This document shows positions 1 through 64,000 of a stretch of DNA of 64,000 nt, in pieces; position 1 is the first letter of the stretch, and each line of letters begins with the position of its first letter. A program made the translations under genes and the position numbers. Origin of the DNA: Candidatus Melainabacteria bacterium. GTDB lineage: Bacteria > Cyanobacteriota > Vampirovibrionia > 2-02-FULL-35-15. Location: NCBI GenBank assembly GCA_016193285.1, contig JACPSL010000038.1, positions 1-64,000 on the forward strand, read 5' to 3'. Under the pieces are notes generated by a model. That model was given only the letters and a program-made list of their open reading frames with translations. It was not told the origin of the DNA and made no database searches.

Positions 1-389
1 ATACAAGAACATATGGCTAATCGTTATGTCAGATGTTATAAATCTATTTACACTAAACTTGAAATGAGAGTTGCTCACCTTGCTCATACATTCTCAAAGT
101 GGATTAAGCTGCTTTTGAACTTAATTTTTCACAAGTCGTTGGAGTAAATATAGCTTTAAATCCTGATGTTTACAGCTTCCTATTAGAAAAAGCACGAGAG
201 CAAGGAGAGATTGATACTCAAGATTTAACCCTAAGAAGAAATTCACTTCATTTAGCTAGTGAAGAACTTGAAAATGCAATTGGTAACTGGGCAAGAACAA
301 AAATGTGGCAAACTCAAGAGTTCAGGCTTGGTATAAACAGAGTTGCTATTAGAGTGCAGGGATTACCTGACCCAGAGGTACATAAGTAA
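1..389 (+). pseudogene. Partial, frameshifted gene of unknown function
   Basis: The 5' end is cut by the window edge. Reading from base 1 gives an open frame that meets a stop at 145, while from about 108 a second frame continues with protein-like sequence to a TAA at 387-389. The two join sensibly if one A is added near 106-108 (Trp-Ile-Lys-Ala-Ala-Phe). The joined product ends in a segment with Leu-Arg-Arg-Asn and Asn-Trp-Ala-Arg. I do not recognise the family. The frameshift could be real decay or a sequence error; two more one-base problems occur in the next 6 kb. Confidence 0.45.
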
Positions 390-453
390 TTGAATACTAA
401 TGTCAAGCTAATTTTACAAAGGTTGGGTATAATTTAACCAAGAGAATAAACTA

Positions 454-696
454 ATGAGTATAAAAGGAAAATACATAGGAAAAAGAAAAATCGAACTCTT
501 TGAAGATTTAAACCTCCCTCTTGATACAGAAATATTTTTTATCATTGAGGAAATTAAACCTGTTGAAGCAATAACAGAAAAAAGAAAAAAGAAAAAAGAA
601 AATCCTTGGCGTGAAATTGCTGAAATGGCTGAGCCAATTGGACGATCAGACTTGTCTGTGAAACACCATGAAATTTTAGGCGATTTAATTGAATAA
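454..696 (+). CDS. VapB-like antitoxin, 80 aa
   Basis: A short acidic/basic protein lying six bases before the start of a PIN-domain toxin remnant, the usual order of a VapBC pair. In such pairs the antitoxin N-terminus forms a DNA-binding strand and the C-terminus wraps the PIN RNase. Here the first 35 residues look like a small beta-rich DNA-binding unit, followed by a Lys-rich stretch (TEKRKKKKE) and a polar helical tail. A TATAAT box lies at 428-433, flanked by GGTT and AACC, which may be its own operator. The family was assigned from context more than from sequence. The toxin partner is destroyed, so this is an orphan antitoxin. Confidence 0.5.
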   Translation: MSIKGKYIGKRKIELFEDLNLPLDTEIFFIIEEIKPVEAITEKRKKKKENPWREIAEMAEPIGRSDLSVKHHEILGDLIE

Positions 697-701
697 ACCC
701 A

Positions 702-822
702 ATGGATCAAGCTATATTTCTAGACACATCATACATTCTTGCTTTAATTCTTAAAGATGACTTATTCAATAACTACTGACAAGCACTTTGAGCAAGCTGG
801 TTTTGAGATATTATTAAAGTAA
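702..822 (+). pseudogene. VapC (PIN-domain) toxin with internal deletion
   Basis: ATG at 702 opens a frame that begins MDQAIFLDTSYILALILKDD, the classical PIN-domain start with the first catalytic Asp in LDTSY. It stops at 777-779 after 25 codons. In another frame, 772-822 encodes TTDKHFEQAGFEILLK, the usual PIN C-terminus. A PIN toxin is normally about 130 residues, so roughly 90 central codons, including the remaining acidic residues, are missing. It cannot be an active RNase. The end of the remnant abuts cimA. The same C-terminus occurs in the broken copy at 6122-6317. Confidence 0.75.
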
Positions 823-824
823 CC

Positions 825-2432
825 ATGAGCCAACAAATCCAAATCTATGACACAACTCTTCGCGATGGAGCACAAATGGAAGGAATTTCTCTTTCTGTGG
901 ATGATAAATTAAAAACTACAAAGTTACTTGATGATCTTGGAGTTGATTTTATAGAAGGTGGCTGGCCTGGATCAAATCCAAAAGATAGTGAGTTTTTTAA
1001 AAAAATTAAAAGCATTGAATTAAAAAATGCAAAAATTGTTGCTTTTGGAAGTACCCGCCGGGCAAATTCAAAAGCACAAAGTGATGTAGTTTTAAATGCT
1101 TTAATACAAGCAAATACTGAATTTATAACCATCGTTGGAAAGAGTTGGGACATGCACGTAGGGGTGGCTCTTGGAGTAAGTCTTGATGAAAACTTAAAAA
1201 TGATTGAAGAAAGTATTGAGTTTTTAAAATTTCATAAGAAAAAAGTTTTTTTCGATGCTGAACATTTTTTTGACGGCTTTAAATCAAATCCAGAATACAC
1301 CTTAAAAGTAATTCAATGTGCAAGTGAAGCTGGCGCAGACACGGTAATCCTTTGTGATACAAATGGAGGTTCACTAACTGAAGAAATAAGAAAAGCAGTT
1401 ACAAAAGCAAAAGAAATAGTTCAAGGGAAATCAATAATTGGAATCCATGTTCATAATGACTGTGAACTTGCTGTTGCAAATTCTTTAGCTGCTTATGAAG
1501 CAGGAGCAAGGCAAATCCAAGGTACTATAAATGGAATTGGTGAACGCTGTGGAAATGCGAACCTGATTTCTATCATTGCAAATTTGGAAACAAAGTATAA
1601 AGAAAAAGTTTTACCAGAAAAAAATCTTACAAAACTTACTGCTATTTCAAGACAAATTGCAAATATTTTAAACTTAAATCCAAATGAGCATCAATCATTT
1701 GTTGGTACATCTGCTTTTACACATAAGGGTGGTTTGCATGCAAGTGCAGTAAAAAAAGATTCAAGAACTTATGAACATATTGAACCAGAGCTTGTAGGAA
1801 ACATAAATAAAATTCTTGTAAGTGAACAAGCAGGAGTCTCAAATATTTTGTCACTTGCTGAAACTTTTAAACTAGATCTTGGAAGTGATTCAAAAAAAAC
1901 CGCACAAGATTTATTAAAAAAAGTAAAAGAACTTGAACATAAGGGATATCAATTTGAAGGAGCAAGTGCAAGCTTTATTTTACTTTTGCTTGCTCTCTTA
2001 AACCAAAAACCAAAATTTTTTGAACTTGTTGATTATAGAGTTATTACAAGCTCAAAACAGCTTGCAGAAGCTACAGTAAGAATAAAAGTAAAAGGTGAAG
2101 TTATTCATACAGCAAGCCTAGGCGTAGGTCCTGGAAATGCAATTGACAACGCACTTAGAAAAGCATTAACTCAATACTATCCTACTTTAAAAGAATTTCA
2201 ACTTGTAGATTTTAAAGTAAGAATTTTAGATGGACACGATGGTTCAGCAGCTAAGACTAGAGTACATGTTGAAAGCTCTGATGGAAAAACTTCATGGGAT
2301 ACAGTTGGAGTAAGTGCAAATATTATTGATGCCACGTGGTTAGCTATTACGGATAGTATTGAGTATGGCTTATGGACTAAACTAAGAGCCGAGCATATCC
2401 CCCATCCTGTGCCTTCTCAACAAGTCCTTTAA
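825..2432 (+). CDS. cimA: (R)-citramalate synthase
   Basis: Condenses pyruvate and acetyl-CoA to (R)-citramalate, the first step of the threonine-independent route to isoleucine. The 535-residue protein has the HMGL/TIM-barrel catalytic domain at about 5-280, with DTTLRDG at 9-15 (metal and substrate binding), EGGWPGSNPKD near 44-54 typical of CimA rather than LeuA, and HVHND at about 207-211. A linker leads to the C-terminal LeuA-type allosteric domain (about 395-515), where isoleucine feedback acts in relatives. The length matches the long CimA type. There is no Shine-Dalgarno sequence; the start lies two bases after the stop of the VapC remnant. The 3' end overlaps convergent dprA by 56 bp, which is unusually deep. 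Confidence 0.9.
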   Translation: MSQQIQIYDTTLRDGAQMEGISLSVDDKLKTTKLLDDLGVDFIEGGWPGSNPKDSEFFKKIKSIELKNAKIVAFGSTRRANSKAQSDVVLNALIQANTEFITIVGKSWDMHVGVALGVSLDENLKMIEESIEFLKFHKKKVFFDAEHFFDGFKSNPEYTLKVIQCASEAGADTVILCDTNGGSLTEEIRKAVTKAKEIVQGKSIIGIHVHNDCELAVANSLAAYEAGARQIQGTINGIGERCGNANLISIIANLETKYKEKVLPEKNLTKLTAISRQIANILNLNPNEHQSFVGTSAFTHKGGLHASAVKKDSRTYEHIEPELVGNINKILVSEQAGVSNILSLAETFKLDLGSDSKKTAQDLLKKVKELEHKGYQFEGASASFILLLLALLNQKPKFFELVDYRVITSSKQLAEATVRIKVKGEVIHTASLGVGPGNAIDNALRKALTQYYPTLKEFQLVDFKVRILDGHDGSAAKTRVHVESSDGKTSWDTVGVSANIIDATWLAITDSIEYGLWTKLRAEHIPHPVPSQQVL

Positions 2433-3501
2433 GCTCAAGCATTGATAAGTATTTCAGCAATTCTTTTACTTCAAGATTTGTTTCTTGAATTAAAGTTTCA
2501 AAATTTTTTGAAGTAGAAGACAAGAGTTTATAAATATTTTTTTCACATTCAGAGAGATTTTCAATTTTTTCATTTTCATTATCAAAAGAAAGCTTTGTTT
2601 GTTTACCTTCTCCAAATTTTTCTAAAATATCATTTACAGAAATTAAAAGTTCAGCAACTCTACTTTTAATTAAAACATTTGGACCATTAGAAGTAGGTGA
2701 ATCAACTAATCCAGGAAGTGCAAAAAGTGATTTACCTTGTTTAATTGCAAACTTAGCAGTAATCATTGCTCCACTTTGTAAGTCTCCTTCAATAATTACA
2801 ACTGCATCACTTAATGCACTTATAATCCTGTTTCTTTGTGGGAAATTCCATCCTACACCAGGAGTAGAAGGTGGATACTCAGAAATAATTAAGCTATTTT
2901 TATTTAATATTTCATTAAAAAGATTTTTATTACTAGTAGGAAAAACAACATCGACTCCTGTTCCTAACACAGCAATTGTTTTTCCAGATTTTAAGGCACC
3001 AATGTGAGCACTTGTATCTATCCCTGCTGCAAGTCCACTTATAATTACAATATTTTTTTCAGCTAAAAGTGAAGCAATTTTAGTTGAAATGTTTATCCCA
3101 TAATTTGTTGCAGATCTAGTCCCTACGATTGCAACAGATTTTAGATGATTTAAAAGGTCTATTTTCCCTCTATAAAACAACCCAACTGGTGGATCATTTA
3201 TCTCTAAAAGCTTTTTAGGATATTCAGGATCTGACAAGCCAATAAAGTTTATTTCTTTTTCAGTTAAGGTTTTTTTAATTTCACTTAAAATAATTTTCTT
3301 AATTTCAGTTCTTAATCTATTTATTTTTTCAAGTTCTAGATTTGAAAGATTTAGTTTGAACTCACTCTCAAAAGTTTCTTCAAGATTATTGTTTTGAAAC
3401 AGTTTTTTTAATAAAACTTTTTCAGATTGAAATTCAATCACATGAGATAAAAGTAAAAATAAATCTTTAATACTTTTCATAGAGTCAAAATTGTAAACCA
3501 T
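2377..3501 (-). CDS. dprA: DNA processing protein DprA
   Basis: DprA/Smf loads RecA onto incoming single-stranded DNA during natural transformation. The 374-residue protein has an N-terminal helical region (1-85), the Rossmann-like domain with the FIGLSDPEYPKKL entry motif, GTRSATNYG, SGLAAGID, AVLGTGVD, YPP and FPQRNRIISALSDAVVIIEG, then a C-terminal winged helix (about 310-374) seen in many DprA proteins. The family SGSxITA motif reads SGAMITA. An alternative start is Met8. A 19-nt inverted repeat at 3516-3534 sits just upstream and probably controls it. The gene implies that this organism, or its ancestor, could take up DNA. Confidence 0.92.
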   Translation of the reverse strand: MVYNFDSMKSIKDLFLLLSHVIEFQSEKVLLKKLFQNNNLEETFESEFKLNLSNLELEKINRLRTEIKKIILSEIKKTLTEKEINFIGLSDPEYPKKLLEINDPPVGLFYRGKIDLLNHLKSVAIVGTRSATNYGINISTKIASLLAEKNIVIISGLAAGIDTSAHIGALKSGKTIAVLGTGVDVVFPTSNKNLFNEILNKNSLIISEYPPSTPGVGWNFPQRNRIISALSDAVVIIEGDLQSGAMITAKFAIKQGKSLFALPGLVDSPTSNGPNVLIKSRVAELLISVNDILEKFGEGKQTKLSFDNENEKIENLSECEKNIYKLLSSTSKNFETLIQETNLEVKELLKYLSMLELKGLVEKAQDGGYARLLV

Positions 3502-3515
3502 TGACCTTAAAAATC

Positions 3516-3534
3516 ATGTAACCTTTGGTTACAT
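3516..3534. promoter_or_regulatory. Operator-like inverted repeat ATGTAACC-N3-GGTTACAT
   Basis: A perfect 8+8 inverted repeat with a 3-nt centre lies 15 bp upstream of the dprA start. The same 8-nt arms occur at 49046-49064, with a slightly imperfect third copy at 49077-49095, both upstream of a small membrane-protein operon. The recurrence in two promoter regions points to one regulator. The regulator is not identified. Confidence 0.6.
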
Positions 3535-3550
3535 CAAATATAAAAATTAT

Positions 3551-3592
3551 CTTCTTAATCCTTTAATAACTTAGATTTTAAAAGTGAAATTG
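3551..3592. repeat. 42-nt copy of the sigma-factor gene 3' end
   Basis: These 42 bases are identical to 6340-6381, which hold the last codons and stop of the sigma gene at 6344-7141 plus four bases beyond. After the shared AAATTG the two sequences diverge. Here the copy runs straight into the tail of a sugar-nucleotide decarboxylase gene. This is the footprint of an illegitimate recombination or duplication. Confidence 0.85.
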
Positions 3593-3702
3593 TTTTTAAA
3601 CCCTTGCCTGATGCAGATCCCAAACGTAGAAGACCAGATATTACACGTGCAAAACAAATTTTAAAATGGGAGCCAAAGATTTTGCTGGAAGATCAAAAAT
3701 AA
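3589..3702 (+). pseudogene. 3' fragment of a UDP-glucuronate decarboxylase-like SDR gene
   Basis: The frame reads [17 protein letters not shown] followed by [19 protein letters not shown] and a TAA at 3700-3702. This is the characteristic C-terminus of extended SDR UDP-xylose synthase / NAD-dependent epimerases (KPLPxDDPKRRxPDIxxAKxxLGWEPKxxLEEG). No upstream part of the enzyme is present: the fragment begins where the 42-nt sigma copy ends. It has no start codon and is not functional. Confidence 0.75.
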
Positions 3703-3934
3703 AAAAATGTGTGGCAGAGGCAGAAGAGTTTCATATCATCAACCAGTATATTCTCAAGGCAGCTATAGTCAATCTTAGATTTTTGTCTGATATCAGTAAT
3801 ATTTCCTACTGTTACTTGAAGGGTATTAAGTAAAGCCTGAAAGCCTAATTTGTTTTTTATACTCACATACTAATGAATACTAAAAATCTTTCAATTTGGC
3901 CAAGCTGTCTTAATTTATTCCTTTATATTTGTTC
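3703..3934. other. Intergenic stretch without a recognisable gene
   Basis: About 230 bases between the decarboxylase tail and the next frame. Only a 23-codon open frame at 3707-3778 (starting MCGRGRRVSYHQ) is visible; it lacks a ribosome-binding site and I do not support it as a gene. A TATATT box at 3924-3929 lies five bases before ATG 3935. Confidence 0.5.
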
Positions 3935-4733
3935 ATGAATAATTGCTGGGGATCATTACACAATTGGGGTAAAGCAAGGATGTAAAGTAAACTTTAAAAT
4001 TGGTGACACAGAAGTAGCTCATGATGCTCCATTTACTACTAAGAATCCAGAACCTGAAAAACCAGCTAGCGCTAGTACTCAACCACAAGCAGTAAAAGAA
4101 CCTCCAAAACCTCCACAAAAACCAAAAATCTTTTCAGAGAAAGTAAGTGACTTTGATGCTAAGCAAAAAGAATTAGAACAAAAACTAGCAGAACTACATG
4201 CTGAAAGATCCAAGTTAAAAAACGAGAGAGCTGTAGAAATATCTAACTCTCTTAAGGATTTTATAAAAGGTGCACCTGAAGCTTTGCAAAATAATTTAAA
4301 TGCAATTCTTGACGAATTAGCTAAGCAAGGAATGGGCAAACCAGAAATAATGGAGCGAGCATCAATTAAACTAAAATTGCTTGCGCTAAAAAATTCTGAT
4401 GATATTGATCAAAACAAAATAAATGAGATCATAAAAAATATGAGAGAGTTTGCTGCTTTAACTAAAACAGAAGCTAATCACAATATCAAAATTACAAAAT
4501 TTGGAGTAGATGAGAGAGGAAGTGACTACCATTATGAGGTTAAATCTCATGGTGAACTTCTTGGGAAAATAAAAGTAACTAGTTCAGGAGGTCCTACCTT
4601 TTGGAATTCAGCTACTCAAAAAAGTTTAAACAATGCCATGGATAAAGTTAATGAAACAGGCAACTGGGAAGACTTTGATAATGCCTTAAAAGAAATTGCT
4701 GACAATAAACTTCCAATTTACTTTGAAGATTAA
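3935..4733 (+). pseudogene. Hypothetical protein gene with a probable frameshift at its start
   Basis: A continuous frame runs from 3939 to the TAA at 4731-4733 but has no ATG at its beginning. ATG 3935, placed five bases after a TATATT box, would fit the leaderless pattern seen elsewhere, yet it is in another frame; removal of one base near 3938-3942 would give Met-Asn-Ile-Ala-Gly-Asp-His in frame. The product would be about 265 residues: a Pro/Glu/Lys-rich linker (around residues 35-65), a heptad-like coiled coil with repeated Leu/Lys/Glu, then a compact C-terminal part ending IYFED. Translation from TTG 4284 would remove half the protein. The family is not recognised. Confidence 0.5.
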
Positions 4734-4839
4734 TCTTTTTCTACCTCTTGCAAATGATAGTCTCTACACCATAAGTAACATTCAGGTGTTGGACCATTTG
4801 GATTTTTATTTAATGAGAATTAAGAAATTTATCTTCTAA

Positions 4840-4860
4840 TTTTCAATTCTCAATTCTCAA
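4840..4860. repeat. Heptanucleotide tandem repeat (TTYTCAA)3
   Basis: Three 7-nt units (TTTTCAA, TTCTCAA, TTCTCAA) lie between convergent genes. The same units form a six-copy array at 44795-44836 and, on the other strand, an array at 58417-58445. Confidence 0.75.
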
Positions 4861-4900
4861 TTTCCTGAATTTGTTCTTAAGCCAACGCATTCAGAATCAA

Positions 4901-5812
4901 TTAGTGTCTCTGCCTGTGGAACTTACGTGTTGTATCTTCTGGATCTATATCGAAATCCTCGTCAAATGGCGGTGCAGTTCCAGATTCAAAAACGTTAACT
5001 GGTACATTTTTGAAACTACAAGTTACATCAATAGTTCCATTGTCGAATACTTCACTATCAGTTTGTGCTCTAGTATTAACCTTTCTTAAAAGAGCCCATG
5101 TATTGTCATCACCAGGTTTAGGTTCAACAGATCTATTTGTGACTAAGCCAAGAGTATCTTTATAGCGAACTTTGAGTATCCCACTTGCAGTAAGGTTTTC
5201 TTCGTCTATGCTGTCTATCCTGAATATAGCTTGTGATGGTGTTACTTCTTCATCTGTTATAGTTACATCATCAAGCCCTCTTCTAAGCTCAGACTCGTAA
5301 TTAGATACAGCAGTGATTTCTATTTGACCATCATCGCCTTCAACTATGCTTCTTAAACCAAGGAAAGAATAGTCTGTAATACCCTTATATTTCCTACCGA
5401 TTTCTATATCGTCAGGTGTACTTATGCCAAGATTACTTAAATATGAAGACACTTGGCTTCTAGTGAATACATCTTCGTACGATTGGTCTTTAAAGAGTTC
5501 AAAACCAACTTGACCAGTACCTGACTGAAAGTAAATATAACTATTGCGTGCTTTAACTTTATCTATTGGAGTGGAATCCCCTCCTCTAAATGTGCAAATT
5601 GTTTTTCCACCGTATGTTATTGGTTGTTCTTCAGGTGGTGGTGTTTCTACTAGTGGAGTCTCACCTATTACTTCTGTAATATCTGCTCCTGCTGGTGTAG
5701 CTTCAGTTGCTGCTCCAGTTGCATCAGCTCCTGTAACTTGTGCATAAGTATTGTAAGTCAACGAAAATTGCAAAAACACAAAAGCGCTAACAAATAAAAT
5801 TAATCTAACCAT
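4901..5812 (-). CDS. Exported hypothetical protein, 303 aa
   Basis: I choose ATG at 5812, preceded by a GGGGGG tract that can act as a ribosome-binding site; a TTG four codons upstream is possible. The N-terminus (MVRLILFVSAFVFLQFSLTY...TYAQ) is a clear signal peptide, followed by an Ala/Thr/Pro-rich linker to about residue 70. The mature part contains KTICTFRGGD and VTCSF, which supply two cysteines that could pair, and looks beta-rich. No known domain is recognised. It is probably cell-surface or periplasmic. Its 3' end is followed by heptamer repeats. Confidence 0.7.
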   Translation of the reverse strand: MVRLILFVSAFVFLQFSLTYNTYAQVTGADATGAATEATPAGADITEVIGETPLVETPPPEEQPITYGGKTICTFRGGDSTPIDKVKARNSYIYFQSGTGQVGFELFKDQSYEDVFTRSQVSSYLSNLGISTPDDIEIGRKYKGITDYSFLGLRSIVEGDDGQIEITAVSNYESELRRGLDDVTITDEEVTPSQAIFRIDSIDEENLTASGILKVRYKDTLGLVTNRSVEPKPGDDNTWALLRKVNTRAQTDSEVFDNGTIDVTCSFKNVPVNVFESGTAPPFDEDFDIDPEDTTRKFHRQRH

Positions 5813-5935
5813 AATACCCCCCAAAAAAAATTATTACCTATTTTGCATCATACCTAACCTTGTCTTAACTTAAACTCTTTATTTCAAATTATTTATCTTA
5901 GCTAATAAAGCTAGTTAACTCTTAATTCTTCATCA

Positions 5936-6109
5936 TTATCTGATTACTTTCTTTAAATCATCGAGTGCTTTTAAAGATAACAATCTGTCAGATCCAAAAA
6001 CTAACAAAAACTGTCCCTTAGCCCATGCATTCAGAACTTGTACTGTCAATCTGGCAGAGATAAGGATATCAGATTTTTTAGAATTCAATATCCATTCTAC
6101 GTAAGAAGA
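5936..6109 (-). pseudogene. Unidentified coding remnant, opposite strand to the PIN remnant
   Basis: A 58-codon frame without a start codon, bounded upstream by an in-frame stop. It reads like real protein (Val-Leu-Asn-Ala-Trp-Ala-Lys-Gly-Gln-Phe-Leu-Leu-Val-Phe, then LLSLKALDDLKKVIR before the stop). I do not recognise it. It ends just where the second PIN-toxin fragment begins, so this is probably a junction of two gene scraps. Low confidence. Confidence 0.3.
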
Positions 6110-6121
6110 TTAAGAAAAACA

Positions 6122-6317
6122 ATGTTAATTGAAAAAATTAATGATGATGATCTTGCACTTGCTTGGTCAATGTATGAAAAAATGTCAAATAAAGCATGGA
6201 GTATGATTGACTGCTACTCATTTATAGTAATGGAAAAAACATGGAATTAAACAAGCACTAACCACTGACAAACATTTTGAGCAAGCAGGGTTTGAGATTT
6301 TGTTGAAGAACTTTTAA
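6122..6317 (+). pseudogene. Second VapC (PIN-domain) toxin remnant, 5' truncated and frameshifted
   Basis: From ATG 6122 the frame encodes the middle of a PIN domain, including DLALAWSMYEKMSNKAWSMI and DCYSFIVMEK (the family pattern is DKxWSxTDCxSFxVM with catalytic Asp). It then hits a stop at 6247-6249. The correct continuation, GIKQALTTDKHFEQAGFEIL, lies one base out of frame; dropping one A from the six-A run at 6234-6239 restores it through to the TAA at 6315-6317. The N-terminal half with the first catalytic Asp is missing. The C-terminus is nearly the same as that of the remnant at 702-822. Confidence 0.7.
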
Positions 6318-6343
6318 AATTACTTGTTTTTCTGCTTCTCTTC

Positions 6344-7141
6344 TTAATCCTTTAATAACTTAGATTTTAAAAGTGAAATTGCTCTTGCATGAATCTGGCT
6401 AGCCCTAGATTCAGAAAAATCCATAACTTCTGCAATTTCTTTAAATGTGAATTTTTTATAATGATACAAACCTACTATTGTTTTTTCTCTTTCTGGTAAA
6501 GACTCAATTGCTTTTATTAGTTGTTCTTTTAATTCACTTTCCTCTAACTCTTCTAATACTGGTGTAGCATTAGATGAAACATTGTCAATGAGACAAGCAC
6601 TGCCTTCTGTAGCATTATCTCGTGGTTCATCTAAAGAATAAATTCCTATTTGAGATTCCTGTTGTATTGCTCTTAATTCTTGAAGTGAAATTGAAAGCTC
6701 TTTTGCAATTTCTTTATCATTAGGATGCCTTCCAAGTTTTGTTTCTAATTCATTAATTGCATTATATAAATTTTTTACTCTTTTCCTTGAGCCTCTTGTT
6801 AACCAGTCAGATGCTCTTAACTGGTCATAAATAGAACCTCTAATCCTTGTAATTGCAAATGACTTAAAGTTAGTACCTTTGGTTGGATCAAATCTATCAA
6901 TTGCTTCAATGAGCCCAATTGTACCGTAGCCAATTAAATCATCTCGCTCTAATCCTTTTAAGCTTGCAACAGGAAGTCTGCCAACTACCCAATTTACTAA
7001 ATAAGCATACTTCCTAATAAACTTATCTCTATCTACAGATTTGTTTAACCCTCGACAAATATTTTTCTTGTTTTTTTCTTGCGCCTGGACAATACGAGAT
7101 AAACTTCTTTCTTCATTTCTTTTTAAATCTTTTAAATCCAT
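6344..7141 (-). CDS. RNA polymerase sigma factor, FliA/WhiG (sigma-28) type
   Basis: A 265-residue group-3 sigma factor. Region 2 spans roughly 40-125 with DLIGYGTIGLIEAIDRFDP and the core-binding/promoter-melting segment FKSFAITRIRGSIYDQLRASDW. Region 3 follows (about 130-165, NELETKLGRHPNDKEIAKEL), and region 4 with the helix-turn-helix is at about 210-262 (LPEREKTIVGLYHYKKFTFK, then EIAEVMDFSESRASQIHARA). DQLRASDW matches the FliA/WhiG/SigF-like subgroup, which typically directs flagellar, chemotaxis or developmental genes. An AAGGA ribosome-binding site precedes ATG 7141. No flagellar structural operon is present, though a FliH-like gene lies at 20079. The final codons are duplicated at 3551-3592. 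Confidence 0.88.
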   Translation of the reverse strand: MDLKDLKRNEERSLSRIVQAQEKNKKNICRGLNKSVDRDKFIRKYAYLVNWVVGRLPVASLKGLERDDLIGYGTIGLIEAIDRFDPTKGTNFKSFAITRIRGSIYDQLRASDWLTRGSRKRVKNLYNAINELETKLGRHPNDKEIAKELSISLQELRAIQQESQIGIYSLDEPRDNATEGSACLIDNVSSNATPVLEELEESELKEQLIKAIESLPEREKTIVGLYHYKKFTFKEIAEVMDFSESRASQIHARAISLLKSKLLKD

Positions 7142-7223
7142 AATTCATCCTTGCTGTTTAAGCCCTATAAATCAATATTCGCTCAATCAAGCTTTAAAAC
7201 CATCGGCTATTTAAACGAAGATG

Positions 7224-7697
7224 TTACCCTTGGGGACTTCTTTTAGGATTTTCTTTTTTCCCGTGCTGGTTACTAAACTTTTTTAAGTAGTTAAAATATA
7301 CATTGTTAACTGATTCATAATTATTTGTGTTAACTACAAGGTCATCACTTCCAGAAATTATATGTTTAGCCTCATTAGATTTTATACAACCTGCTTTTCT
7401 TAATAGTTCTATCCTACGCCTTAAAGAGTATATTTTGTGGTATTCATCCCTAATCTTTTTTCTTAAATATTCTTCCTGCTCTTGAAGCTTTATAATTTCA
7501 ATTTCGTCTGACAGATGAGCCGTAACTATTACAAATAAAGCAATTAAAGTAATTAAAATTGAAAATGAAAAGCAACCTAAAACACTGTTTTCTACAATAT
7601 TCCAAAACACAATATAAGACAAATCAAAAAAGAACAATAGAACAATAATATCATCCTTTGTTATAGAAGAAAGACTATTTTTATGAATGTGGTTCAT
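7224..7697 (-). CDS. Hypothetical membrane protein with coiled-coil tail, 157 aa
   Basis: Two hydrophobic helices at about 17-35 and 40-60 (IIVLLFFFDLSYIVFW; FSILITLIALFVIVTAHL) are followed by a charged helical segment (about 63-105, EIIKLQEQEEYLRKKIRDEY), likely a coiled coil, and a polar tail. Topology would place the tail in the cytoplasm. The family is not recognised. It lies upstream of the sigma gene on the same strand, separated by about 80 bp, so co-expression is possible; it could be a regulator of that sigma factor, but this is only a guess. Confidence 0.6.
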   Translation of the reverse strand: MNHIHKNSLSSITKDDIIVLLFFFDLSYIVFWNIVENSVLGCFSFSILITLIALFVIVTAHLSDEIEIIKLQEQEEYLRKKIRDEYHKIYSLRRRIELLRKAGCIKSNEAKHIISGSDDLVVNTNNYESVNNVYFNYLKKFSNQHGKKENPKRSPQG

Positions 7698-7931
7698 TAG
7701 CTACCGTTAAATAAATTCCCTTAGTAACTTTTTACTAACATTAAATTTTGTAAAAGAAAAATAGAACTATCCTTAGGATTACTAAAGAATGGTTATGGAT
7801 AAATAAATAAGTAAGGGGCCATCCCTTTAAAAAATGAATACTGTTAAATGTTATATAGTGAAAGCTCAGTAACCATAAGGTTTCCAGATTTCAGAGACAG
7901 AGTGGTAAAATGTTTTCAAGGAGGAAAACAA

Positions 7932-8618
7932 ATGTATAAAATTGGAGTTTTATTAAGTGGCTGTGGAGTAAAGGACGGTTCTGAAATTCATGAAGCAGTT
8001 ATAACATTACTTGCAATTGATAGAGAAAATATGCAAGCAGTTTGTATGGCACCAAATAAGGATCAAACCCAAGTAATAAACCACGTTACTAACCAACCTC
8101 AAAATGAAAAAAGAAATATGTTAATTGAGGCTGCAAGAATTGCAAGGGGTAATATAAAAAACATTAAAGATGTAAAACCAAACGAACTTGATGCAGTCAT
8201 TTTACCTGGAGGTTATGGTGCAGCTTGTAATTTAAGTTCTTTTTCAAAAGATGGTGTTAATGCACTAGTTATTCCTGAAGTAGAAGACTTTTTAAAACAA
8301 GTGCATAAACTTAAAAAACCAATTGGTGCTATATGCATTGCACCAAACATAGTTGCAAAAATATTTGGCAGCAAGAAAGTTGAAGTTACAATAGGCACAG
8401 ACAAGAATACCTCAACAAAGCTAGAACAAATGGGGGCAAAACATATAAATAAAAATGTAAATGAGGTTGTTATTGACAAAAATAATTTAATTGTTACTAC
8501 ACCTGCTTATATGCTTGCAAAAGGGCCAGCTGAAGTAGAAGTTGGCATTGTTAAACTGGTTAAAGCAATTGCTGAACTAGTCAGTAAAAGCATGGTTACG
8601 ACGCCTCTTGAGGTCTAA
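7932..8618 (+). CDS. elbB: ElbB-like DJ-1/GATase1-fold protein
   Basis: I place the start at ATG 7932 because a strong AAGGAGG (7919-7925) precedes it and the family begins at this Met (MYKIGVLLSGCGVKDGSEIH); an open frame extends 28 codons further upstream but is not expected. The 228-residue product belongs to the ElbB/ES1 group of the DJ-1/PfpI superfamily. Key features are LSGCGVKDGSEIHE at 8-21, the LPGGYGAA loop near 85-93 and the nucleophile elbow GAICIAP with Cys135. E. coli ElbB (GlxB) has glyoxalase-type activity and was linked to isoprenoid synthesis. It appears to be a single gene. Confidence 0.88.
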   Translation: MYKIGVLLSGCGVKDGSEIHEAVITLLAIDRENMQAVCMAPNKDQTQVINHVTNQPQNEKRNMLIEAARIARGNIKNIKDVKPNELDAVILPGGYGAACNLSSFSKDGVNALVIPEVEDFLKQVHKLKKPIGAICIAPNIVAKIFGSKKVEVTIGTDKNTSTKLEQMGAKHINKNVNEVVIDKNNLIVTTPAYMLAKGPAEVEVGIVKLVKAIAELVSKSMVTTPLEV

Positions 8619-8667
8619 AACAAATCATTAAAAAAATTTAATGTGGTAGCTTTCAAAATGTAGTAAT

Positions 8668-9252
8668 ATGAAAGCTATTATGAAATTTGCTTTAAAAGAA
8701 TGGGCTGTAACTACAGAAGCTTTAGGGCAAGGACAAGTGGTAGCTCTCTGGAGAAAAGAGCCTTTTGAAAGTTTTATTCAAAAAAAATTGGTTTTATTTC
8801 CAATATCCTCTTACCAAGATCAGGAAATAGTAAAAAAAGAATACTTGTCATTATATGAACAGTCAAAAGGACTAAACAAGGATAATCAAGTTCAAATAAA
8901 ATACTGGACAGTTTTAGAAGAAATAATCAACATTAAAACTCTTGACGAACTTTTAAGTATTTCCAGAGAATTAGTTAATAGTGAAGAATATTTAAAAGAG
9001 TCTTGGGTTTCTTACCCCGACCATAGCAGAAAGTTGCTCTTACTTAGGATTTATGAATTAGAAGATCCAATATTAATTCTAAACTCATCTGACTTCGCAA
9101 AATCTAAACCGTGGATTGAACTTAAAATAGATGTACCAAAGTCAGGAAGCAGGCCCGTTTTATCTTTTAAAGAATACAGTTCAAAAGTAAGGTTAATTAA
9201 AGCTTTACTTGAACAAGCACCTAAACAAGAAAAAGTCATGGTGAAACTCTAA
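8668..9252 (+). CDS. DUF1802 family protein
   Basis: A 194-residue cytosolic protein. The N-terminus FALKEWAVTTEALGQGQVVA, then LWRKEP and FPISSYQDQE, matches the DUF1802 pattern (ALKEWAVxxxALxxGxxxxLxRKGG...F.PTxxHQ). Function is unknown; members occur in cyanobacteria and Firmicutes. The start may be Met1 or Met5 (MKFALKEW). No ribosome-binding site is evident. The last 17 bases overlap the convergent 1224-residue gene. Confidence 0.75.
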   Translation: MKAIMKFALKEWAVTTEALGQGQVVALWRKEPFESFIQKKLVLFPISSYQDQEIVKKEYLSLYEQSKGLNKDNQVQIKYWTVLEEIINIKTLDELLSISRELVNSEEYLKESWVSYPDHSRKLLLLRIYELEDPILILNSSDFAKSKPWIELKIDVPKSGSRPVLSFKEYSSKVRLIKALLEQAPKQEKVMVKL

Positions 9253-12200
9253 TTATAGTTAAATCATTTCCAGGCCCACTTGAAAGTAAAAATGGTTTTG
9301 AAGGAGCTAATATTTTTGAATTAATGTTTTTAGTTATGAATGTTTGCTTGCCATTTGGTTTAATTACTGTAAGCTTACTCTTTTTAAAGTGTCCAACTGT
9401 AGGTTGTACTTTTTCATCGCTGCTTAATAATGAACCAATACTAACAGCAAGAATCCCTTCGCTACCTAAAGCAAGATATGCAATACCATCAATAACAAGT
9501 AGATCTTCAACAGAATTTTTAATATCTAAGTTATGACTAGTAGGAATAGAAATCAAATTATTTAAATCATAAAGTAAGATTCCTCTTTGAGTAGTTGCTA
9601 CAAGGATATCTGTACTTTTAGAGTTAACTATAAATTTTCCTGCATAAGCAATGTTTGTAATTTTTTCATCTTGAGTTTTAATGGTTTGAACATCTGCATT
9701 TAAATCTACTAAGTCAGTAAGAAGAATCAAACTTGTGCCATCATATGAAATTACAACTGGGTTTGATTTATTTCCTAATTTGTTAGCAATACTTATGTGA
9801 CGTATGTTTCCGGGTGTTTGAAAGTTTACTACTCTTGGTGATTCATTAGTTAAAGGAAAAACCAAATCAATTCCTTGTGAACCAATTGATACAACAGCTG
9901 CAAGTTCGTTTTCTAATGTAACAAGCTCCAGTTCAAAACCTTCTCCAGAAAGACTACTAGAAGATTCAATATCACCACTTATAGAATCTAGAACTAAGAT
10001 CATAGAGTCTTTTAAAGCAACAATTTTAGGAACATTATTAACTTCAAACAACTTTAATTTCTTTACGCGAGAAATATTACTTACCACAGTTAACGGTTCA
10101 ACAATATTCTGACTTATATTCTGGTTATATTGAACTTGTCTTATTCCATCAAGAGAAGCTAATATTGCAATAGGAACAATTCCTTCAATTGCACTTGGTG
10201 AGCTTACAAGAGGATTTCTAAATCCTGTTTGTGATTTATTTACCAGGGATCTTGGTAAAGCAGTAAATAAATCTACACCAAAAACAGGTCTAATAGTAAA
10301 TGAACCAATAATTGTTGAATTATCAACTGAGCTTTGTAAATTAACAGGCACATAAATTGGAAATAAAGAGCTTACAGAAGAAAGAGTTAAATCCATTACT
10401 GAAACATTGCTTGAATTAATTGTTTCAGTATTAGAAAATTCAACCCCACTTTGAATTAAAGAAGCTTGAATAGTTGTATCAATTGGAGTTGAAGAAAATT
10501 TAGGAGTACCACTTACTTGAACAGGAAAAGTAAGAGGTAATATATCAGGGAAATTAATAGAAAAATTTAAATTTGTACTTCCAGGCTTAATACCCATAAC
10601 AGTAAATTGAGTAGCTAAGGTACCAGTTGCAGAAGAAAGCCCGGCACTTTCAAGATTTGCAATTTCAGGATTGGAAACAGTTGCGGTGACTCCTGTATTA
10701 CTAGGAACAGAAGTAAGTTCAGTTACCCCATCTTGAGAAAGAACTTTAACTTGAATTTTTTGAGAACTAAAACTACTTGCAGTATCATTGATTAATGAAA
10801 TACCAAAAGGTGGAAGAGTTGATAAAAAAGGTTTTGCAACATCCAATACATTTACTTTAAGTATTGCAGGTATAAATTCATCTGTTAAACTTGCACTTGA
10901 AAATATGACATCAAATTGTCCTTGCACAGAACTGTCTTTCCTTGAAATTGTTACATTTTCTCCTACCTGAAAAAGTGATGGACTTACAATTATTGAACCA
11001 TTTTGATCACTAGTCTCTGCCTTTAACAAAACAACATTATTATTTGTAGATAAAACTTTTACTTGTGTCATAAAATTATTTGAGCTTGATAAATTAATTG
11101 TTTGTGGATTAACTTGCAAGGAAGGGATTACTGAAAACTCATCTAGTTTAACTAAGAAATCAGAAATATAACTGCCTCTTATTACAGCTTCAGGTAATAA
11201 TTTTATGTCTCTTCCTTCTACACCCCTATTAGATTCTATTTGTAAGAGCTCACTAATTTGGGAAGGTAATTTCCCAAAGCCATTTGTAAATCCACCTGTA
11301 ATATAAACCCCACTATTTACAAAGTTCTTAGAATCATCTAAAGATAAAAGCCCTTCTGTTTTATTTTTTGGAGATACTAAAATTGCAGTTGGTAAAATTC
11401 TTCCTTGAAATGTTTCAAGATTTGATTTTTTCTTAAGCTTTAATGAGCTGCCTGAAAAATTGAACAAATCCGGCTCATAAACTTCAATTGTTGAAACAGG
11501 TGTATCAACAAAGCTTGTAGCCTCTGATGAACTTATTTTCTTACTTAATCCACCAATTACAGCTATGTCCCCATTTGGCAACAGTATTGCCTTATGAAGA
11601 AATCTTGAGATATCTAAATTCTGCTTAGCTTCACCAGTTTGATTACTTGCAAGTTCAAAGCTTTCAGTATTTGGGTTATAAAATTGAATGGTATCTTTTG
11701 TCAATCCTTTTACTTCTTCCTTATTGTTATTTTTTGTGCTATCAGATTTCCCTGAGAAAAAGTGTGAGTTTCCGCCAGTTATTAAAACAAGTCCATTAGT
11801 TAAAAGAGTTGCATCATGACCACCAACAGCTTCTTTAAGCAACCCAACATTTTTTATAGTTAAATTCTTAGTGTTAATTAATTCTGCTAAGTCAGTAGCT
11901 GGTCCAAAACCAAAATTGCCTTGCTTTTCATTTGTAAAACCACCAGTAATTAATATGTCCCCGTTTTGCAGAGTAGTTGCAGTATGTAAAAGTCTTGGTG
12001 TCTTTAAAGAAATACCAGCTGTCTGTATAGTTCTTGATACAGGATCAAAGATTTCAATACTACTTATAGCACCTAAGTTTGCCATGCTGATACGACCTTG
12101 CCCACCAACTATAAGTATTCTCCCGTCAGGCAATAAACTTGCAGTATGAAAAACTCTAGCTTTTTTTAATTTTGAATGTTTACCACTTAACAAAGTAGAT

Positions 12201-12910
12201 GTTGCTATATCAGTACCTACTTTTATTTCTACAATTTCAACTGAACTATCTATTTGGCCATCCTTGGTAAAACCACCTGTAATTAAAATTTGTTCTACAG
12301 CCCCTGTAATCATTCCAAGAGGCAAACTATTAATGCCTAAATAAGTAGCACTATGCTGGCTTCTTTCTTTCTTTAATTTTGCTCTTTTTAAATCTCTTGC
12401 ATCTTTTAAATAACTGCTTCTCCCACTTTCAGGATTATAAATCTCAAGTGAACTAAGAGGTGTATCAGCAATTTCCTTCCCTCCGCCTATTAAAACAATT
12501 CTCCCGTCAGAAATTTTAGTAACTGAATTACCTCCTTTTGATTCTTTTAAATTAGGAAGTAAAGAATTTCTTAGTATACCTTTTGGAGAAGAGCGAAAGC
12601 TAATGGTTCTTGTAATACTTGAGCCTCCTGCACTTACTTGAATTGTTTTTTCTGAACTTGAAAGCGGTGGGGGGGAAATAACAAGTGATTTAGTATTTGC
12701 ATCTCTGTAGGGTCTTGCTTGATCACTAAAGTCTCCTATTGTTACATCAACACTTGAAGATAAATTTAAATTTGAAATATCAATAACTATTGGCTCACCA
12801 CTAGAGTTTGGTACGATGAAGTCACTAGCATAAGAAATAGAAGCAAGGAAGCAAAGAAGCAAAGAAACAAGGAAAAAAGAACTTATAAAAGACTTAACTA
12901 ATTTTTTCAT
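9236..12910 (-). CDS. Large exported kelch/beta-propeller protein, 1224 aa
   Basis: A signal peptide (about 1-28, SFFLVSLLLCFLASISYA) leads into a folded surface protein. Between about 105 and 560 there are at least six kelch-type blades, each with a hydrophobic strand and Gly-Gly (ILITGGFT, ILIVGGQGR, DILITGGFT, VLITGGNS, AVIGGLS, VYITGGFT), preceded by His-Thr/Ser-Ala motifs (HSATYL, HTASLL, HTATTL, HDATLL), resembling galactose-oxidase/kelch propellers. Residues about 590-850 look like Ig-type beta domains, and the C-terminal 300 look like a second propeller (LRNK-type repeats such as KIVALKDSMILVLD). No catalytic residues are evident, and a role in adhesion or surface binding is inference. 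The signal-peptide core is encoded by 8-nt repeats. Confidence 0.8.
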   Translation of the reverse strand: MKKLVKSFISSFFLVSLLLCFLASISYASDFIVPNSSGEPIVIDISNLNLSSSVDVTIGDFSDQARPYRDANTKSLVISPPPLSSSEKTIQVSAGGSSITRTISFRSSPKGILRNSLLPNLKESKGGNSVTKISDGRIVLIGGGKEIADTPLSSLEIYNPESGRSSYLKDARDLKRAKLKKERSQHSATYLGINSLPLGMITGAVEQILITGGFTKDGQIDSSVEIVEIKVGTDIATSTLLSGKHSKLKKARVFHTASLLPDGRILIVGGQGRISMANLGAISSIEIFDPVSRTIQTAGISLKTPRLLHTATTLQNGDILITGGFTNEKQGNFGFGPATDLAELINTKNLTIKNVGLLKEAVGGHDATLLTNGLVLITGGNSHFFSGKSDSTKNNNKEEVKGLTKDTIQFYNPNTESFELASNQTGEAKQNLDISRFLHKAILLPNGDIAVIGGLSKKISSSEATSFVDTPVSTIEVYEPDLFNFSGSSLKLKKKSNLETFQGRILPTAILVSPKNKTEGLLSLDDSKNFVNSGVYITGGFTNGFGKLPSQISELLQIESNRGVEGRDIKLLPEAVIRGSYISDFLVKLDEFSVIPSLQVNPQTINLSSSNNFMTQVKVLSTNNNVVLLKAETSDQNGSIIVSPSLFQVGENVTISRKDSSVQGQFDVIFSSASLTDEFIPAILKVNVLDVAKPFLSTLPPFGISLINDTASSFSSQKIQVKVLSQDGVTELTSVPSNTGVTATVSNPEIANLESAGLSSATGTLATQFTVMGIKPGSTNLNFSINFPDILPLTFPVQVSGTPKFSSTPIDTTIQASLIQSGVEFSNTETINSSNVSVMDLTLSSVSSLFPIYVPVNLQSSVDNSTIIGSFTIRPVFGVDLFTALPRSLVNKSQTGFRNPLVSSPSAIEGIVPIAILASLDGIRQVQYNQNISQNIVEPLTVVSNISRVKKLKLFEVNNVPKIVALKDSMILVLDSISGDIESSSSLSGEGFELELVTLENELAAVVSIGSQGIDLVFPLTNESPRVVNFQTPGNIRHISIANKLGNKSNPVVISYDGTSLILLTDLVDLNADVQTIKTQDEKITNIAYAGKFIVNSKSTDILVATTQRGILLYDLNNLISIPTSHNLDIKNSVEDLLVIDGIAYLALGSEGILAVSIGSLLSSDEKVQPTVGHFKKSKLTVIKPNGKQTFITKNINSKILAPSKPFLLSSGPGNDLTIIRVSP
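12842..12873. repeat. Octanucleotide tandem repeat inside a signal-peptide coding region
   Basis: Four 8-nt units on the + strand: AGCAAGGA, AGCAAAGA, AGCAAAGA, AACAAGGA. They encode, on the minus strand, the hydrophobic core SLLLCFLAS of the 1224-residue protein. A related reverse-complement set (TCCTTGCT, TTTCTGCT, TCTCTGTC) encodes the signal-peptide core of the gene at 54285. Confidence 0.75.
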
Positions 12911-12981
12911 TTTTTCACTTCTATCAACATATTTTTATCATTTTTTTATAATAATTTAAATAAGTATAACTATCTATCATT

Positions 12982-12987
12982 TACAAT
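12982..12987 (+). promoter_or_regulatory. -10 box TACAAT of rlmN, near-leaderless
   Basis: TACAAT ends nine bases before ATG 12997, and there is no Shine-Dalgarno sequence. The predicted transcription start falls within three bases of the start codon. Confidence 0.5.
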
Positions 12988-12996
12988 GGAACTACC

Positions 12997-14055
12997 ATGT
13001 TTGAAACTATAGATAAAAGCAGCACCAAAGTCTCTTTATCAGGCCTCACTGAAAGTGAGCTTATAGAGCTTGTTTCTAATATGAATTGGCCTTCATTTAA
13101 AGGAAAACAGCTACATTGCTGGATTTATAAGAAACATATTTCTTCATTTGATGAAATGAGTGACTTAGGAATTAAAGAAAGAGAGTTTTTAAAAGAAAAA
13201 TATGAACTAAGTACATTAAAGCTTAAAAAAAAACAAACAAGCACTGACAAAACAATTAAATATTTATGGCAACTTTATGACAATAACCTTGTTGAGTCAG
13301 TAAGAATGTTTCTTGAAGATCATAAATCATATAGTGCTTGTATAAGTTCTCAAGTAGGTTGTGCTGTTGGTTGTCCTTTTTGTGCTACTGGGACAATTGG
13401 ATTTAAAAGAAACTTAAAAGCAAATGAAATTATAGATCAAATCCTAGGGATGCAAAGAGATACCAAAGAAAGAATTAGCAACATAGTTTTTATGGGACAA
13501 GGAGAACCACTTTTAAACTATAATGAGGTAATAAAATCCATTCATCTTATAAAAGATTGTATAGGTATTGGTGCTAGGCACATAACAATTTCTACAAGTG
13601 GAGTCATATCTGAAATTAAAAAACTTGCAGAAGAAAACTTACAAATTACTCTTGCAGTATCACTTCATGCGCCAGATCAAAAAACAAGAGAGCTACTTGT
13701 TCCAATTTCTAGAAAATATATACTTAAAGAATTAATAGATAGTCTACATTATTATTATAGTAAAACAAAAAGAAGAATAACTTTAGAGTATATTATGCTT
13801 GAAGATATAAATGACCAGATTGAAAAAGCAAAAGAGTTAGCAAAATTAATAAAAAATCTACATTGTCATATTAATTTAATTCCATATAACCATGTAGGGG
13901 CGTTCCATGGAACGCCTCTACTTAAAAGGCCATCCAGTGGAAAAATATATAAATTTAAAAATGTTCTTGAAAACCTAAGCGGCAAAAAAACAACTATCCG
14001 TCATGAAAGAGGGGCTGACATAGATGCTGCTTGTGGACAATTAACTAGCAGCTAG
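12997..14055 (+). CDS. rlmN: Dual-specificity RNA methyltransferase RlmN
   Basis: A radical-SAM enzyme that methylates C2 of adenosine 2503 in 23S rRNA and A37 of some tRNAs. The 352-residue protein has the N-terminal helical accessory domain, the [4Fe-4S]/SAM motif with Cys122, Cys126 and Cys129 (GCAVGCPFCATG), MGQGEPLLNY for SAM contacts, and the C-terminal DIDAACGQL motif carrying the methyl-accepting Cys. Near residues 300-309 it has an extra loop, VGAFHGTPLL, encoded by a 28-nt palindromic element (13894-13921), between NLIPYNH and KRPS. It appears monocistronic. Confidence 0.93.
   Translation: MFETIDKSSTKVSLSGLTESELIELVSNMNWPSFKGKQLHCWIYKKHISSFDEMSDLGIKEREFLKEKYELSTLKLKKKQTSTDKTIKYLWQLYDNNLVESVRMFLEDHKSYSACISSQVGCAVGCPFCATGTIGFKRNLKANEIIDQILGMQRDTKERISNIVFMGQGEPLLNYNEVIKSIHLIKDCIGIGARHITISTSGVISEIKKLAEENLQITLAVSLHAPDQKTRELLVPISRKYILKELIDSLHYYYSKTKRRITLEYIMLEDINDQIEKAKELAKLIKNLHCHINLIPYNHVGAFHGTPLLKRPSSGKIYKFKNVLENLSGKKTTIRHERGADIDAACGQLTSS
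13894..13921. repeat. 28-nt palindromic element in rlmN
   Basis: Arms GTAGGGGCGTTCCA and TGGAACGCCTCTAC are complementary except for one G:T position. The element is translated in frame as VGAFHGTPL in a surface loop shortly before the C-terminal helices. It belongs to the GTAGAG...CTCTAC family found at seven other places in this window. Confidence 0.85.
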
Positions 14056-14191
14056 TCTATTATGTTTACCATTTGATAACCTTCTTTTTATATCTTTAAC
14101 CTAATCATAGGGATAGTTTTGATAGTATTTAAATTAAAGGAAAAAAAATTGAAACTTTTTAGTTAAATTTGGGAAAATAAAAATTATAGAG

Positions 14192-15577
14192 ATGAAATTC
14201 AAACTAAATATAAAAACATTACTTAAAGCAAATCTAATAATGCTTTTTATTTTTTGCCTTGCTGTTTGTTCAAACTTTTTAGCAAAAAATGCTAAAGCTG
14301 GTATTGAAGCTAACTTTGCATTTGTTACTGAAGAAGCTGAAAACAAAAATATAGATCCAGATGATCTTTATGCAAAGGTTTGGGATTTAATTAAGAGGGA
14401 TTATGTTGATCAGGCATTTAACGGGCAAGACTGGAATATATGGAAAGAAAGGTACAAAGGAAAGTTAAAAACACAAGACGATGCTCATAAAGCCATTGAA
14501 ACTATGTTAGTAAGCCTTGGAGACAGATACACAAGGTTTTTAAGTAAAAAAGATTTCGAGGATGAAAAGCAAGCTATAAATGCCAAACTAAGTGGGATTG
14601 GGATTCAAATTGGGCTTGACAAAAGCCAAAGGTTAATTGTGATTGCACCAATTGAAGGCACGCCAGCAGCAAAAGCTGGTCTAATGCCAAGTGATGAAAT
14701 TATAGAAATCAATGGTAATTCTACAAAAGGTATTTCAGTTGAAGAAGCAGCAAATCAAATTAAAGGACCTGTTGGAACACAAGTTACACTAACAATAGCA
14801 AGAGGAAAAGATACCTTAAAAAGAATAATTACAAGAGCTGAAATTCCAATTAAAGCAATTGCAAAAGGTCATGCAAAAATAATAAAAAACAATCTTGGTT
14901 ACATAAGGCTAAACAGTTTTATTTCACAAGAAGCTACAAAAGAAATGAAAGAAGCACTTAAGGAGCTTACAAAAGCTCATGGTCTCATTATTGATCTAAG
15001 GGATAATCCAGGAGGTTTATTAACAAATGCAATTGAAATTTCAGATATTTTTTTAGAAGATGGTGTAATTGTAAGCACTGTAGACCGGGATGGATACATC
15101 CAGTCAGTTACTGCTGATAAAAGGATTTTAACTGACAAACCAATTGTAGTTTTAGTAAATGAAAATAGTGCAAGTGCAAGTGAAATACTAAGCGGTGCAT
15201 TAAAAGATAACCAGAGAGCAACAATAGTAGGCAGTAAAACATTTGGGAAAGGGCTTGTTCAAGGCATTAACAAGCTTGATGATGGTTCAGGTGTAAACAT
15301 TACTATTGCTAAATATTTAACACCAGCAAAGGTAGACATAAACCAGTTAGGCATTCAGCCAGATATTGAAGTAAAACTTTCAATAGATGACTACAAAGCA
15401 AGCAAGGGCCCATGGTTTAGTGATCCAAATCAACTTCCATCAAAAAGAAAACCAGATGATGGGAAAGATGTCCAGCTTGTAAAAGGTATAGAAACACTAA
15501 AAGAAATGATTAAAGTAGTTGAAAACCAAGAAGGCCCCAGCTCTAGTAAAACTAAAAAAGCTAAAGCATCACTTTAG
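14192..15577 (+). CDS. ctpA: C-terminal processing peptidase CtpA/Prc (S41 family)
   Basis: A periplasmic, membrane-anchored serine protease of 461 residues. An N-terminal hydrophobic segment (about 11-30) acts as signal or anchor. A helical region is followed by a PDZ domain (about 105-195, GIGIQIGLDKSQRLIVIAPI through VGTQVTLTIARG) and the S41 catalytic domain. DLRDNPGGLL, the NENSASASEI motif (Ser326/Ser328 region contains the nucleophile) and Lys353 in TFGKGLVQ form the Ser/Lys site. In relatives it trims C-termini of periplasmic proteins or activates cell-wall hydrolases. An AT-rich leader precedes it, and the last 17 bases overlap the convergent tRNA nucleotidyltransferase gene. Confidence 0.92.
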   Translation: MKFKLNIKTLLKANLIMLFIFCLAVCSNFLAKNAKAGIEANFAFVTEEAENKNIDPDDLYAKVWDLIKRDYVDQAFNGQDWNIWKERYKGKLKTQDDAHKAIETMLVSLGDRYTRFLSKKDFEDEKQAINAKLSGIGIQIGLDKSQRLIVIAPIEGTPAAKAGLMPSDEIIEINGNSTKGISVEEAANQIKGPVGTQVTLTIARGKDTLKRIITRAEIPIKAIAKGHAKIIKNNLGYIRLNSFISQEATKEMKEALKELTKAHGLIIDLRDNPGGLLTNAIEISDIFLEDGVIVSTVDRDGYIQSVTADKRILTDKPIVVLVNENSASASEILSGALKDNQRATIVGSKTFGKGLVQGINKLDDGSGVNITIAKYLTPAKVDINQLGIQPDIEVKLSIDDYKASKGPWFSDPNQLPSKRKPDDGKDVQLVKGIETLKEMIKVVENQEGPSSSKTKKAKASL

Positions 15578-16988
15578 AGTTTACCCATTTTATAGCATCT
15601 TCTTTTGTTTTAACTTCTCCAACTCCAATTGCTTCATCTAGCTCTTTAATTAAAGCTCCTAATCTAGGTCCTGGTTTTAATCCTGTTAAATTTATTATTT
15701 CGTTTCCGTTTAAAAGTTTTGGCTTTTTTAAATTTTCTTTTTCACTATCTTGAAATTTTTTATATTCATCAAATAAGCATAAAATTAACTTTTCGCTTTT
15801 TATTAAATCTTCTTTTATAATTCTTGGACCAAGTGTTGCATAAAGATCAGCTAAAGCTAATATTAATAAAAGAGGAGTATCTTCACCTATATCCCTGAAA
15901 AACCTGTATAAAGCACGCTGGGTAATTGGTGCATCACCCTGTTGAAGTTGGTAAGGTCTTAAATGGTAACGAACTAATTTTGAAAGAGTTTGAATAACTA
16001 AATTACTAAACTTTAATCTTTCTCCAATTTGTTTTGTAATTTGTTCACCTAACTTGTCATGTCCGTAAAAGGTGTGCTTTTCTTCACCATTAACTTTTTT
16101 TATCTCCCAAGTGCCTGGCTTACCAATATCATGAATAAGACATGCAAACTTTGCAATAGCCTTATTTTTTAATTCTTCTTTTGTCCAGGAAGGAATCTTA
16201 TAAAGATTTTCCTCAAAAGTTTTTACAAGCTCAATTGAATGATCAAATAACCAAAGATGATGAAAATTATTTGGAGTAACCTTTCTCATTGGAGTTAGTT
16301 CAGGCAAGATCTTTTCAAGCAAGCCAATGTCAGCTATTTGTTTAACATATTTATAAGAATTATCACTTTCTAATATCTTCCAAAGTTCACTTGAAATTCG
16401 TTCGCTTGATATTTTTTCATTAAAAAAATTTAAATTGTCTTTAATAAAATTTATTGTTTCTGGACAAATTTCCCCCTTAAGCAAAGCAGCAAACCTAAAA
16501 GCTCTAATAAATCTCAAAGGATCATCCAGAAGATTTTCTAATTTTACTGCTCTTATAATTTTGTTTTTTAAATCTTTAAAGCCAGAAAAATTATCAATTA
16601 GTACATCCTGGTTATTAAGATTTATTGCAAGGGCATTTATTGTAAAATCTCTTCTTGCAAAATCAACATCTAAGTTTTCTTTTAAAACAAGTGTAAAATC
16701 AAAAGTATAGTCTTTGCAATCTTCATCACTAAGAATAAATCTTGCAGTCTGAGTTTCTTCATCTAAGAAAAACCAGTTTCCTCCAAACTTTGTTTTTAAC
16801 TCTTCACAAAATTCAGAGATGCTTCTATCTATCACGATGAAATCAAGATCCTGGGAGCTTACCCCAAGAAACATATCTCGAATAAACCCGCCAACAAGGT
16901 AAATTTCTGTACTTCCAAGAGATAAACTTTTTAGTACTTCTTTAACTTGCTTGGGTAATATAAAGTCTATTAAACTGGGTAAATTCAA
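15561..16988 (-). CDS. cca: tRNA nucleotidyltransferase / poly(A) polymerase family, HD-domain type
   Basis: Adds CCA to tRNA 3' ends or adenylates RNA. I choose TTG 16988 because AAAGGAG (16999-17005) lies upstream at good spacing; the frame is open 39 codons further, but that stretch is hydrophobic and runs into the divergent gene. The 475-residue product has the class II nucleotidyltransferase head (LVGGFIRDMFLG, then DLDFIV with catalytic carboxylates), ARRDFTINALA, the DDPLRFIRAFRFAALL segment, a helical neck/body and an HD domain (FACLIHDIGKPGTW, with His-Asp) that could have phosphodiesterase activity. The head and neck alone do not decide between CCA-adding and poly(A) activity. Confidence 0.87.
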   Translation of the reverse strand: MNLPSLIDFILPKQVKEVLKSLSLGSTEIYLVGGFIRDMFLGVSSQDLDFIVIDRSISEFCEELKTKFGGNWFFLDEETQTARFILSDEDCKDYTFDFTLVLKENLDVDFARRDFTINALAINLNNQDVLIDNFSGFKDLKNKIIRAVKLENLLDDPLRFIRAFRFAALLKGEICPETINFIKDNLNFFNEKISSERISSELWKILESDNSYKYVKQIADIGLLEKILPELTPMRKVTPNNFHHLWLFDHSIELVKTFEENLYKIPSWTKEELKNKAIAKFACLIHDIGKPGTWEIKKVNGEEKHTFYGHDKLGEQITKQIGERLKFSNLVIQTLSKLVRYHLRPYQLQQGDAPITQRALYRFFRDIGEDTPLLLILALADLYATLGPRIIKEDLIKSEKLILCLFDEYKKFQDSEKENLKKPKLLNGNEIINLTGLKPGPRLGALIKELDEAIGVGEVKTKEDAIKWVNSKVML

Positions 16989-17022
16989 ATTAGATAATCT
17001 CCTTTCATATCTTATATGATAA

Positions 17023-19485
17023 ATGAATTTTAAAATGATAAACAAAAGAACAATACTTAAACTTACTTTTATAGGACTTATGTGCATTTCTTTATTAACA
17101 GTCATTAGCTTAATTTATGTTCAATTTAGCCAACCAAAACGAAGCGGACAAATTAGATTAGAAGGGCTTATTGACAAAGCAACTGTTTATTTTGATAAAC
17201 ATGGACGTGCTCATGTTTTTGCAAATAACATTCATGACTTAGTATTTTTACAAGGTTACTTAACTGCACAAGACAGATTATTTCAAATGGATATTGCAAG
17301 ACGTGCTGCAAAAGGTGAACTTGCTGAAATCTTAGGTACGAAAGGGCTTGTTAGAGATAAGTTTGCCCATACAATTGGACTCCTTAGAATGGCAAAAAAA
17401 GAATTACAAAACTCAAGCAAAGAAACATTAGACATATTAAATTATTACAGTAAAGGTGTTACTGCATACATTAAAAAACACAAACACAATCTTCCAGTCG
17501 AGTTTAAAGTTTTAAACTACAAACCAAAAGAATGGAAACCAATTGACTCAATAGTTATAGTAAAACAAATTGCAGAAGTTACTGATACAAGCTGGCAGCT
17601 TGATTTAATAAGGCAGGAAATTTATCAAAGGATACCGCTTGAAAAAGCAGAAGAACTTTTTGAACAAGATTTTCCTGCCAATCCTATTATTAACTATGAT
17701 GCAAAAAAATATCTTGTCTTCGATAATTACATTTTGAAAAAACCAAACTTATTACAAAGATGGAGAAACATAAAACAAAAAGTAGCACTAAGAAAAATAC
17801 TTGAAGCCCCATATTTTAAAATTAAAAAAACAATTATAGAAGCTGCAGACTTTTTAAGAAGTGGCTCTGATCGCTGGGAAGGTTTTAATGGAGGCTCTAA
17901 TTGCTGGGTTAGTAGCCAGGCTAAAATCCTTGCAAATGATCCTCACATGGAGTTGGCTAATCCAAGTTTTTGGTATCCAATTCATTTAATAAACAAATCA
18001 AGTAATTTAAATGTTTTAGGGCTTAGCATACCTGGAATTCCAGGAGTATTAATTGGACACAATGAGAAAATTGCATGGGGTGTTACAAGTTTATCAGCTG
18101 ATGTCCAGGATGTGTTTGTTGGAGAATTTAAGAGAGAATTTAAAAATGAAAGGTCTTCTTCATATAAAATTATAAAATCAAAAATAAAAATAAAAAACAA
18201 GAAAGCACCTTACGTTCATAAAACAATAGTTACAGACTGTGGACCTATTTTAGATCGTGATGGAAACAAAGCCTTAGCATTAAAGTGGAACATAACTGAA
18301 ATTACTGATCATGATTCTGTAAGTTCAATATGGAGTCTAGGAAAAGCAAAAAACTGGAATGAATTTAGAACTGCTCTAAAAAAATACAATGGTTCAACTT
18401 TAAGTTTTCATTATGCAGATATTAATGGAAATATTGGTTATCAAGCTGCTGGGTTGATTCCAAACAGAGTTAAAGGAGGAGGGAGCCTGCCAATTTTAGG
18501 TTTTAGTTGTAAAGAACACTCCTTAGGTAATATCCCTTTTGAAGAATTGCCACATGCATATAATCCACAAGTAGGTTACATTGTAAGTGCAAACAATAAA
18601 ATAGTTAGCTCAGATTATATTTATGATCTTGGAAATAATTTCTTATCTCCATTTAGGGCAAGCAGGATTAGCACTCTTCTTTCAAACAATAAAAATCTGA
18701 ACTTAAAAAAGAATTTACAAATCCAGAAAGATCTTTACAGTTGGGTGGCAAATTATTTAACAATAGAAATATTAGAAGCTTATTACAAATCAGAAATGTC
18801 AAACAAAGATCTTTTGCCAGTTGTACAACTTTTAAATAAATGGGATTTTAAGCTTACCAGTGAAAGTCCTGAAGCATTTATTTTTGAAAAAACATATGAA
18901 AATTTGCTAAAAAAGATTTTAATAAATAAGCTTGGAGCAGATCTTGCTAAAGACTATTTAAAAGAATGGAGAGCAGCTAGTCTTTCACTAATTAAAATAT
19001 TAATTAACGAAGATAAATTCTGGCTGCCAAAAGGTGTAAAAAATTATGAATCGCTGCTTTTACTTTCTTTGCAAGATGCAGTGAAAGAAATTAAATTAAT
19101 TACAAAAACAAGTGATCCTACAAAATGGAGGTGGGGGAAATACCATGTCCTAACTATTGAACACCCATTCAGTAAGGCCTTGCCAATATTAAGTCTATTT
19201 ATAAATTCAGGCCCTATGAATGTGGGTGGAGACAGAGACACAGTTAGTGCTTTTGGAACAAATAACAATTTAAAAGTAGTCTGGGGTCCATCTGCAAGAG
19301 TAGTAATTGATTTAAAAGACTTTAATAATGCTCGTGTCCAGATACCACTTGGAACCTCAGCACAATTTGGAAGCCCTTATTACAGAGATCAAACAAAAGG
19401 TTGGATTGAAAATAATGATGAACCATTTGTTTATGATGATGAATTAATTAAGAAATCAGCGAAAGAGATATTAGTTGTGATGTAA
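17023..19485 (+). CDS. Penicillin acylase (amidase) family protein
   Basis: An Ntn-hydrolase precursor of about 820 residues. An N-terminal membrane segment (about 11-31, TFIGLMCISLLTVISLIYV) anchors or exports it. The alpha-chain includes YFDKHGRAHVFANNIHDLVF and QGYLTAQDRLFQMDIARRAAKG, family hallmarks. The autocatalytic cleavage site is GGSNCWV with Ser292 becoming the beta-chain N-terminal nucleophile; ANDPHMELANPSFWYPIHL and the later Asn in NPQVGYIVSANNK fit the beta-chain active site. Substrates of such enzymes in non-antibiotic bacteria include N-acyl-homoserine lactones and other amides; the substrate here is unknown. ATG 17035 is an alternative start. It is divergent from cca. Confidence 0.88.
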   Translation: MNFKMINKRTILKLTFIGLMCISLLTVISLIYVQFSQPKRSGQIRLEGLIDKATVYFDKHGRAHVFANNIHDLVFLQGYLTAQDRLFQMDIARRAAKGELAEILGTKGLVRDKFAHTIGLLRMAKKELQNSSKETLDILNYYSKGVTAYIKKHKHNLPVEFKVLNYKPKEWKPIDSIVIVKQIAEVTDTSWQLDLIRQEIYQRIPLEKAEELFEQDFPANPIINYDAKKYLVFDNYILKKPNLLQRWRNIKQKVALRKILEAPYFKIKKTIIEAADFLRSGSDRWEGFNGGSNCWVSSQAKILANDPHMELANPSFWYPIHLINKSSNLNVLGLSIPGIPGVLIGHNEKIAWGVTSLSADVQDVFVGEFKREFKNERSSSYKIIKSKIKIKNKKAPYVHKTIVTDCGPILDRDGNKALALKWNITEITDHDSVSSIWSLGKAKNWNEFRTALKKYNGSTLSFHYADINGNIGYQAAGLIPNRVKGGGSLPILGFSCKEHSLGNIPFEELPHAYNPQVGYIVSANNKIVSSDYIYDLGNNFLSPFRASRISTLLSNNKNLNLKKNLQIQKDLYSWVANYLTIEILEAYYKSEMSNKDLLPVVQLLNKWDFKLTSESPEAFIFEKTYENLLKKILINKLGADLAKDYLKEWRAASLSLIKILINEDKFWLPKGVKNYESLLLLSLQDAVKEIKLITKTSDPTKWRWGKYHVLTIEHPFSKALPILSLFINSGPMNVGGDRDTVSAFGTNNNLKVVWGPSARVVIDLKDFNNARVQIPLGTSAQFGSPYYRDQTKGWIENNDEPFVYDDELIKKSAKEILVVM

Positions 19486-19671
19486 GGGCAAGTAGTAAAA
19501 ACATTTGAAATACCAGCCAGAGATAGGATTATTTCACTAGATTTGAAATGAAAATAGCCAGGTTACAATTTACTTAAGGGATAACCATAAAAGAATGATT
19601 ATTTCCCTCATCTAATCCATTGATTTTCTCAGTCTTAATAAATGGGAATATAGCTTGTGAGGAGTAGAGCT

Positions 19672-20079
19672 ATGTTCACAGTATCAAAAGATATTAAATT
19701 ATTAACTCTATCCCTTGTATTGCGTACTATGCCAAAGGATCAACAAGCACTTTTAATGTCTCACTTTAATCCAGAGGTGGTTAAAAGACTTGTTCAAATT
19801 GAGAAGGAGACAGGAAGTGATGTCGAAAAGCTGGATTGGACTCCATTTTATCAGTCATGGCCTGAATTACAAAAGATATTAAATGAGTGTAGAGAGGAAA
19901 TCAAGGTTCAAAAATTGTATAAGTTTGCAGATGAACAAAGACCAAAATTAAGGGAATATATTCTAACAAAACTAGGCAAACAAAAAAAAGGACCACCAGT
20001 ATTTTTGTCCAAGGATATAACAAAGTTAGTAGATGAGTTTATTCTTGAACAGAAAGGAAAAATACAAACAGGGATGTAA
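19672..20079 (+). CDS. Hypothetical helical protein upstream of a FliH-like gene, 135 aa
   Basis: ATG 19672 has GAGGAG (19659-19664) at seven bases, which favours it over GTG 19657. The product is all-helical by appearance; the N-terminal LTLSLVLRTMPKDQQALLMS, then HFNPEVVKRLVQIE, is faintly like the N-terminal helices of FliG, in which Leu-rich helices and a PE-V-RL turn recur. That similarity is weak and should not be taken as identification. The stop codon TAA overlaps the next ATG (TAATG), so the two genes are translationally coupled and their products probably act together. Confidence 0.6.
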   Translation: MFTVSKDIKLLTLSLVLRTMPKDQQALLMSHFNPEVVKRLVQIEKETGSDVEKLDWTPFYQSWPELQKILNECREEIKVQKLYKFADEQRPKLREYILTKLGKQKKGPPVFLSKDITKLVDEFILEQKGKIQTGM

Positions 20080-21275
20080 TGCTAATTAAAAGAAAAAAAC
20101 TTACAGTGATAAGAAGTGCGACTAGTGCAAGCCCACAAATAGTACGAGAATCTTCAAGAGCTGCACAGCTTGAACTGCATAATGCAAAACAAGAAGCAAA
20201 AGCAATTAAACTAGAAGCACAAAATGTTTTAGTTGAAGCCCAGAAGAAACTTAAAGAAGCTGAAGACAAAGCAAGTGAAATCACCAGCAGTACAAACCAA
20301 GAAGCTGAAAGAATCAAAAAAGAAGTTTATGAAGAGACATTAAAAAAAGCTAATGATGAAGCACGTATTTTAAAAGATCAAGCAAAAGCATTACTTAGCG
20401 AGCTTTTTGAAGTAAAACGTTTAACACTAATTCAGGCCCATAAAGAAATTATAAATGTTGCATTAGATCTTGCAGAGAAAATTATTAGATATCAAGCTTC
20501 TACTGATAGTAATCTTTTAAAAACACAAGTTATAGAAGCAATTAAAAAAGCAACACAAGAAGCTGATCGCATAAAAATTTATGTAAATCCAAATGATGTA
20601 AAACAATTGTCAGAAAGCATTCCTGATATTGAAAAACTGTTTCCTTCAGGGATAGAAATTGTACCGCTAATTAATGACTCTGTAGATCCTGGAAGTTGTA
20701 TTGTTGAAACAAAATCCGGGCAGCTAGATTCTACTTTTACTACCCAGCTTAAAGTTTTAAAGGGTTTAATAGAGCACATGGAAGTAAAAGAGGATCAAAT
20801 TGAAGCAACAACTTTAGCTGGTGAAAAAAGTGAAAAAAAGGTTGAAGAAGAAATACAAAAAGAAGCAAGTACTTTAAGTACTGAAGAAGAAACTCTAAAG
20901 CAAGAACTTTTAGGAGAAGAACCATTAATTTATGTAGAAAATGGGGAGGCAGAAAGTTTTCCATTTGCATCTAAAGAAAAAATTGAACCAGCACAGGTAG
21001 TAGAAACAAAAGTTGAAGAAGATGTAACCCCAAAAAGAAAAAAATTAGCAGTAGGTGATTTTTTAGAGAGAACAAAAGAAGAATCAGAAGAATTAGATGA
21101 AGAGCTAGAAGATTTTGAAATTGAGTATGAAGACGAAGATAAAGAAGAAGAAGAAAATAAAGAAACTAAGAGCATTTTAAAACCCAAGAAAACACAAATT
21201 TCAGATATTGCTTCAGAGATAGAAAAAAACCCTGAATGGAAAGATTTAGTTATTGGTGAAAACGAAGAAGAATAA
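20079..21275 (+). CDS. FliH/SctL-like stator protein with long acidic tail
   Basis: A 398-residue protein. Residues about 20-120 form an Ala/Glu/Lys/Gln-rich helix resembling the FliH, SctL and ATPase b/E-subunit stalks. Residues about 120-230 match the FliH/SctL C-terminal domain: VALDLAEKIIRYQ, IKIYVNPNDVKQL, then INDSVDPGSCIVETKSGQLD and TQLKVLKGLI. FliH binds and restrains the FliI-type export ATPase. Beyond residue 230 is an unusual 165-residue Glu/Asp-rich tail with little hydrophobic content, ending NPEWKDLVIGENEEE, that ordinary FliH proteins lack. Only the coupled upstream gene accompanies it; no FliI, FlhA or flagellar rod genes are seen. A non-flagellar secretion or motility role is possible. 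Confidence 0.7.
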   Translation: MLIKRKKLTVIRSATSASPQIVRESSRAAQLELHNAKQEAKAIKLEAQNVLVEAQKKLKEAEDKASEITSSTNQEAERIKKEVYEETLKKANDEARILKDQAKALLSELFEVKRLTLIQAHKEIINVALDLAEKIIRYQASTDSNLLKTQVIEAIKKATQEADRIKIYVNPNDVKQLSESIPDIEKLFPSGIEIVPLINDSVDPGSCIVETKSGQLDSTFTTQLKVLKGLIEHMEVKEDQIEATTLAGEKSEKKVEEEIQKEASTLSTEEETLKQELLGEEPLIYVENGEAESFPFASKEKIEPAQVVETKVEEDVTPKRKKLAVGDFLERTKEESEELDEELEDFEIEYEDEDKEEEENKETKSILKPKKTQISDIASEIEKNPEWKDLVIGENEEE

Positions 21276-21315
21276 AGTAACTCTTAAGAAATGGATAAAA
21301 AAAGTCTAGGGTTAA

Positions 21316-21347
21316 CTATGTGATAATTGCCATAAATTATCACATAG
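21316..21347. other. Perfect 13-bp hairpin between genes
   Basis: Arms CTATGTGATAATT and AATTATCACATAG are fully complementary around the loop GCCATA. There is no T-run after it, so it is not a standard terminator. It may be an mRNA-stabilising hairpin or an operator for the gene at 21397. It contains TGTGA and TCACA, but they are 16 bases apart, too far for a CRP-type half-site pair. Confidence 0.55.
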
Positions 21348-21396
21348 GAATTTTGTATAAGTAATTTATAAGACTGTACTTAAGGAGATTTGAAGT

Positions 21397-21936
21397 ATGA
21401 AAAAATTTTATTCACTACTAATGTTTTTACTTTTAGTAATTTTACCTGTACCAATAGCCTATGCTGGGGAAGATGATAGGCCATTTACAGATGAAAATGG
21501 TGATATTTCAGATATGGAGGCCATAGAAAGTACAAGTGATATTGAAGACTTTGAAGAAGAAGATGAAGATCTTGCTGGGGAAATTCTTACAGGATTAGAT
21601 GAAATAGATTTAATCTTAGAAGAAGAAACTTCTAAAATTGCTCGTAGTTTAACTAAAAAAATAGAAAAGGCCATTGATCTTATAAATAATGCTGAAGGAA
21701 GTGATGACTTAGATCAATGTGAAAGCAATTTTGATTCTGCTTTAGATTTAATATATAAAGCAGTTGATCAGCTTGAAAAAAGAACATGTACTAAACCTAA
21801 ACCAAGCAAACGTTGTATTTCTCAAGATACAAGCGATGAAATCCTTCCTTTGTTAGAAGATGTCCAATCTCTTCTTGAAGATGTTGTATCAATTGATGAT
21901 GATGAAGATGGAGTTATGGATGTTTGTTCGTTTTAA
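21397..21936 (+). CDS. Small acidic exported protein, 179 aa
   Basis: AAGGAG (21382-21387) precedes ATG 21397 by nine bases. The signal peptide is MKKFYSLLMFLLLVILPVPI followed by AYA, with cleavage after residue 23. The mature protein is very acidic (EDFEEEDEDLAGE, IDDDEDGVMD) and helical, with cysteines in DQCESN, RTCTKPK, KRCISQD and near the C-terminus, possibly two disulfides. The ending SIDDDEDGVMDVCSF resembles calcium-binding DxDxDG loops (thrombospondin type-3/EF-hand-like). Function is unknown; a calcium-dependent surface role is inference. It is convergent with purL, one base apart. Confidence 0.7.
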   Translation: MKKFYSLLMFLLLVILPVPIAYAGEDDRPFTDENGDISDMEAIESTSDIEDFEEEDEDLAGEILTGLDEIDLILEEETSKIARSLTKKIEKAIDLINNAEGSDDLDQCESNFDSALDLIYKAVDQLEKRTCTKPKPSKRCISQDTSDEILPLLEDVQSLLEDVVSIDDDEDGVMDVCSF

Positions 21937-21937
21937 C

Positions 21938-24202
21938 TTAAGATAAGTGATTCTCTAAAGCATTTTCCCAGATATTTTTTAGCTCTCTTATGTTTGTTGT
22001 AATATTTAAATCATCTATGGTTATGCTTCCATCTGTAACTTTACCAATTAACTCATAAGGACAATTTGCTTCTCTTAGATATTTCTCTACGTACTGTAAA
22101 TTATTTTTATTTGTGCTAATTACAATACGACTTTGAGTTTCGCCAAATAACAATGCATCTAAACAAAGAGCTGACAGCTGACAGCTGATAGCTGATAGCT
22201 TAAAACCAACTTCATTTTGAAATCCACACTCACAAAGCGTTATAAGTAGCCCTCCAACTGAACAATCATGTGCAGATTTAATTAGTTTTCTTTTTATAAG
22301 TTCTCTTACAGAAGCTTGAACTATTTTTTCTAAATCAAAACTTAGCTCTGGTACCTTACCTTTAACTTCATTGGTTTGTAAGTATAAATATTCAGATGCA
22401 CCAATTTCGTTTTTTTGTTTACCTAAAAGTAAAATTAAATCTTCTGGTGCTTTAAAAGAATGATCTATTACTAAATTAACATCATCAATGTAGCCAATCA
22501 TGCCAATTACAGGAGTAGGCCAAATATCTATTCCACTTGCTTCATTATAAAGACTAACGTTACCTCCAGTAACAGGAGTATCTAGAAAAGCACATGCTTC
22601 TTTAATTCCTTTTGTAGATTCAACAAGCTGCCAGTAGATCTCAGGCTTTTCAGGATTTCCAAAATTTAAATTATTTGTAATTGCAATTGGTAATGCTCCT
22701 GTACAAGAAACATTTCTTGCAGCTTCAGCTACTGCAATTTTTGATCCAAGATATGGATCAAGATAGACATACATTGAGTTACCATCAAGAGAAACAGCAA
22801 GCCCAGGTCTATGGTCTATGGTCTGTAGTCTATGGTCCACAGTCTGTAGTCTTATTATTCCAGCACTTCCACCAGGCTTAATAATTGTATTTGTTTGTAC
22901 CTGGTGATCGTATTTTGAGTAAATCCATTTTTTAGAACAAATATTTGGTGAAGCTAAAAGTTTTTTTAAGACTGGTAAAACTTCTTCTTTTTTTAAATCA
23001 GGAATTAAGTCTTGATTAAATAATTTGTTTTTCTTAAAATACTCAGGTTCTTGTGCTTCTCTTTTATAAACAGGTGTAGTAGCAACTAAAACTTTTGCGT
23101 CAATGTCAACTATAATTTTATTTTTATGTTTAACAATTACTTTGCCATGATTTTTAATTTCACCAATTTGTACTGAATCTAGCCCCCATTTTTTAAATAT
23201 TTCTAAAATTTGTTTTTCAACCCCTTTTTTAACTACAAAAAGCATTCTTTCCTGGGATTCTGAAAGCATGTATTCAACTGGAGTTAAAGTATCAGTGCGG
23301 GTTGGGATTTTATCTAAATCAATCTCAATACCAACATTGCCTTTTGCTGACATTTCTGAAATAGAACATGTTAAACCTGCAGCACCCATGTCTTGTGCAG
23401 CTATTATGTAGCCTGTTTTAAAAGCTTCTAAGCATGCTTCAATTAAAACTTTTTCAGTAAAAGGATCACCTACCTGAACAGCAGGCCTGTCTTCATGACT
23501 TTTATTAGTTAAACCAGAGCTTGCAAAACTAGCACCACCTAGTCCGTCACGGCCTGTTTTTGAGCCTACATAAAATACTGGATTTCCAATTCCAGAAGCA
23601 CTTGATTTAACAATTTCTTTTGTCTCAATTAAACCAATAGCCATAGCATTTACAAGAGGGTTTTCATTATAAGTTGGATAAAAATATGCTTCTCCTCCAA
23701 TATTTGGAATGCCAGTACAATTTCCATAGTGAGAAATTCCATTTACTGTACCACTGAATAAAAATCTTGATCTTAGCTTTTCTAAATCTCCAAAACGTAA
23801 ACTATCTAAAATAGCAATTGGTCTAGCTCCCATGGTAAATATATCGCGTAAAATTCCACCAACTCCAGTAGCAGCTCCCTGAAAAGGTTCTACAGCAGTT
23901 GGCCTGTTATGAGATTCAATTTTAAATGCAATTTTAATTTCATCACCAAGATCTATAACACCTGCATTTTCTCCTGGTCCAACAATTACATATTTATTTT
24001 TTGTAGGGAATTCTTTTAGTAATATTTTTGAATTTTTATAACAACAATGTTCAGACCACATTACAGAAAACATATGTAGTTCTACTTCATTTGGTTCTCT
24101 CCCAATAAGTCTAACTATCTCTAAGTATTCATCTGTAGTAAGTTTAAGCTTAGCTAGTAATTCCTTATTTATGTTTAACTCTTCTTTAGTTATGATAGTC
24201 AC
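21938..24202 (-). CDS. purL: Phosphoribosylformylglycinamidine synthase subunit PurL
   Basis: ATP-dependent conversion of FGAR to FGAM in purine synthesis, with ammonia from a PurQ glutaminase not seen in this window. The 754-residue small-type PurL has the N-terminal MWSEHCCYKNSK motif, the ATP-binding VGPGENAGVIDLGD and SHNRPTAVEPFQGAATGVGG segments, and the C-terminal AIRS-like half (SVGGLL, LLFGETQSRIVIS). The start is GTG, directly after the TAA of the upstream SirB1-type gene, so the two are one operon. Two loops are expanded by heptanucleotide repeats: LQTVDHRLQTIDHRP at about 451-465 and KLSAISCQLSALCLD at about 667-681. Flanking core motifs are intact. Confidence 0.94.
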   Translation of the reverse strand: MTIITKEELNINKELLAKLKLTTDEYLEIVRLIGREPNEVELHMFSVMWSEHCCYKNSKILLKEFPTKNKYVIVGPGENAGVIDLGDEIKIAFKIESHNRPTAVEPFQGAATGVGGILRDIFTMGARPIAILDSLRFGDLEKLRSRFLFSGTVNGISHYGNCTGIPNIGGEAYFYPTYNENPLVNAMAIGLIETKEIVKSSASGIGNPVFYVGSKTGRDGLGGASFASSGLTNKSHEDRPAVQVGDPFTEKVLIEACLEAFKTGYIIAAQDMGAAGLTCSISEMSAKGNVGIEIDLDKIPTRTDTLTPVEYMLSESQERMLFVVKKGVEKQILEIFKKWGLDSVQIGEIKNHGKVIVKHKNKIIVDIDAKVLVATTPVYKREAQEPEYFKKNKLFNQDLIPDLKKEEVLPVLKKLLASPNICSKKWIYSKYDHQVQTNTIIKPGGSAGIIRLQTVDHRLQTIDHRPGLAVSLDGNSMYVYLDPYLGSKIAVAEAARNVSCTGALPIAITNNLNFGNPEKPEIYWQLVESTKGIKEACAFLDTPVTGGNVSLYNEASGIDIWPTPVIGMIGYIDDVNLVIDHSFKAPEDLILLLGKQKNEIGASEYLYLQTNEVKGKVPELSFDLEKIVQASVRELIKRKLIKSAHDCSVGGLLITLCECGFQNEVGFKLSAISCQLSALCLDALLFGETQSRIVISTNKNNLQYVEKYLREANCPYELIGKVTDGSITIDDLNITTNIRELKNIWENALENHLS
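22169..22200. repeat. Heptanucleotide repeat (AGCTGAY)4.6 inside purL
   Basis: Units AGCTGAC, AGCTGAC, AGCTGAT, AGCTGAT, AGCT in tandem. Read on the minus strand they encode LSAISCQLSAL in the C-terminal half of PurL just before LCLDALLFGETQSR. The reading frame is kept. Confidence 0.85.
22807..22855. repeat. Heptanucleotide repeat (GTCTRTR)n inside purL
   Basis: Seven 7-nt units: GTCTATG, GTCTATG, GTCTGTA, GTCTATG, GTCCACA, GTCTGTA, GTCTTAT. On the minus strand they encode LQTVDHRLQTIDHRP, a visible 7-residue protein repeat. The same GTCTATR unit forms the array at 50163-50197 upstream of pstC. Confidence 0.85.
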
Positions 24203-25051
24203 TTACGTTTTTAAAATCCTCATATATTCTTCTAAATATTCTTTTAATTCAAATTGTTCTTCATTGTGATAGATGTTTATTAAGTTATGCATTGTTCTAA
24301 TTAAAATTTGCTTGTTAGCTGGACTTGCTAGATATTCTTCTTGCCATGTTAGTTTTAAACTTTTTATTCTTTCCTGGCACACAGATCTTGTAATAATTTC
24401 TCCTTGATTAAATGGATCAATATAAATTGGTTCTGTTTTATCTACATACTGAACAAGAAAATGAGCAGGCATATTAACTCCACTAAACGGCAGGTTTAAA
24501 TCTTCTGCAATGATTAAATAAATTATAGATAGTAAAATCGGATTGCCTGATTTATTGTCTATTATTTTATGAATATAACTATTTTGAGGATCGTAATAAT
24601 TTCCCTTATTTCCTTTGAATCCTAGTTCCATAAATAAAAAGTGGTTAATCTCATTGATTATTGAGGTTGGATCATTTTTTAACTTAACTTCTTTAAGATT
24701 TTTACTTATATCACTGGACCAGTCATTTAAGAGCTGGAAGTAATAATCTTTATCTAGCAATGGATTTTCAAACATTGCAAGTAGAAAAATACCTTCCTTC
24801 AGATTATTTGAGTGGTTTTTGCTCCAGTTACTAAAATCTTTTTTTAAATGTTCTTTTTTAATTTTTGAGACTAATTTTAAAAATCCATTTTTTAATTCAG
24901 CGTCATCCAATGGAATTACACTATCAATTTCTCTTAAAAGTTTTATATCAAAAGTTTTTAATTGTTCTTCTAATAGCTTAAATGTGCCATCGTCAGAAGA
25001 CTTTAATAAACTTGTAATTGCCTTAATTTCTGAAGGAGGCAAGATAGACAT
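24203..25051 (-). CDS. SirB1-like transglutaminase-core/TPR protein
   Basis: A 282-residue cytosolic protein of the SirB1 (transglut_core2) family. The core motif is visible at about 132-205: ELGFKGNKGNYYDPQNSYIH, DNKSGNPILLSIIYLIIAED and GVNMPAHFLVQY, with the usual Gly-Asn...Tyr-Asp-Pro, Asn-Ser-Tyr, Pro-Ile-x-Leu-Ser and His-Phe-Leu positions. The catalytic Cys of true transglutaminases is absent, as in the family. The C-terminal part looks like a TPR-type helical pair (NKQILIRTMHNLINIYHNEE). Function is unsettled in bacteria. It leads an operon with purL. A TATAAT box six bases before ATG indicates a leaderless transcript. Confidence 0.83.
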   Translation of the reverse strand: MSILPPSEIKAITSLLKSSDDGTFKLLEEQLKTFDIKLLREIDSVIPLDDAELKNGFLKLVSKIKKEHLKKDFSNWSKNHSNNLKEGIFLLAMFENPLLDKDYYFQLLNDWSSDISKNLKEVKLKNDPTSIINEINHFLFMELGFKGNKGNYYDPQNSYIHKIIDNKSGNPILLSIIYLIIAEDLNLPFSGVNMPAHFLVQYVDKTEPIYIDPFNQGEIITRSVCQERIKSLKLTWQEEYLASPANKQILIRTMHNLINIYHNEEQFELKEYLEEYMRILKT

Positions 25052-25057
25052 ATAAAG

Positions 25058-25063
25058 ATTATA
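25058..25063 (-). promoter_or_regulatory. -10 box TATAAT, leaderless start of the SirB1-purL operon
   Basis: ATTATA on the + strand is TATAAT on the minus strand, ending six bases before the A of ATG 25051. With the standard distance, transcription would begin on that A. Confidence 0.6.
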
Positions 25064-25072
25064 GACGTTTTT

Positions 25073-25204
25073 TTAATTCTTGTTGCTTGGCTCTTCATTT
25101 GATGGTTGTTGCTCTGGAGTAGACTTTTCTGTGCAAAACGGGCAACAACCGGTTAAAGCAATAACCAGTTGGATAACAAACAAGCAAAGTAAAAACTTTT
25201 TCAT
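25073..25204 (-). CDS. Small lipoprotein, 43 aa
   Basis: ATG 25204 overlaps the stop of the upstream lipoprotein gene (ATGA), giving translational coupling. The product has Lys-Lys, a hydrophobic core (FLLCLFVIQLVIALTG) and the lipobox LTGC with Cys20 as the lipid-modified residue. The mature peptide is only 24 residues (CCPFCTEKSTPEQQPSNEEP then SNKN), with CCPFC possibly binding a metal or forming a disulfide. Short length makes it easy to miss. The signal and coupling support it as a real gene. Confidence 0.7.
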   Translation of the reverse strand: MKKFLLCLFVIQLVIALTGCCPFCTEKSTPEQQPSNEEPSNKN

Positions 25205-25470
25205 TGAGCTTCTTGTGCTTCAGGTGCTTTTTCTTCAGCTGGAGCTTGTGGGACAGCATCTTTTGCAGCTGGTGCTGCTTCTTCTGCTTTACTTTCTTTA
25301 GCTTCTTCAGCCTCTTCAGGTGCTTCTTCAGCCTCTTCAGCTTCTTCTTCGGCTTCTTCAGCTTCTTCTTCGGCTTCTTCTACTTCTTCTTTAGGTTTTG
25401 GTGCAGCACAAGCAGTCATGTAAACCAGTAACATAACTGAATAAAATAAAAGCGTTAGTTTCTTTAGCAT
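25201..25470 (-). CDS. Ala/Glu-rich lipoprotein, 89 aa
   Basis: ATG 25470 has AGGAGA upstream; a longer frame to 25533 lacks these signals. The N-terminus MLKKLTLLFYSVMLLVYMTA with Cys21 is a lipoprotein signal (MTAC). The mature part is almost wholly a low-complexity repeat of EEAEEA and EEAPEEA units followed by APAAKDAVPQAP. It is highly acidic and probably an extended periplasmic spacer or helix. Its stop overlaps the start of a second, smaller lipoprotein. Confidence 0.72.
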   Translation of the reverse strand: MLKKLTLLFYSVMLLVYMTACAAPKPKEEVEEAEEEAEEAEEEAEEAEEAPEEAEEAKESKAEEAAPAAKDAVPQAPAEEKAPEAQEAQ

Positions 25471-25610
25471 TTTTACTTGTCTCCTTTTTCTTTTTAACTT
25501 ATCTATTCTATTAGATGGTTTTTTACAAAACATATTTATTGTAACTTATAGTTGTTTGCCCAAAATCTATTTTTATTTTGTATAACAAGATGTAAAAACA
25601 ATACCACAGT

Positions 25611-26516
25611 CTAATCTATTATCATACTTGTCCAATTTAATGGTTCTACTGTCTTTCCAAGTACATACACGCCCCAGTGTAAATGAGGTCCACTTGCTAT
25701 TCCTGTACTTCCAACTTTACCAATTATCTGACTTTTTTTAATAAAGTCTCCTTCTTTTACAAGAATAGAACTTAAGTGTAAATATCCAGTAATAACTCCA
25801 TGCCCATGATCAATAAAAATACAATTCCCATTTACTACAAAGCCTTTAGTTTCATGTCCAGCTAAAATTACTTTTCCATTTTCAGGTGCTACTACATTTG
25901 AACCTTGTAAAGCTGCAAAGTCTAAACCTTTATGAAAGTAATCAGGGTTTATTACTCCATTTACTTTTCGTTTTACCCCATAAGCTGTGGACTGAGGACC
26001 ATTAGACGGATAAATAAATTTCCCACTCCAGAGCTTTGTATTACTTAAAGTACTTAAAGACTTAGCAACAAGAGCTTTTTCGATTCTACTTGCTTTTAAT
26101 TCAGCTACTTGCTTTGGAAGTATTAATTCCTGGAGAGGGTACTTTTTGTCTTTAACAAACAAATCAATTCTTTTTACCTTCTCTTTATAAAAAATTTCAA
26201 GCAGATATTTCCCACTCTTATAATTTGCACTAAGTGGTAAAAATGTTCTAAACCAGCTCTCAGATAAAACAAATACTGGTAGTTTGTTTTTTTCAAAAAA
26301 TATCTTTGGTACTTGTTTATTATTCTTTTCTCTTGGGATTTTGATAGAGACAGTGTCTCCAATAGTTGGAATTTCAGGTTTAATGATGGTTTCAAAAGGT
26401 TTTAAATTAGCTGAGTATGAATAACTTGAAGTATAGAAAATTAAAAAAAGTAAGAATACAAATGCCCTTAAATTAAACTTATTTAATCTTGGTTTAAATG
26501 TCTTAGTTATATGCAT
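25611..26516 (-). CDS. M23 family metalloendopeptidase (LytM-type)
   Basis: A 301-residue exported peptidoglycan hydrolase. An N-terminal hydrophobic segment (about 18-35) is a signal or anchor. Residues 40-135 form an Ig-like M23 N-terminal domain. The LytM/peptidase_M23 domain is at about 165-295 with Zn ligands in YFHKGLDF (His195, Asp199) and GPHLHWG (His278 or His280), plus IDHGHGVITGYLHLS. All zinc-site residues are present, so it should be active, cleaving peptide cross-links of the cell wall. It appears to be a single gene; no Shine-Dalgarno is clear. Confidence 0.9.
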   Translation of the reverse strand: MHITKTFKPRLNKFNLRAFVFLLFLIFYTSSYSYSANLKPFETIIKPEIPTIGDTVSIKIPREKNNKQVPKIFFEKNKLPVFVLSESWFRTFLPLSANYKSGKYLLEIFYKEKVKRIDLFVKDKKYPLQELILPKQVAELKASRIEKALVAKSLSTLSNTKLWSGKFIYPSNGPQSTAYGVKRKVNGVINPDYFHKGLDFAALQGSNVVAPENGKVILAGHETKGFVVNGNCIFIDHGHGVITGYLHLSSILVKEGDFIKKSQIIGKVGSTGIASGPHLHWGVYVLGKTVEPLNWTSMIID

Positions 26517-26566
26517 CTTTGTTTAATGGTAATATATGTTATGCACATTTGTCATAAATTTATTTT

Positions 26567-27559
26567 ATGTTGGAAGAAGAAAAACTAAGCAGAGCTAAAA
26601 TTTTAACTGAGCTTGAAATAACTGAAGATACTCTGTCAGTTTATGAAAATGAGTTAGGTATCAATACTGACACTGAGTTAGGCAATGTAGAAAATTTTAC
26701 TAAAGAAGATCTTGATTCACTTCAAACACTACATAAGCTTCGTGAGTCAGGACTAACTTATAATGAAATTAAGCTTTTATCTTCTGTTTCAGAAGTATTA
26801 AAAAATGTAGATCCGTCTAATGAAGCTGTTGCTACAAGCCTTATATCTTTATCACCAATTTACAGGCTAAAACAATCCTTAAATCTTTCAAAACAAGAGC
26901 TAAGTGTTTTAAGAACAAAAATTCAAGAACTAGAAGAATTATTAGAAAAAGAATCTTCAAACAAAACAGTTAATAATTCAGCAGAACTTGAAGTAAAACA
27001 AAAAGCAATTAACAATCTTGACAGAAAATTATCAGAGACTCTGCAACAAAAATCAAAATTAGAATCTGAACTTGCTTTATATAAAGAAGGAAATAATGTT
27101 CCTAATCAAGTAAGAGGCAAAAAAGCAAGAGAGCTTACTCAGTTACTTGCAAAAAAAGATATAGAACTTGATGAAGCTAAAAAGAAAAGTGATGAATTGC
27201 AAAGCAAATTAGATAAAACAACAGAAGATTCAACTGAACTAAAAGAAAGACTTGAGCTCTTAGAAGATGAAATATCTGAAATTGAACATGAGGTGGAAGA
27301 ACGTTATCAAGAGCAAATCTCAAGCTTAAGAGAACAAATCGAAGCATTAATAGATAAAAAACAACAAGAATGGGAAAAGTTTTATGTTGATTCAAATGAA
27401 CAGCACAGAAAGGAATTGTTAACACTTCAAAGAAAGCATGAGCAAGAAATTTTAAGATTAAAACAAAAAATTAGAGAACAAATTCAAGAAATTGAAGAAA
27501 TAAAAGCTATTAAAAATCCACTTTTAAGTTTATTAAATATTAGTGGAAAGAGAGGATAA
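26567..27559 (+). CDS. MerR-like HTH plus long coiled-coil protein, 330 aa
   Basis: Residues 1-75 look like a MerR-type winged helix: AKILTELEITEDTLSVYENE, then FTKEDLDSLQTLHKLRESGL and TYNEIKLL, where the Leu spacing and the glycine before the last helix fit. Residues about 105-310 are a continuous heptad coiled coil rich in Glu, Lys, Gln and Leu. The combination resembles cytoplasmic DNA-linked or scaffold proteins rather than a ligand-sensing MerR. No Cys or ligand-binding domain is seen. The last 27 bases overlap the convergent HAD gene. Confidence 0.65.
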   Translation: MLEEEKLSRAKILTELEITEDTLSVYENELGINTDTELGNVENFTKEDLDSLQTLHKLRESGLTYNEIKLLSSVSEVLKNVDPSNEAVATSLISLSPIYRLKQSLNLSKQELSVLRTKIQELEELLEKESSNKTVNNSAELEVKQKAINNLDRKLSETLQQKSKLESELALYKEGNNVPNQVRGKKARELTQLLAKKDIELDEAKKKSDELQSKLDKTTEDSTELKERLELLEDEISEIEHEVEERYQEQISSLREQIEALIDKKQQEWEKFYVDSNEQHRKELLTLQRKHEQEILRLKQKIREQIQEIEEIKAIKNPLLSLLNISGKRG

Positions 27560-28222
27560 CTCACTTAAATTAGCTATTAGGTGATCTGGCTTTAAAATTT
27601 CAAGTTGTTCTTTACTTCTTATTCCCCTTGAAATTGCAATGACTTTTTGAAATCTTGCAAGTCTAGCTGCATGAATATCTGTGTCTGAATCACCTATCAT
27701 CAATGTTTCAAGCGGGTTTAAGTTTAAGAAATTAATTGCTTTTACTAGTAACATGCACTTTTCTTGAATATCATTTGTAATTTTGTGTTCATCTGGCAAA
27801 GAGAAGAAAAACTCAGTTCCAAGATATTTATCTAGTTTAAATTGTTTTATAGCTTGAGTTAATTGCTTATGCCTGCGTAAAGTTACTATAAAAAAAATTA
27901 TATTTTTTGCTTTTAAATTTTCAAATGCCTTATAAACATCATTAAATAGTTTGTCATATGAAAAAAACTCATCCTTAAAACTTAACTCTTTCCTAAGCTC
28001 AACAAGGCCTAAGGATTCACTTATATTCAACCCACTTAATATTCCTATTTCAAGCTCTGAAATCCTATTTCTTCTAAGCTTCCAGAAATCTTCTAAGGTT
28101 AAAATCTGTTCTTTTGTTGTATGAGTTCCTTTTAAACTTTCTAAATATGCTACATAATATCTAGCAGATACATCAATGATTGGGCCATCTAGATCAAAAC
28201 AAATGTTAAATTTCTCTCCCAC
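27533..28222 (-). CDS. HAD-superfamily hydrolase (phosphoglycolate phosphatase-like)
   Basis: A 229-residue subclass I HAD phosphatase. Motif I is CFDLDGP (Asp10 nucleophile, Asp12), motif II FFIVTLRRH with Thr, motif III a Lys before NFLNLNPLETLMIGDSDTDI, whose GDSDTD supplies motif IV. The cap is helical (about 17-85). The substrate is not deducible; relatives hydrolyse phosphoglycolate or nucleotide monophosphates. Translation starts at GTG 28222, nine bases from a TATAAT on the minus strand that it shares with divergent mtnA. No Shine-Dalgarno sequence. Confidence 0.82.
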   Translation of the reverse strand: MGEKFNICFDLDGPIIDVSARYYVAYLESLKGTHTTKEQILTLEDFWKLRRNRISELEIGILSGLNISESLGLVELRKELSFKDEFFSYDKLFNDVYKAFENLKAKNIIFFIVTLRRHKQLTQAIKQFKLDKYLGTEFFFSLPDEHKITNDIQEKCMLLVKAINFLNLNPLETLMIGDSDTDIHAARLARFQKVIAISRGIRSKEQLEILKPDHLIANLSELSSLSTNI

Positions 28223-28231
28223 AATTTCTCT

Positions 28232-28239
28232 ATTATAAT
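28232..28239. promoter_or_regulatory. Symmetric bidirectional -10 box shared by the HAD gene and mtnA
   Basis: The 8-nt palindrome ATTATAAT holds TATAAT on the + strand (28234-28239) and TATAAT on the minus strand (28232-28237). GTG 28222 and ATG 28249 each lie nine bases from their box. Both transcripts would have leaders of about three bases or none. Confidence 0.6.
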
Positions 28240-28248
28240 ATTTTATGT

Positions 28249-29331
28249 ATGAAACAAGTTCAATCTAAAGTTAAGCCAATAATTTGGAAAGTAGAGACGG
28301 CTGGCCAGCCGTCTCTACTCGTTTTAGACCAAAGGTTATTGCCGTTTGAAAAAAAATATTTAGAGCTTACTACATATAAAGAAGTCATTCAAGCAATTAA
28401 AGATATGACTGTAAGAGGTGCTCCGCTAATTGGGATTGTTGCAGGCTATGGGATGGCATTGGCAGCATTAGAAGAAGGAGGCAAAGAAGAATTTGTTTCA
28501 TATATGAGAGCAGTTGGTGAAGAAATCAAATCTGCACGACCAACAGCAATAAATTTAAAATGGGCAATTGATTTGATATTAAATGATATTGCATCCGTAG
28601 AGACGCAATTAATTGCATCTCTACGAGACGTAATCACCAAACGTGCAATTTGGATTCATGAAGATGATGCCATGCGTTGCCAAAAAATTGGCGAACATGG
28701 TGCAACCATCGTAGAGTCGCGATTAATCGCGTCTCTACTGACGATATGTAACACTGGCTCGCTTGCTACAGGTGGTATTGGAACTGCATTTGGTGTAATT
28801 TTAACTCTTCACAAAAAAAATCCTAATTTAAAAATATTTGTAGCTGAAACAAGACCTCGCCAACAAGGAGCAAGACTAACTACATTTGAATGTATTGAAA
28901 ATGGAATTGATTGTACTTTAATTTCAGATACTGCCTGTGGTTATTTAATGCAAAAGGGAGAAATAGATTTAGTGATTACAGGGGCTGATAGAATTAGTGC
29001 AAATGGTGATACTGCAAATAAGATTGGTACTTATCAACTTGCAGTTTTAGCTAAAGAAAACAATATTCCTTTTTATGTAGCAGCTCCACTTTCTACATTT
29101 GATCTTTCAATAAAAAGTGGAGAAGAAATTCCAGTTGAAGAAAGAGATCCCAAAGAAGTTTTAGCTACTGGTGGAAAACCAATTTGTGTAAAAGGAACAA
29201 AAGCAATTAATCCTGCCTTTGATGTAACTCCAGCTAGACATATAACTGGCATTATTACTGAAAAAGGGATTTTAAGACCAAATTATAATGAATCAATTCA
29301 AAATATTTTTAACGTAAGTGTAGTTGCTTAA
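28249..29331 (+). CDS. mtnA: Methylthioribose-1-phosphate isomerase MtnA
   Basis: Isomerises 5-methylthioribose-1-phosphate to the ribulose form in methionine salvage or related 5'-deoxy-sugar disposal. The 360-residue protein has LDQRLLP, KDMTVRGAPLIGIVAGYG, the catalytic Cys in CNTGSLATGG and catalytic Asp in ITGADRISANGDTANKIGTY. Three stretches do not belong to the family: VETAGQPSLL (15-24), VETQLIASLR (117-126) and VESRLIASLL (155-164). Each is encoded by a copy of the same 28-nt palindrome in the same reading frame. The last lies four residues before the catalytic-Cys motif. No other methionine-salvage gene is in the window. Confidence 0.92.
   Translation: MKQVQSKVKPIIWKVETAGQPSLLVLDQRLLPFEKKYLELTTYKEVIQAIKDMTVRGAPLIGIVAGYGMALAALEEGGKEEFVSYMRAVGEEIKSARPTAINLKWAIDLILNDIASVETQLIASLRDVITKRAIWIHEDDAMRCQKIGEHGATIVESRLIASLLTICNTGSLATGGIGTAFGVILTLHKKNPNLKIFVAETRPRQQGARLTTFECIENGIDCTLISDTACGYLMQKGEIDLVITGADRISANGDTANKIGTYQLAVLAKENNIPFYVAAPLSTFDLSIKSGEEIPVEERDPKEVLATGGKPICVKGTKAINPAFDVTPARHITGIITEKGILRPNYNESIQNIFNVSVVA
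28291..28318. repeat. 28-nt palindromic element, mtnA copy 1
   Basis: Perfect palindrome with arms GTAGAGACGGCTGG and CCAGCCGTCTCTAC, translated as VETAGQPSL between IIWK and LVLDQRLLP, where relatives have only a two- to four-residue turn. Confidence 0.9.
28597..28624. repeat. 28-nt palindromic element, mtnA copy 2
   Basis: Arms GTAGAGACGCAATT and AATTGCATCTCTAC match except at one position; a flanking C and G extend the stem by one. Translated as VETQLIASL in the same frame as copies 1 and 3. Confidence 0.9.
28711..28738. repeat. 28-nt palindromic element, mtnA copy 3
   Basis: Arms GTAGAGTCGCGATT and AATCGCGTCTCTAC match except at one position. Translated as VESRLIASL, between GEHGATI and LTICNTGSLATGG. 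Confidence 0.9.
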
Positions 29332-29395
29332 GAAGTGTTATCTTTTTTATAATTTTTTTACAAATACCTAATAAATCTCTGATACCATGTTGCTT

Positions 29396-29461
29396 GAACC
29401 TATATTTAGGTTTGGACAAAGGCGTCATTTAAAGACGATGGTGTCTTTCTTAGGAGGACAC
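29396..29461 (+). promoter_or_regulatory. Structured leader of the 20-residue peptide gene
   Basis: Three local hairpins can form: AACCTA-TATT-TAGGTT (29397-29412), CGTC-ATTTAAA-GACG, and AAAGAC-GATGGT-GTCTTT. The last competes with a GTGTC/GACAC pairing that would close over AGGAGG (29452-29457) and hide the ribosome-binding site. Mutually exclusive stems around a Shine-Dalgarno sequence suggest translational regulation. No known riboswitch is recognised. Confidence 0.4.
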
Positions 29462-29524
29462 ATGAGTCCAGTAAATTTTGCCACATGGAGGCCAATGATT
29501 CCATACTGGCAATATAGAAAATGA
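29462..29524 (+). CDS. 20-residue peptide, own transcription unit
   Basis: ATG 29462 follows the near-perfect AGGAGG at 29452-29457. The 20 codons give MSPVNFATWRPMIPYWQYRK, a cationic, aromatic-rich peptide with two Trp and two Tyr, then TGA. A strong hairpin-plus-T terminator begins six bases after the stop. The arrangement (structured leader, best ribosome-binding site in the window, short frame, terminator) is that of a genuine small-protein mRNA or a leader-peptide attenuator. The next gene is 337 bp away beyond the terminator, so attenuation of that gene is less likely. The function is unknown. I do not recognise the peptide. Confidence 0.6.
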   Translation: MSPVNFATWRPMIPYWQYRK

Positions 29525-29530
29525 CGAACA

Positions 29531-29563
29531 AAAAAGAGAGGCAGTAATGCCTCTCTTTTTTTT
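29531..29563 (+). terminator. Rho-independent terminator after the 20-residue peptide gene
   Basis: Stem AAAAAGAGAGGCA / TGCCTCTCTTTTT closes a GTAA tetraloop (GNRA type) and is followed by more T residues. This is the clearest intrinsic terminator in the window. Confidence 0.85.
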
Positions 29564-29754
29564 ATAAACTTTTTTAAAGAAGAATTTCGTTTTTTTATTT
29601 TAACTACTGAGATACAACCAACATACAAGGTAATCTACCGGTATGGAAATAAATCTTTTTTTCTTTTTATGTCTTAGTTTCTAAGTAAAATTTTTTCATT
29701 ATTTTTTCACTGTAAAATTCCAGTAATATTTCATACAAACCAGTTTTAATCGAC

Positions 29755-29815
29755 TATAGACAAGATACTGATTTTTTGAAACAATTTATTTAATTCATTA
29801 ATTATAGACAAGATA
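29755..29815. promoter_or_regulatory. Paired 13-nt direct repeats upstream of a protease gene
   Basis: TATAGACAAGATA occurs at 29755-29767 and 29803-29815, 48 bp apart. Downstream, AGCC...GGCT encloses an AAAGCA/TGCTTT hairpin (about 29818-29848) just before the AAGGAG of the gene at 29861. The repeats may be regulator-binding sites. The remaining bases from 29564 to 29860 are AT-rich with no gene. Confidence 0.5.
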
Positions 29816-29860
29816 AAAGCCACTAAAGCATAGTGCTTTCTTTGGCTAGAAGGAGTTTTT

Positions 29861-30724
29861 ATGGGTAATGTTAGTAGTGTAGCAAGTGTAACTAATACAA
29901 CTAGAAGTCCAGGTTTAGTTAATAGACTCATTAAGGTAGGACTGCTTGGACTTGCAGGTGCTGGAGTACTTGGGAATGAAGTTTCAACTCGCTTGGAGTT
30001 ACAAAATCAGACTGCGCAAGTTAAAGAGCTTCAAAACAAATTTGATTCTCGAGTTACTTTAGATCAAATTATGGAAATTGTAGAAAAAGTTTCTCCTTCC
30101 ACCGTAATGGTTAAAGGCCCAGAGGGTCTTGGCTCAGGAATGATTTTTACTGACAGATATGGTACAAGATTTATCTTAACTAATGGTCATGTTACTGAAA
30201 GCAATCAGTTTGAAGAAAATGAATTCAGGGATGGTGTTTATTCAATTAGACTTTATAATGGCAGCGATTACAGTGAACCAATTAAATTTTATGCAGCTCC
30301 AGTAATTTTAAGTAGTGGAAAAAGAGCATATGCAAGTCCAGAGACAAAAGATCTAGCACTGTTACAAGTTCCTCCTAATGTTATTTTGCCTCCTAGTATT
30401 GGACTAAGTTTTAGAGATATAAATGATCCAGTAAGAGTTGGAGAATGTGTTATTGCAATTGGAAATCCATTTGGAGAAACAGACTCAATAAGTTTTGGTA
30501 TTGTAAGCCATGTAGATAGAAAATCAGATTTAAATGAAAATCATCACTTTCAAACAGATGCTGCAATTAATCCAGGGAATTCTGGTGGAGTATTAGTTGA
30601 TATGAAAGGAAAAGTAATAGGAATAAATACCTGGGGTTACAGGGGTACAAATGGTGTTGGTGGAACAATTAAATTTGATGAAATCTTAAAGGTTCTTACT
30701 GACTGGGGTATACAATTATTGTAA
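29861..30724 (+). CDS. Trypsin-like (DegP/HtrA-type) serine protease without PDZ
   Basis: AAGGAG precedes ATG 29861. The 287-residue protein has a hydrophobic N-terminal segment (about 25-41, IKVGLLGLAGAGVLG) and a chymotrypsin fold. The triad is complete: His110 in LTNGHV, Asp164 in TKDLALLQV and Ser241 in NPGNSGG. IGNPFGETDSISFGIVSHVD is the HtrA/DegP signature. No PDZ domain follows, and the protein ends shortly after the catalytic domain, so it is a minimal HtrA-type enzyme. A paralogue follows at 30872, showing tandem duplication. Confidence 0.88.
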   Translation: MGNVSSVASVTNTTRSPGLVNRLIKVGLLGLAGAGVLGNEVSTRLELQNQTAQVKELQNKFDSRVTLDQIMEIVEKVSPSTVMVKGPEGLGSGMIFTDRYGTRFILTNGHVTESNQFEENEFRDGVYSIRLYNGSDYSEPIKFYAAPVILSSGKRAYASPETKDLALLQVPPNVILPPSIGLSFRDINDPVRVGECVIAIGNPFGETDSISFGIVSHVDRKSDLNENHHFQTDAAINPGNSGGVLVDMKGKVIGINTWGYRGTNGVGGTIKFDEILKVLTDWGIQLL

Positions 30725-30857
30725 TTTATCAAATTGAAAGCTAGTAATTTCAACAATTTTACTTTCTTATTACGAAAATATATGGACAAATCTTAATATA
30801 TTCGATAGAATAAGAGTAATCTTTAGAATAGGAAAGTTTAAACAAGGTGAAAGCCTT

Positions 30858-30875
30858 ATGAAAGTTGCTGTATGA
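30858..30875 (+). CDS. Five-codon upstream reading frame coupled to the second protease gene
   Basis: ATG AAA GTT GCT GTA TGA (Met-Lys-Val-Ala-Val) is preceded by AAGGTG and ends in TGA that overlaps the start ATG of the next gene (ATGA). Such a minimal frame could feed ribosomes to the main gene by reinitiation. No other support. Confidence 0.3.
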   Translation: MKVAV

Positions 30876-31867
30876 ATGTACAGAGAACAAGCCCTTTAGT
30901 TAAGTTCATAGGTGTACTAGGAACCTTAGCTGGAGCTGGATTTCTTGGAGATGAAACAACAATCCCATCTAATATTGCTCATGCGCAGACTCCCTTAATA
31001 AAAGAACTTAAAAAAGATTCAGCAATAACTTATGAAGAAGAAGTAGAAGCAATTAATAAATTTGCACCATCAACAGGTGCAGTTATAGGACAATTTGGGC
31101 AAGGATCTTATTCATGCATTTCTGTTAAGGATAAAGAAGGAAATGATAAAATGCTCTTGCTTTCTGTTGAACATGTAGTAAGTGATGTTACTCTTAAAAA
31201 TTTAGATGGTTCTACAGTACAAGTTAGTAATGCTCTACAAGAAGATGGTATGTTTGGGATTAGACCTTATGACGGAAGTGACTTTGGTAAAAGTGAACAA
31301 TTTCTTGCGCCAGTTTTAGGTTTTGATAAACACTATGACTTAGCAGTATTAGATCCAAGTGGAAACCATTTACCACCCATTAAAATGAGGAACTTAATTA
31401 AACACCCTTTAAAAGTTGGTGAAAGAGGATTTCTAATTGGAAATGGACAAGGTTTAAAAGATACTTTAGTACCATTTAGGATTTCACATTTAAATAGATT
31501 AACTAAGTGGTACTATTACCCAAACATTCAACTATATGGAATATTCCCAGGAGGAAATTCTGGAGCTGGTGCTGTAGTCTTAAGAAAAGATAAGGAAACT
31601 GGTGAAGTAATCCCAGAATTAATAGGAGTACTACACTCAAACGTAGGTGTTGGCCAAGCCCAGGTACTTCCAATCACCTTTGTTAAAAGATTCTTAGAAC
31701 CTCTGGGTTATAAAGCTTTAGATCCTGATGAAAGACAAGCCTGGAGGGAAGAAAGTTTAGCTCAACTAGAGCGTTTTATGTTTCCTCTACCTGTCCATGG
31801 AAATCCTGCAGTGACAGGACCAATATTAGGTTATGTGCCAAGTAAATTAATACCACTGAAGCATTAA
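30872..31867 (+). CDS. Divergent trypsin-like serine protease paralogue
   Basis: A 331-residue protein related to the preceding gene. N-terminal hydrophobic stretch (FIGVLGTLAGAGFLGD) and an Ala-His-Ala-Gln site at about 37-40 suggest export. The triad remains: His101 in LLSVEHVVSD, Asp156 in HYDLAVLD, Ser230 in PGGNSGAGAV. The loops between are longer than in the first copy, and the GNPFG motif has become GNGQG. It may have other substrates. A C-terminal extension of about 55 residues (PDERQAWREESLAQLERFMF) is unmatched in the first copy. Confidence 0.78.
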   Translation: MNVQRTSPLVKFIGVLGTLAGAGFLGDETTIPSNIAHAQTPLIKELKKDSAITYEEEVEAINKFAPSTGAVIGQFGQGSYSCISVKDKEGNDKMLLLSVEHVVSDVTLKNLDGSTVQVSNALQEDGMFGIRPYDGSDFGKSEQFLAPVLGFDKHYDLAVLDPSGNHLPPIKMRNLIKHPLKVGERGFLIGNGQGLKDTLVPFRISHLNRLTKWYYYPNIQLYGIFPGGNSGAGAVVLRKDKETGEVIPELIGVLHSNVGVGQAQVLPITFVKRFLEPLGYKALDPDERQAWREESLAQLERFMFPLPVHGNPAVTGPILGYVPSKLIPLKH

Positions 31868-31904
31868 GATCTTTTAGCTTTGATGTACAATTTATTTCTA
31901 AGGT

Positions 31905-33254
31905 ATGAATGTAATTTTTATTACACCTGAATGTGAACATTTTGCAAGATTAAGTGAAGTTGGTGATTTTGTAACTTCACTAGCAAGGGCTGTTGAAAGA
32001 GAAGGACATAATGTAAAAGTTTTTATTCCACGTTATGGTTGCATTGATCCAGTAATCTGTCATATTGAAAGATTGCCCTTTGAGTTTAAGTTAAAAATAC
32101 CTACTTTTACTACCCAAGCATTTGTTTATAAAGGAATTTTACCTAATTCATTAATCGGGGTGTTTTTAATTGAAAGCCAAAACTACTTTAGTAACTCAAA
32201 AGAAATTTATCTGGGAGGAAATGTAGATGAAGAAAGGTTTAACTTCTTTTCTATGGCATCTCTTGAAGTTATTTCAGAATTGAAGTTTGAGCCTCATGTA
32301 ATTCACATCATTAATCCTCTTACTTCTTATGTTGCTAAAGAGCATACTTCTTTAAGAAAGGCCGGTGTTGTTTTTACAATTCATGATATCTATGGTTTAA
32401 GTAATAGTTTAATCAAGGCAACAAACGATGCAATTCTGCACTCTAACATTACAACTATTGCCTCTAAGGCTTTTTTAAAAGACATACTAGAAGACAACGA
32501 ACTTTTAATTCAAAAGAAAGAAAGTTTTATTGACATAGAAAGTGCTTATGATACAGATTTTTATAATCCTGAAAAAGATAATTTCATTGCTCAAACATAT
32601 TCAAAGGATTATTTTTCTAGCGGAAAAAGAAAATGTAAGGAAGATTTACTTGGACATTGTGAGCTAGAAAAAAACATAGATATTCCACTTTTTGGTATGC
32701 ATACACCACTTTTAAATGAAAACGAATTTGATATTTTTTTAAATGCTTTGCCAGAAATTGTAAATTTAAAAGCTCAATTTCTAATAATTGGAAGAAAAAA
32801 TAAATCTTACGAGCATGAAATGGAAAAGATTACAAACAGATCTAAAAATGTAAAAACGTGTTTTGATTATGATTTTGCCCTTTCAAAAAAACTATTGGCC
32901 GGATCAGATTTTTTTCTAAGCCCTGACAAATACCAGCCAAGTGGTATGTCTGTTGCTATTGCTATGAGGTATGGAAGCGTTCCAATTTGTTATAGAAAAG
33001 GTGCAGTAAAAGATATGATTCTAGATAATGGAATTCTTTTTCACGACTATAGTCAAGATTGCCTTGTCGAAGCTATAAATATAGCAATTAAGTATTATAA
33101 GAATAAAGAAAGGTGGACTAAGTTAGTAAAACAAGCAATGAGTTTTGAAGTGTCTACTCAAAAAATGGCTCAAGAATATATAAAGTGCTATGAAAAAAGT
33201 TTACCCTTCGCTACCACTTATTATTCCGGAAGCAGAGTTAAAGACATTGTTTAA
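31905..33254 (+). CDS. GT5 (glycogen/starch synthase-like) glycosyltransferase with altered active site
   Basis: A 449-residue GT-B protein. The N-terminal start (MNVIFITPECEHFARLSEVG, then DFVTSLARAVEREGHNVKVF) aligns with glycogen synthase (SSExxPFAKTGGLADVVGALPxALxxxGHDVxVxxPRY), but the nucleotide-binding KTGGL is replaced by RLSEV. In the C-terminal half the conserved S(R/x)FEPCGLxQxxAMRYG reads DKYQPSGMSVAIAMRYG, so the catalytic Glu is Gln. Both changes suggest it is not a normal glycogen synthase and may be inactive or have a new role. TACAAT lies 13 bases before ATG; the last 54 bases overlap the convergent gene. Confidence 0.72.
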   Translation: MNVIFITPECEHFARLSEVGDFVTSLARAVEREGHNVKVFIPRYGCIDPVICHIERLPFEFKLKIPTFTTQAFVYKGILPNSLIGVFLIESQNYFSNSKEIYLGGNVDEERFNFFSMASLEVISELKFEPHVIHIINPLTSYVAKEHTSLRKAGVVFTIHDIYGLSNSLIKATNDAILHSNITTIASKAFLKDILEDNELLIQKKESFIDIESAYDTDFYNPEKDNFIAQTYSKDYFSSGKRKCKEDLLGHCELEKNIDIPLFGMHTPLLNENEFDIFLNALPEIVNLKAQFLIIGRKNKSYEHEMEKITNRSKNVKTCFDYDFALSKKLLAGSDFFLSPDKYQPSGMSVAIAMRYGSVPICYRKGAVKDMILDNGILFHDYSQDCLVEAINIAIKYYKNKERWTKLVKQAMSFEVSTQKMAQEYIKCYEKSLPFATTYYSGSRVKDIV

Positions 33255-33803
33255 GCATGTTTTAAATATTTCATTTTGCTTAATTAGATTAATTACTTCT
33301 TTATCATCCTTGGATTTTTGATTTAATGCTTTAGCAAGGTTTGCCCTTATATCTAATAAATTCCCTAATTTTGTAAATTGATTGGTTTCACTTGTTTTAA
33401 AGCTTACACATAATTCATGATCAATTGCTTGGAGATCATGTTCAGTAATTTTTTCACTAGCATTTTCTTCAGTAAAATCAACCTTTAAACCAGGGATTAA
33501 AAAAGCTCTCATTGTAAGAGCTTGATCTATGCCTTCATCAAAAAATACAAGATCATGATTTTCTACAAGTTCTAATCCTTTTTCCTTTGCTCTTACTAAT
33601 AAATCAACCTCATTTACTTGCTCACCACTTTCTGCATAACTTAAAATAAAGTTTTTAATTTCTTCTGAAATATGATCTGACTCATCTTTTGCTTTTAAAA
33701 TATTTGTGCTATTAAAACAAATGTCCTTAAAAATATTAACCAAGTTTTGTTCTATTTTCTTTTTTTGCTCAGGTGTTAAACTTGGTGGTTCACTAATAGG
33801 CAT
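33201..33803 (-). CDS. Hypothetical protein, 200 aa
   Basis: A soluble, acidic helical protein without signal peptide or recognisable motif. It begins MPISEPPSLTPEQKKKIEQN and includes a central LELVENHDLVFFDEGIDQAL segment. The 3' end overlaps the GT5-like gene by 54 bp; this may mean the true stop region is tolerated or that one gene has extended. It lies downstream of a 107-residue hypothetical on the same strand. Confidence 0.55.
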   Translation of the reverse strand: MPISEPPSLTPEQKKKIEQNLVNIFKDICFNSTNILKAKDESDHISEEIKNFILSYAESGEQVNEVDLLVRAKEKGLELVENHDLVFFDEGIDQALTMRAFLIPGLKVDFTEENASEKITEHDLQAIDHELCVSFKTSETNQFTKLGNLLDIRANLAKALNQKSKDDKEVINLIKQNEIFKTCLNNVFNSASGIISGSEG

Positions 33804-33842
33804 AATTAAAGATAAGACGTACTTAATAAAGATAGTGTTTCT

Positions 33843-34166
33843 TTAATATGAAATAACTTCACTAAAATCTAATTTAATTAACGATGCAATGTAAACATCG
33901 CTTAATTGTTTTGCTGTTAGCTTCCCAAACTGTTCCCATATATATTCAACTTTGTGTTTATCTGGCAAAAGAGTTGGAAAGGCTTCAATGCAACTATCAA
34001 CAGTTGGGAAATATCTGTAACAAGAAATGGCTTGGATTAAATCAAATGCTTCTAAAATTCCAGGATCATAATTTGATTTTTTTACTGCATGACTTGCAGC
34101 CTCAAAGAATTTTGACATTAACTCTATTGTGTCTTTTGATGCTACTTGATTTATAAATGGATTCAC
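33843..34166 (-). CDS. Hypothetical protein, 107 aa
   Basis: GTG start with AAGGA upstream on the minus strand. The product is helical (LMSKFFEAASHAVKKSNYDP then LDLIQAISCYRYFP-like text) with two cysteines, no signal peptide and no recognised domain. It is followed after 39 bp by the 200-residue hypothetical, so the pair may be co-transcribed, perhaps also with the phosphodiesterase upstream. Confidence 0.5.
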   Translation of the reverse strand: MNPFINQVASKDTIELMSKFFEAASHAVKKSNYDPGILEAFDLIQAISCYRYFPTVDSCIEAFPTLLPDKHKVEYIWEQFGKLTAKQLSDVYIASLIKLDFSEVISY

Positions 34167-34243
34167 TTACTCTAATCCTTTTTAACTTATTAAAAAACCA
34201 TTATAATTCAACTATATTCTCTTAACCAATTCTTTGTCAATGC

Positions 34244-35782
34244 TTAATTCAAATTTAAGATTAAATTTTTCTTAACGTTCGAGAAAAAGAGACTTTTACC
34301 ATCAATGTTGTTTATAGGTTTTAAGTTAAAAATATCCATAACAGTTGGTAATATATCAGTAATCTTTGCACAAGATAGGTCAATTTTACTAGTACATGAT
34401 CCACAGGCTACAACAATCCCATCTTTAACATGATTGCCATGGGATAAATAGTGTGCCTCACAAAAAAGTTCTTTTTCCCCTGTACCAATAAATAAATAAA
34501 ATCCTGGATTTGGAATAATTATTAAGTCAGGGATTTTATTTAGTGAGGCACCATTGAATATTTCTTCTTTCCTATGAATGACTTTAATGAAGCTTTCCCC
34601 TGATATTGGATCCCGAACATTAATTAATTTTTGAATAATTTCATCTTTTAAACTTTCTGACTCTTTTTCAGGTACAATTCCATTTGGTTCTCTCCCAATT
34701 AAATTAAGCTGAATAGTTCCATATACAGTTCCAATAGAACTAAATGCTCTTGTCTCTGTATAATTAATTGGATCATACATTGTTCTTGGAACAATTATTC
34801 TTTGTTCTAGTTCTTCTTCACTTTTTCTTTTAATTCTGTTTTTTAATCTTGCAAGTGCATCTACTTTGTTTACCATTTTAATAGCAGTACTTTTAACACT
34901 TGTTCTTAGCTTGGTGCCAATATCTTGCTTAAGCTTTAAATAACCATTTTCCATAAGCCAAACATTTGTAGCCATGCGCCTTTTAACTGGGCCAAAACCA
35001 TGGTCGCTTAGAAGAAAGAAGTTAGTATTTTTGTCTCTTTTATTTTTTAGAAGCCCTAAATATTTATCTAGATTTTTATAAAATTCCCAAATCTTTTTTG
35101 TTACAAGATCTTCTGAGTTGAAATCAAGTGTTGAAATTTGATCCCAAAAACTATGCTGAATAATATCAGTAGCCTGAAAATGAACCATAAAAAAATCAGT
35201 AGGTTCTGTTTCTAGTAGCCAAAGGGCAGCATCACCAACTTTTGTAGTAATGTCAATTAAACTATTTAAAAAGTCAATGTCTTTTGTTCCTTGTTTGTCA
35301 AATGTTCTTAAGCATATTGGGTAATCTCCAAACTTTTCAATTAGCTTTAGTCCTAGTTCAGGAGGATAAGTAAAAACTTTCTTATTGCTTGGCCTTTCCC
35401 ATCCAGAAATAATAAAGCCGTTTACAACAGGTGGTGGATAATTCATTGGAACATCTATTACACCAACTCTTAAACCATTGTCTGAAAGTATCTTCCACAA
35501 GGTAGCTACCTGTATATTTTCGCTTGAAGTTAGTACGGGTTTATATGAGCCTTCTTGATATTGATAAAAATCGAAAATCCCACTCTTGCCAGGATTACAT
35601 CCTGTCATAAATGCACTCCAGGCTGGTGGTGTAAGTGGAGGCATAGTAGATTCCAAGTTTCCATGTTTGCTTTCTTCAAGTAACTTTGCAAGATTAGGCA
35701 TTATGCCACTTTTTGCAAGCGGTAAAAGGTTTGACCAGACTCCACCATCAAAGCTAACAACTAAAACTTTAGGTGGTTTCAC
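34244..35782 (-). CDS. Alkaline-phosphatase superfamily phosphodiesterase/nucleotide pyrophosphatase
   Basis: A 512-residue type I phosphodiesterase-like enzyme. Metal and nucleophile residues are clear: SFDGG with Asp12, the Thr51 nucleophile in MPPLTPPAWSAFMTG, and LLSDHGFGPVKRRMATNVWL with Asp-His ligands. The pattern GCNPGKSGIFDF is typical of the subgroup annotated as phosphodiesterases in archaea and cyanobacteria, some acting on phosphonates or lipids; the substrate is unknown. No signal peptide, so it is cytosolic. It starts with GTG inside the last codons of purB (14-bp overlap), so it is translated from the same mRNA. Confidence 0.85.
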   Translation of the reverse strand: MKPPKVLVVSFDGGVWSNLLPLAKSGIMPNLAKLLEESKHGNLESTMPPLTPPAWSAFMTGCNPGKSGIFDFYQYQEGSYKPVLTSSENIQVATLWKILSDNGLRVGVIDVPMNYPPPVVNGFIISGWERPSNKKVFTYPPELGLKLIEKFGDYPICLRTFDKQGTKDIDFLNSLIDITTKVGDAALWLLETEPTDFFMVHFQATDIIQHSFWDQISTLDFNSEDLVTKKIWEFYKNLDKYLGLLKNKRDKNTNFFLLSDHGFGPVKRRMATNVWLMENGYLKLKQDIGTKLRTSVKSTAIKMVNKVDALARLKNRIKRKSEEELEQRIIVPRTMYDPINYTETRAFSSIGTVYGTIQLNLIGREPNGIVPEKESESLKDEIIQKLINVRDPISGESFIKVIHRKEEIFNGASLNKIPDLIIIPNPGFYLFIGTGEKELFCEAHYLSHGNHVKDGIVVACGSCTSKIDLSCAKITDILPTVMDIFNLKPINNIDGKSLFFSNVKKNLILNLN

Positions 35783-37112
35783 TCACTAACTCCTTGTTGC
35801 TGAAATTTAACTCTTTTCCTAAAACCTTTATAAACACAGTATCAACATGCTTAAGATGATGACTTGGATTAAAACAATCTTCTATTTCTTTTTCAGGAAG
35901 ATATTTTACAACTTCTTTATCACTTAAAAGATTTTTTTTAAAATTACCATCTTTTTTATTCCATGCAGCATGAGCATTTCTTTGTACTATTTTGTAAGCT
36001 ATTTCTCTATCTAAACCTTTCTCAATAAATTTAAGTAAAACACTTTGTGAAAAAACTACACCACCAAACTTAAACATATTTTCTTCCATATTTTCAGGAT
36101 AAACATTTAAGTCAGAAATAATTTCATTAACTCTATAAAGCATAAAATCTACAATTATAGTTGCGTCAGGTAAGATTATTCTTTCGACTGAACTATGGCT
36201 AATGTCCCTTTCATGCCAAAGAGGAATATTTTCCATCCCTGCAAGCAAATATGATCTAACAAGTCTTGCTAAACCACATAAGTTTTCAGATCGCCATGGA
36301 TTTCTTTTATGAGGCATAGCTGAACTGCCTTTTTGATTTAGGTAAAAAGGTTCTTCTACCTCAAGAACTTCAGTTCTTTGTAGGTGTCTTATTTCAATTG
36401 CAATTTTTTCAATTAGAGTTGCAATAAGTGCTAACTCTCCTATGTAAAGAGCATATCTATCTCTTCCAATAACTTGAGTAGAGATTGAGAGTTGCTTTAA
36501 TCCAAGCTTTTTTGTAGCTATTTCTTCTACTCTTGGATCAATATTTGCATAAGTTCCAACAGCTCCTGAAAACATTCCAACATTAATTTCATTTTCTACA
36601 ACATATTTAAATCTCATTCTTGCTCTGTTTAACTCTTCCCAAAAGCTAAGTAGTTTTAATCCAAATGTAGTTGGTTCAGCATGAACCCCATGCGTTCTAC
36701 CAATACAAATTGTGTTTTTATACTCAATCGCTTTGTTTTTTAAAGTGTTTAAAAATTTATCTAGTCCTTCAAGAATTTTTTCACCTGCTTGTTTTAAAAG
36801 AATTGCACAAGAAGTGTCTACAAGATCAGCACTTGTCATGCCAAGATGTAAAAATCTTCCATTAGGACCTATAGATTCATTTAAGCAAGTGAGGAATGCA
36901 ATTACATCGTGATGAACTTCTTTATCAATTTCATGAATTCTTTTTATGTCAAACTTTGCTTTTTCTTTAATTACTAAAACAGCATCTTTTGGTATTAGTT
37001 TTAGTTCAGATAATGCTTCAACTGCAGCTATCTCTACCTGAAGCCAAATTTTGTATTTGTTTTCTTCCGACCAGATATTAGCTGATTCTGGCCGTGTATA
37101 TCGATCTATCAA
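35769..37112 (-). CDS. purB: Adenylosuccinate lyase
   Basis: Cleaves SAICAR and adenylosuccinate in purine synthesis. The 447-residue protein starts IDRYTRPESANIWSEENKY, the family N-terminus, so the TTG at 37112 is probably the true start. It contains HLGMTSADLVDTS, GRTHGVHAEPTTFG with the general acid His, and the fumarase/lyase signature GSSAMPHKRNP near residue 263. All active-site motifs are intact. It leads a unit with the phosphodiesterase. Purine genes also include purL at 21938, not linked. Confidence 0.94.
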   Translation of the reverse strand: MIDRYTRPESANIWSEENKYKIWLQVEIAAVEALSELKLIPKDAVLVIKEKAKFDIKRIHEIDKEVHHDVIAFLTCLNESIGPNGRFLHLGMTSADLVDTSCAILLKQAGEKILEGLDKFLNTLKNKAIEYKNTICIGRTHGVHAEPTTFGLKLLSFWEELNRARMRFKYVVENEINVGMFSGAVGTYANIDPRVEEIATKKLGLKQLSISTQVIGRDRYALYIGELALIATLIEKIAIEIRHLQRTEVLEVEEPFYLNQKGSSAMPHKRNPWRSENLCGLARLVRSYLLAGMENIPLWHERDISHSSVERIILPDATIIVDFMLYRVNEIISDLNVYPENMEENMFKFGGVVFSQSVLLKFIEKGLDREIAYKIVQRNAHAAWNKKDGNFKKNLLSDKEVVKYLPEKEIEDCFNPSHHLKHVDTVFIKVLGKELNFSNKELVSETT

Positions 37113-37165
37113 GTTAACTACTTTCTTTTTGTAGTATCTTACTAATCAAGCACAAGGTTATATTT

Positions 37166-37171
37166 TACAAT
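37166..37171 (+). promoter_or_regulatory. -10 box TACAAT, leaderless aldehyde dehydrogenase
   Basis: TACAAT ends six bases before ATG 37178, placing the predicted +1 on the A of the start codon. No Shine-Dalgarno is present. Confidence 0.55.
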
Positions 37172-37177
37172 GTACTT

Positions 37178-38722
37178 ATGCTGTTAACAAAAGAAGGCTC
37201 AATTGTAGTTATTAATCCAGCAACTGGTGAAGAAGTCTCTACAGTTAAGATTTCCAGTGAGTCAGAGATTAAGGAAAAAGTTAGAGCTGCAAAAGATGCA
37301 TTTCCACTTTGGAGTAGCTTAAGTATAGAGAAGAGAATTACTTATTTATCTAAAACCTATGATCTAATAATTGATGACAGAAGAAATATAGCAACTACAA
37401 TTACAAAAAATAATGGTAAACCACTAACAGAATCTTACCTTACTGAAATAGCATCAGTACTTCAGGTTATGGAGTATTTTATAAAACAGGGAGCAGAATT
37501 ATTAAGTAATAAAAATATTTCTCTTGGACCTTTATATCCAACAAAAAAAAGTTTTATTTCTTATGAGTCTCTTGGTGTAATGGCTATCATTGAGCCATGG
37601 AACTATCCTTTTTATTTACCACTCTCAGCAATTACAAAAGCACTTTTAACTGGAAACACATTTGTTTTTAAACCTTCAAGCACAGTGTCAGCTATTGGTA
37701 AATTAATTGAAGAGCTGTTTTTAAAAACAGATTTACCATCTGGAGTTGCAAATGTAATTTATGGTACAGTACAAGAAGCAGAAATTTTAATTAATAGCAA
37801 CATAGACAAAATAATTTTTACAGGCTCAGTTGAAGCAGGTAGAAAAATTGCAGAGCATGCAGCAAGGAATTTATTGCCAGTAAGCCTTGAACTTGGTGGC
37901 AAGGATCCAGCAATTATTTTTAAAAGCTGTAATGTAGATTATGCATGTGGTGGAGTTCTTTGGGGTGCACTTTCAAATTGTGGCCAAGCTTGTGCATCAA
38001 TTGAAAGAGTTTATGTAGAGTCAGATATATATGATGAGTTTATTAACAAAATAACTTTAATGGCAAAAGGATTAAAAGTTGGAAATGGAATGGATGAAGA
38101 AACAGATGTTGGTCCACTTATAAATCAAGAACAATTAGAAAAGATTGAAGATCATGTAACTGATGCTTTAAATAAAGGAGCTAAGCTTCAACTTGGTGGA
38201 AAAAGAATTAATAGAAATGGATTCTTTCTTGAACCAACAATTTTAACTCATGTAAACCATTCAATGAAAGTAATGGCAGAAGAAACATTTGGACCTGTAA
38301 TCCCTATTATGAAATTTAATTCAAAGGAAGAAGCTCTTCATCTTGCAAATGATACAAAATATGGTTTAGCAGCAAGTGTTTGGACAAATGAAACAGGAAA
38401 TATAAAGAATCTTCTTGCAAGTTTAAATTGTGGAACAGTCTGGGTGAATGATTCTTTATTCTTACAGGCCAATCCTGCTTGTCCATGGCAGGGATATAAA
38501 GAAAGTGGATACGGAGGATCTTCCATTTATGATTTTGTAAGATCAAAACATATAAATATAGATCAAGGCTACATACCAATGGTTAGACCAAAAAGTTATT
38601 GGTGGTATCCTTACAAAGGAAAAGCAAAATCATACTCTGATTTAGTAGAGGTAATTTTCAGATCTAGTATAAAGGATAAAGCAAAAGCTACTTTTGAAAC
38701 CTTGATAAATTTCTTAAAATAG
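37178..38722 (+). CDS. NAD(P)-dependent aldehyde dehydrogenase
   Basis: A 514-residue ALDH. Conserved elements are EPWNYPFYLPL, TGNTFVFKPSSTVS, FTGSVEAGRKIAEHAA, LELGGKDPAIIF with the general-base Glu, and NCGQACASIERVYV with catalytic Cys272, then EETFGPVIPIMKF. The best match is to medium-chain, betaine- or succinate-semialdehyde-type enzymes with a C-terminal extension; the C-terminus SYWWYPYKGK is like fatty-aldehyde types. The substrate is undetermined. It stands alone and is divergent from purB. Confidence 0.88.
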   Translation: MLLTKEGSIVVINPATGEEVSTVKISSESEIKEKVRAAKDAFPLWSSLSIEKRITYLSKTYDLIIDDRRNIATTITKNNGKPLTESYLTEIASVLQVMEYFIKQGAELLSNKNISLGPLYPTKKSFISYESLGVMAIIEPWNYPFYLPLSAITKALLTGNTFVFKPSSTVSAIGKLIEELFLKTDLPSGVANVIYGTVQEAEILINSNIDKIIFTGSVEAGRKIAEHAARNLLPVSLELGGKDPAIIFKSCNVDYACGGVLWGALSNCGQACASIERVYVESDIYDEFINKITLMAKGLKVGNGMDEETDVGPLINQEQLEKIEDHVTDALNKGAKLQLGGKRINRNGFFLEPTILTHVNHSMKVMAEETFGPVIPIMKFNSKEEALHLANDTKYGLAASVWTNETGNIKNLLASLNCGTVWVNDSLFLQANPACPWQGYKESGYGGSSIYDFVRSKHINIDQGYIPMVRPKSYWWYPYKGKAKSYSDLVEVIFRSSIKDKAKATFETLINFLK

Positions 38723-38727
38723 GGTTG

Positions 38728-39147
38728 TTATATATCAACCATTCGTGTATTTGAAATTGTTTGTATTTGGCTACTTAAATATCTTATGTCAGACTTAATC
38801 ATAAATCCAAAGACAATAATTCTCTTCATCTTGTCTTTAGCTTCTCGTTCTTCTTCAGAAAGATTTACACTTTGTAAGTCGTTAAAGTCATTTACGCCAT
38901 AGACACGATTAAGAATTGCTAGAAGTTGTTCTTCAGTTCTAGCCTCATTAATTTTAGTATCTGGATCATCTGGTATGATAAACTCTTCTTTTGCAGCTGG
39001 AACACCTACTTCAACTGCCCTTCGAACAAAATCTAAGGCAATTCTTGTATCAAATAGCTGCTTGTCAAGCCCAAATTTTATTTCTCTCTTGCTTCGTATT
39101 ATATTTTGGAGAAAGGCAACTTCTGGACTGCTCCTACTGCTATACAT
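38728..39147 (-). CDS. Hypothetical protein, 139 aa
   Basis: AAAGGA precedes ATG 39147. The product is soluble and charged, with TRIALDFVRRAVEVGVPAAK and a Glu-rich C-terminal half (NLSEEEREAKDKMKRIIVFG). No family is recognised. It is convergent with the aldehyde dehydrogenase, five bases apart. Confidence 0.55.
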   Translation of the reverse strand: MYSSRSSPEVAFLQNIIRSKREIKFGLDKQLFDTRIALDFVRRAVEVGVPAAKEEFIIPDDPDTKINEARTEEQLLAILNRVYGVNDFNDLQSVNLSEEEREAKDKMKRIIVFGFMIKSDIRYLSSQIQTISNTRMVDI

Positions 39148-39285
39148 TATTTTATCCTTTCAAGAGAAGAGATATACCAACTCTTTAAGCTCGTAGTCAA
39201 TCTATCTTATGCTAGTTATGAAAAGGTTAAAAATAGGATATAATCTCATATCAGGAATAGGAAAGCTAAAAGGAGATATACTAAC

Positions 39286-39570
39286 ATGGCAACAAAGAAA
39301 ACAGTAAAGAAAAACTCAAGAAAACCTAATGCAGCATTTATGAAACCTCTTCAACCAGATACTGTGTTAGCAGAAGTTGTTGGGGAAAAACCACTTCCAA
39401 GAACTGAGATAACAAAAAGATTGTGGTCATATATTAAAAAGAATAATCTTCAAAACAAAAAAGACAAAAGAAAGATTGACGCTGATGAAAAATTAAAACC
39501 AATCTTTAATGGCAAAAGCCAGGTCAGCATGTTTGAGATGACAAAATTAGTTGCTCAACATGTAAGTTAA
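39286..39570 (+). CDS. SWIB/MDM2-domain protein, 94 aa
   Basis: A basic N-terminal tail (MATKKTVKKNSRKPNAAFMK) is followed by a complete SWIB fold: PLQPDTVLAEVVGEKPLPRT, EITKRLWSYIKKNNLQNKKD, KRKIDADEKLKPIF and SMFEMTKLVAQHV. SWIB domains are typical of eukaryotic chromatin remodelers and plant organelles, and also occur in Chlamydia and various bacteria with Lys-rich tails, where they are proposed nucleoid-associated proteins. TATAAT is at 39239-39244 and AAGGAGA at about 39269-39275, so unlike its neighbours it has a leader with a ribosome-binding site, fitting a highly expressed gene. Confidence 0.85.
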   Translation: MATKKTVKKNSRKPNAAFMKPLQPDTVLAEVVGEKPLPRTEITKRLWSYIKKNNLQNKKDKRKIDADEKLKPIFNGKSQVSMFEMTKLVAQHVS

Positions 39571-39583
39571 ATTTTTTCTTGCT

Positions 39584-40012
39584 TCATAGTGTACAAATTT
39601 TATTGGTGTCTATTAAAAGTTCGTTTAAAGCTTTTTCATAAGTAGCTTCGTTTGTTTCACCAACAAAAGACTTCTCAATCTTTCCATCAGGGCAAAGAAT
39701 ACCAACTTGAGGAACTGCATTTTTACTTTTATTAAAAAAGTCAGTAATGTTGTACTCTTCAGCAATTTGTCTTGAGTCTTCCAGCGAGCTTTTTGAAGAA
39801 ACATCCAGGGTAATAAACTCTACTTGATCATCATATTTTTGTTTTAGTTCTTCAAGAACAGGTTTTAAACGTTTGCAGGTTTCACATGACTCCGCAGTAA
39901 CTGTTGCTACTAACAATTTCTTGTTATTCAATGTAACTTGTGCAGAAAAAACTTGCATGGTTACAAAGTTAACCACTATGATTAATATCAAGGATAAAAA
40001 TGCCTTTTTCAT
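39584..40012 (-). CDS. Exported thioredoxin-fold protein (CxxC), 142 aa
   Basis: The signal peptide is LSLILIIVVNFVTMQVFSA (about 5-24). The thioredoxin-like domain has Cys43-Glu-Thr-Cys46 (ESCETCKRLKPVLEEL), then EFITLDVSSK and VPQVGILCPDGK with cis-Pro. ATG overlaps the stop of the upstream thioredoxin-fold gene by 4 bp (ATGA), so both are in one operon. They likely act as periplasmic reductants or disulfide carriers; the partner is unknown. It is convergent with the SWIB gene. Confidence 0.8.
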   Translation of the reverse strand: MKKAFLSLILIIVVNFVTMQVFSAQVTLNNKKLLVATVTAESCETCKRLKPVLEELKQKYDDQVEFITLDVSSKSSLEDSRQIAEEYNITDFFNKSKNAVPQVGILCPDGKIEKSFVGETNEATYEKALNELLIDTNKICTL

Positions 40013-40809
40013 AAGTGAAGTCCTTTTTCATCCCTTGTTGCATTTGGTGTCCAGGGCTTATAGACAGGAGCATTGTTAGAATTATCATTATTGTTCAAGT
40101 TTTGGTTATTTGTGTTAGTTGTGTTTTTGCTGCAAACAACATCTGAATAACCACCACATTTTGGCAAAAGTAAGTATTGGTAGTAAGCATACAGCGGTAT
40201 TATCTGACCAATAGGCCAAAAGCTAAGTTCTGGAGGACGACCTGAATTAATTATTTCATTTGGTCTGTCAAGGAAATTTGGTTCTCCTGGCCTGCTTCCT
40301 ATGACTTCAGGGAACTGTGGTTCGTTTGGTCTATCTCCTTGTGGTCTATCTGGTCCTTGTGCTGTAACTGGTGGTCTCCCAGAAAGGTTACAAGTAGTAG
40401 TATTTAATAATTGATCAATTGACTGTGTGTAAGTTTCTTTTTTATTTGCACCAAGTATATTAAATTCAGGAACTATGCTAGTAGAGCAAAAGATTGCAAC
40501 ACGTGGGAATGCATATGAGTTTTCATTTAAAAATTGACTTATGCCATAATATGATGCAATTAATCCTGCTTCTTTTTTACTTTCTTCATTGGTTAAGTTT
40601 AAAGTTACAAATGTTACTCTGTCACCATACTGACTTTTTAATTCTTCAAAAGTAGGTTCTAGGATTTTACAAGCAAAACACCAGTCAGTTGAAATTTTTA
40701 CTACCAGTGGGTTTTCAAAACTATAAGCTTTCAACGGTAGTTGAAATAGGCCATTAATTAAAAATAATGCTACAGAAATTAAGACTATGATTTTTTTCTT
40801 TAGTCTCAT
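40009..40809 (-). CDS. Exported thioredoxin-fold protein with Pro/Asn-rich tail, 266 aa
   Basis: AAGGA precedes ATG 40809. The signal peptide is at about 5-30. The thioredoxin domain carries WCFAC with Cys44 and Cys47 (STDWCFACKILEPTFEELKS), the classic position, and YAFPRVAIFC with cis-Pro. From about residue 145 the protein changes to a low-complexity region with NEP, RPNE and GDRPN motifs, then a short segment GQIIPLYAYYQYLLLPK and an Asn-rich tail (NNTNNQNLNNNDNSNN). It is paired with the CxxC protein downstream. The long tail is not usual for thioredoxins. Confidence 0.78.
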   Translation of the reverse strand: MRLKKKIIVLISVALFLINGLFQLPLKAYSFENPLVVKISTDWCFACKILEPTFEELKSQYGDRVTFVTLNLTNEESKKEAGLIASYYGISQFLNENSYAFPRVAIFCSTSIVPEFNILGANKKETYTQSIDQLLNTTTCNLSGRPPVTAQGPDRPQGDRPNEPQFPEVIGSRPGEPNFLDRPNEIINSGRPPELSFWPIGQIIPLYAYYQYLLLPKCGGYSDVVCSKNTTNTNNQNLNNNDNSNNAPVYKPWTPNATRDEKGLHL

Positions 40810-40927
40810 TATTTATCCTTATTTCTCTCTTTTTTACTATAATTAAGTTAAGTATAGATTATCAAGATTAAGGGCTAGCACTATCTATGGCATAATGCAA
40901 AGACTTTCTTATTAAGTAAAGCTTTAT

Positions 40928-41659
40928 TTATTTTTGAGCAGTAGCTTTTTCTAGTTCTAACTGAGAAATGACCTTTTCAAAATGATCCAGAGGATAGGCT
41001 CCAAATATTTTTATACCATTTAACAAGAATCCAGGTGTACCTTGAATCCCAACAGATTCTGCTTGCTTTATATCCCCCTTGATTCCTTTGTCAGCATCTT
41101 CACTAACTCTATCTTTATTAAATTTGTCAATATTTAAACCAATGTCTTTTGCAATTTGTACATAAAGCTCTTCGCCAAGTTTACCTTGATTTTCAAAGAG
41201 CTTGTCATGATATTCAAAAAACTTTCCTTGTTTTCCTGCTGCCCAAGCTGCTTTTGCTGCTGGCATTGCTTCTGGATGGAAACCTAGCGGGAAATGCTTG
41301 AAAACATACTTTAGCTTTTTATCATACTTCTTTTGAAGTTCTTTTATTGTGTCATCACCTCGCTTGCAAAACGGACATTGAAAATCAGAAAATGCAATTA
41401 CTGTGTAATCTGCTTTCTTCTCACCTTTAACTGGTGACTCACCTATTTCAACTTCAGCTCTGTCTGCTAATAGTTTTTTAAATTCTTCTTCTTTTTGTTT
41501 TTCTGCAGCTTCCTTCTCATACTTCTCAAGAGCTTCTTTTATTATTTGTGGATTTTTCTTAATAATATCCAGAACTAAACTTTCAAAACTATTTTCTTCA
41601 GCAAAAGCATATGGTGCAAATAATGCTAATGCCATTATTATTGATAAGATTTTTTTCAT
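40928..41659 (-). CDS. DsbA-family (DSBA-like thioredoxin) oxidoreductase, 243 aa
   Basis: AAGGAG precedes ATG 41659. The signal peptide is MKKILSIIMALALFAPYAFA, cleaved after residue 20. A helical linker (about 22-80) leads to the DsbA/BdbD-like domain: FSDFQCPFCKRGD with Cys95 and Cys98, HFPLGFHPEA, and the cis-Pro in GIQGTPGFLLNG. The long helical insert and F-x-C-P-F-C are typical of the Com1/ScoI-like DsbA group. It probably oxidises or isomerises exported proteins. It is one of three thioredoxin-fold genes in 2 kb on the same strand, separated from the other two by 118 bp. Confidence 0.88.
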   Translation of the reverse strand: MKKILSIIMALALFAPYAFAEENSFESLVLDIIKKNPQIIKEALEKYEKEAAEKQKEEEFKKLLADRAEVEIGESPVKGEKKADYTVIAFSDFQCPFCKRGDDTIKELQKKYDKKLKYVFKHFPLGFHPEAMPAAKAAWAAGKQGKFFEYHDKLFENQGKLGEELYVQIAKDIGLNIDKFNKDRVSEDADKGIKGDIKQAESVGIQGTPGFLLNGIKIFGAYPLDHFEKVISQLELEKATAQK

Positions 41660-41758
41660 TTCTCTCTCCTTTTATTTATACAATACAAAACAAGTCTGAA
41701 CTTTCTTCTATTTTAACGCATGATCCGTTTTTCTAATTGTTCTCCTCTACATTGATCA

Positions 41759-41764
41759 TATAAT
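41759..41764 (+). promoter_or_regulatory. -10 box TATAAT, leaderless DUF4127 gene
   Basis: A consensus TATAAT ends six bases before ATG 41771, so the predicted start of transcription is the A of ATG. There is no Shine-Dalgarno. Confidence 0.65.
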
Positions 41765-41770
41765 CATACT

Positions 41771-43156
41771 ATGATAGAAAAAAACTCTTTTGCATTACTT
41801 CCTCTGGATAATCGTCCAGTGTCGTATTTATTGCCAAAACAAGTTGCAGACTTTTCAGGGATTGATTTGATTTTACCAGAAAGAAGATTTCTTGGTGGTT
41901 TAAAAAATGGTTCTGATTTAAAATACATTGAAAACTGGTTAAAAGAATTAAATGATATTGGTACATTAATTATTTCTCTGGACAATTTTGTCTATGGTGG
42001 ATTAATTCAAAGCAGAAAGCATTCATTTAAATCAGAGGAATTAGAAAAGCGTGTTAATTTATTTAAAAATTACTGTAGAGACATGCCACGGCATGTCTCT
42101 ACGGTGTACGGATTCTCTTCAATAATGCGAATATCAAATTACAATAGCGATGAAGAAGAGAAAGATTATTGGAAAGAATATGGTGAAAAGATATTTCAAG
42201 GTGCATTTGAGTTAATTCCTCCCGAAATTCTTGCAGATTATAAAGCACATAGGAATAAAAATTTTTCAATTAACTTATTGTGGTTAGAGTCCTTGCATGA
42301 AGATTGTTTTAAATATTTAGTTTTTTCTTGTGATGATTCATCTCAACATGGGATTAATGTTATTGAAGCAGAGTATATAAAGAAACAAATTGAAAGCCAT
42401 AAGTTCTCTCAAATTGCAAAGGTTATTTCTGGAACTGATGAGATTCCACTTGTTTTACTAACTAAAGCTGTTTTGGATCACTATAAAATTAAGCCAACTG
42501 TTTCTCTTTACTTTGACAGCGAAGAGGGAAAAAATCAATTAGCTAAGTATGAATCAAATTCAATTTATGCTTCAGTACTAAATCAAGTTGAAACTCTAGG
42601 ACTTGAAATTAAAGATTCTGGTAATTCAGATTTAATTATTTTTGTACATTGTTCTGACTCAATACAAGGTGATCATGTTTTTCATAATGAGCCAAAAGAT
42701 ATAAGTAAAAATGTAGAAAATTTTAAAAAAACATTAGAAGAAATTAAAAATCCATTTGTTGTAACTGATTTAGCATATGCAAATGGTTCTGATCCAAAAC
42801 TAATCCAATCCCTAACGAATTCAAAAGTTAATTGGACAAAATGTTATGGTTATGCTGGATGGAATACAGCTTCTAACAGTATAGGTACCGCTTTAGCAAT
42901 TGGTGTAAATAGGTGGGTTGCTGAAAAAAGAAATGTGTTTAATGAAAAAGCTTTTAAGAAATGTTTGCTTGTGAGATTTTTAGATGATTATGCATATCAG
43001 GCTCAAATAAGACACAAAAATATTAACGAGATAGAGTTAAATGATAGGATAAAATCTCATGTTAAAACTTTTTCAAAACTTCTTGACCTTAATGATATAA
43101 ATGTTAAAGGTAGTCTACCTTGGAATAGATCGTTTGAAGTAGAAATTATAATTTAA
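41771..43156 (+). CDS. DUF4127 family protein
   Basis: A 461-residue cytosolic protein. LLPLDNRPVSYLLPKQVADF, GLIQSRKHSF, and the C-terminal DLAYANGSDPKL and YAGWNTASNSIGTALA match DUF4127, a family found in Firmicutes and others with unknown function. Conserved Asp, Asn and Arg residues of LPLDxRP suggest an enzyme. Residues about 102-111 (CRDMPRHVST) are encoded by a 28-nt palindrome (42075-42102). argS starts at the next base, so the two are co-transcribed. Confidence 0.83.
   Translation: MIEKNSFALLPLDNRPVSYLLPKQVADFSGIDLILPERRFLGGLKNGSDLKYIENWLKELNDIGTLIISLDNFVYGGLIQSRKHSFKSEELEKRVNLFKNYCRDMPRHVSTVYGFSSIMRISNYNSDEEEKDYWKEYGEKIFQGAFELIPPEILADYKAHRNKNFSINLLWLESLHEDCFKYLVFSCDDSSQHGINVIEAEYIKKQIESHKFSQIAKVISGTDEIPLVLLTKAVLDHYKIKPTVSLYFDSEEGKNQLAKYESNSIYASVLNQVETLGLEIKDSGNSDLIIFVHCSDSIQGDHVFHNEPKDISKNVENFKKTLEEIKNPFVVTDLAYANGSDPKLIQSLTNSKVNWTKCYGYAGWNTASNSIGTALAIGVNRWVAEKRNVFNEKAFKKCLLVRFLDDYAYQAQIRHKNINEIELNDRIKSHVKTFSKLLDLNDINVKGSLPWNRSFEVEIII
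42075..42102. repeat. 28-nt palindromic element in the DUF4127 gene
   Basis: Thirteen-base arms GTAGAGACATGCC and GGCATGTCTCTAC are perfectly complementary around AC. Translated in frame as CRDMPRHVST, in a frame different from the mtnA copies. Confidence 0.88.
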
Positions 43157-44794
43157 ATGTCCTACAAACAAAAAATACAAGCTGAAATTAAAAAAGCCCT
43201 AAATAGTCTGGCAAAAGATATTATTATTGAACGAACAAAACAAAAAGAACATGGTGATGTTGCAACTAATATAGCTATGATACTTGCTAAAGAACAAAAA
43301 AGAAGTCCTCTTGAAATTGCAAATGAAATCAGGAGAAAAATCAAGCAAGATAAAAACTTAATAGCAAATATCGAAGTAGCAAAACCTGGATTTATAAATT
43401 TTTTTGTTGGAGACAATGCGTTAGCTGAATCATTGGCTGAAGTCCTTAAGATAAAAAATGATTTTGGATATTCCAAGAAAAAGTTAAAAGAAAAAATATT
43501 GATTGAATATGTTTCAGCTAACCCAACAGGTGATTTGCATATTGGTCATGGCAGACAAGCAGTTATTGGTAGTAGTCTAGCTAATCTTTTGGAAGCAAGT
43601 GGCCATGAGATTTCTAATGAGTTTTACATAAATGACTATGGTGAACAGATTGCAAACTTTTCATATACATGCTTTGCAGTTTACAGAAAATTAAAAGGTG
43701 AACATGTTGAATGGAAAGAAGATTTTTATCCAGAAGAAGGGATTCTACCTTATGTAGAAAATTGTTGTAGAGGCGAGATTGCCTCGCCTCTACAAATTGG
43801 ACAAATGGTAAAGGACTTGATATTAAAATCCCAGAAAGAATTATTAGCATCATGTAAGGTAAACTTTGAAAGGTGGTTTAGTGAAGCAGTTTTACATGAA
43901 AGCAAAGCAGTTGAAGAGACATTAAAAAAGCTAAAAGAAAAAAATTATACATATGAGCATGAAGATGCAATCTGGTTTAAAGCAAAAGATTTTGGTGATG
44001 TTAGAGATAGAGTTTTAATACGGTCAGATAAGAGACCAACATATTTAACTAGCGATATTGCATATCATATTGATAAGTTTAAACGTGGCTATGATAGGTT
44101 AATTACAATTTGGGGAGCTGATCATCATGGTCAGGAAATTAGCCTAAAAGGAGGTCTAAAAGCTTTAGGCTATGATGAGAATAAATTAGAAATTGTTTTT
44201 GTACAAATGGTTAGTCTTAAACAAGAAGGTAAAGAAGTAAAGATGTCAAAAAGAGCTGGCACAGTGGTTACCATTAAAGAAGTTTTAGATGAAGTTGGTC
44301 TTGATGCTTTTAGGTATTTTTTAGTAGAAACACATCCAAATAACAGAATGATTTTTAATATTGATCTTGCAAAAAAACAAGATAAAGACAATCCTGTTTA
44401 TTACGTTCAGTATGCACACGCAAGGTGCTGTAGTGTTTTTAGACAGTTAAAGGATTTAAAGCTAACAATTAGTGAGTTGGATTTTGTTCCAGAATTATTA
44501 TTAAACCTTTTTAAAACAGAAAAGCAAGAATATGATGCAACCAAAGATATCGTTCTTAAGATATTAGATTTCCCGGAGGAAGTAGTACTAGCTAGTGTCA
44601 ACAGATCACCTAATAGAATTGCAAATTACCTAAAAGATTTAGCAACCAGCTTTCATCAGTTTTATACAGTATGTCGCGTGATATCAAAAAATATAAACCT
44701 TACTAAAGCAAGACTTGGTTTAGTTCAAGCTGTCAAGATAACTATTAATAACGGGTTAAAAATACTTGGTATTAGCGCGCCAGAAGCAATGTAA
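43157..44794 (+). CDS. argS: Arginyl-tRNA synthetase
   Basis: A 545-residue class I synthetase. The N-terminal tRNA-D-loop-binding domain is at about 1-100, the Rossmann core has PTGDLHIGHGR (HIGH at 128-131) and EVKMSKRAGT (KMSK-like at 362-365), and the C-terminal DALR anticodon-binding domain is present. Residues 204-212 (CRGEIASPL) come from a 27-nt palindromic element in the stem-contact region after EEGILPYVEN. The start abuts the DUF4127 stop and lacks a Shine-Dalgarno, implying coupling. It is followed directly by a six-unit heptamer array. Confidence 0.94.
   Translation: MSYKQKIQAEIKKALNSLAKDIIIERTKQKEHGDVATNIAMILAKEQKRSPLEIANEIRRKIKQDKNLIANIEVAKPGFINFFVGDNALAESLAEVLKIKNDFGYSKKKLKEKILIEYVSANPTGDLHIGHGRQAVIGSSLANLLEASGHEISNEFYINDYGEQIANFSYTCFAVYRKLKGEHVEWKEDFYPEEGILPYVENCCRGEIASPLQIGQMVKDLILKSQKELLASCKVNFERWFSEAVLHESKAVEETLKKLKEKNYTYEHEDAIWFKAKDFGDVRDRVLIRSDKRPTYLTSDIAYHIDKFKRGYDRLITIWGADHHGQEISLKGGLKALGYDENKLEIVFVQMVSLKQEGKEVKMSKRAGTVVTIKEVLDEVGLDAFRYFLVETHPNNRMIFNIDLAKKQDKDNPVYYVQYAHARCCSVFRQLKDLKLTISELDFVPELLLNLFKTEKQEYDATKDIVLKILDFPEEVVLASVNRSPNRIANYLKDLATSFHQFYTVCRVISKNINLTKARLGLVQAVKITINNGLKILGISAPEAM
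43767..43793. repeat. 27-nt palindromic element in argS
   Basis: Arms GTAGAGGCGAG and CTCGCCTCTAC surround ATTGC; flanking TT and AA extend the stem to 13 bp. Translated in frame as part of CRGEIASPLQ. Confidence 0.88.
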
Positions 44795-44836
44795 TTTTCA
44801 ATTTTCAATTTTCAATTTTCAATTCTCAATTCTCAA
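44795..44836. repeat. Heptanucleotide tandem repeat (TTYTCAA)6
   Basis: Four TTTTCAA and two TTCTCAA units begin at the base after the argS stop codon. The same units occur at 4840-4860 and, inverted, at 58417-58445. Confidence 0.9.
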
Positions 44837-44844
44837 TTAAGTGT

Positions 44845-44850
44845 TAGAAT
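44845..44850 (+). promoter_or_regulatory. -10 box TAGAAT, leaderless start
   Basis: TAGAAT ends six bases before ATG 44857, immediately after the heptamer array. Confidence 0.5.
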
Positions 44851-44856
44851 TATTAC

Positions 44857-45138
44857 ATGCCTGACACTCCTTATTGTCCACTCTTAAGTATCAACAAAGA
44901 TGTTCCTGTCTTATGTCAGGAAGAACTTTGTATGTGGTATGTTAAACAGCTAAAGTTATGTTCTATAACTGTCCAAGCATATACAAGCGCAATGGGTTTA
45001 CAGATGCCAATTGCAAAAACTTCTCCTACACCTTCTCCTGTACCACAAGCTAAAGTTCAAGTTAAACAAGATTTAACTTCTCAATCTAAAAAACAAGAAA
45101 CAAAGGCAAACCCTTTTGCTTTGGATGATCTAGATTGA
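44857..45138 (+). CDS. Small Cys-containing protein, 93 aa
   Basis: The N-terminal half has four or five cysteines in the pattern YCPLL, LCQEELCMWY and KLC, spaced like small metal-binding (Zn or Fe-S) motifs of the form C-x(n)-C-x4-C-x(n)-C seen in many uncharacterised bacterial proteins. From residue 45 it is a Pro/Gln/Lys-rich linker ending in the acidic ANPFALDDLD. No signal peptide. It is followed by a coiled-coil protein in the same orientation. Confidence 0.6.
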   Translation: MPDTPYCPLLSINKDVPVLCQEELCMWYVKQLKLCSITVQAYTSAMGLQMPIAKTSPTPSPVPQAKVQVKQDLTSQSKKQETKANPFALDDLD

Positions 45139-45183
45139 ATTAGAGTTTAAGAACAATTTTCTGATAATATCGTCTTTAAATTT

Positions 45184-45660
45184 ATGGGGCAAGTTGCAAA
45201 AAGTACAAGTTTAGAAGGGTTTGAACAACTTTGGGAAACATCAGAATCATCTCAATCTATTGATGTTATTTCAAATCAAATCCATGCAATCTTAAAAGTT
45301 TTAGTTGATGAAAGAATTGCATTAAAACAAGAAAATCAACTTGTTGCTGAACTTAAGGAACATATTTATTCATTAGAAACCCAGCTTCAAAAACTTAATT
45401 GGCAACTAGGTCAAAGAGAAAAAGAATTATCCATTTTACACAGTGAATACTATCAAGTTAAAGCACAGAAAGAAACTCTGGAAAAACAAAATGAAAACCA
45501 CAAAGAACTTTTACAAGAAAATAAAGAAATTAGAAAACTTGCAGAGCAACTTTCAAATCAAATTCTTCAAGAAAAATCTAAAAATGAACAGCTTGTAGAA
45601 ATTTTAATGAGCCTAAGTAATCCTGATTTAAAAAAAATTAGAGAAAGATTTAAAATTTAA
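45184..45660 (+). CDS. Coiled-coil protein, 158 aa
   Basis: After a short N-terminal segment (FEQLWETSESSQSIDVIS) the protein is a nearly continuous heptad helix from about 35 to 145, rich in Glu, Gln, Lys and Leu (HIYSLETQLQKLNWQLGQRE). No enzymatic motif. The last 11 bases overlap convergent prmC. It probably forms a scaffold. Confidence 0.6.
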   Translation: MGQVAKSTSLEGFEQLWETSESSQSIDVISNQIHAILKVLVDERIALKQENQLVAELKEHIYSLETQLQKLNWQLGQREKELSILHSEYYQVKAQKETLEKQNENHKELLQENKEIRKLAEQLSNQILQEKSKNEQLVEILMSLSNPDLKKIRERFKI

Positions 45661-46441
45661 TAAATAAACAACGATCCAGATTATTGTAATCTTTTACAAT
45701 CTCAAAATTATTTAATCCTTCTTTTTTTAACAAAGATTTTAAATCATTTACAAGAGGTGGATCAATTTCAAGTGCTAGCATCTGAGTGCTGAGTGCTAAT
45801 CTGATAATCCTCTCATAATAAATTAATGATCCATATAATGCAATTTTTGGTTCATGTAAAATTTCTGGCTGAATCGCTGGTTCGCCGTCTCGCCGTCTCG
45901 CCGGTTCGTTTTCTTTCACATACGGTGGATTTGAAATTATTAAATCAATTTTGTGTGATTTAAAAAGATCCTCTGTATCTTTTGAAAACACATCACAAAT
46001 CTTGAATTGAATTTTATCTGCGACGTTATTTTTGGTGGCATTTTCTTTAGCAAGAGCAATAATTTCTTTTTTAATATCAATTGCAATAATTTTTATATTT
46101 GGAATTAATTTTGCAAGAGCAATGGCAATTATTCCTGAACCAGTACCAATGTCAAGGGCATGCCGCGGCATGCCCCTACGAACGGTCTCTTCTACCAATA
46201 TTTCTGTCTCTGGCCTTGGAATTAAAACATGGTTATTTACTTTTACTTCAAAATCCATGAAGTATGCCTTGCCAAGTAAGTATTGAAGCGGTGTTCTAGT
46301 CTTAATCCTTTCTTCAACAATATTTTTTATTTTGTTTAGATTTTCTTTCCCAAACTCTTTATAGAGAATGGAGATTTCTTTTTTAGCTTCAGCTTCTTCT
46401 ATGCCTGCATTTATTAGTTTCTTTAAGAGATCTTTATTCAT
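45650..46441 (-). CDS. prmC: Release-factor glutamine N5-methyltransferase PrmC
   Basis: Methylates the GGQ glutamine of release factors. The 263-residue protein has an N-terminal helical domain, then RTPLQYLLGKAYFMDFEVKV, RPETEILVEE, the SAM-binding DIGTGSGIIAIAL, and IISNPPYV (about residue 170) with catalytic Asn-Pro-Pro-Tyr. Three repeat insertions are visible: RRGMPRHA (about 88-96) from a palindromic element directly before the SAM motif, RRRDGEPA (about 180-190) from an octanucleotide array after NPPYVKE, and a two-unit TGAGTGC heptamer near LSTQMLALE. The upstream methyltransferase overlaps it by 4 bp, making a three-gene operon. Confidence 0.93.
   Translation of the reverse strand: MNKDLLKKLINAGIEEAEAKKEISILYKEFGKENLNKIKNIVEERIKTRTPLQYLLGKAYFMDFEVKVNNHVLIPRPETEILVEETVRRGMPRHALDIGTGSGIIAIALAKLIPNIKIIAIDIKKEIIALAKENATKNNVADKIQFKICDVFSKDTEDLFKSHKIDLIISNPPYVKENEPARRRDGEPAIQPEILHEPKIALYGSLIYYERIIRLALSTQMLALEIDPPLVNDLKSLLKKEGLNNFEIVKDYNNLDRCLFIKF
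45783..45796. repeat. Two-unit heptamer TGAGTGC in prmC
   Basis: TGAGTGC occurs twice in tandem within the 3' part of prmC. Too short to be secure alone, but of the same 7-nt period as the other arrays. Confidence 0.4.
45874..45905. repeat. Octanucleotide tandem repeat (TCGCCGTC) inside prmC
   Basis: Four units: TCGCTGGT, TCGCCGTC, TCGCCGTC, TCGCCGGT. They encode the ARRRDGEPA part of PrmC right after the NPPY motif. They are GC-rich in an AT-rich gene. Related units appear at 53632-53647 and 57254-57269. Confidence 0.85.
46152..46179. repeat. Eroded palindromic element in prmC
   Basis: The inner 20 nt (46156-46175) form a perfect palindrome with GGGCATGCCG arms. The right end CCCCTAC fits the family, while the left end GTCAAGGG has drifted from GTAGGGG. 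Translated on the minus strand as RRGMPRHA, just before DIGTGSG. Confidence 0.8.
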
Positions 46442-47115
46442 ATTTTCTTAGCAAGTATTACAAAATGATCATCATAAGGACTGTCTAGATTTTTTCTTAT
46501 GGCTTTAATTTCATTTTCAGATAGTTCTGTGAGTGTATTTGTATGAAGCTTTTTAAATAAAGATATTGAAATAACTTTGAGGTGAATTTTTTTGAAAAAC
46601 TTTTTAATATAAAAATCTCTATAGCCCCATGTTTTAATACCAGCCTTACTTGTGTACATTTGTTTTGGGCTTTTGCCATCGTAATCAGTAGAACTTAGAT
46701 TGTCAAATGCAGTAAATGCAAAATACCCACCAGATTTAAGGATTTTTTTTACATTTTTAATTACCTTATCGGGATCTTTTGCGTAATCTAAAACTCCTGA
46801 GCTTATTACAAAATCAAATTTTTCTCTTCCAAACTCTTTAGTGAGATTAATATCTTGACTTGCTTTTAAGAGCTTAAACTTTCCTAAGCATTTCTTCTTT
46901 AAAAGATTCTTTGCTATCTTTAAGGACTTTTTGTTTATATCAAAACCAGTAATGTTTAAGTAAGGTTCTTTTTTTAATAAGTATCTTGTTACTCCACCTT
47001 TTCCAATACCAATTTCAAGTATGTTACTGTTCTTTTTAATTTTATTTAAGATTAACTTTGCAACTGGTTTTTGCCCCCGCCAGTATGTTTCATCGGGTAT
47101 TTTAGTGTGTTTCAT
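46438..47115 (-). CDS. Class I SAM-dependent methyltransferase, 225 aa
   Basis: NILEIGIGKGGVTRYLL is motif I, GFDINKKSLKIAKNLL motif II and FDFVISSGVLDYAKDPDKVI the acidic region after motif III, as in methyltransferase 11/25 families. The N-terminal DETYWRGQKPVAKLIL is helical. The substrate is unknown. It overlaps by 4 bp both with the upstream cupin gene and with prmC downstream, so it is within a tight operon. Confidence 0.8.
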   Translation of the reverse strand: MKHTKIPDETYWRGQKPVAKLILNKIKKNSNILEIGIGKGGVTRYLLKKEPYLNITGFDINKKSLKIAKNLLKKKCLGKFKLLKASQDINLTKEFGREKFDFVISSGVLDYAKDPDKVIKNVKKILKSGGYFAFTAFDNLSSTDYDGKSPKQMYTSKAGIKTWGYRDFYIKKFFKKIHLKVISISLFKKLHTNTLTELSENEIKAIRKNLDSPYDDHFVILAKKI

Positions 47116-47480
47116 TTAACTCGTCCAAAATCGTCTTCAAGTCGTACAATATCATCTTCTCCAAAATAAGTCCCTGTTTGTACTTCAATTATTTCAGCTG
47201 CCTCATCTTCAATATTTTTAATTCTATGCTTTATACCTACTGGAACTGATACTGTCTGACCATATGAATAAATTTCTTTTTTTCCCCCAATTGTAATTTC
47301 AAGTTTTCCTTTTATGATGGTCCATGTTTCTGTTCTTTTATTGTGGTATTGAAGACTAAATCTTTTTTTAGGATTGATTATAAGTTTTTTAACTTTGCAA
47401 TATTCACTGTCAAGGAGTACAACATAGCTACCCCAAGGGCGAGGCGCTGGTGAGATATCTTGTTTCTTGTGGCAGTTCAT
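47112..47480 (-). CDS. Cupin protein, mannose-6-phosphate isomerase type II C-terminal-like
   Basis: I choose ATG 47480 (MNCHKKQDISPAPRPWGSYV); a further 21 codons would overlap the divergent flavoprotein gene. The 122-residue product matches the cupin domain of GDP-mannose pyrophosphorylase/PMI-II: PRPWGSYVVL, KKLIINPKKRFSLQYHNKRT with metal-binding His, ETWTIIKGKLEIT, VPVGIKHRIKN and EVQTGTYFGEDDIVRLEDDF. The fused guanylyltransferase part is absent, as in the small stand-alone cupins. It probably isomerises a sugar phosphate. It leads the operon to prmC. Confidence 0.8.
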   Translation of the reverse strand: MNCHKKQDISPAPRPWGSYVVLLDSEYCKVKKLIINPKKRFSLQYHNKRTETWTIIKGKLEITIGGKKEIYSYGQTVSVPVGIKHRIKNIEDEAAEIIEVQTGTYFGEDDIVRLEDDFGRVK

Positions 47481-47508
47481 TTGAATACTTAGATATTTTA
47501 CCGCATGA

Positions 47509-47514
47509 TAGAAT
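47509..47514 (+). promoter_or_regulatory. -10 box TAGAAT, leaderless GTG start
   Basis: TAGAAT ends six bases before GTG 47521 on the + strand, with no Shine-Dalgarno, between divergent genes. Confidence 0.5.
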
Positions 47515-47520
47515 ACCGTT

Positions 47521-48645
47521 GTGACTTCAACTTTTGACTGCATTATTGTTGGCTCAGGACCAAGTGGCGGAGCTGCAGCATATCATTTAACTAAACTTGG
47601 TCATAAGGTTTTAATTATAGAAAAAGAAAAACTTCCACGTTATAAACCTTGTGGTGGTGGAGTGTCACCAATTATTTCCAGATGGTTTGACTTTGACTTT
47701 ACTCCTGTTATTTTACAAAAAGTAAAAACATTTCGTTACACATGGTGTGGAGAGGAGCCTATTGACATTGGACTTGAATTAAAAGAACCTTTGTGGATGG
47801 TAAAAAGAAATGACTTTGATTTTTATATTATTACTCAAGCATTAAAAAAAGGTGCCAAACTGTTTGATGAGACAGAGGTAATCAACGTTGAATTTAAAGA
47901 TAGCTGGTGGACTATTAAAACAAACTTACATAAAATTAAAGCTTTGTATTTAATTGCTTGCGATGGAGCTAAAGGAAGGCTTGCGAATTTACTTGGGTTT
48001 AAAGACAGAAAGTATACAGTAGGTGGTGCAATAGAAGCTGAAGCAAGTGTTGGTATTAAAAACAGCTTTACAGCACATTTTGAATTTGGTATGGTAAAAA
48101 ATGGTTACCTGTGGAATTTTCCTAAAATAGATGGCTGCTCTCTTGGAGTAGGTGTATTTAAAAATGGTGCAAATCAGGATCTTAAGACTATTGTTAGCAA
48201 GTACACAAGCATTTTTAACATTGATTTTAAAACCACACAACAATATGGCCATCCTCTTTTGCTATGGAATGGAAACCAAAAACTTCATGCTGAAAATGGA
48301 AGAGCACTACTAGCTGGTGAAGCAGCTTGTCTAGTGGATCCACTTACAGCAGAAGGAATTCGTCCTTCTATTTTTAGTGGTATTAAAGCAGCAGAAGCAG
48401 TTAGTAAGGCACTTTGCGGAGATGCAAGTGCAATAAAAAAATATACTAAAATAATTCATAATGAGTTAGGGAGAAATATGAGAATTGCAAGAAGGTTGTC
48501 AAGGTTTCTTTATATGTTTCCAGATGTCTGTTACAAAACAATACTTAAACGTCCATCAGCAACAAATACAATGGCTAAAATACTTTGCGGTGAAATGGAT
48601 TATAAAGATTTAGTTCCTTTGTCTTTTTTTCGGTTTAAATCTTAG
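47521..48645 (+). CDS. Geranylgeranyl reductase family FAD-dependent oxidoreductase
   Basis: A 374-residue flavoprotein. The FAD Rossmann motif is CIIVGSGPSGGAAAYHL at 7-23 with KVLIIEKEKLPRYKPCGGGV, where PCGGG is the hallmark of the family; LLAGEAACLVDPLTAEGIRP is the second FAD motif. Relatives saturate geranylgeranyl chains (ChlP in chlorophyll/tocopherol synthesis) or archaeal lipids and menaquinone tails. No chlorophyll genes are seen, so an isoprenoid or quinone side chain is the likely substrate. It starts with GTG at a leaderless promoter. It overlaps convergent small gene 48635 by 11 bp. Confidence 0.86.
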   Translation: MTSTFDCIIVGSGPSGGAAAYHLTKLGHKVLIIEKEKLPRYKPCGGGVSPIISRWFDFDFTPVILQKVKTFRYTWCGEEPIDIGLELKEPLWMVKRNDFDFYIITQALKKGAKLFDETEVINVEFKDSWWTIKTNLHKIKALYLIACDGAKGRLANLLGFKDRKYTVGGAIEAEASVGIKNSFTAHFEFGMVKNGYLWNFPKIDGCSLGVGVFKNGANQDLKTIVSKYTSIFNIDFKTTQQYGHPLLLWNGNQKLHAENGRALLAGEAACLVDPLTAEGIRPSIFSGIKAAEAVSKALCGDASAIKKYTKIIHNELGRNMRIARRLSRFLYMFPDVCYKTILKRPSATNTMAKILCGEMDYKDLVPLSFFRFKS

Positions 48646-48766
48646 TATGCTTTTCTTTTGGACGGTCTTGTAGCTTAGCCCATTTAACAAAAAATAAATA
48701 ATAAATTCCTGAAAAGAATGTAATCACAGCAATTATCCACCCACACATTGCAATTATTATTTCCAT
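48635..48766 (-). CDS. Small membrane protein, 43 aa
   Basis: ATG 48766 begins inside the last codons of the upstream 83-residue membrane gene (10-bp overlap). The product is MEIIIAMCGWIIAVITFFSG followed by IYYLFFVKWAKLQDRPKEKH and TKI: one hydrophobic helix (about 2-26) and a basic tail that would stay in the cytoplasm. The overlap and the membrane-helix composition support translation. The family is not recognised. Confidence 0.65.
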   Translation of the reverse strand: MEIIIAMCGWIIAVITFFSGIYYLFFVKWAKLQDRPKEKHTKI

Positions 48767-49008
48767 ATTCTTGCTTCTCTTTTTCTTTCCCTATTGAAGA
48801 TTTTACGGCCTTGTTCAATAATAATACCACCTAAAATAAAACTGATAAATGCAACTAATAAATAAATAATAAAGCCCAATAAACCTAATTGTTTAAACAA
48901 AACAATTGGTGTAAGAAATACAGGGCCTATTGGAGTTAGCATTGCAATGCCAACTATCTTATATGTTTCAGCTTTATATCTTTCTTCTTCAGTTATGATG
49001 TTATTCAT
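48757..49008 (-). CDS. Small two-helix membrane protein, 83 aa
   Basis: An N-terminal amphipathic segment (NNIITEEERYKAETYKIVG) is followed by two hydrophobic helices at about 19-40 and 42-65 (IAMLTPIGPVFLTPIVLFKQ; LGLLGFIIYLLVAFISFILG) and a strongly basic tail (GRKIFNRERKREARIWK). It has TATAAT on the minus strand at 49020-49025 and two operator-like inverted repeats further upstream. It forms an operon with the 43-residue membrane protein. Function is unknown. Confidence 0.68.
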   Translation of the reverse strand: MNNIITEEERYKAETYKIVGIAMLTPIGPVFLTPIVLFKQLGLLGFIIYLLVAFISFILGGIIIEQGRKIFNRERKREARIWK

Positions 49009-49045
49009 AGTAGCCAGATATTATACTGAAGTACTTTTAAATTTG

Positions 49046-49064
49046 ATGTAACCATTGGTTACAT
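49046..49064. promoter_or_regulatory. Operator-like inverted repeat ATGTAACC-N3-GGTTACAT
   Basis: A perfect 8+8 repeat around ATT, overlapping the -35 position expected for the minus-strand TATAAT at 49020-49025. Same arms as the site at 3516-3534 upstream of dprA. Confidence 0.65.
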
Positions 49065-49076
49065 TCGTTATGCCTG

Positions 49077-49095
49077 ATGTAACTGCTGGTTACAA
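49077..49095. promoter_or_regulatory. Second, imperfect copy of the operator
   Basis: ATGTAACTGCTGGTTACAA keeps TGTAAC and GTTACA. Its centre is 31 bp from the first site, three helical turns, so both lie on the same face of the DNA. Confidence 0.6.
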
Positions 49096-49146
49096 TAAAT
49101 ACACATATGAGAAAAATTTATATGCCTAGTTCAATTGTAATTTACT

Positions 49147-50091
49147 TTAAGCTTGTTTTAATGACAACTCTAAGCGTCTAACTAAATTTGTTTTTTCAAC
49201 AATGTCTTTTAATCTTTTATTCCAGTTATTTAGTTCAAGTTTAACCAATGTGTTTCCTATAATAAACCAAGCTATTTCAAAGTATTTTAAAAGCTCATCA
49301 ACTTCAATAATATTTTCAATTACAAATTCATTTTCACAAGGCATAATATTCCAAATGTTTTTACCTTTTAAAATTAAACTTGACAAAGAAATTGAAATTT
49401 TGTTTGAATCTTTTTTATCTATGATGCACTTAAAAGAAGGCAAAAATGGTAGTAGAGTAAATGATGCTTCAAATTCTTTCTTGTTATCCTTGGTTTTTTT
49501 AGAGCTTTCTATATTTAAAAATGGTGATACCCAAAGTGCGAATTTATCTACATCACTAAGTAATGAGACCATTTCTTCTAACCTTGCATTAACAACAATG
49601 TAACTCCTAATACTTGACCATTCTTTTAAAGGATATTTTTTTTGCAATTTAAAATCTTTGCATAAAATATTTTTTAATCTTAAGTGTTTAATGTAAGTAT
49701 CAATGTAAAAGAAGGTAGATAAAAGAAGATCTAAAGCAGAAGGATTAAATTGGTTAAATAAAGAAAGATCTAACTTTTCTCTAATTAGACAGTTGTTTTC
49801 TTCTTCTAAAAAATACACAGACTGAGTTCCTTTAATTAGTCCACTAAAGCTAGAAGAAATTTTTTTATTCGGGATTATTTCTTTAATCTGATAAAGAAGT
49901 TGTAGTGTGTCCCAAAAAACACACCTTTGTGAATAATAAGTATTTAAATCTATATTTGTATTATTAAAGTTAAAGTTTTCAATTTTAAAAAATGGAGATG
50001 AGCATCTTAAAATTACACCTGGGTTTAAGAAATATTTAAAAACCTTTTCACTTGGAAGATTTATTTTTGAAAAAATGTCAATGGTTGCCAT
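49147..50091 (-). CDS. Probable tandem SRPBCC (START-like) protein, 314 aa
   Basis: The first half (IDIFSKINLPSEKVFKYFLN, then RCSSPFFKIENF and GTQSVYFLEEENNCLIREKL) and second half (VVNARLEEMVSLLSDVDKFA through VIENIIEVDELL) each have the beta-strand/helix plan of polyketide cyclase/SRPBCC proteins, with the typical VFxxFxxPxxxxxWxxP opening. No signal peptide. Members bind hydrophobic ligands. The assignment rests on pattern only. ATCTTA (TAAGAT on the minus strand) is nine bases upstream of the start. Confidence 0.5.
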   Translation of the reverse strand: MATIDIFSKINLPSEKVFKYFLNPGVILRCSSPFFKIENFNFNNTNIDLNTYYSQRCVFWDTLQLLYQIKEIIPNKKISSSFSGLIKGTQSVYFLEEENNCLIREKLDLSLFNQFNPSALDLLLSTFFYIDTYIKHLRLKNILCKDFKLQKKYPLKEWSSIRSYIVVNARLEEMVSLLSDVDKFALWVSPFLNIESSKKTKDNKKEFEASFTLLPFLPSFKCIIDKKDSNKISISLSSLILKGKNIWNIMPCENEFVIENIIEVDELLKYFEIAWFIIGNTLVKLELNNWNKRLKDIVEKTNLVRRLELSLKQA

Positions 50092-50162
50092 AAAGTTCTT
50101 ATCTTAAGACACAATAATTATATTATTACGGTAATAAAAATTAAACAATTTAATATATTAAT

Positions 50163-50197
50163 GTCTATAGTCTATGGTCTATAGTCTATAGTCTATT
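50163..50197. repeat. Heptanucleotide tandem repeat (GTCTATR)5 upstream of pstC
   Basis: Units GTCTATA, GTCTATG, GTCTATA, GTCTATA, GTCTATT end three bases before ATG 50201. Same unit family as the array within purL at 22807-22855. Confidence 0.88.
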
Positions 50198-50200
50198 TAT

Positions 50201-51127
50201 ATGAATAAATACTTTATTAAAAAGGAAAAGAGATTGTGGACTAATTTTGTGAATGGTTTAATGGCTCAACTCTTTTTTGTTAGTGCATTTTTAGCAGTGG
50301 TGTCATTGCTTTTAATTGCAATTTATGTTTTTTACAACGGGTTAAAAATTTTTAAAGTAGTTAAATTACAAGATTTTTTGTTTGGATATAATTGGGAACC
50401 TGTAACTTTAAAACTTTTTGGTATTCTCCCAATGATTATTACTTCTTTTTATGTAACTTTTGGAGCAATAATTGTCAGTGCACCACTTGGAATTGCGTGT
50501 GCAATTTTTTTAGCAGAGATTGCTCCCTTAAAAGCTCAAAGAATAATAAGACCAGCAGTTCAACTTTTAGCAGGCATACCATCAGTAATTTATGGACTTT
50601 TTGGCCTGACATTTATTGTTCCTCTTATACAAACTTTTTCTGAAGTTGCAGGTCTTTGCATATTGGCTGCAATAATTATTCTTTCAATAATGATCCTTCC
50701 AACAATTATTAGCATTGCAGAAGATTCAATTAGAGCAGTTCCAAAAGAACTTAAAGAAAGTAGTATTGCACTTGGCACTACAAAATGGCAAACCATTTAT
50801 GGTGCAATTTTACCTGCAAGTAAATCAGGACTAATTACTGCAGTGATACTTGCACTAGGAAGAGCATTTGGAGAAGCCATGGCAGTAAAAATGGTGATTG
50901 GAAATACCCAGACTATGCCTGATTTTTCTCCTAATACTTTATTTGGTTTACTGAGCTTAGCAAGGACCTTGACCACAAATATTATTGGTGACATTGAATA
51001 TGCAGAACCAGGCCCACACCTTCAAGCTCTTTTTGCAACTGGTGTAATATTATTTGTTTTTATTATTTTAATTAATGGGGTTTCATATTTACTACTTAGA
51101 AAATCATATGGAGCAAGTAAGGTATAA
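50201..51127 (+). CDS. pstC: Phosphate ABC transporter permease PstC
   Basis: A 308-residue inner-membrane permease with six predicted helices. The N-terminal helix is at about 22-48, and the binding-protein-dependent transport domain includes PLGIACAIFLAEIAP, QLLAGIPSVIYGLFGL and the ABC-coupling EAA loop ELKESSIALGTTKWQTIYGA, then GRAFGEAMAVKMVIGN. It partners PstA, which begins two bases after its stop. PstS and PstB are not in the window. The start follows directly on a heptamer repeat array with no Shine-Dalgarno. Confidence 0.92.
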   Translation: MNKYFIKKEKRLWTNFVNGLMAQLFFVSAFLAVVSLLLIAIYVFYNGLKIFKVVKLQDFLFGYNWEPVTLKLFGILPMIITSFYVTFGAIIVSAPLGIACAIFLAEIAPLKAQRIIRPAVQLLAGIPSVIYGLFGLTFIVPLIQTFSEVAGLCILAAIIILSIMILPTIISIAEDSIRAVPKELKESSIALGTTKWQTIYGAILPASKSGLITAVILALGRAFGEAMAVKMVIGNTQTMPDFSPNTLFGLLSLARTLTTNIIGDIEYAEPGPHLQALFATGVILFVFIILINGVSYLLLRKSYGASKV

Positions 51128-51128
51128 A

Positions 51129-52043
51129 ATGGCTCAACAACTAGAAAAAAAAATTACGCAAAGAGCTGAGAATATTTCAAGGATTCAGTCTGAGCAAAAT
51201 ATTGCTTTATCTGCCTTATGGTTTTCAGGATGGACTATTGTTGCAGTTTTAATTTTTATTATTGGTTATATTTTTTATTATGGCTTGCCATATGCATTGT
51301 CTTGGCATTATTTGTTTAGTCCTCCTGAAGGAGGCAGACATGACACAGGTGGGATTTTATACCAATTAGTTGGAACAATTTATTTAGTTTTTGGTGCAAT
51401 TCTTGTAGCTGCTCCTGTAGGAATTTCAACTGCAGTTTATCTTACTGAGTATGCACCTCAAAACCTGATTACAAAAACGATTCGTTTTGCAATTGAAAAT
51501 CTTGCAGGCATTCCTTCAATAATTTACGGGCTTTTTGGCCTTGCATTTTTTGTAATATTTTTAAAGTTTGAATATTCATTAATTGCTGGTGCACTAACTG
51601 TAGCCATTATGATACTTCCAGTGATTATCAGAACCTCTGAAGAAGCATTAAAAACTGTTCCTCAAACTCTCAGACAAAGTAGTTTAGCTTTAGGTGTAAA
51701 TAAATGGCAGACAATCTCTAATATAGTTTTGCCATCAGCATTTCCAGGTATTCTTACTGGAATATTACTTAGTGTAGGAAGGATCATTGGTGAATCTGCA
51801 ATTTTAATTTTAGCTACTGGTGGCAGCATTACAGCAATGCCAGATTTTATTTCTAGCAAGTATCCTTATTTTCTTCCAGACTCAGCAAGAACTTTAGCAG
51901 TTCATCTTTACTATCAAGCTACAAGCTATGACACAAGAGCAAAAGCATTTGCAACAGGAGTGGTTTTAGTACTTTTTGTTTTAATCTTGAATTATTGTAT
52001 TAATCAAATTTCAAAAAGATATAGAAGGAAATATGTGAGGTAA
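51129..52043 (+). CDS. pstA: Phosphate ABC transporter permease PstA
   Basis: I choose ATG 51129, directly after the pstC stop with AAGG upstream; the frame stays open back to 51075 inside pstC. The 304-residue permease has a long extracytoplasmic loop (PPEGGRHDTGGILYQLVGTI), ENLAGIPSIIYGLFGLAFF, the EAA loop TLRQSSLALGVNKWQTISNI and GRIIGESAILILATGG. No pstB or phoU follows. It operates with PstC to import phosphate. Confidence 0.92.
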   Translation: MAQQLEKKITQRAENISRIQSEQNIALSALWFSGWTIVAVLIFIIGYIFYYGLPYALSWHYLFSPPEGGRHDTGGILYQLVGTIYLVFGAILVAAPVGISTAVYLTEYAPQNLITKTIRFAIENLAGIPSIIYGLFGLAFFVIFLKFEYSLIAGALTVAIMILPVIIRTSEEALKTVPQTLRQSSLALGVNKWQTISNIVLPSAFPGILTGILLSVGRIIGESAILILATGGSITAMPDFISSKYPYFLPDSARTLAVHLYYQATSYDTRAKAFATGVVLVLFVLILNYCINQISKRYRRKYVR

Positions 52044-52090
52044 TGACTAGATTAATTTAACCCGATTTCAGGTGTGTAAATGTAATGTGA

Positions 52091-52096
52091 TATAAT
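52091..52096 (+). promoter_or_regulatory. -10 box TATAAT, leaderless start
   Basis: TATAAT ends seven bases before ATG 52104; no Shine-Dalgarno. Confidence 0.6.
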
Positions 52097-52103
52097 TTTT
52101 ATC

Positions 52104-52919
52104 ATGCCAAAAATCTTAAACTTAACTAGGAGGGTATTTTCTGTTGTTCCTACAAAAAGAACATATGAATTAGACTTTCCAGATAAAGTTAAACAAGATC
52201 AAAATCTCTTAAAATTAGCTGCAGGACTTGGAACTAATCAAAGAGTAGAAAAGCTAGAAGAAGCAATAGGAACAGCAGCTTGTGACGCTGTTTCATATGT
52301 AGACATTAATTCTGGCTTCTTAATGAAAGAAGGTGAACCATTTATTGGAAATGCCCAGTTACCAAATCTTCCTCCTACGGCAAATGTAATGGGTTTATTT
52401 TTAATCAAGGTGGGGGAAAATAATGAATTAGTTATTGAAGGAGCATCTATTGATGCTGATAAGAGAACACTTAAAGAGCCACCTTATGATATAGAAAAAT
52501 CAAGAGCTGAAATGTACCAGAGATATAGAAAGAAAGGAATATTTTTACAAATTCCTTCCCAAAATCTTGTAATAAATCTACAGAGCTTTTCTTTTCATAC
52601 TCCCCAAAAAAAGAAGATAGAAATCAATTTCAATTTAGATGCAGAATCCAAAAGGAATCTCTGGTATATAGCTCAAAAAGCAGGTGATAAGAAATTAATA
52701 GAAAGAATGGCAAGAGTTATCGAAGCATCAGCTCGTGAAGCAATTACTATTATTGAAAATGTAACTCCCAAAGGAGAAAATTTTTTAGCAAATCCATTTC
52801 TTATTGGTCCAGCTCCGATAGATAACTTACCTGAACTTGGTGCTGTATGTTTATTTCAATTCTTAAATCCAGAAAAGAATGGCAAACTAATTTGTGATAA
52901 ACTCCAAGTCTATGTATAG
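52104..52919 (+). CDS. Hypothetical protein with two copies of one domain, 271 aa
   Basis: Residues about 20-120 and 168-271 are homologous repeats: TYELDFPDKVKQDQNLLKLA versus KKIEINFNLDAESKRNLWYI; EEAIGTAACDAVSYVDINSG versus RVIEASAREAITIIENVTPK; FIGNAQLPNLPPTANVMGLF versus FLIGPAPIDNLPELGAVCLF. A basic N-terminus and a charged linker (125-150) join them. No signal peptide. Function is unknown. The repeats imply an ancient internal duplication, probably giving a pseudo-dimer. Confidence 0.62.
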   Translation: MPKILNLTRRVFSVVPTKRTYELDFPDKVKQDQNLLKLAAGLGTNQRVEKLEEAIGTAACDAVSYVDINSGFLMKEGEPFIGNAQLPNLPPTANVMGLFLIKVGENNELVIEGASIDADKRTLKEPPYDIEKSRAEMYQRYRKKGIFLQIPSQNLVINLQSFSFHTPQKKKIEINFNLDAESKRNLWYIAQKAGDKKLIERMARVIEASAREAITIIENVTPKGENFLANPFLIGPAPIDNLPELGAVCLFQFLNPEKNGKLICDKLQVYV

Positions 52920-53015
52920 ATGAAACCAGGTGTTGGAAATAATTACCTGACTAATTTTAATTTAGCTTTCTTTCTACAATTCTATAACCTTCTAAAACTG
53001 CATCTTCTATAAAAT

Positions 53016-53276
53016 CTATAAAATGTTTTTATGTTCTTTTTGCTTTTTTTTAATGAATTGTTTCTTTGCTTCTTTTATATTTTCACTTTTGCTTTCTTCA
53101 CCAGTAAGTTCAGTATAAAGTTTATTTATTTTCTTTTTAAGATTTTCACGCGGGACAGCTCTGTCATTTAGCCATCTGTTTAAAGCTGCAAAAGTAACTT
53201 CTAATCTTCTAGCTATTTCATCCTGATTTAGGCCAGTAACTTTTTGAATTAACTTAATTTGTTCTTTGTAATTCAT
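53016..53276 (-). CDS. XRE-family DNA-binding protein, 86 aa
   Basis: The helix-turn-helix is at about 8-40: IQKVTGLNQDEIARRLEVTF then AALNRWLNDRAVPRENLKKK, with the TFAALNRWL recognition helix. The rest is a Lys/Glu-rich helix. Two identical palindromes (AACTATATATAGTT) lie upstream, one two bases before ATG 53276, so it very probably represses itself. No partner toxin or phage gene is next to it. Confidence 0.82.
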   Translation of the reverse strand: MNYKEQIKLIQKVTGLNQDEIARRLEVTFAALNRWLNDRAVPRENLKKKINKLYTELTGEESKSENIKEAKKQFIKKKQKEHKNIL

Positions 53277-53278
53277 AT

Positions 53279-53319
53279 AACTATATATAGTTTCTAAATC
53301 CTGAGAACTATATATAGTT
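53279..53319. promoter_or_regulatory. Twin 14-nt operators AACTATATATAGTT
   Basis: Perfect palindromes at 53279-53292 and 53306-53319, centres 27 bp apart, between the XRE regulator and atpG. The first overlaps a TATATA that would be the regulator's -10 box. Confidence 0.75.
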
Positions 53320-53348
53320 TACCACTGCGAGGTTTTAATTCTCAATTC

Positions 53349-54233
53349 TTACCTCAGTGCCTCAACTCCACCAACAATTTCAGTAAGCTCCTGAGTAATA
53401 GCAGCCTGCCTGGCTTTGTTATAGACAATAGTTAGGTTATCAATTAATTCTTTTGCATTTTTTGTAGCACTTGACATTGCATTCATACGACTTGCAAGCT
53501 CACTACAATTAGCTTCTAACAAAGCATGAAAGATAACGTTGCTTAGATATAAAGGAAGTAAATATTCTAGGACATTATTTAATGATGGTTCAAATAAGAC
53601 AAATCCATTGTCTCTTTGCTGGTTTACCCCTTCGCCGGTTCGTTCCTCAACAATTGGTAAAAAATGTTTTACATAAACTTGATTTCTTAACATTGAAATA
53701 AAATCTGTTCCAATGATTTCTACTTGATCAACGTTTTTACTTATAAAAGCATTCTCTGCACTTGATGCAATTAAATTAGCTAGTTCTACTGAAGGAATTG
53801 CTGGAAGTTGAGTAAAGCTTTCTATTATTTCTACTTTTGCTCTTCTAAAAAAATTATTTGCTTTGTTTCCAACAAGAATTAATTTTGATTTTACACCAGC
53901 TTGTTCAAGCTCAAGAATTCTTTGAGTAGTTTTTTTAATTATGTTTGTATTGTAACTGCCACAAAGTCCTCTGTCAGAGCTAATTACAATAATTGCTAAA
54001 GCTTTTACTTCTCTTTCATTCATTAATGGTATTTCTTTCTTATCAAGAGAAGATATTGCACTTACTGTTCTTAGTGCAAAGTCACTTACCTTTTGAGTAT
54101 ACGGTCTTGAATTTAAAACCCTTGTTTGTGCTTTTCTAACCTTACTTGCAGCAACCAATTTCATTGCTTGAGTAATTTTTTGAGTACTCTTAATAGACTT
54201 TATTCGAACTTTTATGTGTTTTAAATTAGGCAC
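53349..54233 (-). CDS. atpG: F-type ATP synthase gamma subunit
   Basis: The central stalk of F1 ATP synthase. The 294-residue protein has the N-terminal helix LKHIKVRIKSIKSTQKITQA, MKLVAASKVRKAQ, SSDRGLCGSYNTNI and the C-terminal helix MNAMSSATKNAKELIDNLTI then YNKARQAAITQELTEIVGG, all diagnostic. It is not next to atpA or atpD, whereas the gene usually sits between them. It uses GTG with TATAAT seven bases upstream (leaderless). Around residue 200 the loop RTGEGVNQQRDN coincides with TCGCCGGT/TCGTTCCT octamer-like bases (53632-53647). Confidence 0.94.
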   Translation of the reverse strand: MPNLKHIKVRIKSIKSTQKITQAMKLVAASKVRKAQTRVLNSRPYTQKVSDFALRTVSAISSLDKKEIPLMNEREVKALAIIVISSDRGLCGSYNTNIIKKTTQRILELEQAGVKSKLILVGNKANNFFRRAKVEIIESFTQLPAIPSVELANLIASSAENAFISKNVDQVEIIGTDFISMLRNQVYVKHFLPIVEERTGEGVNQQRDNGFVLFEPSLNNVLEYLLPLYLSNVIFHALLEANCSELASRMNAMSSATKNAKELIDNLTIVYNKARQAAITQELTEIVGGVEALR

Positions 54234-54240
54234 ATCAGAT

Positions 54241-54246
54241 ATTATA
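54241..54246 (-). promoter_or_regulatory. -10 box TATAAT, leaderless atpG
   Basis: ATTATA on the + strand; the box ends seven bases before GTG 54233. There is no room for a ribosome-binding site. Confidence 0.6.
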
Positions 54247-54284
54247 GCTGTAGAAGCTAAGTGCTAAAATAATTTTGTAATTGT

Positions 54285-55382
54285 ATGAATAAGAAACAGA
54301 GAAAAATTTTTATTCTTCTTTACTTCCTTGCTTTTCTGCTTCTCTGTCTCTCACTAGAGTCATATTCGCAAACTAATGCAGTAAAAAAATATGATGAGTT
54401 AATAAATCCACCTTTGCAAGTTTCACCATCTCCTCTTCCTGAAATTCCAGCAAATGATGAATTAGTTTTGCTTTTACCAGTACTTGACAGTACGCTTTAT
54501 AAGGATTGGGTGCTTTTTGAAAGTCCTCAAGTCTGGAAAGCTGGTAGTGAAATCCCTTTTTATTTATTAGATAAACAAGATATTTTATATGAATCAGGTA
54601 TAGAAAAGGTTTTAAAAGTTTCTTATAAACAAGAATTGTCCACGGTAGAAGTATTAATTTATAAGTTTAAAGATCTTGCGGGTGCTTATAGTGCTTATAC
54701 AATCTTTCATTATGGTGAAGTGTCAAAACTTAAGGTTGGCAGAAACGTTACTGAGTCAAATAAGTTACTAAATTTTTGGAAAGGGAATTATTATATAGAT
54801 ATTCATGCACTAACTGAAAATGATGCTACCTCTAAAGAGTTTATAATTTTGTACAGCCAAGATAGCTCTAAAAACATACAAGCTGAAAAATTACCGCCAG
54901 TTGTTGCCATTCAATTACCTGCTTTGTATCGTGTTCAGGGTTCAGAGAAATATTGTTTAGGAGAAATATGCTGTAAAAGATTTTTAGCAAATAATGATCT
55001 TGATATTGATTTTTCCAATTTAAACATAAAAGAATCAGAAGGAATTATTAAAGCAGAGTATCAACTTTCTGAAGACATTAAAGATAAAGACAAAGATACT
55101 ATTCAACTACTCCTTGCTCGTTATATAAAAAAAGAGACAGCACAATCCGTGTTTAATTTATTAGAAGAAAAATTTGAAAAGAAAAAAATGGACATGGATA
55201 TAGATGACTCAACAGTTATAATAAAAATTAAAAAGGATGATTATTTGCTTTTTAAACAAAAGGGTAATTTACTAGCTATTGCTTATGCTGTAAAAAATAA
55301 AAAATCAGGAGAACAAATCCTTAAGTTGGTTCCATGGCCTATTGAAATTACAAAGCCTATAGTTCTGCCTACAGAAAAGTAA
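54285..55382 (+). CDS. Exported protein, DUF6599-like, 365 aa
   Basis: The signal peptide is at about 7-28 (FILLYFLAFLLLCLSLESYS). The mature part has LLPVLDSTLYKDWVLFESPQ, YLLDKQDILYESGIEKVLKV, then YKFKDLAGAYSAYTIFHYGE and LLNFWKGNYYIDIHAL, which matches the plan of DUF6599 (an 'adenosine-gamma..., A-x-G-A-Y-x-x-Y' type segment in exported proteins of acidobacteria and others) as I remember it. Cysteines in EKYCLGEICCKRF may form a disulfide or bind metal. The signal-peptide core is encoded by 8-nt repeats. The family call is tentative. Confidence 0.6.
   Translation: MNKKQRKIFILLYFLAFLLLCLSLESYSQTNAVKKYDELINPPLQVSPSPLPEIPANDELVLLLPVLDSTLYKDWVLFESPQVWKAGSEIPFYLLDKQDILYESGIEKVLKVSYKQELSTVEVLIYKFKDLAGAYSAYTIFHYGEVSKLKVGRNVTESNKLLNFWKGNYYIDIHALTENDATSKEFIILYSQDSSKNIQAEKLPPVVAIQLPALYRVQGSEKYCLGEICCKRFLANNDLDIDFSNLNIKESEGIIKAEYQLSEDIKDKDKDTIQLLLARYIKKETAQSVFNLLEEKFEKKKMDMDIDDSTVIIKIKKDDYLLFKQKGNLLAIAYAVKNKKSGEQILKLVPWPIEITKPIVLPTEK
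54324..54355. repeat. Octanucleotide-like repeat in a signal-peptide coding region
   Basis: Imperfect 8-nt units TCCTTGCT, TTTCTGCT, TCTCTGTC, TCTCACTA encode FLAFLLLCLSLE. This is the same unit family, other orientation, as 12842-12873. Confidence 0.6.
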
Positions 55383-55391
55383 AAATTAAGG

Positions 55392-55397
55392 TACAAT
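55392..55397 (+). promoter_or_regulatory. -10 box TACAAT, leaderless korA (GTG start)
   Basis: TACAAT ends six bases before GTG 55404, placing +1 on the G of the start codon. Confidence 0.55.
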
Positions 55398-55403
55398 TTT
55401 ATT

Positions 55404-57257
55404 GTGACACTAACTGAACAAAAACAAAAAAGAGTTGAAACACTAGAAGAAGCTATAATTAGATTTGCTGGTGATTCTGGTGATGGAATGCAACTTACTG
55501 GTGGTCAATTTACAAATGCAACTGCAATTGTAGGAAATGATTTAAGCACATTTCCAGATTTTCCAGCAGAAATTCGTGCACCTGCTGGATCATTAGCCGG
55601 GGTTAGTGCTTTTCAAATTCATTTTAGTAGTAAAGATATTCATACGCCAGGTGATATTCTTGATGTTCTTGTAGCAATGAATCCAGCTGCCCTAAGAACA
55701 AGCTTAAAAGATTTAAAACCTGGTGGAATGCTAATTATAAACTCAAATGCTTTTACAGAAATAAATTATAAGAAAGCTGGATATGAGACAAATCCACTGG
55801 ATGATAATCTTAGTCAAAAACATCAAGTTTTTCCAATTGAAATTTCAAGGCTTACACAACTTGCTCTTGAAGGTATGAACTTGCCTGGTAAGTTAATTGA
55901 TCGCAGTAAAAATCTTTTTGCTCTTGGCCTTATGTACTGGCTTTATTCAAGGCCAATGGAACCAACAATTAAATGGTTAAATAAAAAATTTGCTGACAAA
56001 CCAGAAATATTAGAAGCTAATTTAAAAGTTCTAAAAGCAGGTTATAACTATGGAGAAACAACTGAAACTTTTATTTCAAATTTTGAAATTAAACAAGCAA
56101 AAATTACACCAGGGAGATATAGAAATATTACAGGAAATGAAGCAACTGCTCTTGGACTAATTACTGCATCACAATTAAGTGGGCTTACAGTATTTTTAGG
56201 AAGCTATCCAATAACTCCTGCAAGTGATATTCTTCATGAGCTTTCAAAATACAAACATTTTGGAATTAGAACATTTCAAGCAGAAGATGAAATAGCTGCA
56301 ATTGGAGCTGCAGTAGGAGCCAGCTTTGCAGGTGGACTTGGTGTAACTACAACAAGTGGCCCAGGTGTATGCTTAAAATCTGAATTTATTAACTTAGCAG
56401 TAAAAACAGAACTGCCATTAATCATCTGTGATATTCAAAGAGGTGGACCAAGCACAGGACTACCTACAAAAACAGAACAAGGTGATTTGCTTCAGGCAAT
56501 GTTTGGAAGAAATGGAGACAGTCCGCTCCCAATACTTGCAGCAGCTACCCCAAGTGATTGTTTTGATACCATGCTTGAAGCAATAAGAATAGCAATAAAA
56601 TACATGACACCTGTATTTTTTATATCAGATGGTTATCTTGCAAATGGTTCTGAACCATGGAGAATACCTCAACTATCTGAATTATCAAAAATAAAAGTAA
56701 ACTTTCGAACTAAAGTGGATGGTTTCTTCCCTTACCTTCGTGATGAAAAAACTTTAGCAAGGCCTTGGGCAATTCCTGGAACAGCTGGGCTGGAACATGT
56801 GCTAACTGGTGTAGAGTCAGAACAAACAACAGGAAGAATTAGTTATGATCCAGTTAATCACGATGCAATGGTAAGAATTCGTGCTAGTAGGATTGCTCAA
56901 ATTGCAAATGATATTCCTAATGTAACAATAATATGTGGTGAAAAAAAAGGTGACTTGTTGATTTTAGGTTGGGGTAGTACATTGGGAGCTATTAATGAAG
57001 CAACAGAAAAATTAATTAAAGAAGGCTATAAAGTTTCTAATGCTCATCTTAGATGTTTAAATCCATTCCCCCAAAACCTTGGAGACATACTACAAAATTA
57101 CAAAAAAATCTTAATACCAGAAATTAACTTAGGCCAATTGAAGTTATTAATTAGAGCCAGGTATTTAGTTGATGCTCAGGGATTTAACATTATAAGTGGA
57201 CAACCACTTAAAGTAAATGCAATTGTTGAAGCAGCGGAGGAGCTGCTAAAAACGTAA
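55404..57257 (+). CDS. korA: 2-oxoacid:ferredoxin oxidoreductase, fused gamma-alpha subunit
   Basis: Oxidative decarboxylation of 2-oxoglutarate (or another 2-oxoacid) to acyl-CoA with ferredoxin reduction. In the 617-residue fusion the gamma domain comes first (FAGDSGDGMQLTGGQFTNAT through residue about 200), then the alpha pyrimidine-binding domain (GNEATALGLITASQLSGLTV, YPITPASDILHELSKYKHFG, QAEDEIAAIGAAVGASFAGG and TTTSGPGVCLKSEF) and domain II. YPITPASDI is shared by the 2-oxoglutarate type. The beta subunit korB follows after 81 bp. The two replace 2-oxoglutarate dehydrogenase in anaerobes or operate reductively. Confidence 0.92.
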   Translation: MTLTEQKQKRVETLEEAIIRFAGDSGDGMQLTGGQFTNATAIVGNDLSTFPDFPAEIRAPAGSLAGVSAFQIHFSSKDIHTPGDILDVLVAMNPAALRTSLKDLKPGGMLIINSNAFTEINYKKAGYETNPLDDNLSQKHQVFPIEISRLTQLALEGMNLPGKLIDRSKNLFALGLMYWLYSRPMEPTIKWLNKKFADKPEILEANLKVLKAGYNYGETTETFISNFEIKQAKITPGRYRNITGNEATALGLITASQLSGLTVFLGSYPITPASDILHELSKYKHFGIRTFQAEDEIAAIGAAVGASFAGGLGVTTTSGPGVCLKSEFINLAVKTELPLIICDIQRGGPSTGLPTKTEQGDLLQAMFGRNGDSPLPILAAATPSDCFDTMLEAIRIAIKYMTPVFFISDGYLANGSEPWRIPQLSELSKIKVNFRTKVDGFFPYLRDEKTLARPWAIPGTAGLEHVLTGVESEQTTGRISYDPVNHDAMVRIRASRIAQIANDIPNVTIICGEKKGDLLILGWGSTLGAINEATEKLIKEGYKVSNAHLRCLNPFPQNLGDILQNYKKILIPEINLGQLKLLIRARYLVDAQGFNIISGQPLKVNAIVEAAEELLKT

Positions 57258-57269
57258 CGGCGTAACGGC
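57254..57269. repeat. Octanucleotide repeat (GTAACGGC)2 at the korA stop
   Basis: Two GTAACGGC units include the korA stop codon TAA. Followed by a purine-rich, relatively GC-rich spacer (GAGAGGGGGAGAG) unlike the rest of the window. The unit is close to the reverse complement of the prmC octamer. Confidence 0.65.
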
Positions 57270-57338
57270 GAGAGGGGGAGAGAACAAACTATAGGGCAAC
57301 GGAGAGACGACGAAAGGGCATAGGACAATAAAGAGAAG

Positions 57339-58367
57339 ATGGTAATAAACGAACCACAAGAATATACAAGGGCAGATTTTGAATCAGAAAATGATATCAG
57401 GTGGTGTCCTGGTTGTGGAGATTATGCAATTTTATCTGCCCTTCAAACTGTTATGCCAACACTTGGAATACCAAAAGAAAAATTTGTTTTTGTTTCAGGG
57501 ATTGGTTGCTCAAGCAGGTTTCCACATTATATGAATTGCTATGGTTTTCATACAATACATGGCCGGGCACTTACAGTTGCAACAGGAGTAAAATCTATAA
57601 GCCCTGATCTTTCTGTCTGGGTAGCAACGGGAGATGGTGATGCATTAGCTATTGGTGGCAATCACTTTATACATGCAATTCGCAGAAATCAGGATCTTAA
57701 AATTCTTTTGTTTAATAACAGGATTTATGGTTTAACAAAAGGACAATACTCGCCAACTTCTGAACTTGGCAAAAAAACAAAATCAACCCCCTTTGGTTCA
57801 ATTGATAATCCAGTAAATCCAATTTCAATTGCAATTAGTGCAGGTGCAACTTTTGTAGCAAGAACAGTAGATAAAAATGTTAAACACATGGTAGAAGTTT
57901 TTAAGAAAGCAGCAGCACATAAAGGAACTGCATTTGTTGAGATTTATCAAAACTGTTTGGTGTTTAATGATAATGCATTTCGTGATTTCACAGAAAAAGA
58001 TCTTAAAGATGATCATTCTGTTTATTTAGAAGACGGTAAACCACTTGTTTTTAAGAAGAACCATGATAAAGCAATTAAACTAAATGGTTTTCATCCTGAA
58101 ATAATTGATGTAGCAAATGGAAGCATGAAAGATGCACTAATTTATAATTCAAAAGTTGAAGACAGAGGTCTTGCTTATGTAATTGGCCAGATGGGTGTTG
58201 AAAATGAAGAATTCCCAGTAGCATTTGGAATCTTAAGACAAGTTATACAACCTACTTATCAAGAACGTTTATTTGAACAAGAAAAAATCGCAAAAGAAAA
58301 GAAACCAAGAGCATCTCTAGAAGAAGTATTAAATGCTGGTGATACATGGGTGGTTAATTCAAGATAA
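57339..58367 (+). CDS. korB: 2-oxoacid:ferredoxin oxidoreductase beta subunit
   Basis: A 342-residue TPP-binding subunit. Cys23 and Cys26 in WCPGCGDY and a third in GIGCSSRFPHYMNCYG are the Fe-S cluster ligands. The TPP/Mg motif is GDGDALAIGGNHFIHAIRRN, followed by NNRIYGLTKGQYSPTSELGK. GLTKGQ.SPT is the 2-oxoglutarate/2-oxoacid family signature. ATG 57339 is preceded by AAGAGAAG, a weak ribosome-binding site. A palindromic element four bases beyond the stop may end transcription. Confidence 0.93.
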   Translation: MVINEPQEYTRADFESENDIRWCPGCGDYAILSALQTVMPTLGIPKEKFVFVSGIGCSSRFPHYMNCYGFHTIHGRALTVATGVKSISPDLSVWVATGDGDALAIGGNHFIHAIRRNQDLKILLFNNRIYGLTKGQYSPTSELGKKTKSTPFGSIDNPVNPISIAISAGATFVARTVDKNVKHMVEVFKKAAAHKGTAFVEIYQNCLVFNDNAFRDFTEKDLKDDHSVYLEDGKPLVFKKNHDKAIKLNGFHPEIIDVANGSMKDALIYNSKVEDRGLAYVIGQMGVENEEFPVAFGILRQVIQPTYQERLFEQEKIAKEKKPRASLEEVLNAGDTWVVNSR

Positions 58368-58370
58368 TCA

Positions 58371-58398
58371 GTAGAGGCTTGTCGTGGCAAGCCTCTAC
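58371..58398. repeat. 28-nt palindromic element between korB and the next gene
   Basis: Arms GTAGAGGCTTG and CAAGCCTCTAC surround TCGTGG. This is the only intergenic member of the family here; four bases after the korB stop, it could work as an mRNA 3' hairpin. Confidence 0.85.
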
Positions 58399-58416
58399 AT
58401 GGGTATATGGATTATA

Positions 58417-58445
58417 GAGAATTGGAGAATTGAAAATTGAAAATT
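58417..58445. repeat. Heptanucleotide repeat (GARAATT)4 over a start codon
   Basis: Units GAGAATT, G, GAGAATT, GAAAATT, GAAAATT: the reverse complement of the TTYTCAA arrays in other phase. The presumed TTG start of the following gene (58437) lies in the last two units. Confidence 0.85.
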
Positions 58446-60533
58446 TATAAAAAATTTGTAAATCTCTCTCTTTTATTTATTTTCTTAACTCATCAATCTG
58501 CACTTGCTGCATTTGATGTTAAAGGAATTCCTTTATTTAATGATGGAAATATTTGTGTAAATAAACTACAAGGAGATACTACAACAACTACTGGTTTAAA
58601 TTTATCGAGCTTACAGTCAAGTTCAGAAAGTGTTCAGTCAAATATTAGTAGCTCTGGTGGTTCATTATGTGATATGGTGCCTTTTTTTGTTGGAGGTGCA
58701 AAACTAACTACTACAAACGGAATAACTGTTCAAGCTGATCCAGTTGTTCAAGGACTTGGGAGAGGAATTTTAATTTCAGAAACAGCAGGGAATACAAGTG
58801 GAGTTACAAGTTCTGGTGAACCTACAGGTTTTAATTCACTTGTATCTCGTTTAGGAGGATTAGCCATTACAATTTTTGAAATTAGTTTACCAATAGGGTG
58901 TGATGTTATTGATGATGACGATGACATTGTGGGTGCAAGTTCAAATCTATCTCTCCTTAATGATTTTTCTTTTCCTACTTGTACTTCTACTAATGGTTTA
59001 GCTATTGATTGTAATGCAGCAAGTGGACTTTTAACTGCTGCTAATGGTTTAGTTCCAGCAACTAGTTCTACACCAGCAAAAATTAGGTTTGTAATTACTT
59101 CGTTTAATACAATAGCTGATGTAAATATGATTGATTCTATTTTAATTAAACTTGATTCACAAGATATTTTTTGTCCAAGTGATGTAACTGGGCCTCTTAC
59201 TGCAACTATAACTGCACAAAATGCAATTAACAATCCAACGATGACTGAAACATTAGGCACTGCTGATCTTGGCACACCAAGTGCTGCAGCAAAGATTAGT
59301 TATGCTACAGATACTGCTACTTCACAAAAGGGTGAAGTTTCAACAAATGAAGTTAGTACTACTCCAGTTTTAATAGGTGGATCTAGTACGACAAGTAACA
59401 TTATTCAGATAGAAGAACTACATAATGAAAGTATTCCAGTAGGTGGTTTTTCTTCTCCTGTTTTGATAAATCCATCTGTATCTTCTAATGCAGAAAATAA
59501 TACAGTTAATTTATGGCTTATTCCAACTTCTACTACTTTGTTTTCAAAAGTACCAAGTGCTTCAGATATTACTTTTTCTGATAATTCATTTATTGTTAAT
59601 TCAGAGCCTTACATAGTTAAAACAAATTCAGATGATTTAAATGCACCATTTGGGACATTAGTAATTTCTCTTAGAAAAAATCCTACTGGCACCAATCCAA
59701 GAACAACTAAAACAATAATTAAAATTAAAAATCTGCTTTTAAGTTCAGCAAGTACTACCGATAAAGACTCCACTATTTCTTTAGCTTTTTTTGAGCCAGT
59801 TTCAGGAGCCATTATAAATGTGCCTGGCGGGCTCTCAGTAAACAATTCCACAAATCCATCTAACCCACAGAACTTTTCTTCATTTGCAGTTGATTCTACT
59901 CGTGCACTTGCACAAAATGTAGTTGTTGGTAGTGCAGTTAATGAAGCAACAGCAGCATTACAAATTACTACAAATGCTGATTTAGCTAGTTTAACTTCCA
60001 GAGACACAGCATTAGGTACTCCGCAAATTGTAGATTTTACAAAAATAATTTCATCTCTAACAGCACCAGACACAAATAAGATCATGGTAACAATTGCAAA
60101 TTCAATATTGGCAATTAATGCAGAAAAGGGTGCTTCAATAAGTGGATCAAAAATAAAAATTGAATCTTTTGCAAAGGATTCAACGACTGCATTTGATTCA
60201 GTAACTATAACCAGTGGTAAAGATGGAGCATTTACTGCAAAACTTCAAGCAGATTTTTCAAAAGGAGATGTAACTTTAAATTTCGTCCAGACTATAAGCA
60301 GTGCTAATAGTTCTTTGTCAACAAAATTAATTCCAAAACCATCTACTGTAAGTTCTGGGCTAAGTTGTGATAAAACTGTTTGTGGATGTGATGATATAAA
60401 TTGTATTCCTACTGTTTCTTCACTTACAGCATATATTAGTAATAACGGTGGCCTACCTGAAATTATTTCAAAGGGTGGAGGTATATTGCAAGAAGTAATT
60501 AATTCGGCAAAAAAAGCATTAGGATTATCCTAG
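58437..60533 (+). CDS. Large exported Ser/Thr-rich protein, 698 aa
   Basis: The reading frame starts at TTG 58437, inside heptamer repeats; the next ATG is far downstream, and the signal peptide KIYKKFVNLSLLFIFLTHQS followed by ALAA needs this start. The mature protein is rich in Thr, Ser, Asn, Ala and Ile with short beta-strand repeats (ITTNADLASLTSRD; SISGSKIKIESFAKDS) and few aromatics. Cysteines cluster near the C-terminus (LSCDKTVCGCDDINCIP). It resembles cohesin-like or adhesin beta-sandwich proteins but no domain is recognised. Probably a surface protein. Confidence 0.68.
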   Translation: MKIYKKFVNLSLLFIFLTHQSALAAFDVKGIPLFNDGNICVNKLQGDTTTTTGLNLSSLQSSSESVQSNISSSGGSLCDMVPFFVGGAKLTTTNGITVQADPVVQGLGRGILISETAGNTSGVTSSGEPTGFNSLVSRLGGLAITIFEISLPIGCDVIDDDDDIVGASSNLSLLNDFSFPTCTSTNGLAIDCNAASGLLTAANGLVPATSSTPAKIRFVITSFNTIADVNMIDSILIKLDSQDIFCPSDVTGPLTATITAQNAINNPTMTETLGTADLGTPSAAAKISYATDTATSQKGEVSTNEVSTTPVLIGGSSTTSNIIQIEELHNESIPVGGFSSPVLINPSVSSNAENNTVNLWLIPTSTTLFSKVPSASDITFSDNSFIVNSEPYIVKTNSDDLNAPFGTLVISLRKNPTGTNPRTTKTIIKIKNLLLSSASTTDKDSTISLAFFEPVSGAIINVPGGLSVNNSTNPSNPQNFSSFAVDSTRALAQNVVVGSAVNEATAALQITTNADLASLTSRDTALGTPQIVDFTKIISSLTAPDTNKIMVTIANSILAINAEKGASISGSKIKIESFAKDSTTAFDSVTITSGKDGAFTAKLQADFSKGDVTLNFVQTISSANSSLSTKLIPKPSTVSSGLSCDKTVCGCDDINCIPTVSSLTAYISNNGGLPEIISKGGGILQEVINSAKKALGLS

Positions 60534-60544
60534 CAATGCTGCGA

Positions 60545-60550
60545 TATAAT
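60545..60550 (+). promoter_or_regulatory. -10 box TATAAT, leaderless glmS
   Basis: GATATAAT ends seven bases before ATG 60558. An imperfect hairpin (AGCATT...AATGCT, 60515-60540) at the end of the previous gene precedes it. Confidence 0.6.
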
Positions 60551-60557
60551 CATAACC

Positions 60558-62402
60558 ATGTGTGGCATTATTGGTTATGTGGGTGACAAAGGAGTAATTC
60601 CTATATTGCTTGAGGGTTTGCGCTCTCTTGAGTACAGAGGATATGATTCTACTGGAATTGCTATTTATGAAAACAATGACTTAAATGTTATAAAGTCTAT
60701 TGGTAAACTTTCTAAGCTTGAAGAGATTTTAAAAAATGGGAAAAATTGTAATAGTACAAATGGTCATGTAAGTTGTGGTATAGGGCATACCAGATGGGCT
60801 ACACATGGTGAACCTTCAGATATTAATGCTCACCCACATTTTGATCATGATGAAAAAATTGCAGTTGTTCATAATGGAATAATTAGAAATTATCAAGAGG
60901 TAAGAAAAGGGCTAGTTAATCTAGGAATAAAATTTTTAAGTGAGACTGATACAGAAGTAACTGTTCAATTAATTGCTAGTTATTTAAAAAGTTCAAAATC
61001 TATTCTAGATGCTATTTGTAAGGCAGTAAATGAACTTGAAGGGAGCTATGCACTTGCAATTATATTTAAAGATGAACCAAATAAAATTTATGCTGTAAGA
61101 AAAGAATCTCCACTTGTAATTGGAATTGGTAAAAAAGAAAATTATCTAGCAAGCGATTTACCTACAGTAAGTCGTTTTGTTGATAAAGTTATACGACTTG
61201 GTGATAATGAAATTGCTGAGATTACAAGCCATAAAGTTGAGTTTTTTAATTTTTGTGGTGGAAAAGTAAAAAAGACTATTCAGATTGTTACTAAGACGCA
61301 GGATTTTTTAGATAAAAGAGGTTTTAAACATTATCTTGCAAAAGAAATTAATGAACAAGCAGATGTAGTTTCTAATTTACTAAGTAATTTTTTGCAGGCA
61401 AATAAGATTCAGTTTAATCATTTAAGTTTGGATAAGGAGTATTTAAAGACTGTAGATCGCATCCTAATTCTTGCATGTGGTACAGCTTATCATGCAGGAT
61501 TAGTTGGTAAGCATGTTATAGAAACTTTAACAGGGCTTCCAACAGAAGTTCAATTTGCAAGTGAGTACTTAAATTCAGCAGTACTGCTTACACCTAAATC
61601 TCTTGTAATTGCTATAAGTCAATCAGGTGAGACAGCAGACACTCTTTCAGCTATTAAGAAAGCTATAAGCAGTGGTGCTAACTTAATAGGTATAACAAAT
61701 AGAGAAGGATCAGCTTTAACCGATCTTTCAAAAGAAAATTTAATTATAAGCAATGCTGGTGTTGAAGTAAGTGTTGCTGCAACAAAAACTTTTATTGCTC
61801 AAATTACTGTACTTTATTTATTAGCTATTTATATCTCTGAGTTCCGAGTTCTGGATTCCCACCTCCAAAATATAAAACAAGACCTCCGAGCAATTCCAAG
61901 GTTAATTGATCAAACACTTACTCGAGCAGAATACTATCAGGAACAAGTTACAAAATATGGAGATAAAAGAGATTTTGTTTTTATTGGAAGAGGAATAAAT
62001 TATCCAATTGCACTTGAGGCTGCATTAAAATTAAAAGAGTTAAGTTATATTCATGCAAGTGGTTATGCTTCAGGTGAGATGAAACATGGCCCAATTGCAG
62101 TTTTAGATCCAAATGTTCCTGTTGTTTCAATTATTGTTCCAGGCGAGACTTATGATCGTGTTCTTCAAAACAGTGTAGAAGCAAAAAGTAGATCTGCACC
62201 AATGATTGCAGTTGCTTGTGATGGTGATAAAAAAGTTGACAGTGTTTTTAATACTGTTTTACACATACCACTTGTATCAGAAATACTAAGTCCATTTTTA
62301 ACAGTAATACCCATGCAATTTTTAGCTTATTACATAGCAGAATATTTAGGAAGAGATATTGATCAACCGAGGAATTTAGCTAAATCGGTAACAGTAGAAT
62401 AG
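60558..62402 (+). CDS. glmS: Glutamine--fructose-6-phosphate aminotransferase
   Basis: First enzyme of UDP-GlcNAc synthesis. The 614-residue protein starts MCGIIGYVGDKG with the N-terminal Cys2 nucleophile of the glutaminase domain, GHTRWATHGEPSDINAHPH, and continues with two SIS domains (LACGTAYHAGLVGKHVIETL; ISQSGETADTLSAIKKA; ASGYASGEMKHGPIAVLD). The C-terminus LAKSVTVE is the family end. A short heptamer-like segment encodes SEFRVLDSH near residue 430. Its promoter is leaderless, so no glmS ribozyme could be accommodated in a 5' leader. Confidence 0.95.
   Translation: MCGIIGYVGDKGVIPILLEGLRSLEYRGYDSTGIAIYENNDLNVIKSIGKLSKLEEILKNGKNCNSTNGHVSCGIGHTRWATHGEPSDINAHPHFDHDEKIAVVHNGIIRNYQEVRKGLVNLGIKFLSETDTEVTVQLIASYLKSSKSILDAICKAVNELEGSYALAIIFKDEPNKIYAVRKESPLVIGIGKKENYLASDLPTVSRFVDKVIRLGDNEIAEITSHKVEFFNFCGGKVKKTIQIVTKTQDFLDKRGFKHYLAKEINEQADVVSNLLSNFLQANKIQFNHLSLDKEYLKTVDRILILACGTAYHAGLVGKHVIETLTGLPTEVQFASEYLNSAVLLTPKSLVIAISQSGETADTLSAIKKAISSGANLIGITNREGSALTDLSKENLIISNAGVEVSVAATKTFIAQITVLYLLAIYISEFRVLDSHLQNIKQDLRAIPRLIDQTLTRAEYYQEQVTKYGDKRDFVFIGRGINYPIALEAALKLKELSYIHASGYASGEMKHGPIAVLDPNVPVVSIIVPGETYDRVLQNSVEAKSRSAPMIAVACDGDKKVDSVFNTVLHIPLVSEILSPFLTVIPMQFLAYYIAEYLGRDIDQPRNLAKSVTVE
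61839..61859. repeat. Short heptamer repeat (GAGTTCC)3 inside glmS
   Basis: Units GAGTTCC, GAGTTCT, GGATTCC, in tandem, encode EFRVLDS in the linker between the SIS domains. Imperfect. Confidence 0.45.
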
Positions 62403-62408
62403 CTAAGA

Positions 62409-62414
62409 TATAAT
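62409..62414 (+). promoter_or_regulatory. -10 box TATAAT, leaderless hemE
   Basis: GATATAAT ends six bases before ATG 62421 and lies seven bases after the glmS stop. Confidence 0.6.
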
Positions 62415-62420
62415 ATTCTT

Positions 62421-63467
62421 ATGTTTAACAATCTTTTATTAAAAGCCTTAAACCATGAAATTGTTCCAAGACCACCAATTTGGTTAATGAGACAAGCAGG
62501 AAGATATCTTCCTGAATACCAGAAAATTAGATCTGAAATTAGTTTTTTAGAGCTATGTAATAATCCTGAACTTGCAGCAGAAGTTAGTTTGCAGCCTTAT
62601 AAAAGGTTTAATACAGATGCAGTAATTGTATTCTCGGACATTTTACTTCCAGCACAAAGAATGGGACTGGAGCTTGAGTTTACTGAAGAAGGGCCGAAAA
62701 TAAATAATTTAATTTCTTCTGAAAAAGATATTAAAAAATTACAGATCCCACTTGCAAATGAAGAAAATTATCCTACTTTAACAGCAATAAATATCTTAAA
62801 AAAAGAAATTGGTAAAAAAGTCCCAATAATTGGTTTTAGCGGAGCACCATGGACATTGTTTTGTTATATGACTGAAGGTTATAGCTCTAATAATTTTAAC
62901 TGTACAAAACAATTTTTATATTCAAGTCCAAAGTTAGCACATGAGCTACTAAGCAAAATTACAAATACTTTGTTTTTATATTTAACTATGCAAGTAAACT
63001 CAGGTGCAAGTGTCTTACAAATATTTGATACTTGGGCTGGAGTACTATCTCTTGATGACTATAAAACTTTTGCCTTGCCATATTTAAAACACTTACTTAG
63101 TGATTTAATGCCTCTTAAAACACCAATTATTTTATATTCAAATAATTCAAATCACCTTTTACCAAAAATATCTATGTTAAAGGTTGCTGCATTAAGTTTA
63201 GACTGGAGAAGTAATTTACAGGAGATAAGAGATAGCTATGGTTCAAGCATTGGGATTCAAGGTAATTTAGATCCAGCAGCTTTACTTACAGATCAAACAA
63301 TAGTTCGTGAGAAAACTAAAAACATGATCCAATCAATTAAAAACTGGCAAACAGGTTACATTTGTAATCTTGGACATGGAGTTTTACCAGTAACACCAGT
63401 TGAAAATGTCCATGCAATGATTGATACTGTTTTTGAATTTGCAAATGAACCGGTGATGGCATTATGA
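62421..63467 (+). CDS. hemE: Uroporphyrinogen decarboxylase
   Basis: Decarboxylates the four acetates of uroporphyrinogen III to form coproporphyrinogen III. The 348-residue protein has the substrate-binding RPPIWLMRQAGRYLPEYQKI near 17-36, VFSDILLPAQRMGLELEF with the catalytic Asp, GFSGAPWTLFCYMTEG and IQGNLDPAAL. NLGHGVLPVTPVENV is the C-terminal signature. The next gene, six bases downstream, is hemN, so the two consecutive heme steps are in one operon. Confidence 0.95.
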   Translation: MFNNLLLKALNHEIVPRPPIWLMRQAGRYLPEYQKIRSEISFLELCNNPELAAEVSLQPYKRFNTDAVIVFSDILLPAQRMGLELEFTEEGPKINNLISSEKDIKKLQIPLANEENYPTLTAINILKKEIGKKVPIIGFSGAPWTLFCYMTEGYSSNNFNCTKQFLYSSPKLAHELLSKITNTLFLYLTMQVNSGASVLQIFDTWAGVLSLDDYKTFALPYLKHLLSDLMPLKTPIILYSNNSNHLLPKISMLKVAALSLDWRSNLQEIRDSYGSSIGIQGNLDPAALLTDQTIVREKTKNMIQSIKNWQTGYICNLGHGVLPVTPVENVHAMIDTVFEFANEPVMAL

Positions 63468-63473
63468 ATAAGT

Positions 63474-64000
63474 ATGTTATTGAAACCACAAATAAAATTA
63501 GATACTGGCTTGTTAAAAAAATATTCTGTTAACATCCCTCGTTACACTAGCTATCCAACTGCACCAGAATGGACAAATAATTTTTCAAAAGAAGATTTGT
63601 TAAATGCAAATGAAATTGCAAATGAAAAACAGTCAGGAGTCTCACTTTATTTTCATTTGCCTTTTTGTGAAAGCAGGTGTCATTTTTGCGCATGTAATGT
63701 TGTTATAAGTAAGAAAAAATCAATTACGGAATCTTACCTGGAACACATAAAAAAAGAAATAAGAAATCTTAGTCAGTTAGTTCATAATAGTAGATTAGTT
63801 GAACAAATACATCTTGGCGGAGGAACACCTACTTACTTTAATCCTTTTGAATTAAATGCTCTTTTTACTACAGTAAGAGAAAGTTTTAACATCTCAAAAA
63901 ATTGTGAAATTAGTGTAGAAGCAGATCCAAGAGTAACTACTTATGAACACTTAGAATGTCTTTCAAAGCTAGGCTTTAATAGGCTTAGCATGGGCATCCA
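63474..64000 (+). CDS. hemN: Oxygen-independent coproporphyrinogen III oxidase/dehydrogenase (partial)
   Basis: Cut by the window end; 175 codons are visible from ATG 63474. The start matches the family (LLKKYSVNIPRYTSYPTAPE). A radical-SAM cluster motif CxxxCxxCxC is in FHLPFCESRCHFCACNVVIS, followed by EQIHLGGGTPTYF and SVEADPR and LGFNRLSMGIQ. YTSYPTAP is typical of HemN itself rather than HemW, and Cys after CxxxCxxC adds support. It acts after hemE in heme synthesis under anoxia. Confidence 0.92.
   Translation, partial: MLLKPQIKLDTGLLKKYSVNIPRYTSYPTAPEWTNNFSKEDLLNANEIANEKQSGVSLYFHLPFCESRCHFCACNVVISKKKSITESYLEHIKKEIRNLSQLVHNSRLVEQIHLGGGTPTYFNPFELNALFTTVRESFNISKNCEISVEADPRVTTYEHLECLSKLGFNRLSMGI

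What the first reader, a model, noticed from the sequence alone, without database searches (positions are those of the whole stretch)
29396..29563. A 20-codon transcription unit with structured leader and terminator
Seen: competing hairpins, AGGAGG, ATG, 20 codons giving MSPVNFATWRPMIPYWQYRK, TGA and a 13-bp terminator with a GTAA loop. The peptide is cationic and aromatic, possibly membrane-active or a signal. Stems can hide the ribosome-binding site, suggesting controlled translation. It stands alone, unlike an attenuator, though the tandem proteases downstream could be functionally linked (for example as processing or immunity partners).
Basis: inference. Interest (0 to 1): 0.75.

Follow-up and report, generated by a model that had tools for sequence, protein, structure and literature searches.

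The report
Switch-controlled mini-peptide gene in Melainabacteria
A tiny stand-alone gene, conserved across one family of uncultured relatives of cyanobacteria, makes a very short proline-rich, positively charged peptide, and its RNA has a switch over the start site that looks built for the cell's one ANTAR-type RNA-binding signal protein.

Summary
Window 29380-29563 is a complete small transcription unit: extended -10 promoter, two tandem six-base-loop hairpins, a third hairpin hiding the Shine-Dalgarno (SD) site, a 20-codon ORF and a terminator. The same unit occurs once in each of 10 of the 11 held genomes of this Melainabacteria family and in no other genome searched. The peptides (15-26 aa) diverge fast but are really coded: no Asp/Glu in 159 residues (10.3 expected), threefold proline excess, K/R near the C-terminus in 8 of 9. 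The hairpins match the two-hexaloop ANTAR-target RNA: loop position 4 is G and position 2 is A in 20 of 20 loops, closing pairs are A-U/C-G, linkers are 7-10 nt. Hairpin P2 and the SD-hiding hairpin exclude each other. Every family genome at least 90% complete has exactly one REC-ANTAR regulator with a HisKA_2 kinase. Best explanation: an ANTAR-controlled translational switch for a dedicated mini-peptide. Against it: loop position 1 is A in only 12 of 20, the G4-stacking tyrosine is Met in all eight regulators, and there are no expression or binding data. The protease link is loose (adjacent in 7 of 10, inverted once). Peptide function is unknown.

The parts
29380..29388 (+). Extended -10 promoter element TGATACCAT (TGnTATAAT-like); predicted transcription start about 29395
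   Evidence: Sequence; an extended -10 at the matching place in all 10 genomes. Prediction only, no transcript data.
29397..29412 (+). Optional 5' hairpin AACCTATATTTAGGTT; similar short hairpins in some relatives (G003, G006, G009, G008), not in all
29415..29426 (+). Hairpin P1: GAC-AAAGGC-GUC (hexaloop, position 2 A, position 4 G)
   Evidence: Arms invariant in 10/10, loop position 4 G in 10/10
29431..29448 (+). Hairpin P2: AAAGAC-GAUGGU-GUCUUU (hexaloop, position 4 G); linker of 7 nt between GUC of P1 and GAC of P2
   Evidence: 4-7 bp in all 10 genomes; excludes the SD hairpin
29441..29461 (+). SD-hiding hairpin GUGUCUUUC/GGAGGACAC (9 bp, loop UUA); OFF state
   Evidence: z -2.9 to -4.8 in 9 of 10 genomes, not in G007; pairing probability 0.97 here
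29452..29457 (+). Shine-Dalgarno AGGAGG
29462..29524 (+). Short ORF, 20 codons, MSPVNFATWRPMIPYWQYRK, stop TGA
29530..29563 (+). Intrinsic terminator: AAAAAAGAGAGGCA-GTAA-TGCCTCTCTTTTTT plus T run
   Evidence: dG about -18.6; a terminator follows the ORF in all 10 genomes
29861..30724 (+). Neighbour: trypsin-like (Trypsin_2, HtrA-related) protease; ortholog next to the unit in 7 of 10 genomes
   Evidence: association judged loose
30872..31867 (+). Neighbour: second, divergent trypsin-like protease
31905..33254 (+). Neighbour: glycogen/starch synthase-like glycosyltransferase (glgA-like), near the unit in 8 of 10 genomes

Best explanation
The feature is an independent mRNA of about 170 nt (150-190 nt in relatives) that encodes a 20-aa proline-rich, cationic, aromatic peptide under translational control. 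Its leader is a two-hexaloop RNA of the kind bound by ANTAR-domain response regulators. Left alone, the RNA folds so that GUGUCUUUC pairs with GGAGGACAC and hides the SD. When the cell's single REC-ANTAR regulator, phosphorylated by its neighbouring HisKA_2 kinase, binds hairpins P1 and P2 as they leave the polymerase, P2 captures the GUCUUU strand, the SD hairpin cannot form, and the peptide is made. This is the translational counterpart of ANTAR antitermination. Shown here: conservation of every part, mutual exclusion of P2 and the SD hairpin by prediction, selection on the peptide, and presence of the ANTAR system. Inferred: ANTAR binding, ON as the outcome of binding, and peptide function (a secreted or intracellular effector whose sequence diversifies while its charge and proline content are kept).
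For: The unit occurs once per genome in 10 of 11 family genomes and nowhere else among 382 class genomes, the exact-pattern scan of 84,980 species genomes, or the viral contigs. Loops: position 4 G 20/20, position 2 A 20/20, position 1 purine 20/20; the eut consensus is AGC-AANGRR-GCUY and G4 is the base that EutV stacks on. Closing pairs are AC..GU, the pairs whose sequence matters in eutP, which would explain why the arms never covary. Linkers are 7-10 nt against 5-12 in eut. P2 and the SD hairpin both use GUC(UU): P2 4-7 bp in 10/10, SD hairpin strong in 9/10. The ANTAR regulator is present in 8/8 family genomes >=90% complete, one per genome, each in an operon with a HisKA_2 kinase; closest solved structures are Rv1626/PdtaR (8e-50) and EutV (1e-36). 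ANTAR is rare in the class (18 of 382). EutV RNA contacts R142, K143, K147, K149, E160, M172 and R175 are kept. Peptide selection: D/E 0 vs 10.3 expected (0 of 5000 shuffles), Pro 19 vs 5.9 (0 of 5000), K/R in the last two residues 8/9 vs 2.1 (holds without one of the two same-genus sequences); codon-position differences 2/4/11 between G001 and G002 (p = 0.008).
Against: Loop position 1 is A in only 12 of 20 loops (G in 8, including P2 of the window). EutV Tyr164, which stacks on G4, is Met in all eight family regulators (kept as Tyr in the nine regulators of family f4), so recognition would have to differ. In G007 the SD hairpin is weak. P1 is only 3-5 bp, and the SD hairpin is much more stable than P2 at equilibrium, so the switch must act during transcription. 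The stems do not covary. The co-occurrence rests on one clade, so it is one evolutionary event. Two element-bearing genomes (G005, 89% complete; G008, 79%) lack a detectable ANTAR. There are no transcript, ribosome or binding data.
Confidence: 0.58

Rival explanations
1. The transcript is mainly an ANTAR sponge, like EutX/Rli55: a small RNA that titrates the ANTAR regulator, with the peptide as a by-product or a second function.
For: Stand-alone short RNA with its own promoter and terminator and a dual hexaloop. The only other matches to the AC-closed dual-hexaloop pattern in the family are scattered ones at the control rate.
Against: Strong selection on peptide composition and conserved SD/ATG. 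No other conserved ANTAR target was found whose regulation a sponge could relieve, though other stem types were not scanned.
Confidence: 0.12
2. A translational switch driven by something other than ANTAR: a ligand binding the three-way junction formed by GAC1:GUC3, GUC1:GAC2 and GUC2:GAC3, another RNA-binding protein, or temperature.
For: The junction is the minimum-energy fold in G000, G003, G004 and G008. The third GUC is kept although the codon changes from AGTCC to AGCGTY. Tyr164 is lost in the family ANTAR.
Against: The outer helix is not kept in all genomes. No Rfam match. CsrA is absent from the own genome and from 8 of 11 family genomes. Loop positions and closing pairs fit ANTAR better than chance would suggest.
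Confidence: 0.18
3. A leader-peptide attenuator in cis for the downstream protease/glgA operon.
For: Short ORF followed by a terminator upstream of a protease (7 of 10) or, in G006, G009 and G003, directly of glgA.
Against: In G007 the unit points away from protease and glgA. No antiterminator overlaps the terminator, and the switch acts on the SD instead. The stop-to-terminator gap varies from 1 to 22 nt. The downstream gene differs between genomes.
Confidence: 0.07
4. The peptide is a partner (substrate, inhibitor or immunity factor) of the adjacent trypsin-like protease.
For: Adjacent in 7 of 10 genomes, including two (G001, G002) where glgA lies elsewhere.
Against: The ortholog lies elsewhere in G006 and G009 and is missing in G003, while the unit stays. 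No shared promoter; opposite orientation in G007.
Confidence: 0.12
5. The paired GAC-N6-GTC motifs are DNA operator sites for a repressor just downstream of the promoter, not RNA hairpins.
For: Arms are invariant palindromes without covariation, close behind the -10 box.
Against: Centre spacing varies from 19 to 22 bp, which breaks helical phasing; the motif occurs once in the own genome, so there is no regulon; P2 extends to AAGAC/GUCUU and competes with the SD hairpin.
Confidence: 0.06

Closest known systems
ANTAR-target two-hexaloop RNAs (eutP/eutG leaders with EutV, nasF with NasR, amiE with AmiR; PMC3369931, PMC8934654)
   Same: Two short stem-loops with six-base loops, G at position 4 and A at position 2, AC..GU closing pairs, linker of 7-10 nt, second hairpin excludes a competing hairpin, REC-ANTAR regulator with a HisKA_2 kinase in the genome
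   Different: Position 1 is A in only 12 of 20 loops; the competing hairpin hides an SD rather than being a terminator; the target is a stand-alone mini-peptide mRNA; Tyr164 is Met in the family ANTAR
ANTAR RNAs that overlap the RBS or AUG in actinobacteria and mycobacteria (PMC8164766)
   Same: Dual hairpin next to the SD; control of translation initiation
   Different: There the SD or AUG lies inside the ANTAR hairpins and binding represses; here the SD lies downstream of P2 and is hidden by an alternative hairpin, so binding should activate
EutX / Rli55 riboswitch-controlled sponge RNAs (mentioned in PMC8934654)
   Same: Short independent RNA carrying a dual hexaloop
   Different: Here the RNA carries a selected short ORF; no cobalamin riboswitch (no Rfam match)
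Apidaecin-type proline-rich antimicrobial peptides (PMC11347161)
   Same: 15-26 aa, proline-rich, cationic, no acidic residues, R/K-P motifs
   Different: The C-terminal PRPxHPRL needed by apidaecin is absent; bacterial origin; no activity known

Membership tests
ANTAR-target RNA | Two tandem stem-loops with hexanucleotide loops | tested here: met
   P1 and P2 with 6-nt loops in 10/10 genomes
ANTAR-target RNA | G at loop position 4 in both loops | tested here: met
   20 of 20 loops
ANTAR-target RNA | A at loop position 1 in both loops | tested here: inconclusive
   A in 12 of 20, G in 8 of 20; A1 is not contacted by EutV in the crystal structure
ANTAR-target RNA | Linker of suitable length (5-12 nt in eut; 2-25 nt accepted in actinobacteria) | tested here: met
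   7-10 nt; literature
ANTAR-target RNA | P2 mutually exclusive with a terminator or RBS-blocking structure | tested here: met
   Shared GUC(UU) strand; SD hairpin in 9/10, weak in G007. Computed, not measured
ANTAR-target RNA | ANTAR-domain protein in the same genome | tested here: met
   8/8 family genomes >=90% complete, one each; not found in three less complete genomes, two of which carry the unit
ANTAR-target RNA | Regulator keeps the RNA-contact residues of EutV | tested here: inconclusive
   Seven contacts kept, Tyr164 replaced by Met in 8/8, R168 by Gln and R177 lost
ANTAR-target RNA | Binding by the ANTAR protein | not testable with these tools
   Needs gel shift or SPR
Apidaecin-type PrAMP | C-terminal PRPxHPRL-like segment (P11, R12, R17, L18) | tested here: not met
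   None of the ten peptides has it (criteria)
CsrA-regulated leader | GGA in hairpin loops and CsrA in the genome | tested here: not met
   Loops carry RANGNN, mostly without GGA; CsrA absent in own genome and in 8 of 11
Leader-peptide attenuator | Alternative structures involving the terminator, regulated gene downstream in cis | tested here: not met
   Competing hairpins involve the SD only; inverted in G007; downstream gene varies
Any Rfam 15 family | Covariance model match at gathering score | tested here: not met
   0 matches in the window; only sub-threshold matches at the locus, mostly to its terminator hairpin

The most novel reading that the evidence does not exclude
A dedicated two-component/ANTAR system whose one conserved target of this stem type is a stand-alone mRNA for a fast-diversifying, acid-free, proline-rich mini-peptide (a signal or antimicrobial made on demand), read through an altered ANTAR-RNA code in which Met replaces the G4-stacking tyrosine and loop position 1 is any purine.
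Probability: 0.35. Interest if true: 0.78.

Novelty: new variant of a known kind. Interest (0 to 1): 0.62.

Why it matters
ANTAR regulators are best known for releasing operons from termination, and their signals and targets are unknown in most phyla. This would place an ANTAR target RNA in the non-photosynthetic sister group of Cyanobacteria, show control of translation by freeing a hidden SD, and make the output a micro-peptide too short for gene callers to annotate. The peptide family, with conserved leader, free-running sequence and fixed charge and proline content, is a concrete candidate for a signal or antimicrobial in organisms that cannot yet be grown. The Tyr-to-Met change in the regulator makes the ANTAR recognition rule directly testable.

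Tried and rejected
Rfam families: none at gathering score; the sub-threshold MicX and RsmZ matches are judged chance. CsrA control: rejected, no CsrA in the own genome. An upstream ORF through the loop AUGs: rejected, the frame is not kept among relatives. Weak model matches outside the family: the Prevotellaceae match L066 (34.9 bits) lies inside a fasciclin-like coding sequence, and three weak matches followed up (f4 and G010) also lie in or on genes. A search for further AC-closed dual hexaloops in the family gave only scattered, non-conserved matches at the control rate. Viral contigs: none. Pfam on the peptides: none. Two paper look-ups failed on short search terms and were repeated.

Full report
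What is there. Nine of its family relatives carry the same unit and are deposited as Candidatus Melainabacteria or Caenarcanales MAGs, several of them from groundwater by their names. The finding sits between an IF-2B-family gene annotated here as mtnA-like (28249-29331) and two trypsin-like protease genes (29861-30724, 30872-31867), followed by a glgA-like gene. The unit reads: extended -10 TGATACCAT (29380-29388), predicted start about 29395, P1 GAC-AAAGGC-GUC (29415-29426), P2 AAAGAC-GAUGGU-GUCUUU (29431-29448), AGGAGG (29452-29457), ATG (29462), 20 codons, TGA (29522-29524), terminator (29530-29563). The whole folds far better than shuffles (z = -6.6).

It is conserved. A first nucleotide search found the leader in nine relatives. 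Their leaders, ORFs and terminators are listed; an extended -10 and an intrinsic terminator are present in all ten, with predicted transcripts of 148-192 nt. A covariance model finds it once per genome in 10 of 11 family genomes, at 60-83 bits, and in no other of 382 class genomes above about 24 bits. An exact-pattern scan of 84,980 species genomes gave nine Melainabacteria loci; the sixteen others score far lower with the model, and the best of them is inside a coding sequence. The family genome without it, G010, is 86% complete and also lacks a detectable glgA.

The peptide is coded. The ten reading frames diverge fast, except that the start is always MS[P/V]. That part is forced at least partly by RNA: the third GUC is kept whether the codons read AGT-CC or AGC-GTY. 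After codon 3, nine peptides hold 159 residues with no Asp or Glu (10.3 expected from shuffles of the same bases, 0 of 5000 as low), 19 Pro (5.9 expected, 0 of 5000), 28 aromatic (17.3 expected, p = 0.0016) and K/R among the last two residues in 8 of 9 (2.1 expected). The two other forward frames hold 13 stops each. Dropping one of two same-genus sequences changes nothing. In G001 the frame is interrupted at a T run, and a peptide like that of G002 continues in another frame; compared piece by piece, the differences fall 2/4/11 on codon positions 1/2/3. So translation of a cationic, acid-free, proline-rich peptide is the selected outcome, though its exact sequence is not fixed.

The switch. 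P2 (4-7 bp) is present in all ten and the SD hairpin is significantly stable in nine (z -2.9 to -4.8); they use the same GUC(UU) strand and exclude each other. At equilibrium the SD hairpin wins nearly everywhere, so P2 needs help or speed. An alternative three-way junction made of the same arms is the minimum-energy fold in four genomes. The arms are all GAC or GUC, which lets each pair with several others and limits covariation, so covariation cannot decide between folds.

What could throw the switch. Tandem hairpins with six-base loops, G at position 4, AC..GU closing pairs and a short linker characterise ANTAR-target RNAs (PMC3369931, PMC8934654). Here position 4 is G and position 2 is A in all 20 loops, position 1 is A in 12 and G in 8, closing pairs are AC..GU throughout, and linkers are 7-10 nt. 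That lead was then tested: an ANTAR protein is present in all eight family genomes at least 90% complete, exactly one each, in an operon with a HisKA_2 kinase. In the class it is otherwise confined to family f4 and one genome of f5 (18 of 382 in all). The Fisher value for co-occurrence among near-complete genomes is 1e-12, but all carriers belong to one clade, so it counts as one event. The own protein is closest to PdtaR (8e-50) and EutV (1e-36). Of the EutV RNA contacts, R142, K143, K147, K149, E160, M172 and R175 are kept, while Tyr164, which stacks on G4, is Met in all eight family proteins and Tyr in the nine of family f4. This is the main weakness of the ANTAR reading, or, if binding holds, a changed recognition code.

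Direction. In mycobacteria ANTAR binding near the RBS represses (PMC8164766). Here the SD lies beyond P2 and is hidden by a separate hairpin that P2 destroys, so activation is the likelier outcome, as in antitermination. This is inference.

Neighbours. A protease ortholog is adjacent in 7 of 10 genomes, in two of them with glgA elsewhere; in G006 and G009 the ortholog lies elsewhere, in G003 there is no close ortholog, and in G007 the unit is inverted. In G006, G009 and G003 the unit directly precedes glgA. This fits an old shared neighbourhood better than a strict partnership, and it argues against a cis attenuator.

Verdict. A real, conserved, stand-alone mini-peptide gene with a translational switch (near certain as an element; switch about 0.75), most likely an ANTAR target (about 0.6). 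Peptide function is open: the composition resembles proline-rich antimicrobial peptides, but the apidaecin C-terminal signature is absent.

Noticed in passing
window 28290-28319, 28596-28625, 28711-28738: Three palindromes of the type GTAGAGACGCGATTAATCGCGTCTCTAC lie inside the mtnA-like coding sequence without breaking its frame; a pattern for this family matches at about ten sites in the own genome and also in G009, G007 and G001. It looks like a mobile palindromic repeat tolerated inside a protein gene.
   Followed up: partly
L006 (G001), ORF starting at 1553: The mini-peptide frame is interrupted at a T6 run and a G002-like peptide continues in another frame; assembly error, decay or slippage cannot be told apart.
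   Followed up: partly
L111 1486-2956 (own genome C6) and the same operon in seven relatives: REC-ANTAR plus HisKA_2 kinase operon, resembling PdtaR/PdtaS, with the canonical G4-stacking Tyr replaced by Met in the whole family.
   Followed up: yes
families f4 and G319 of the same class: They carry a REC-ANTAR regulator (in the nine f4 proteins with the canonical Tyr) but no unit of this kind; their ANTAR targets are unknown.
   Followed up: no
window 21938-24202 (- strand): The purL-like protein contains repeat-like inserts (TVDHRLQTIDHR, LSAISCQLSA), possibly translated repeats like those in mtnA.
   Followed up: no
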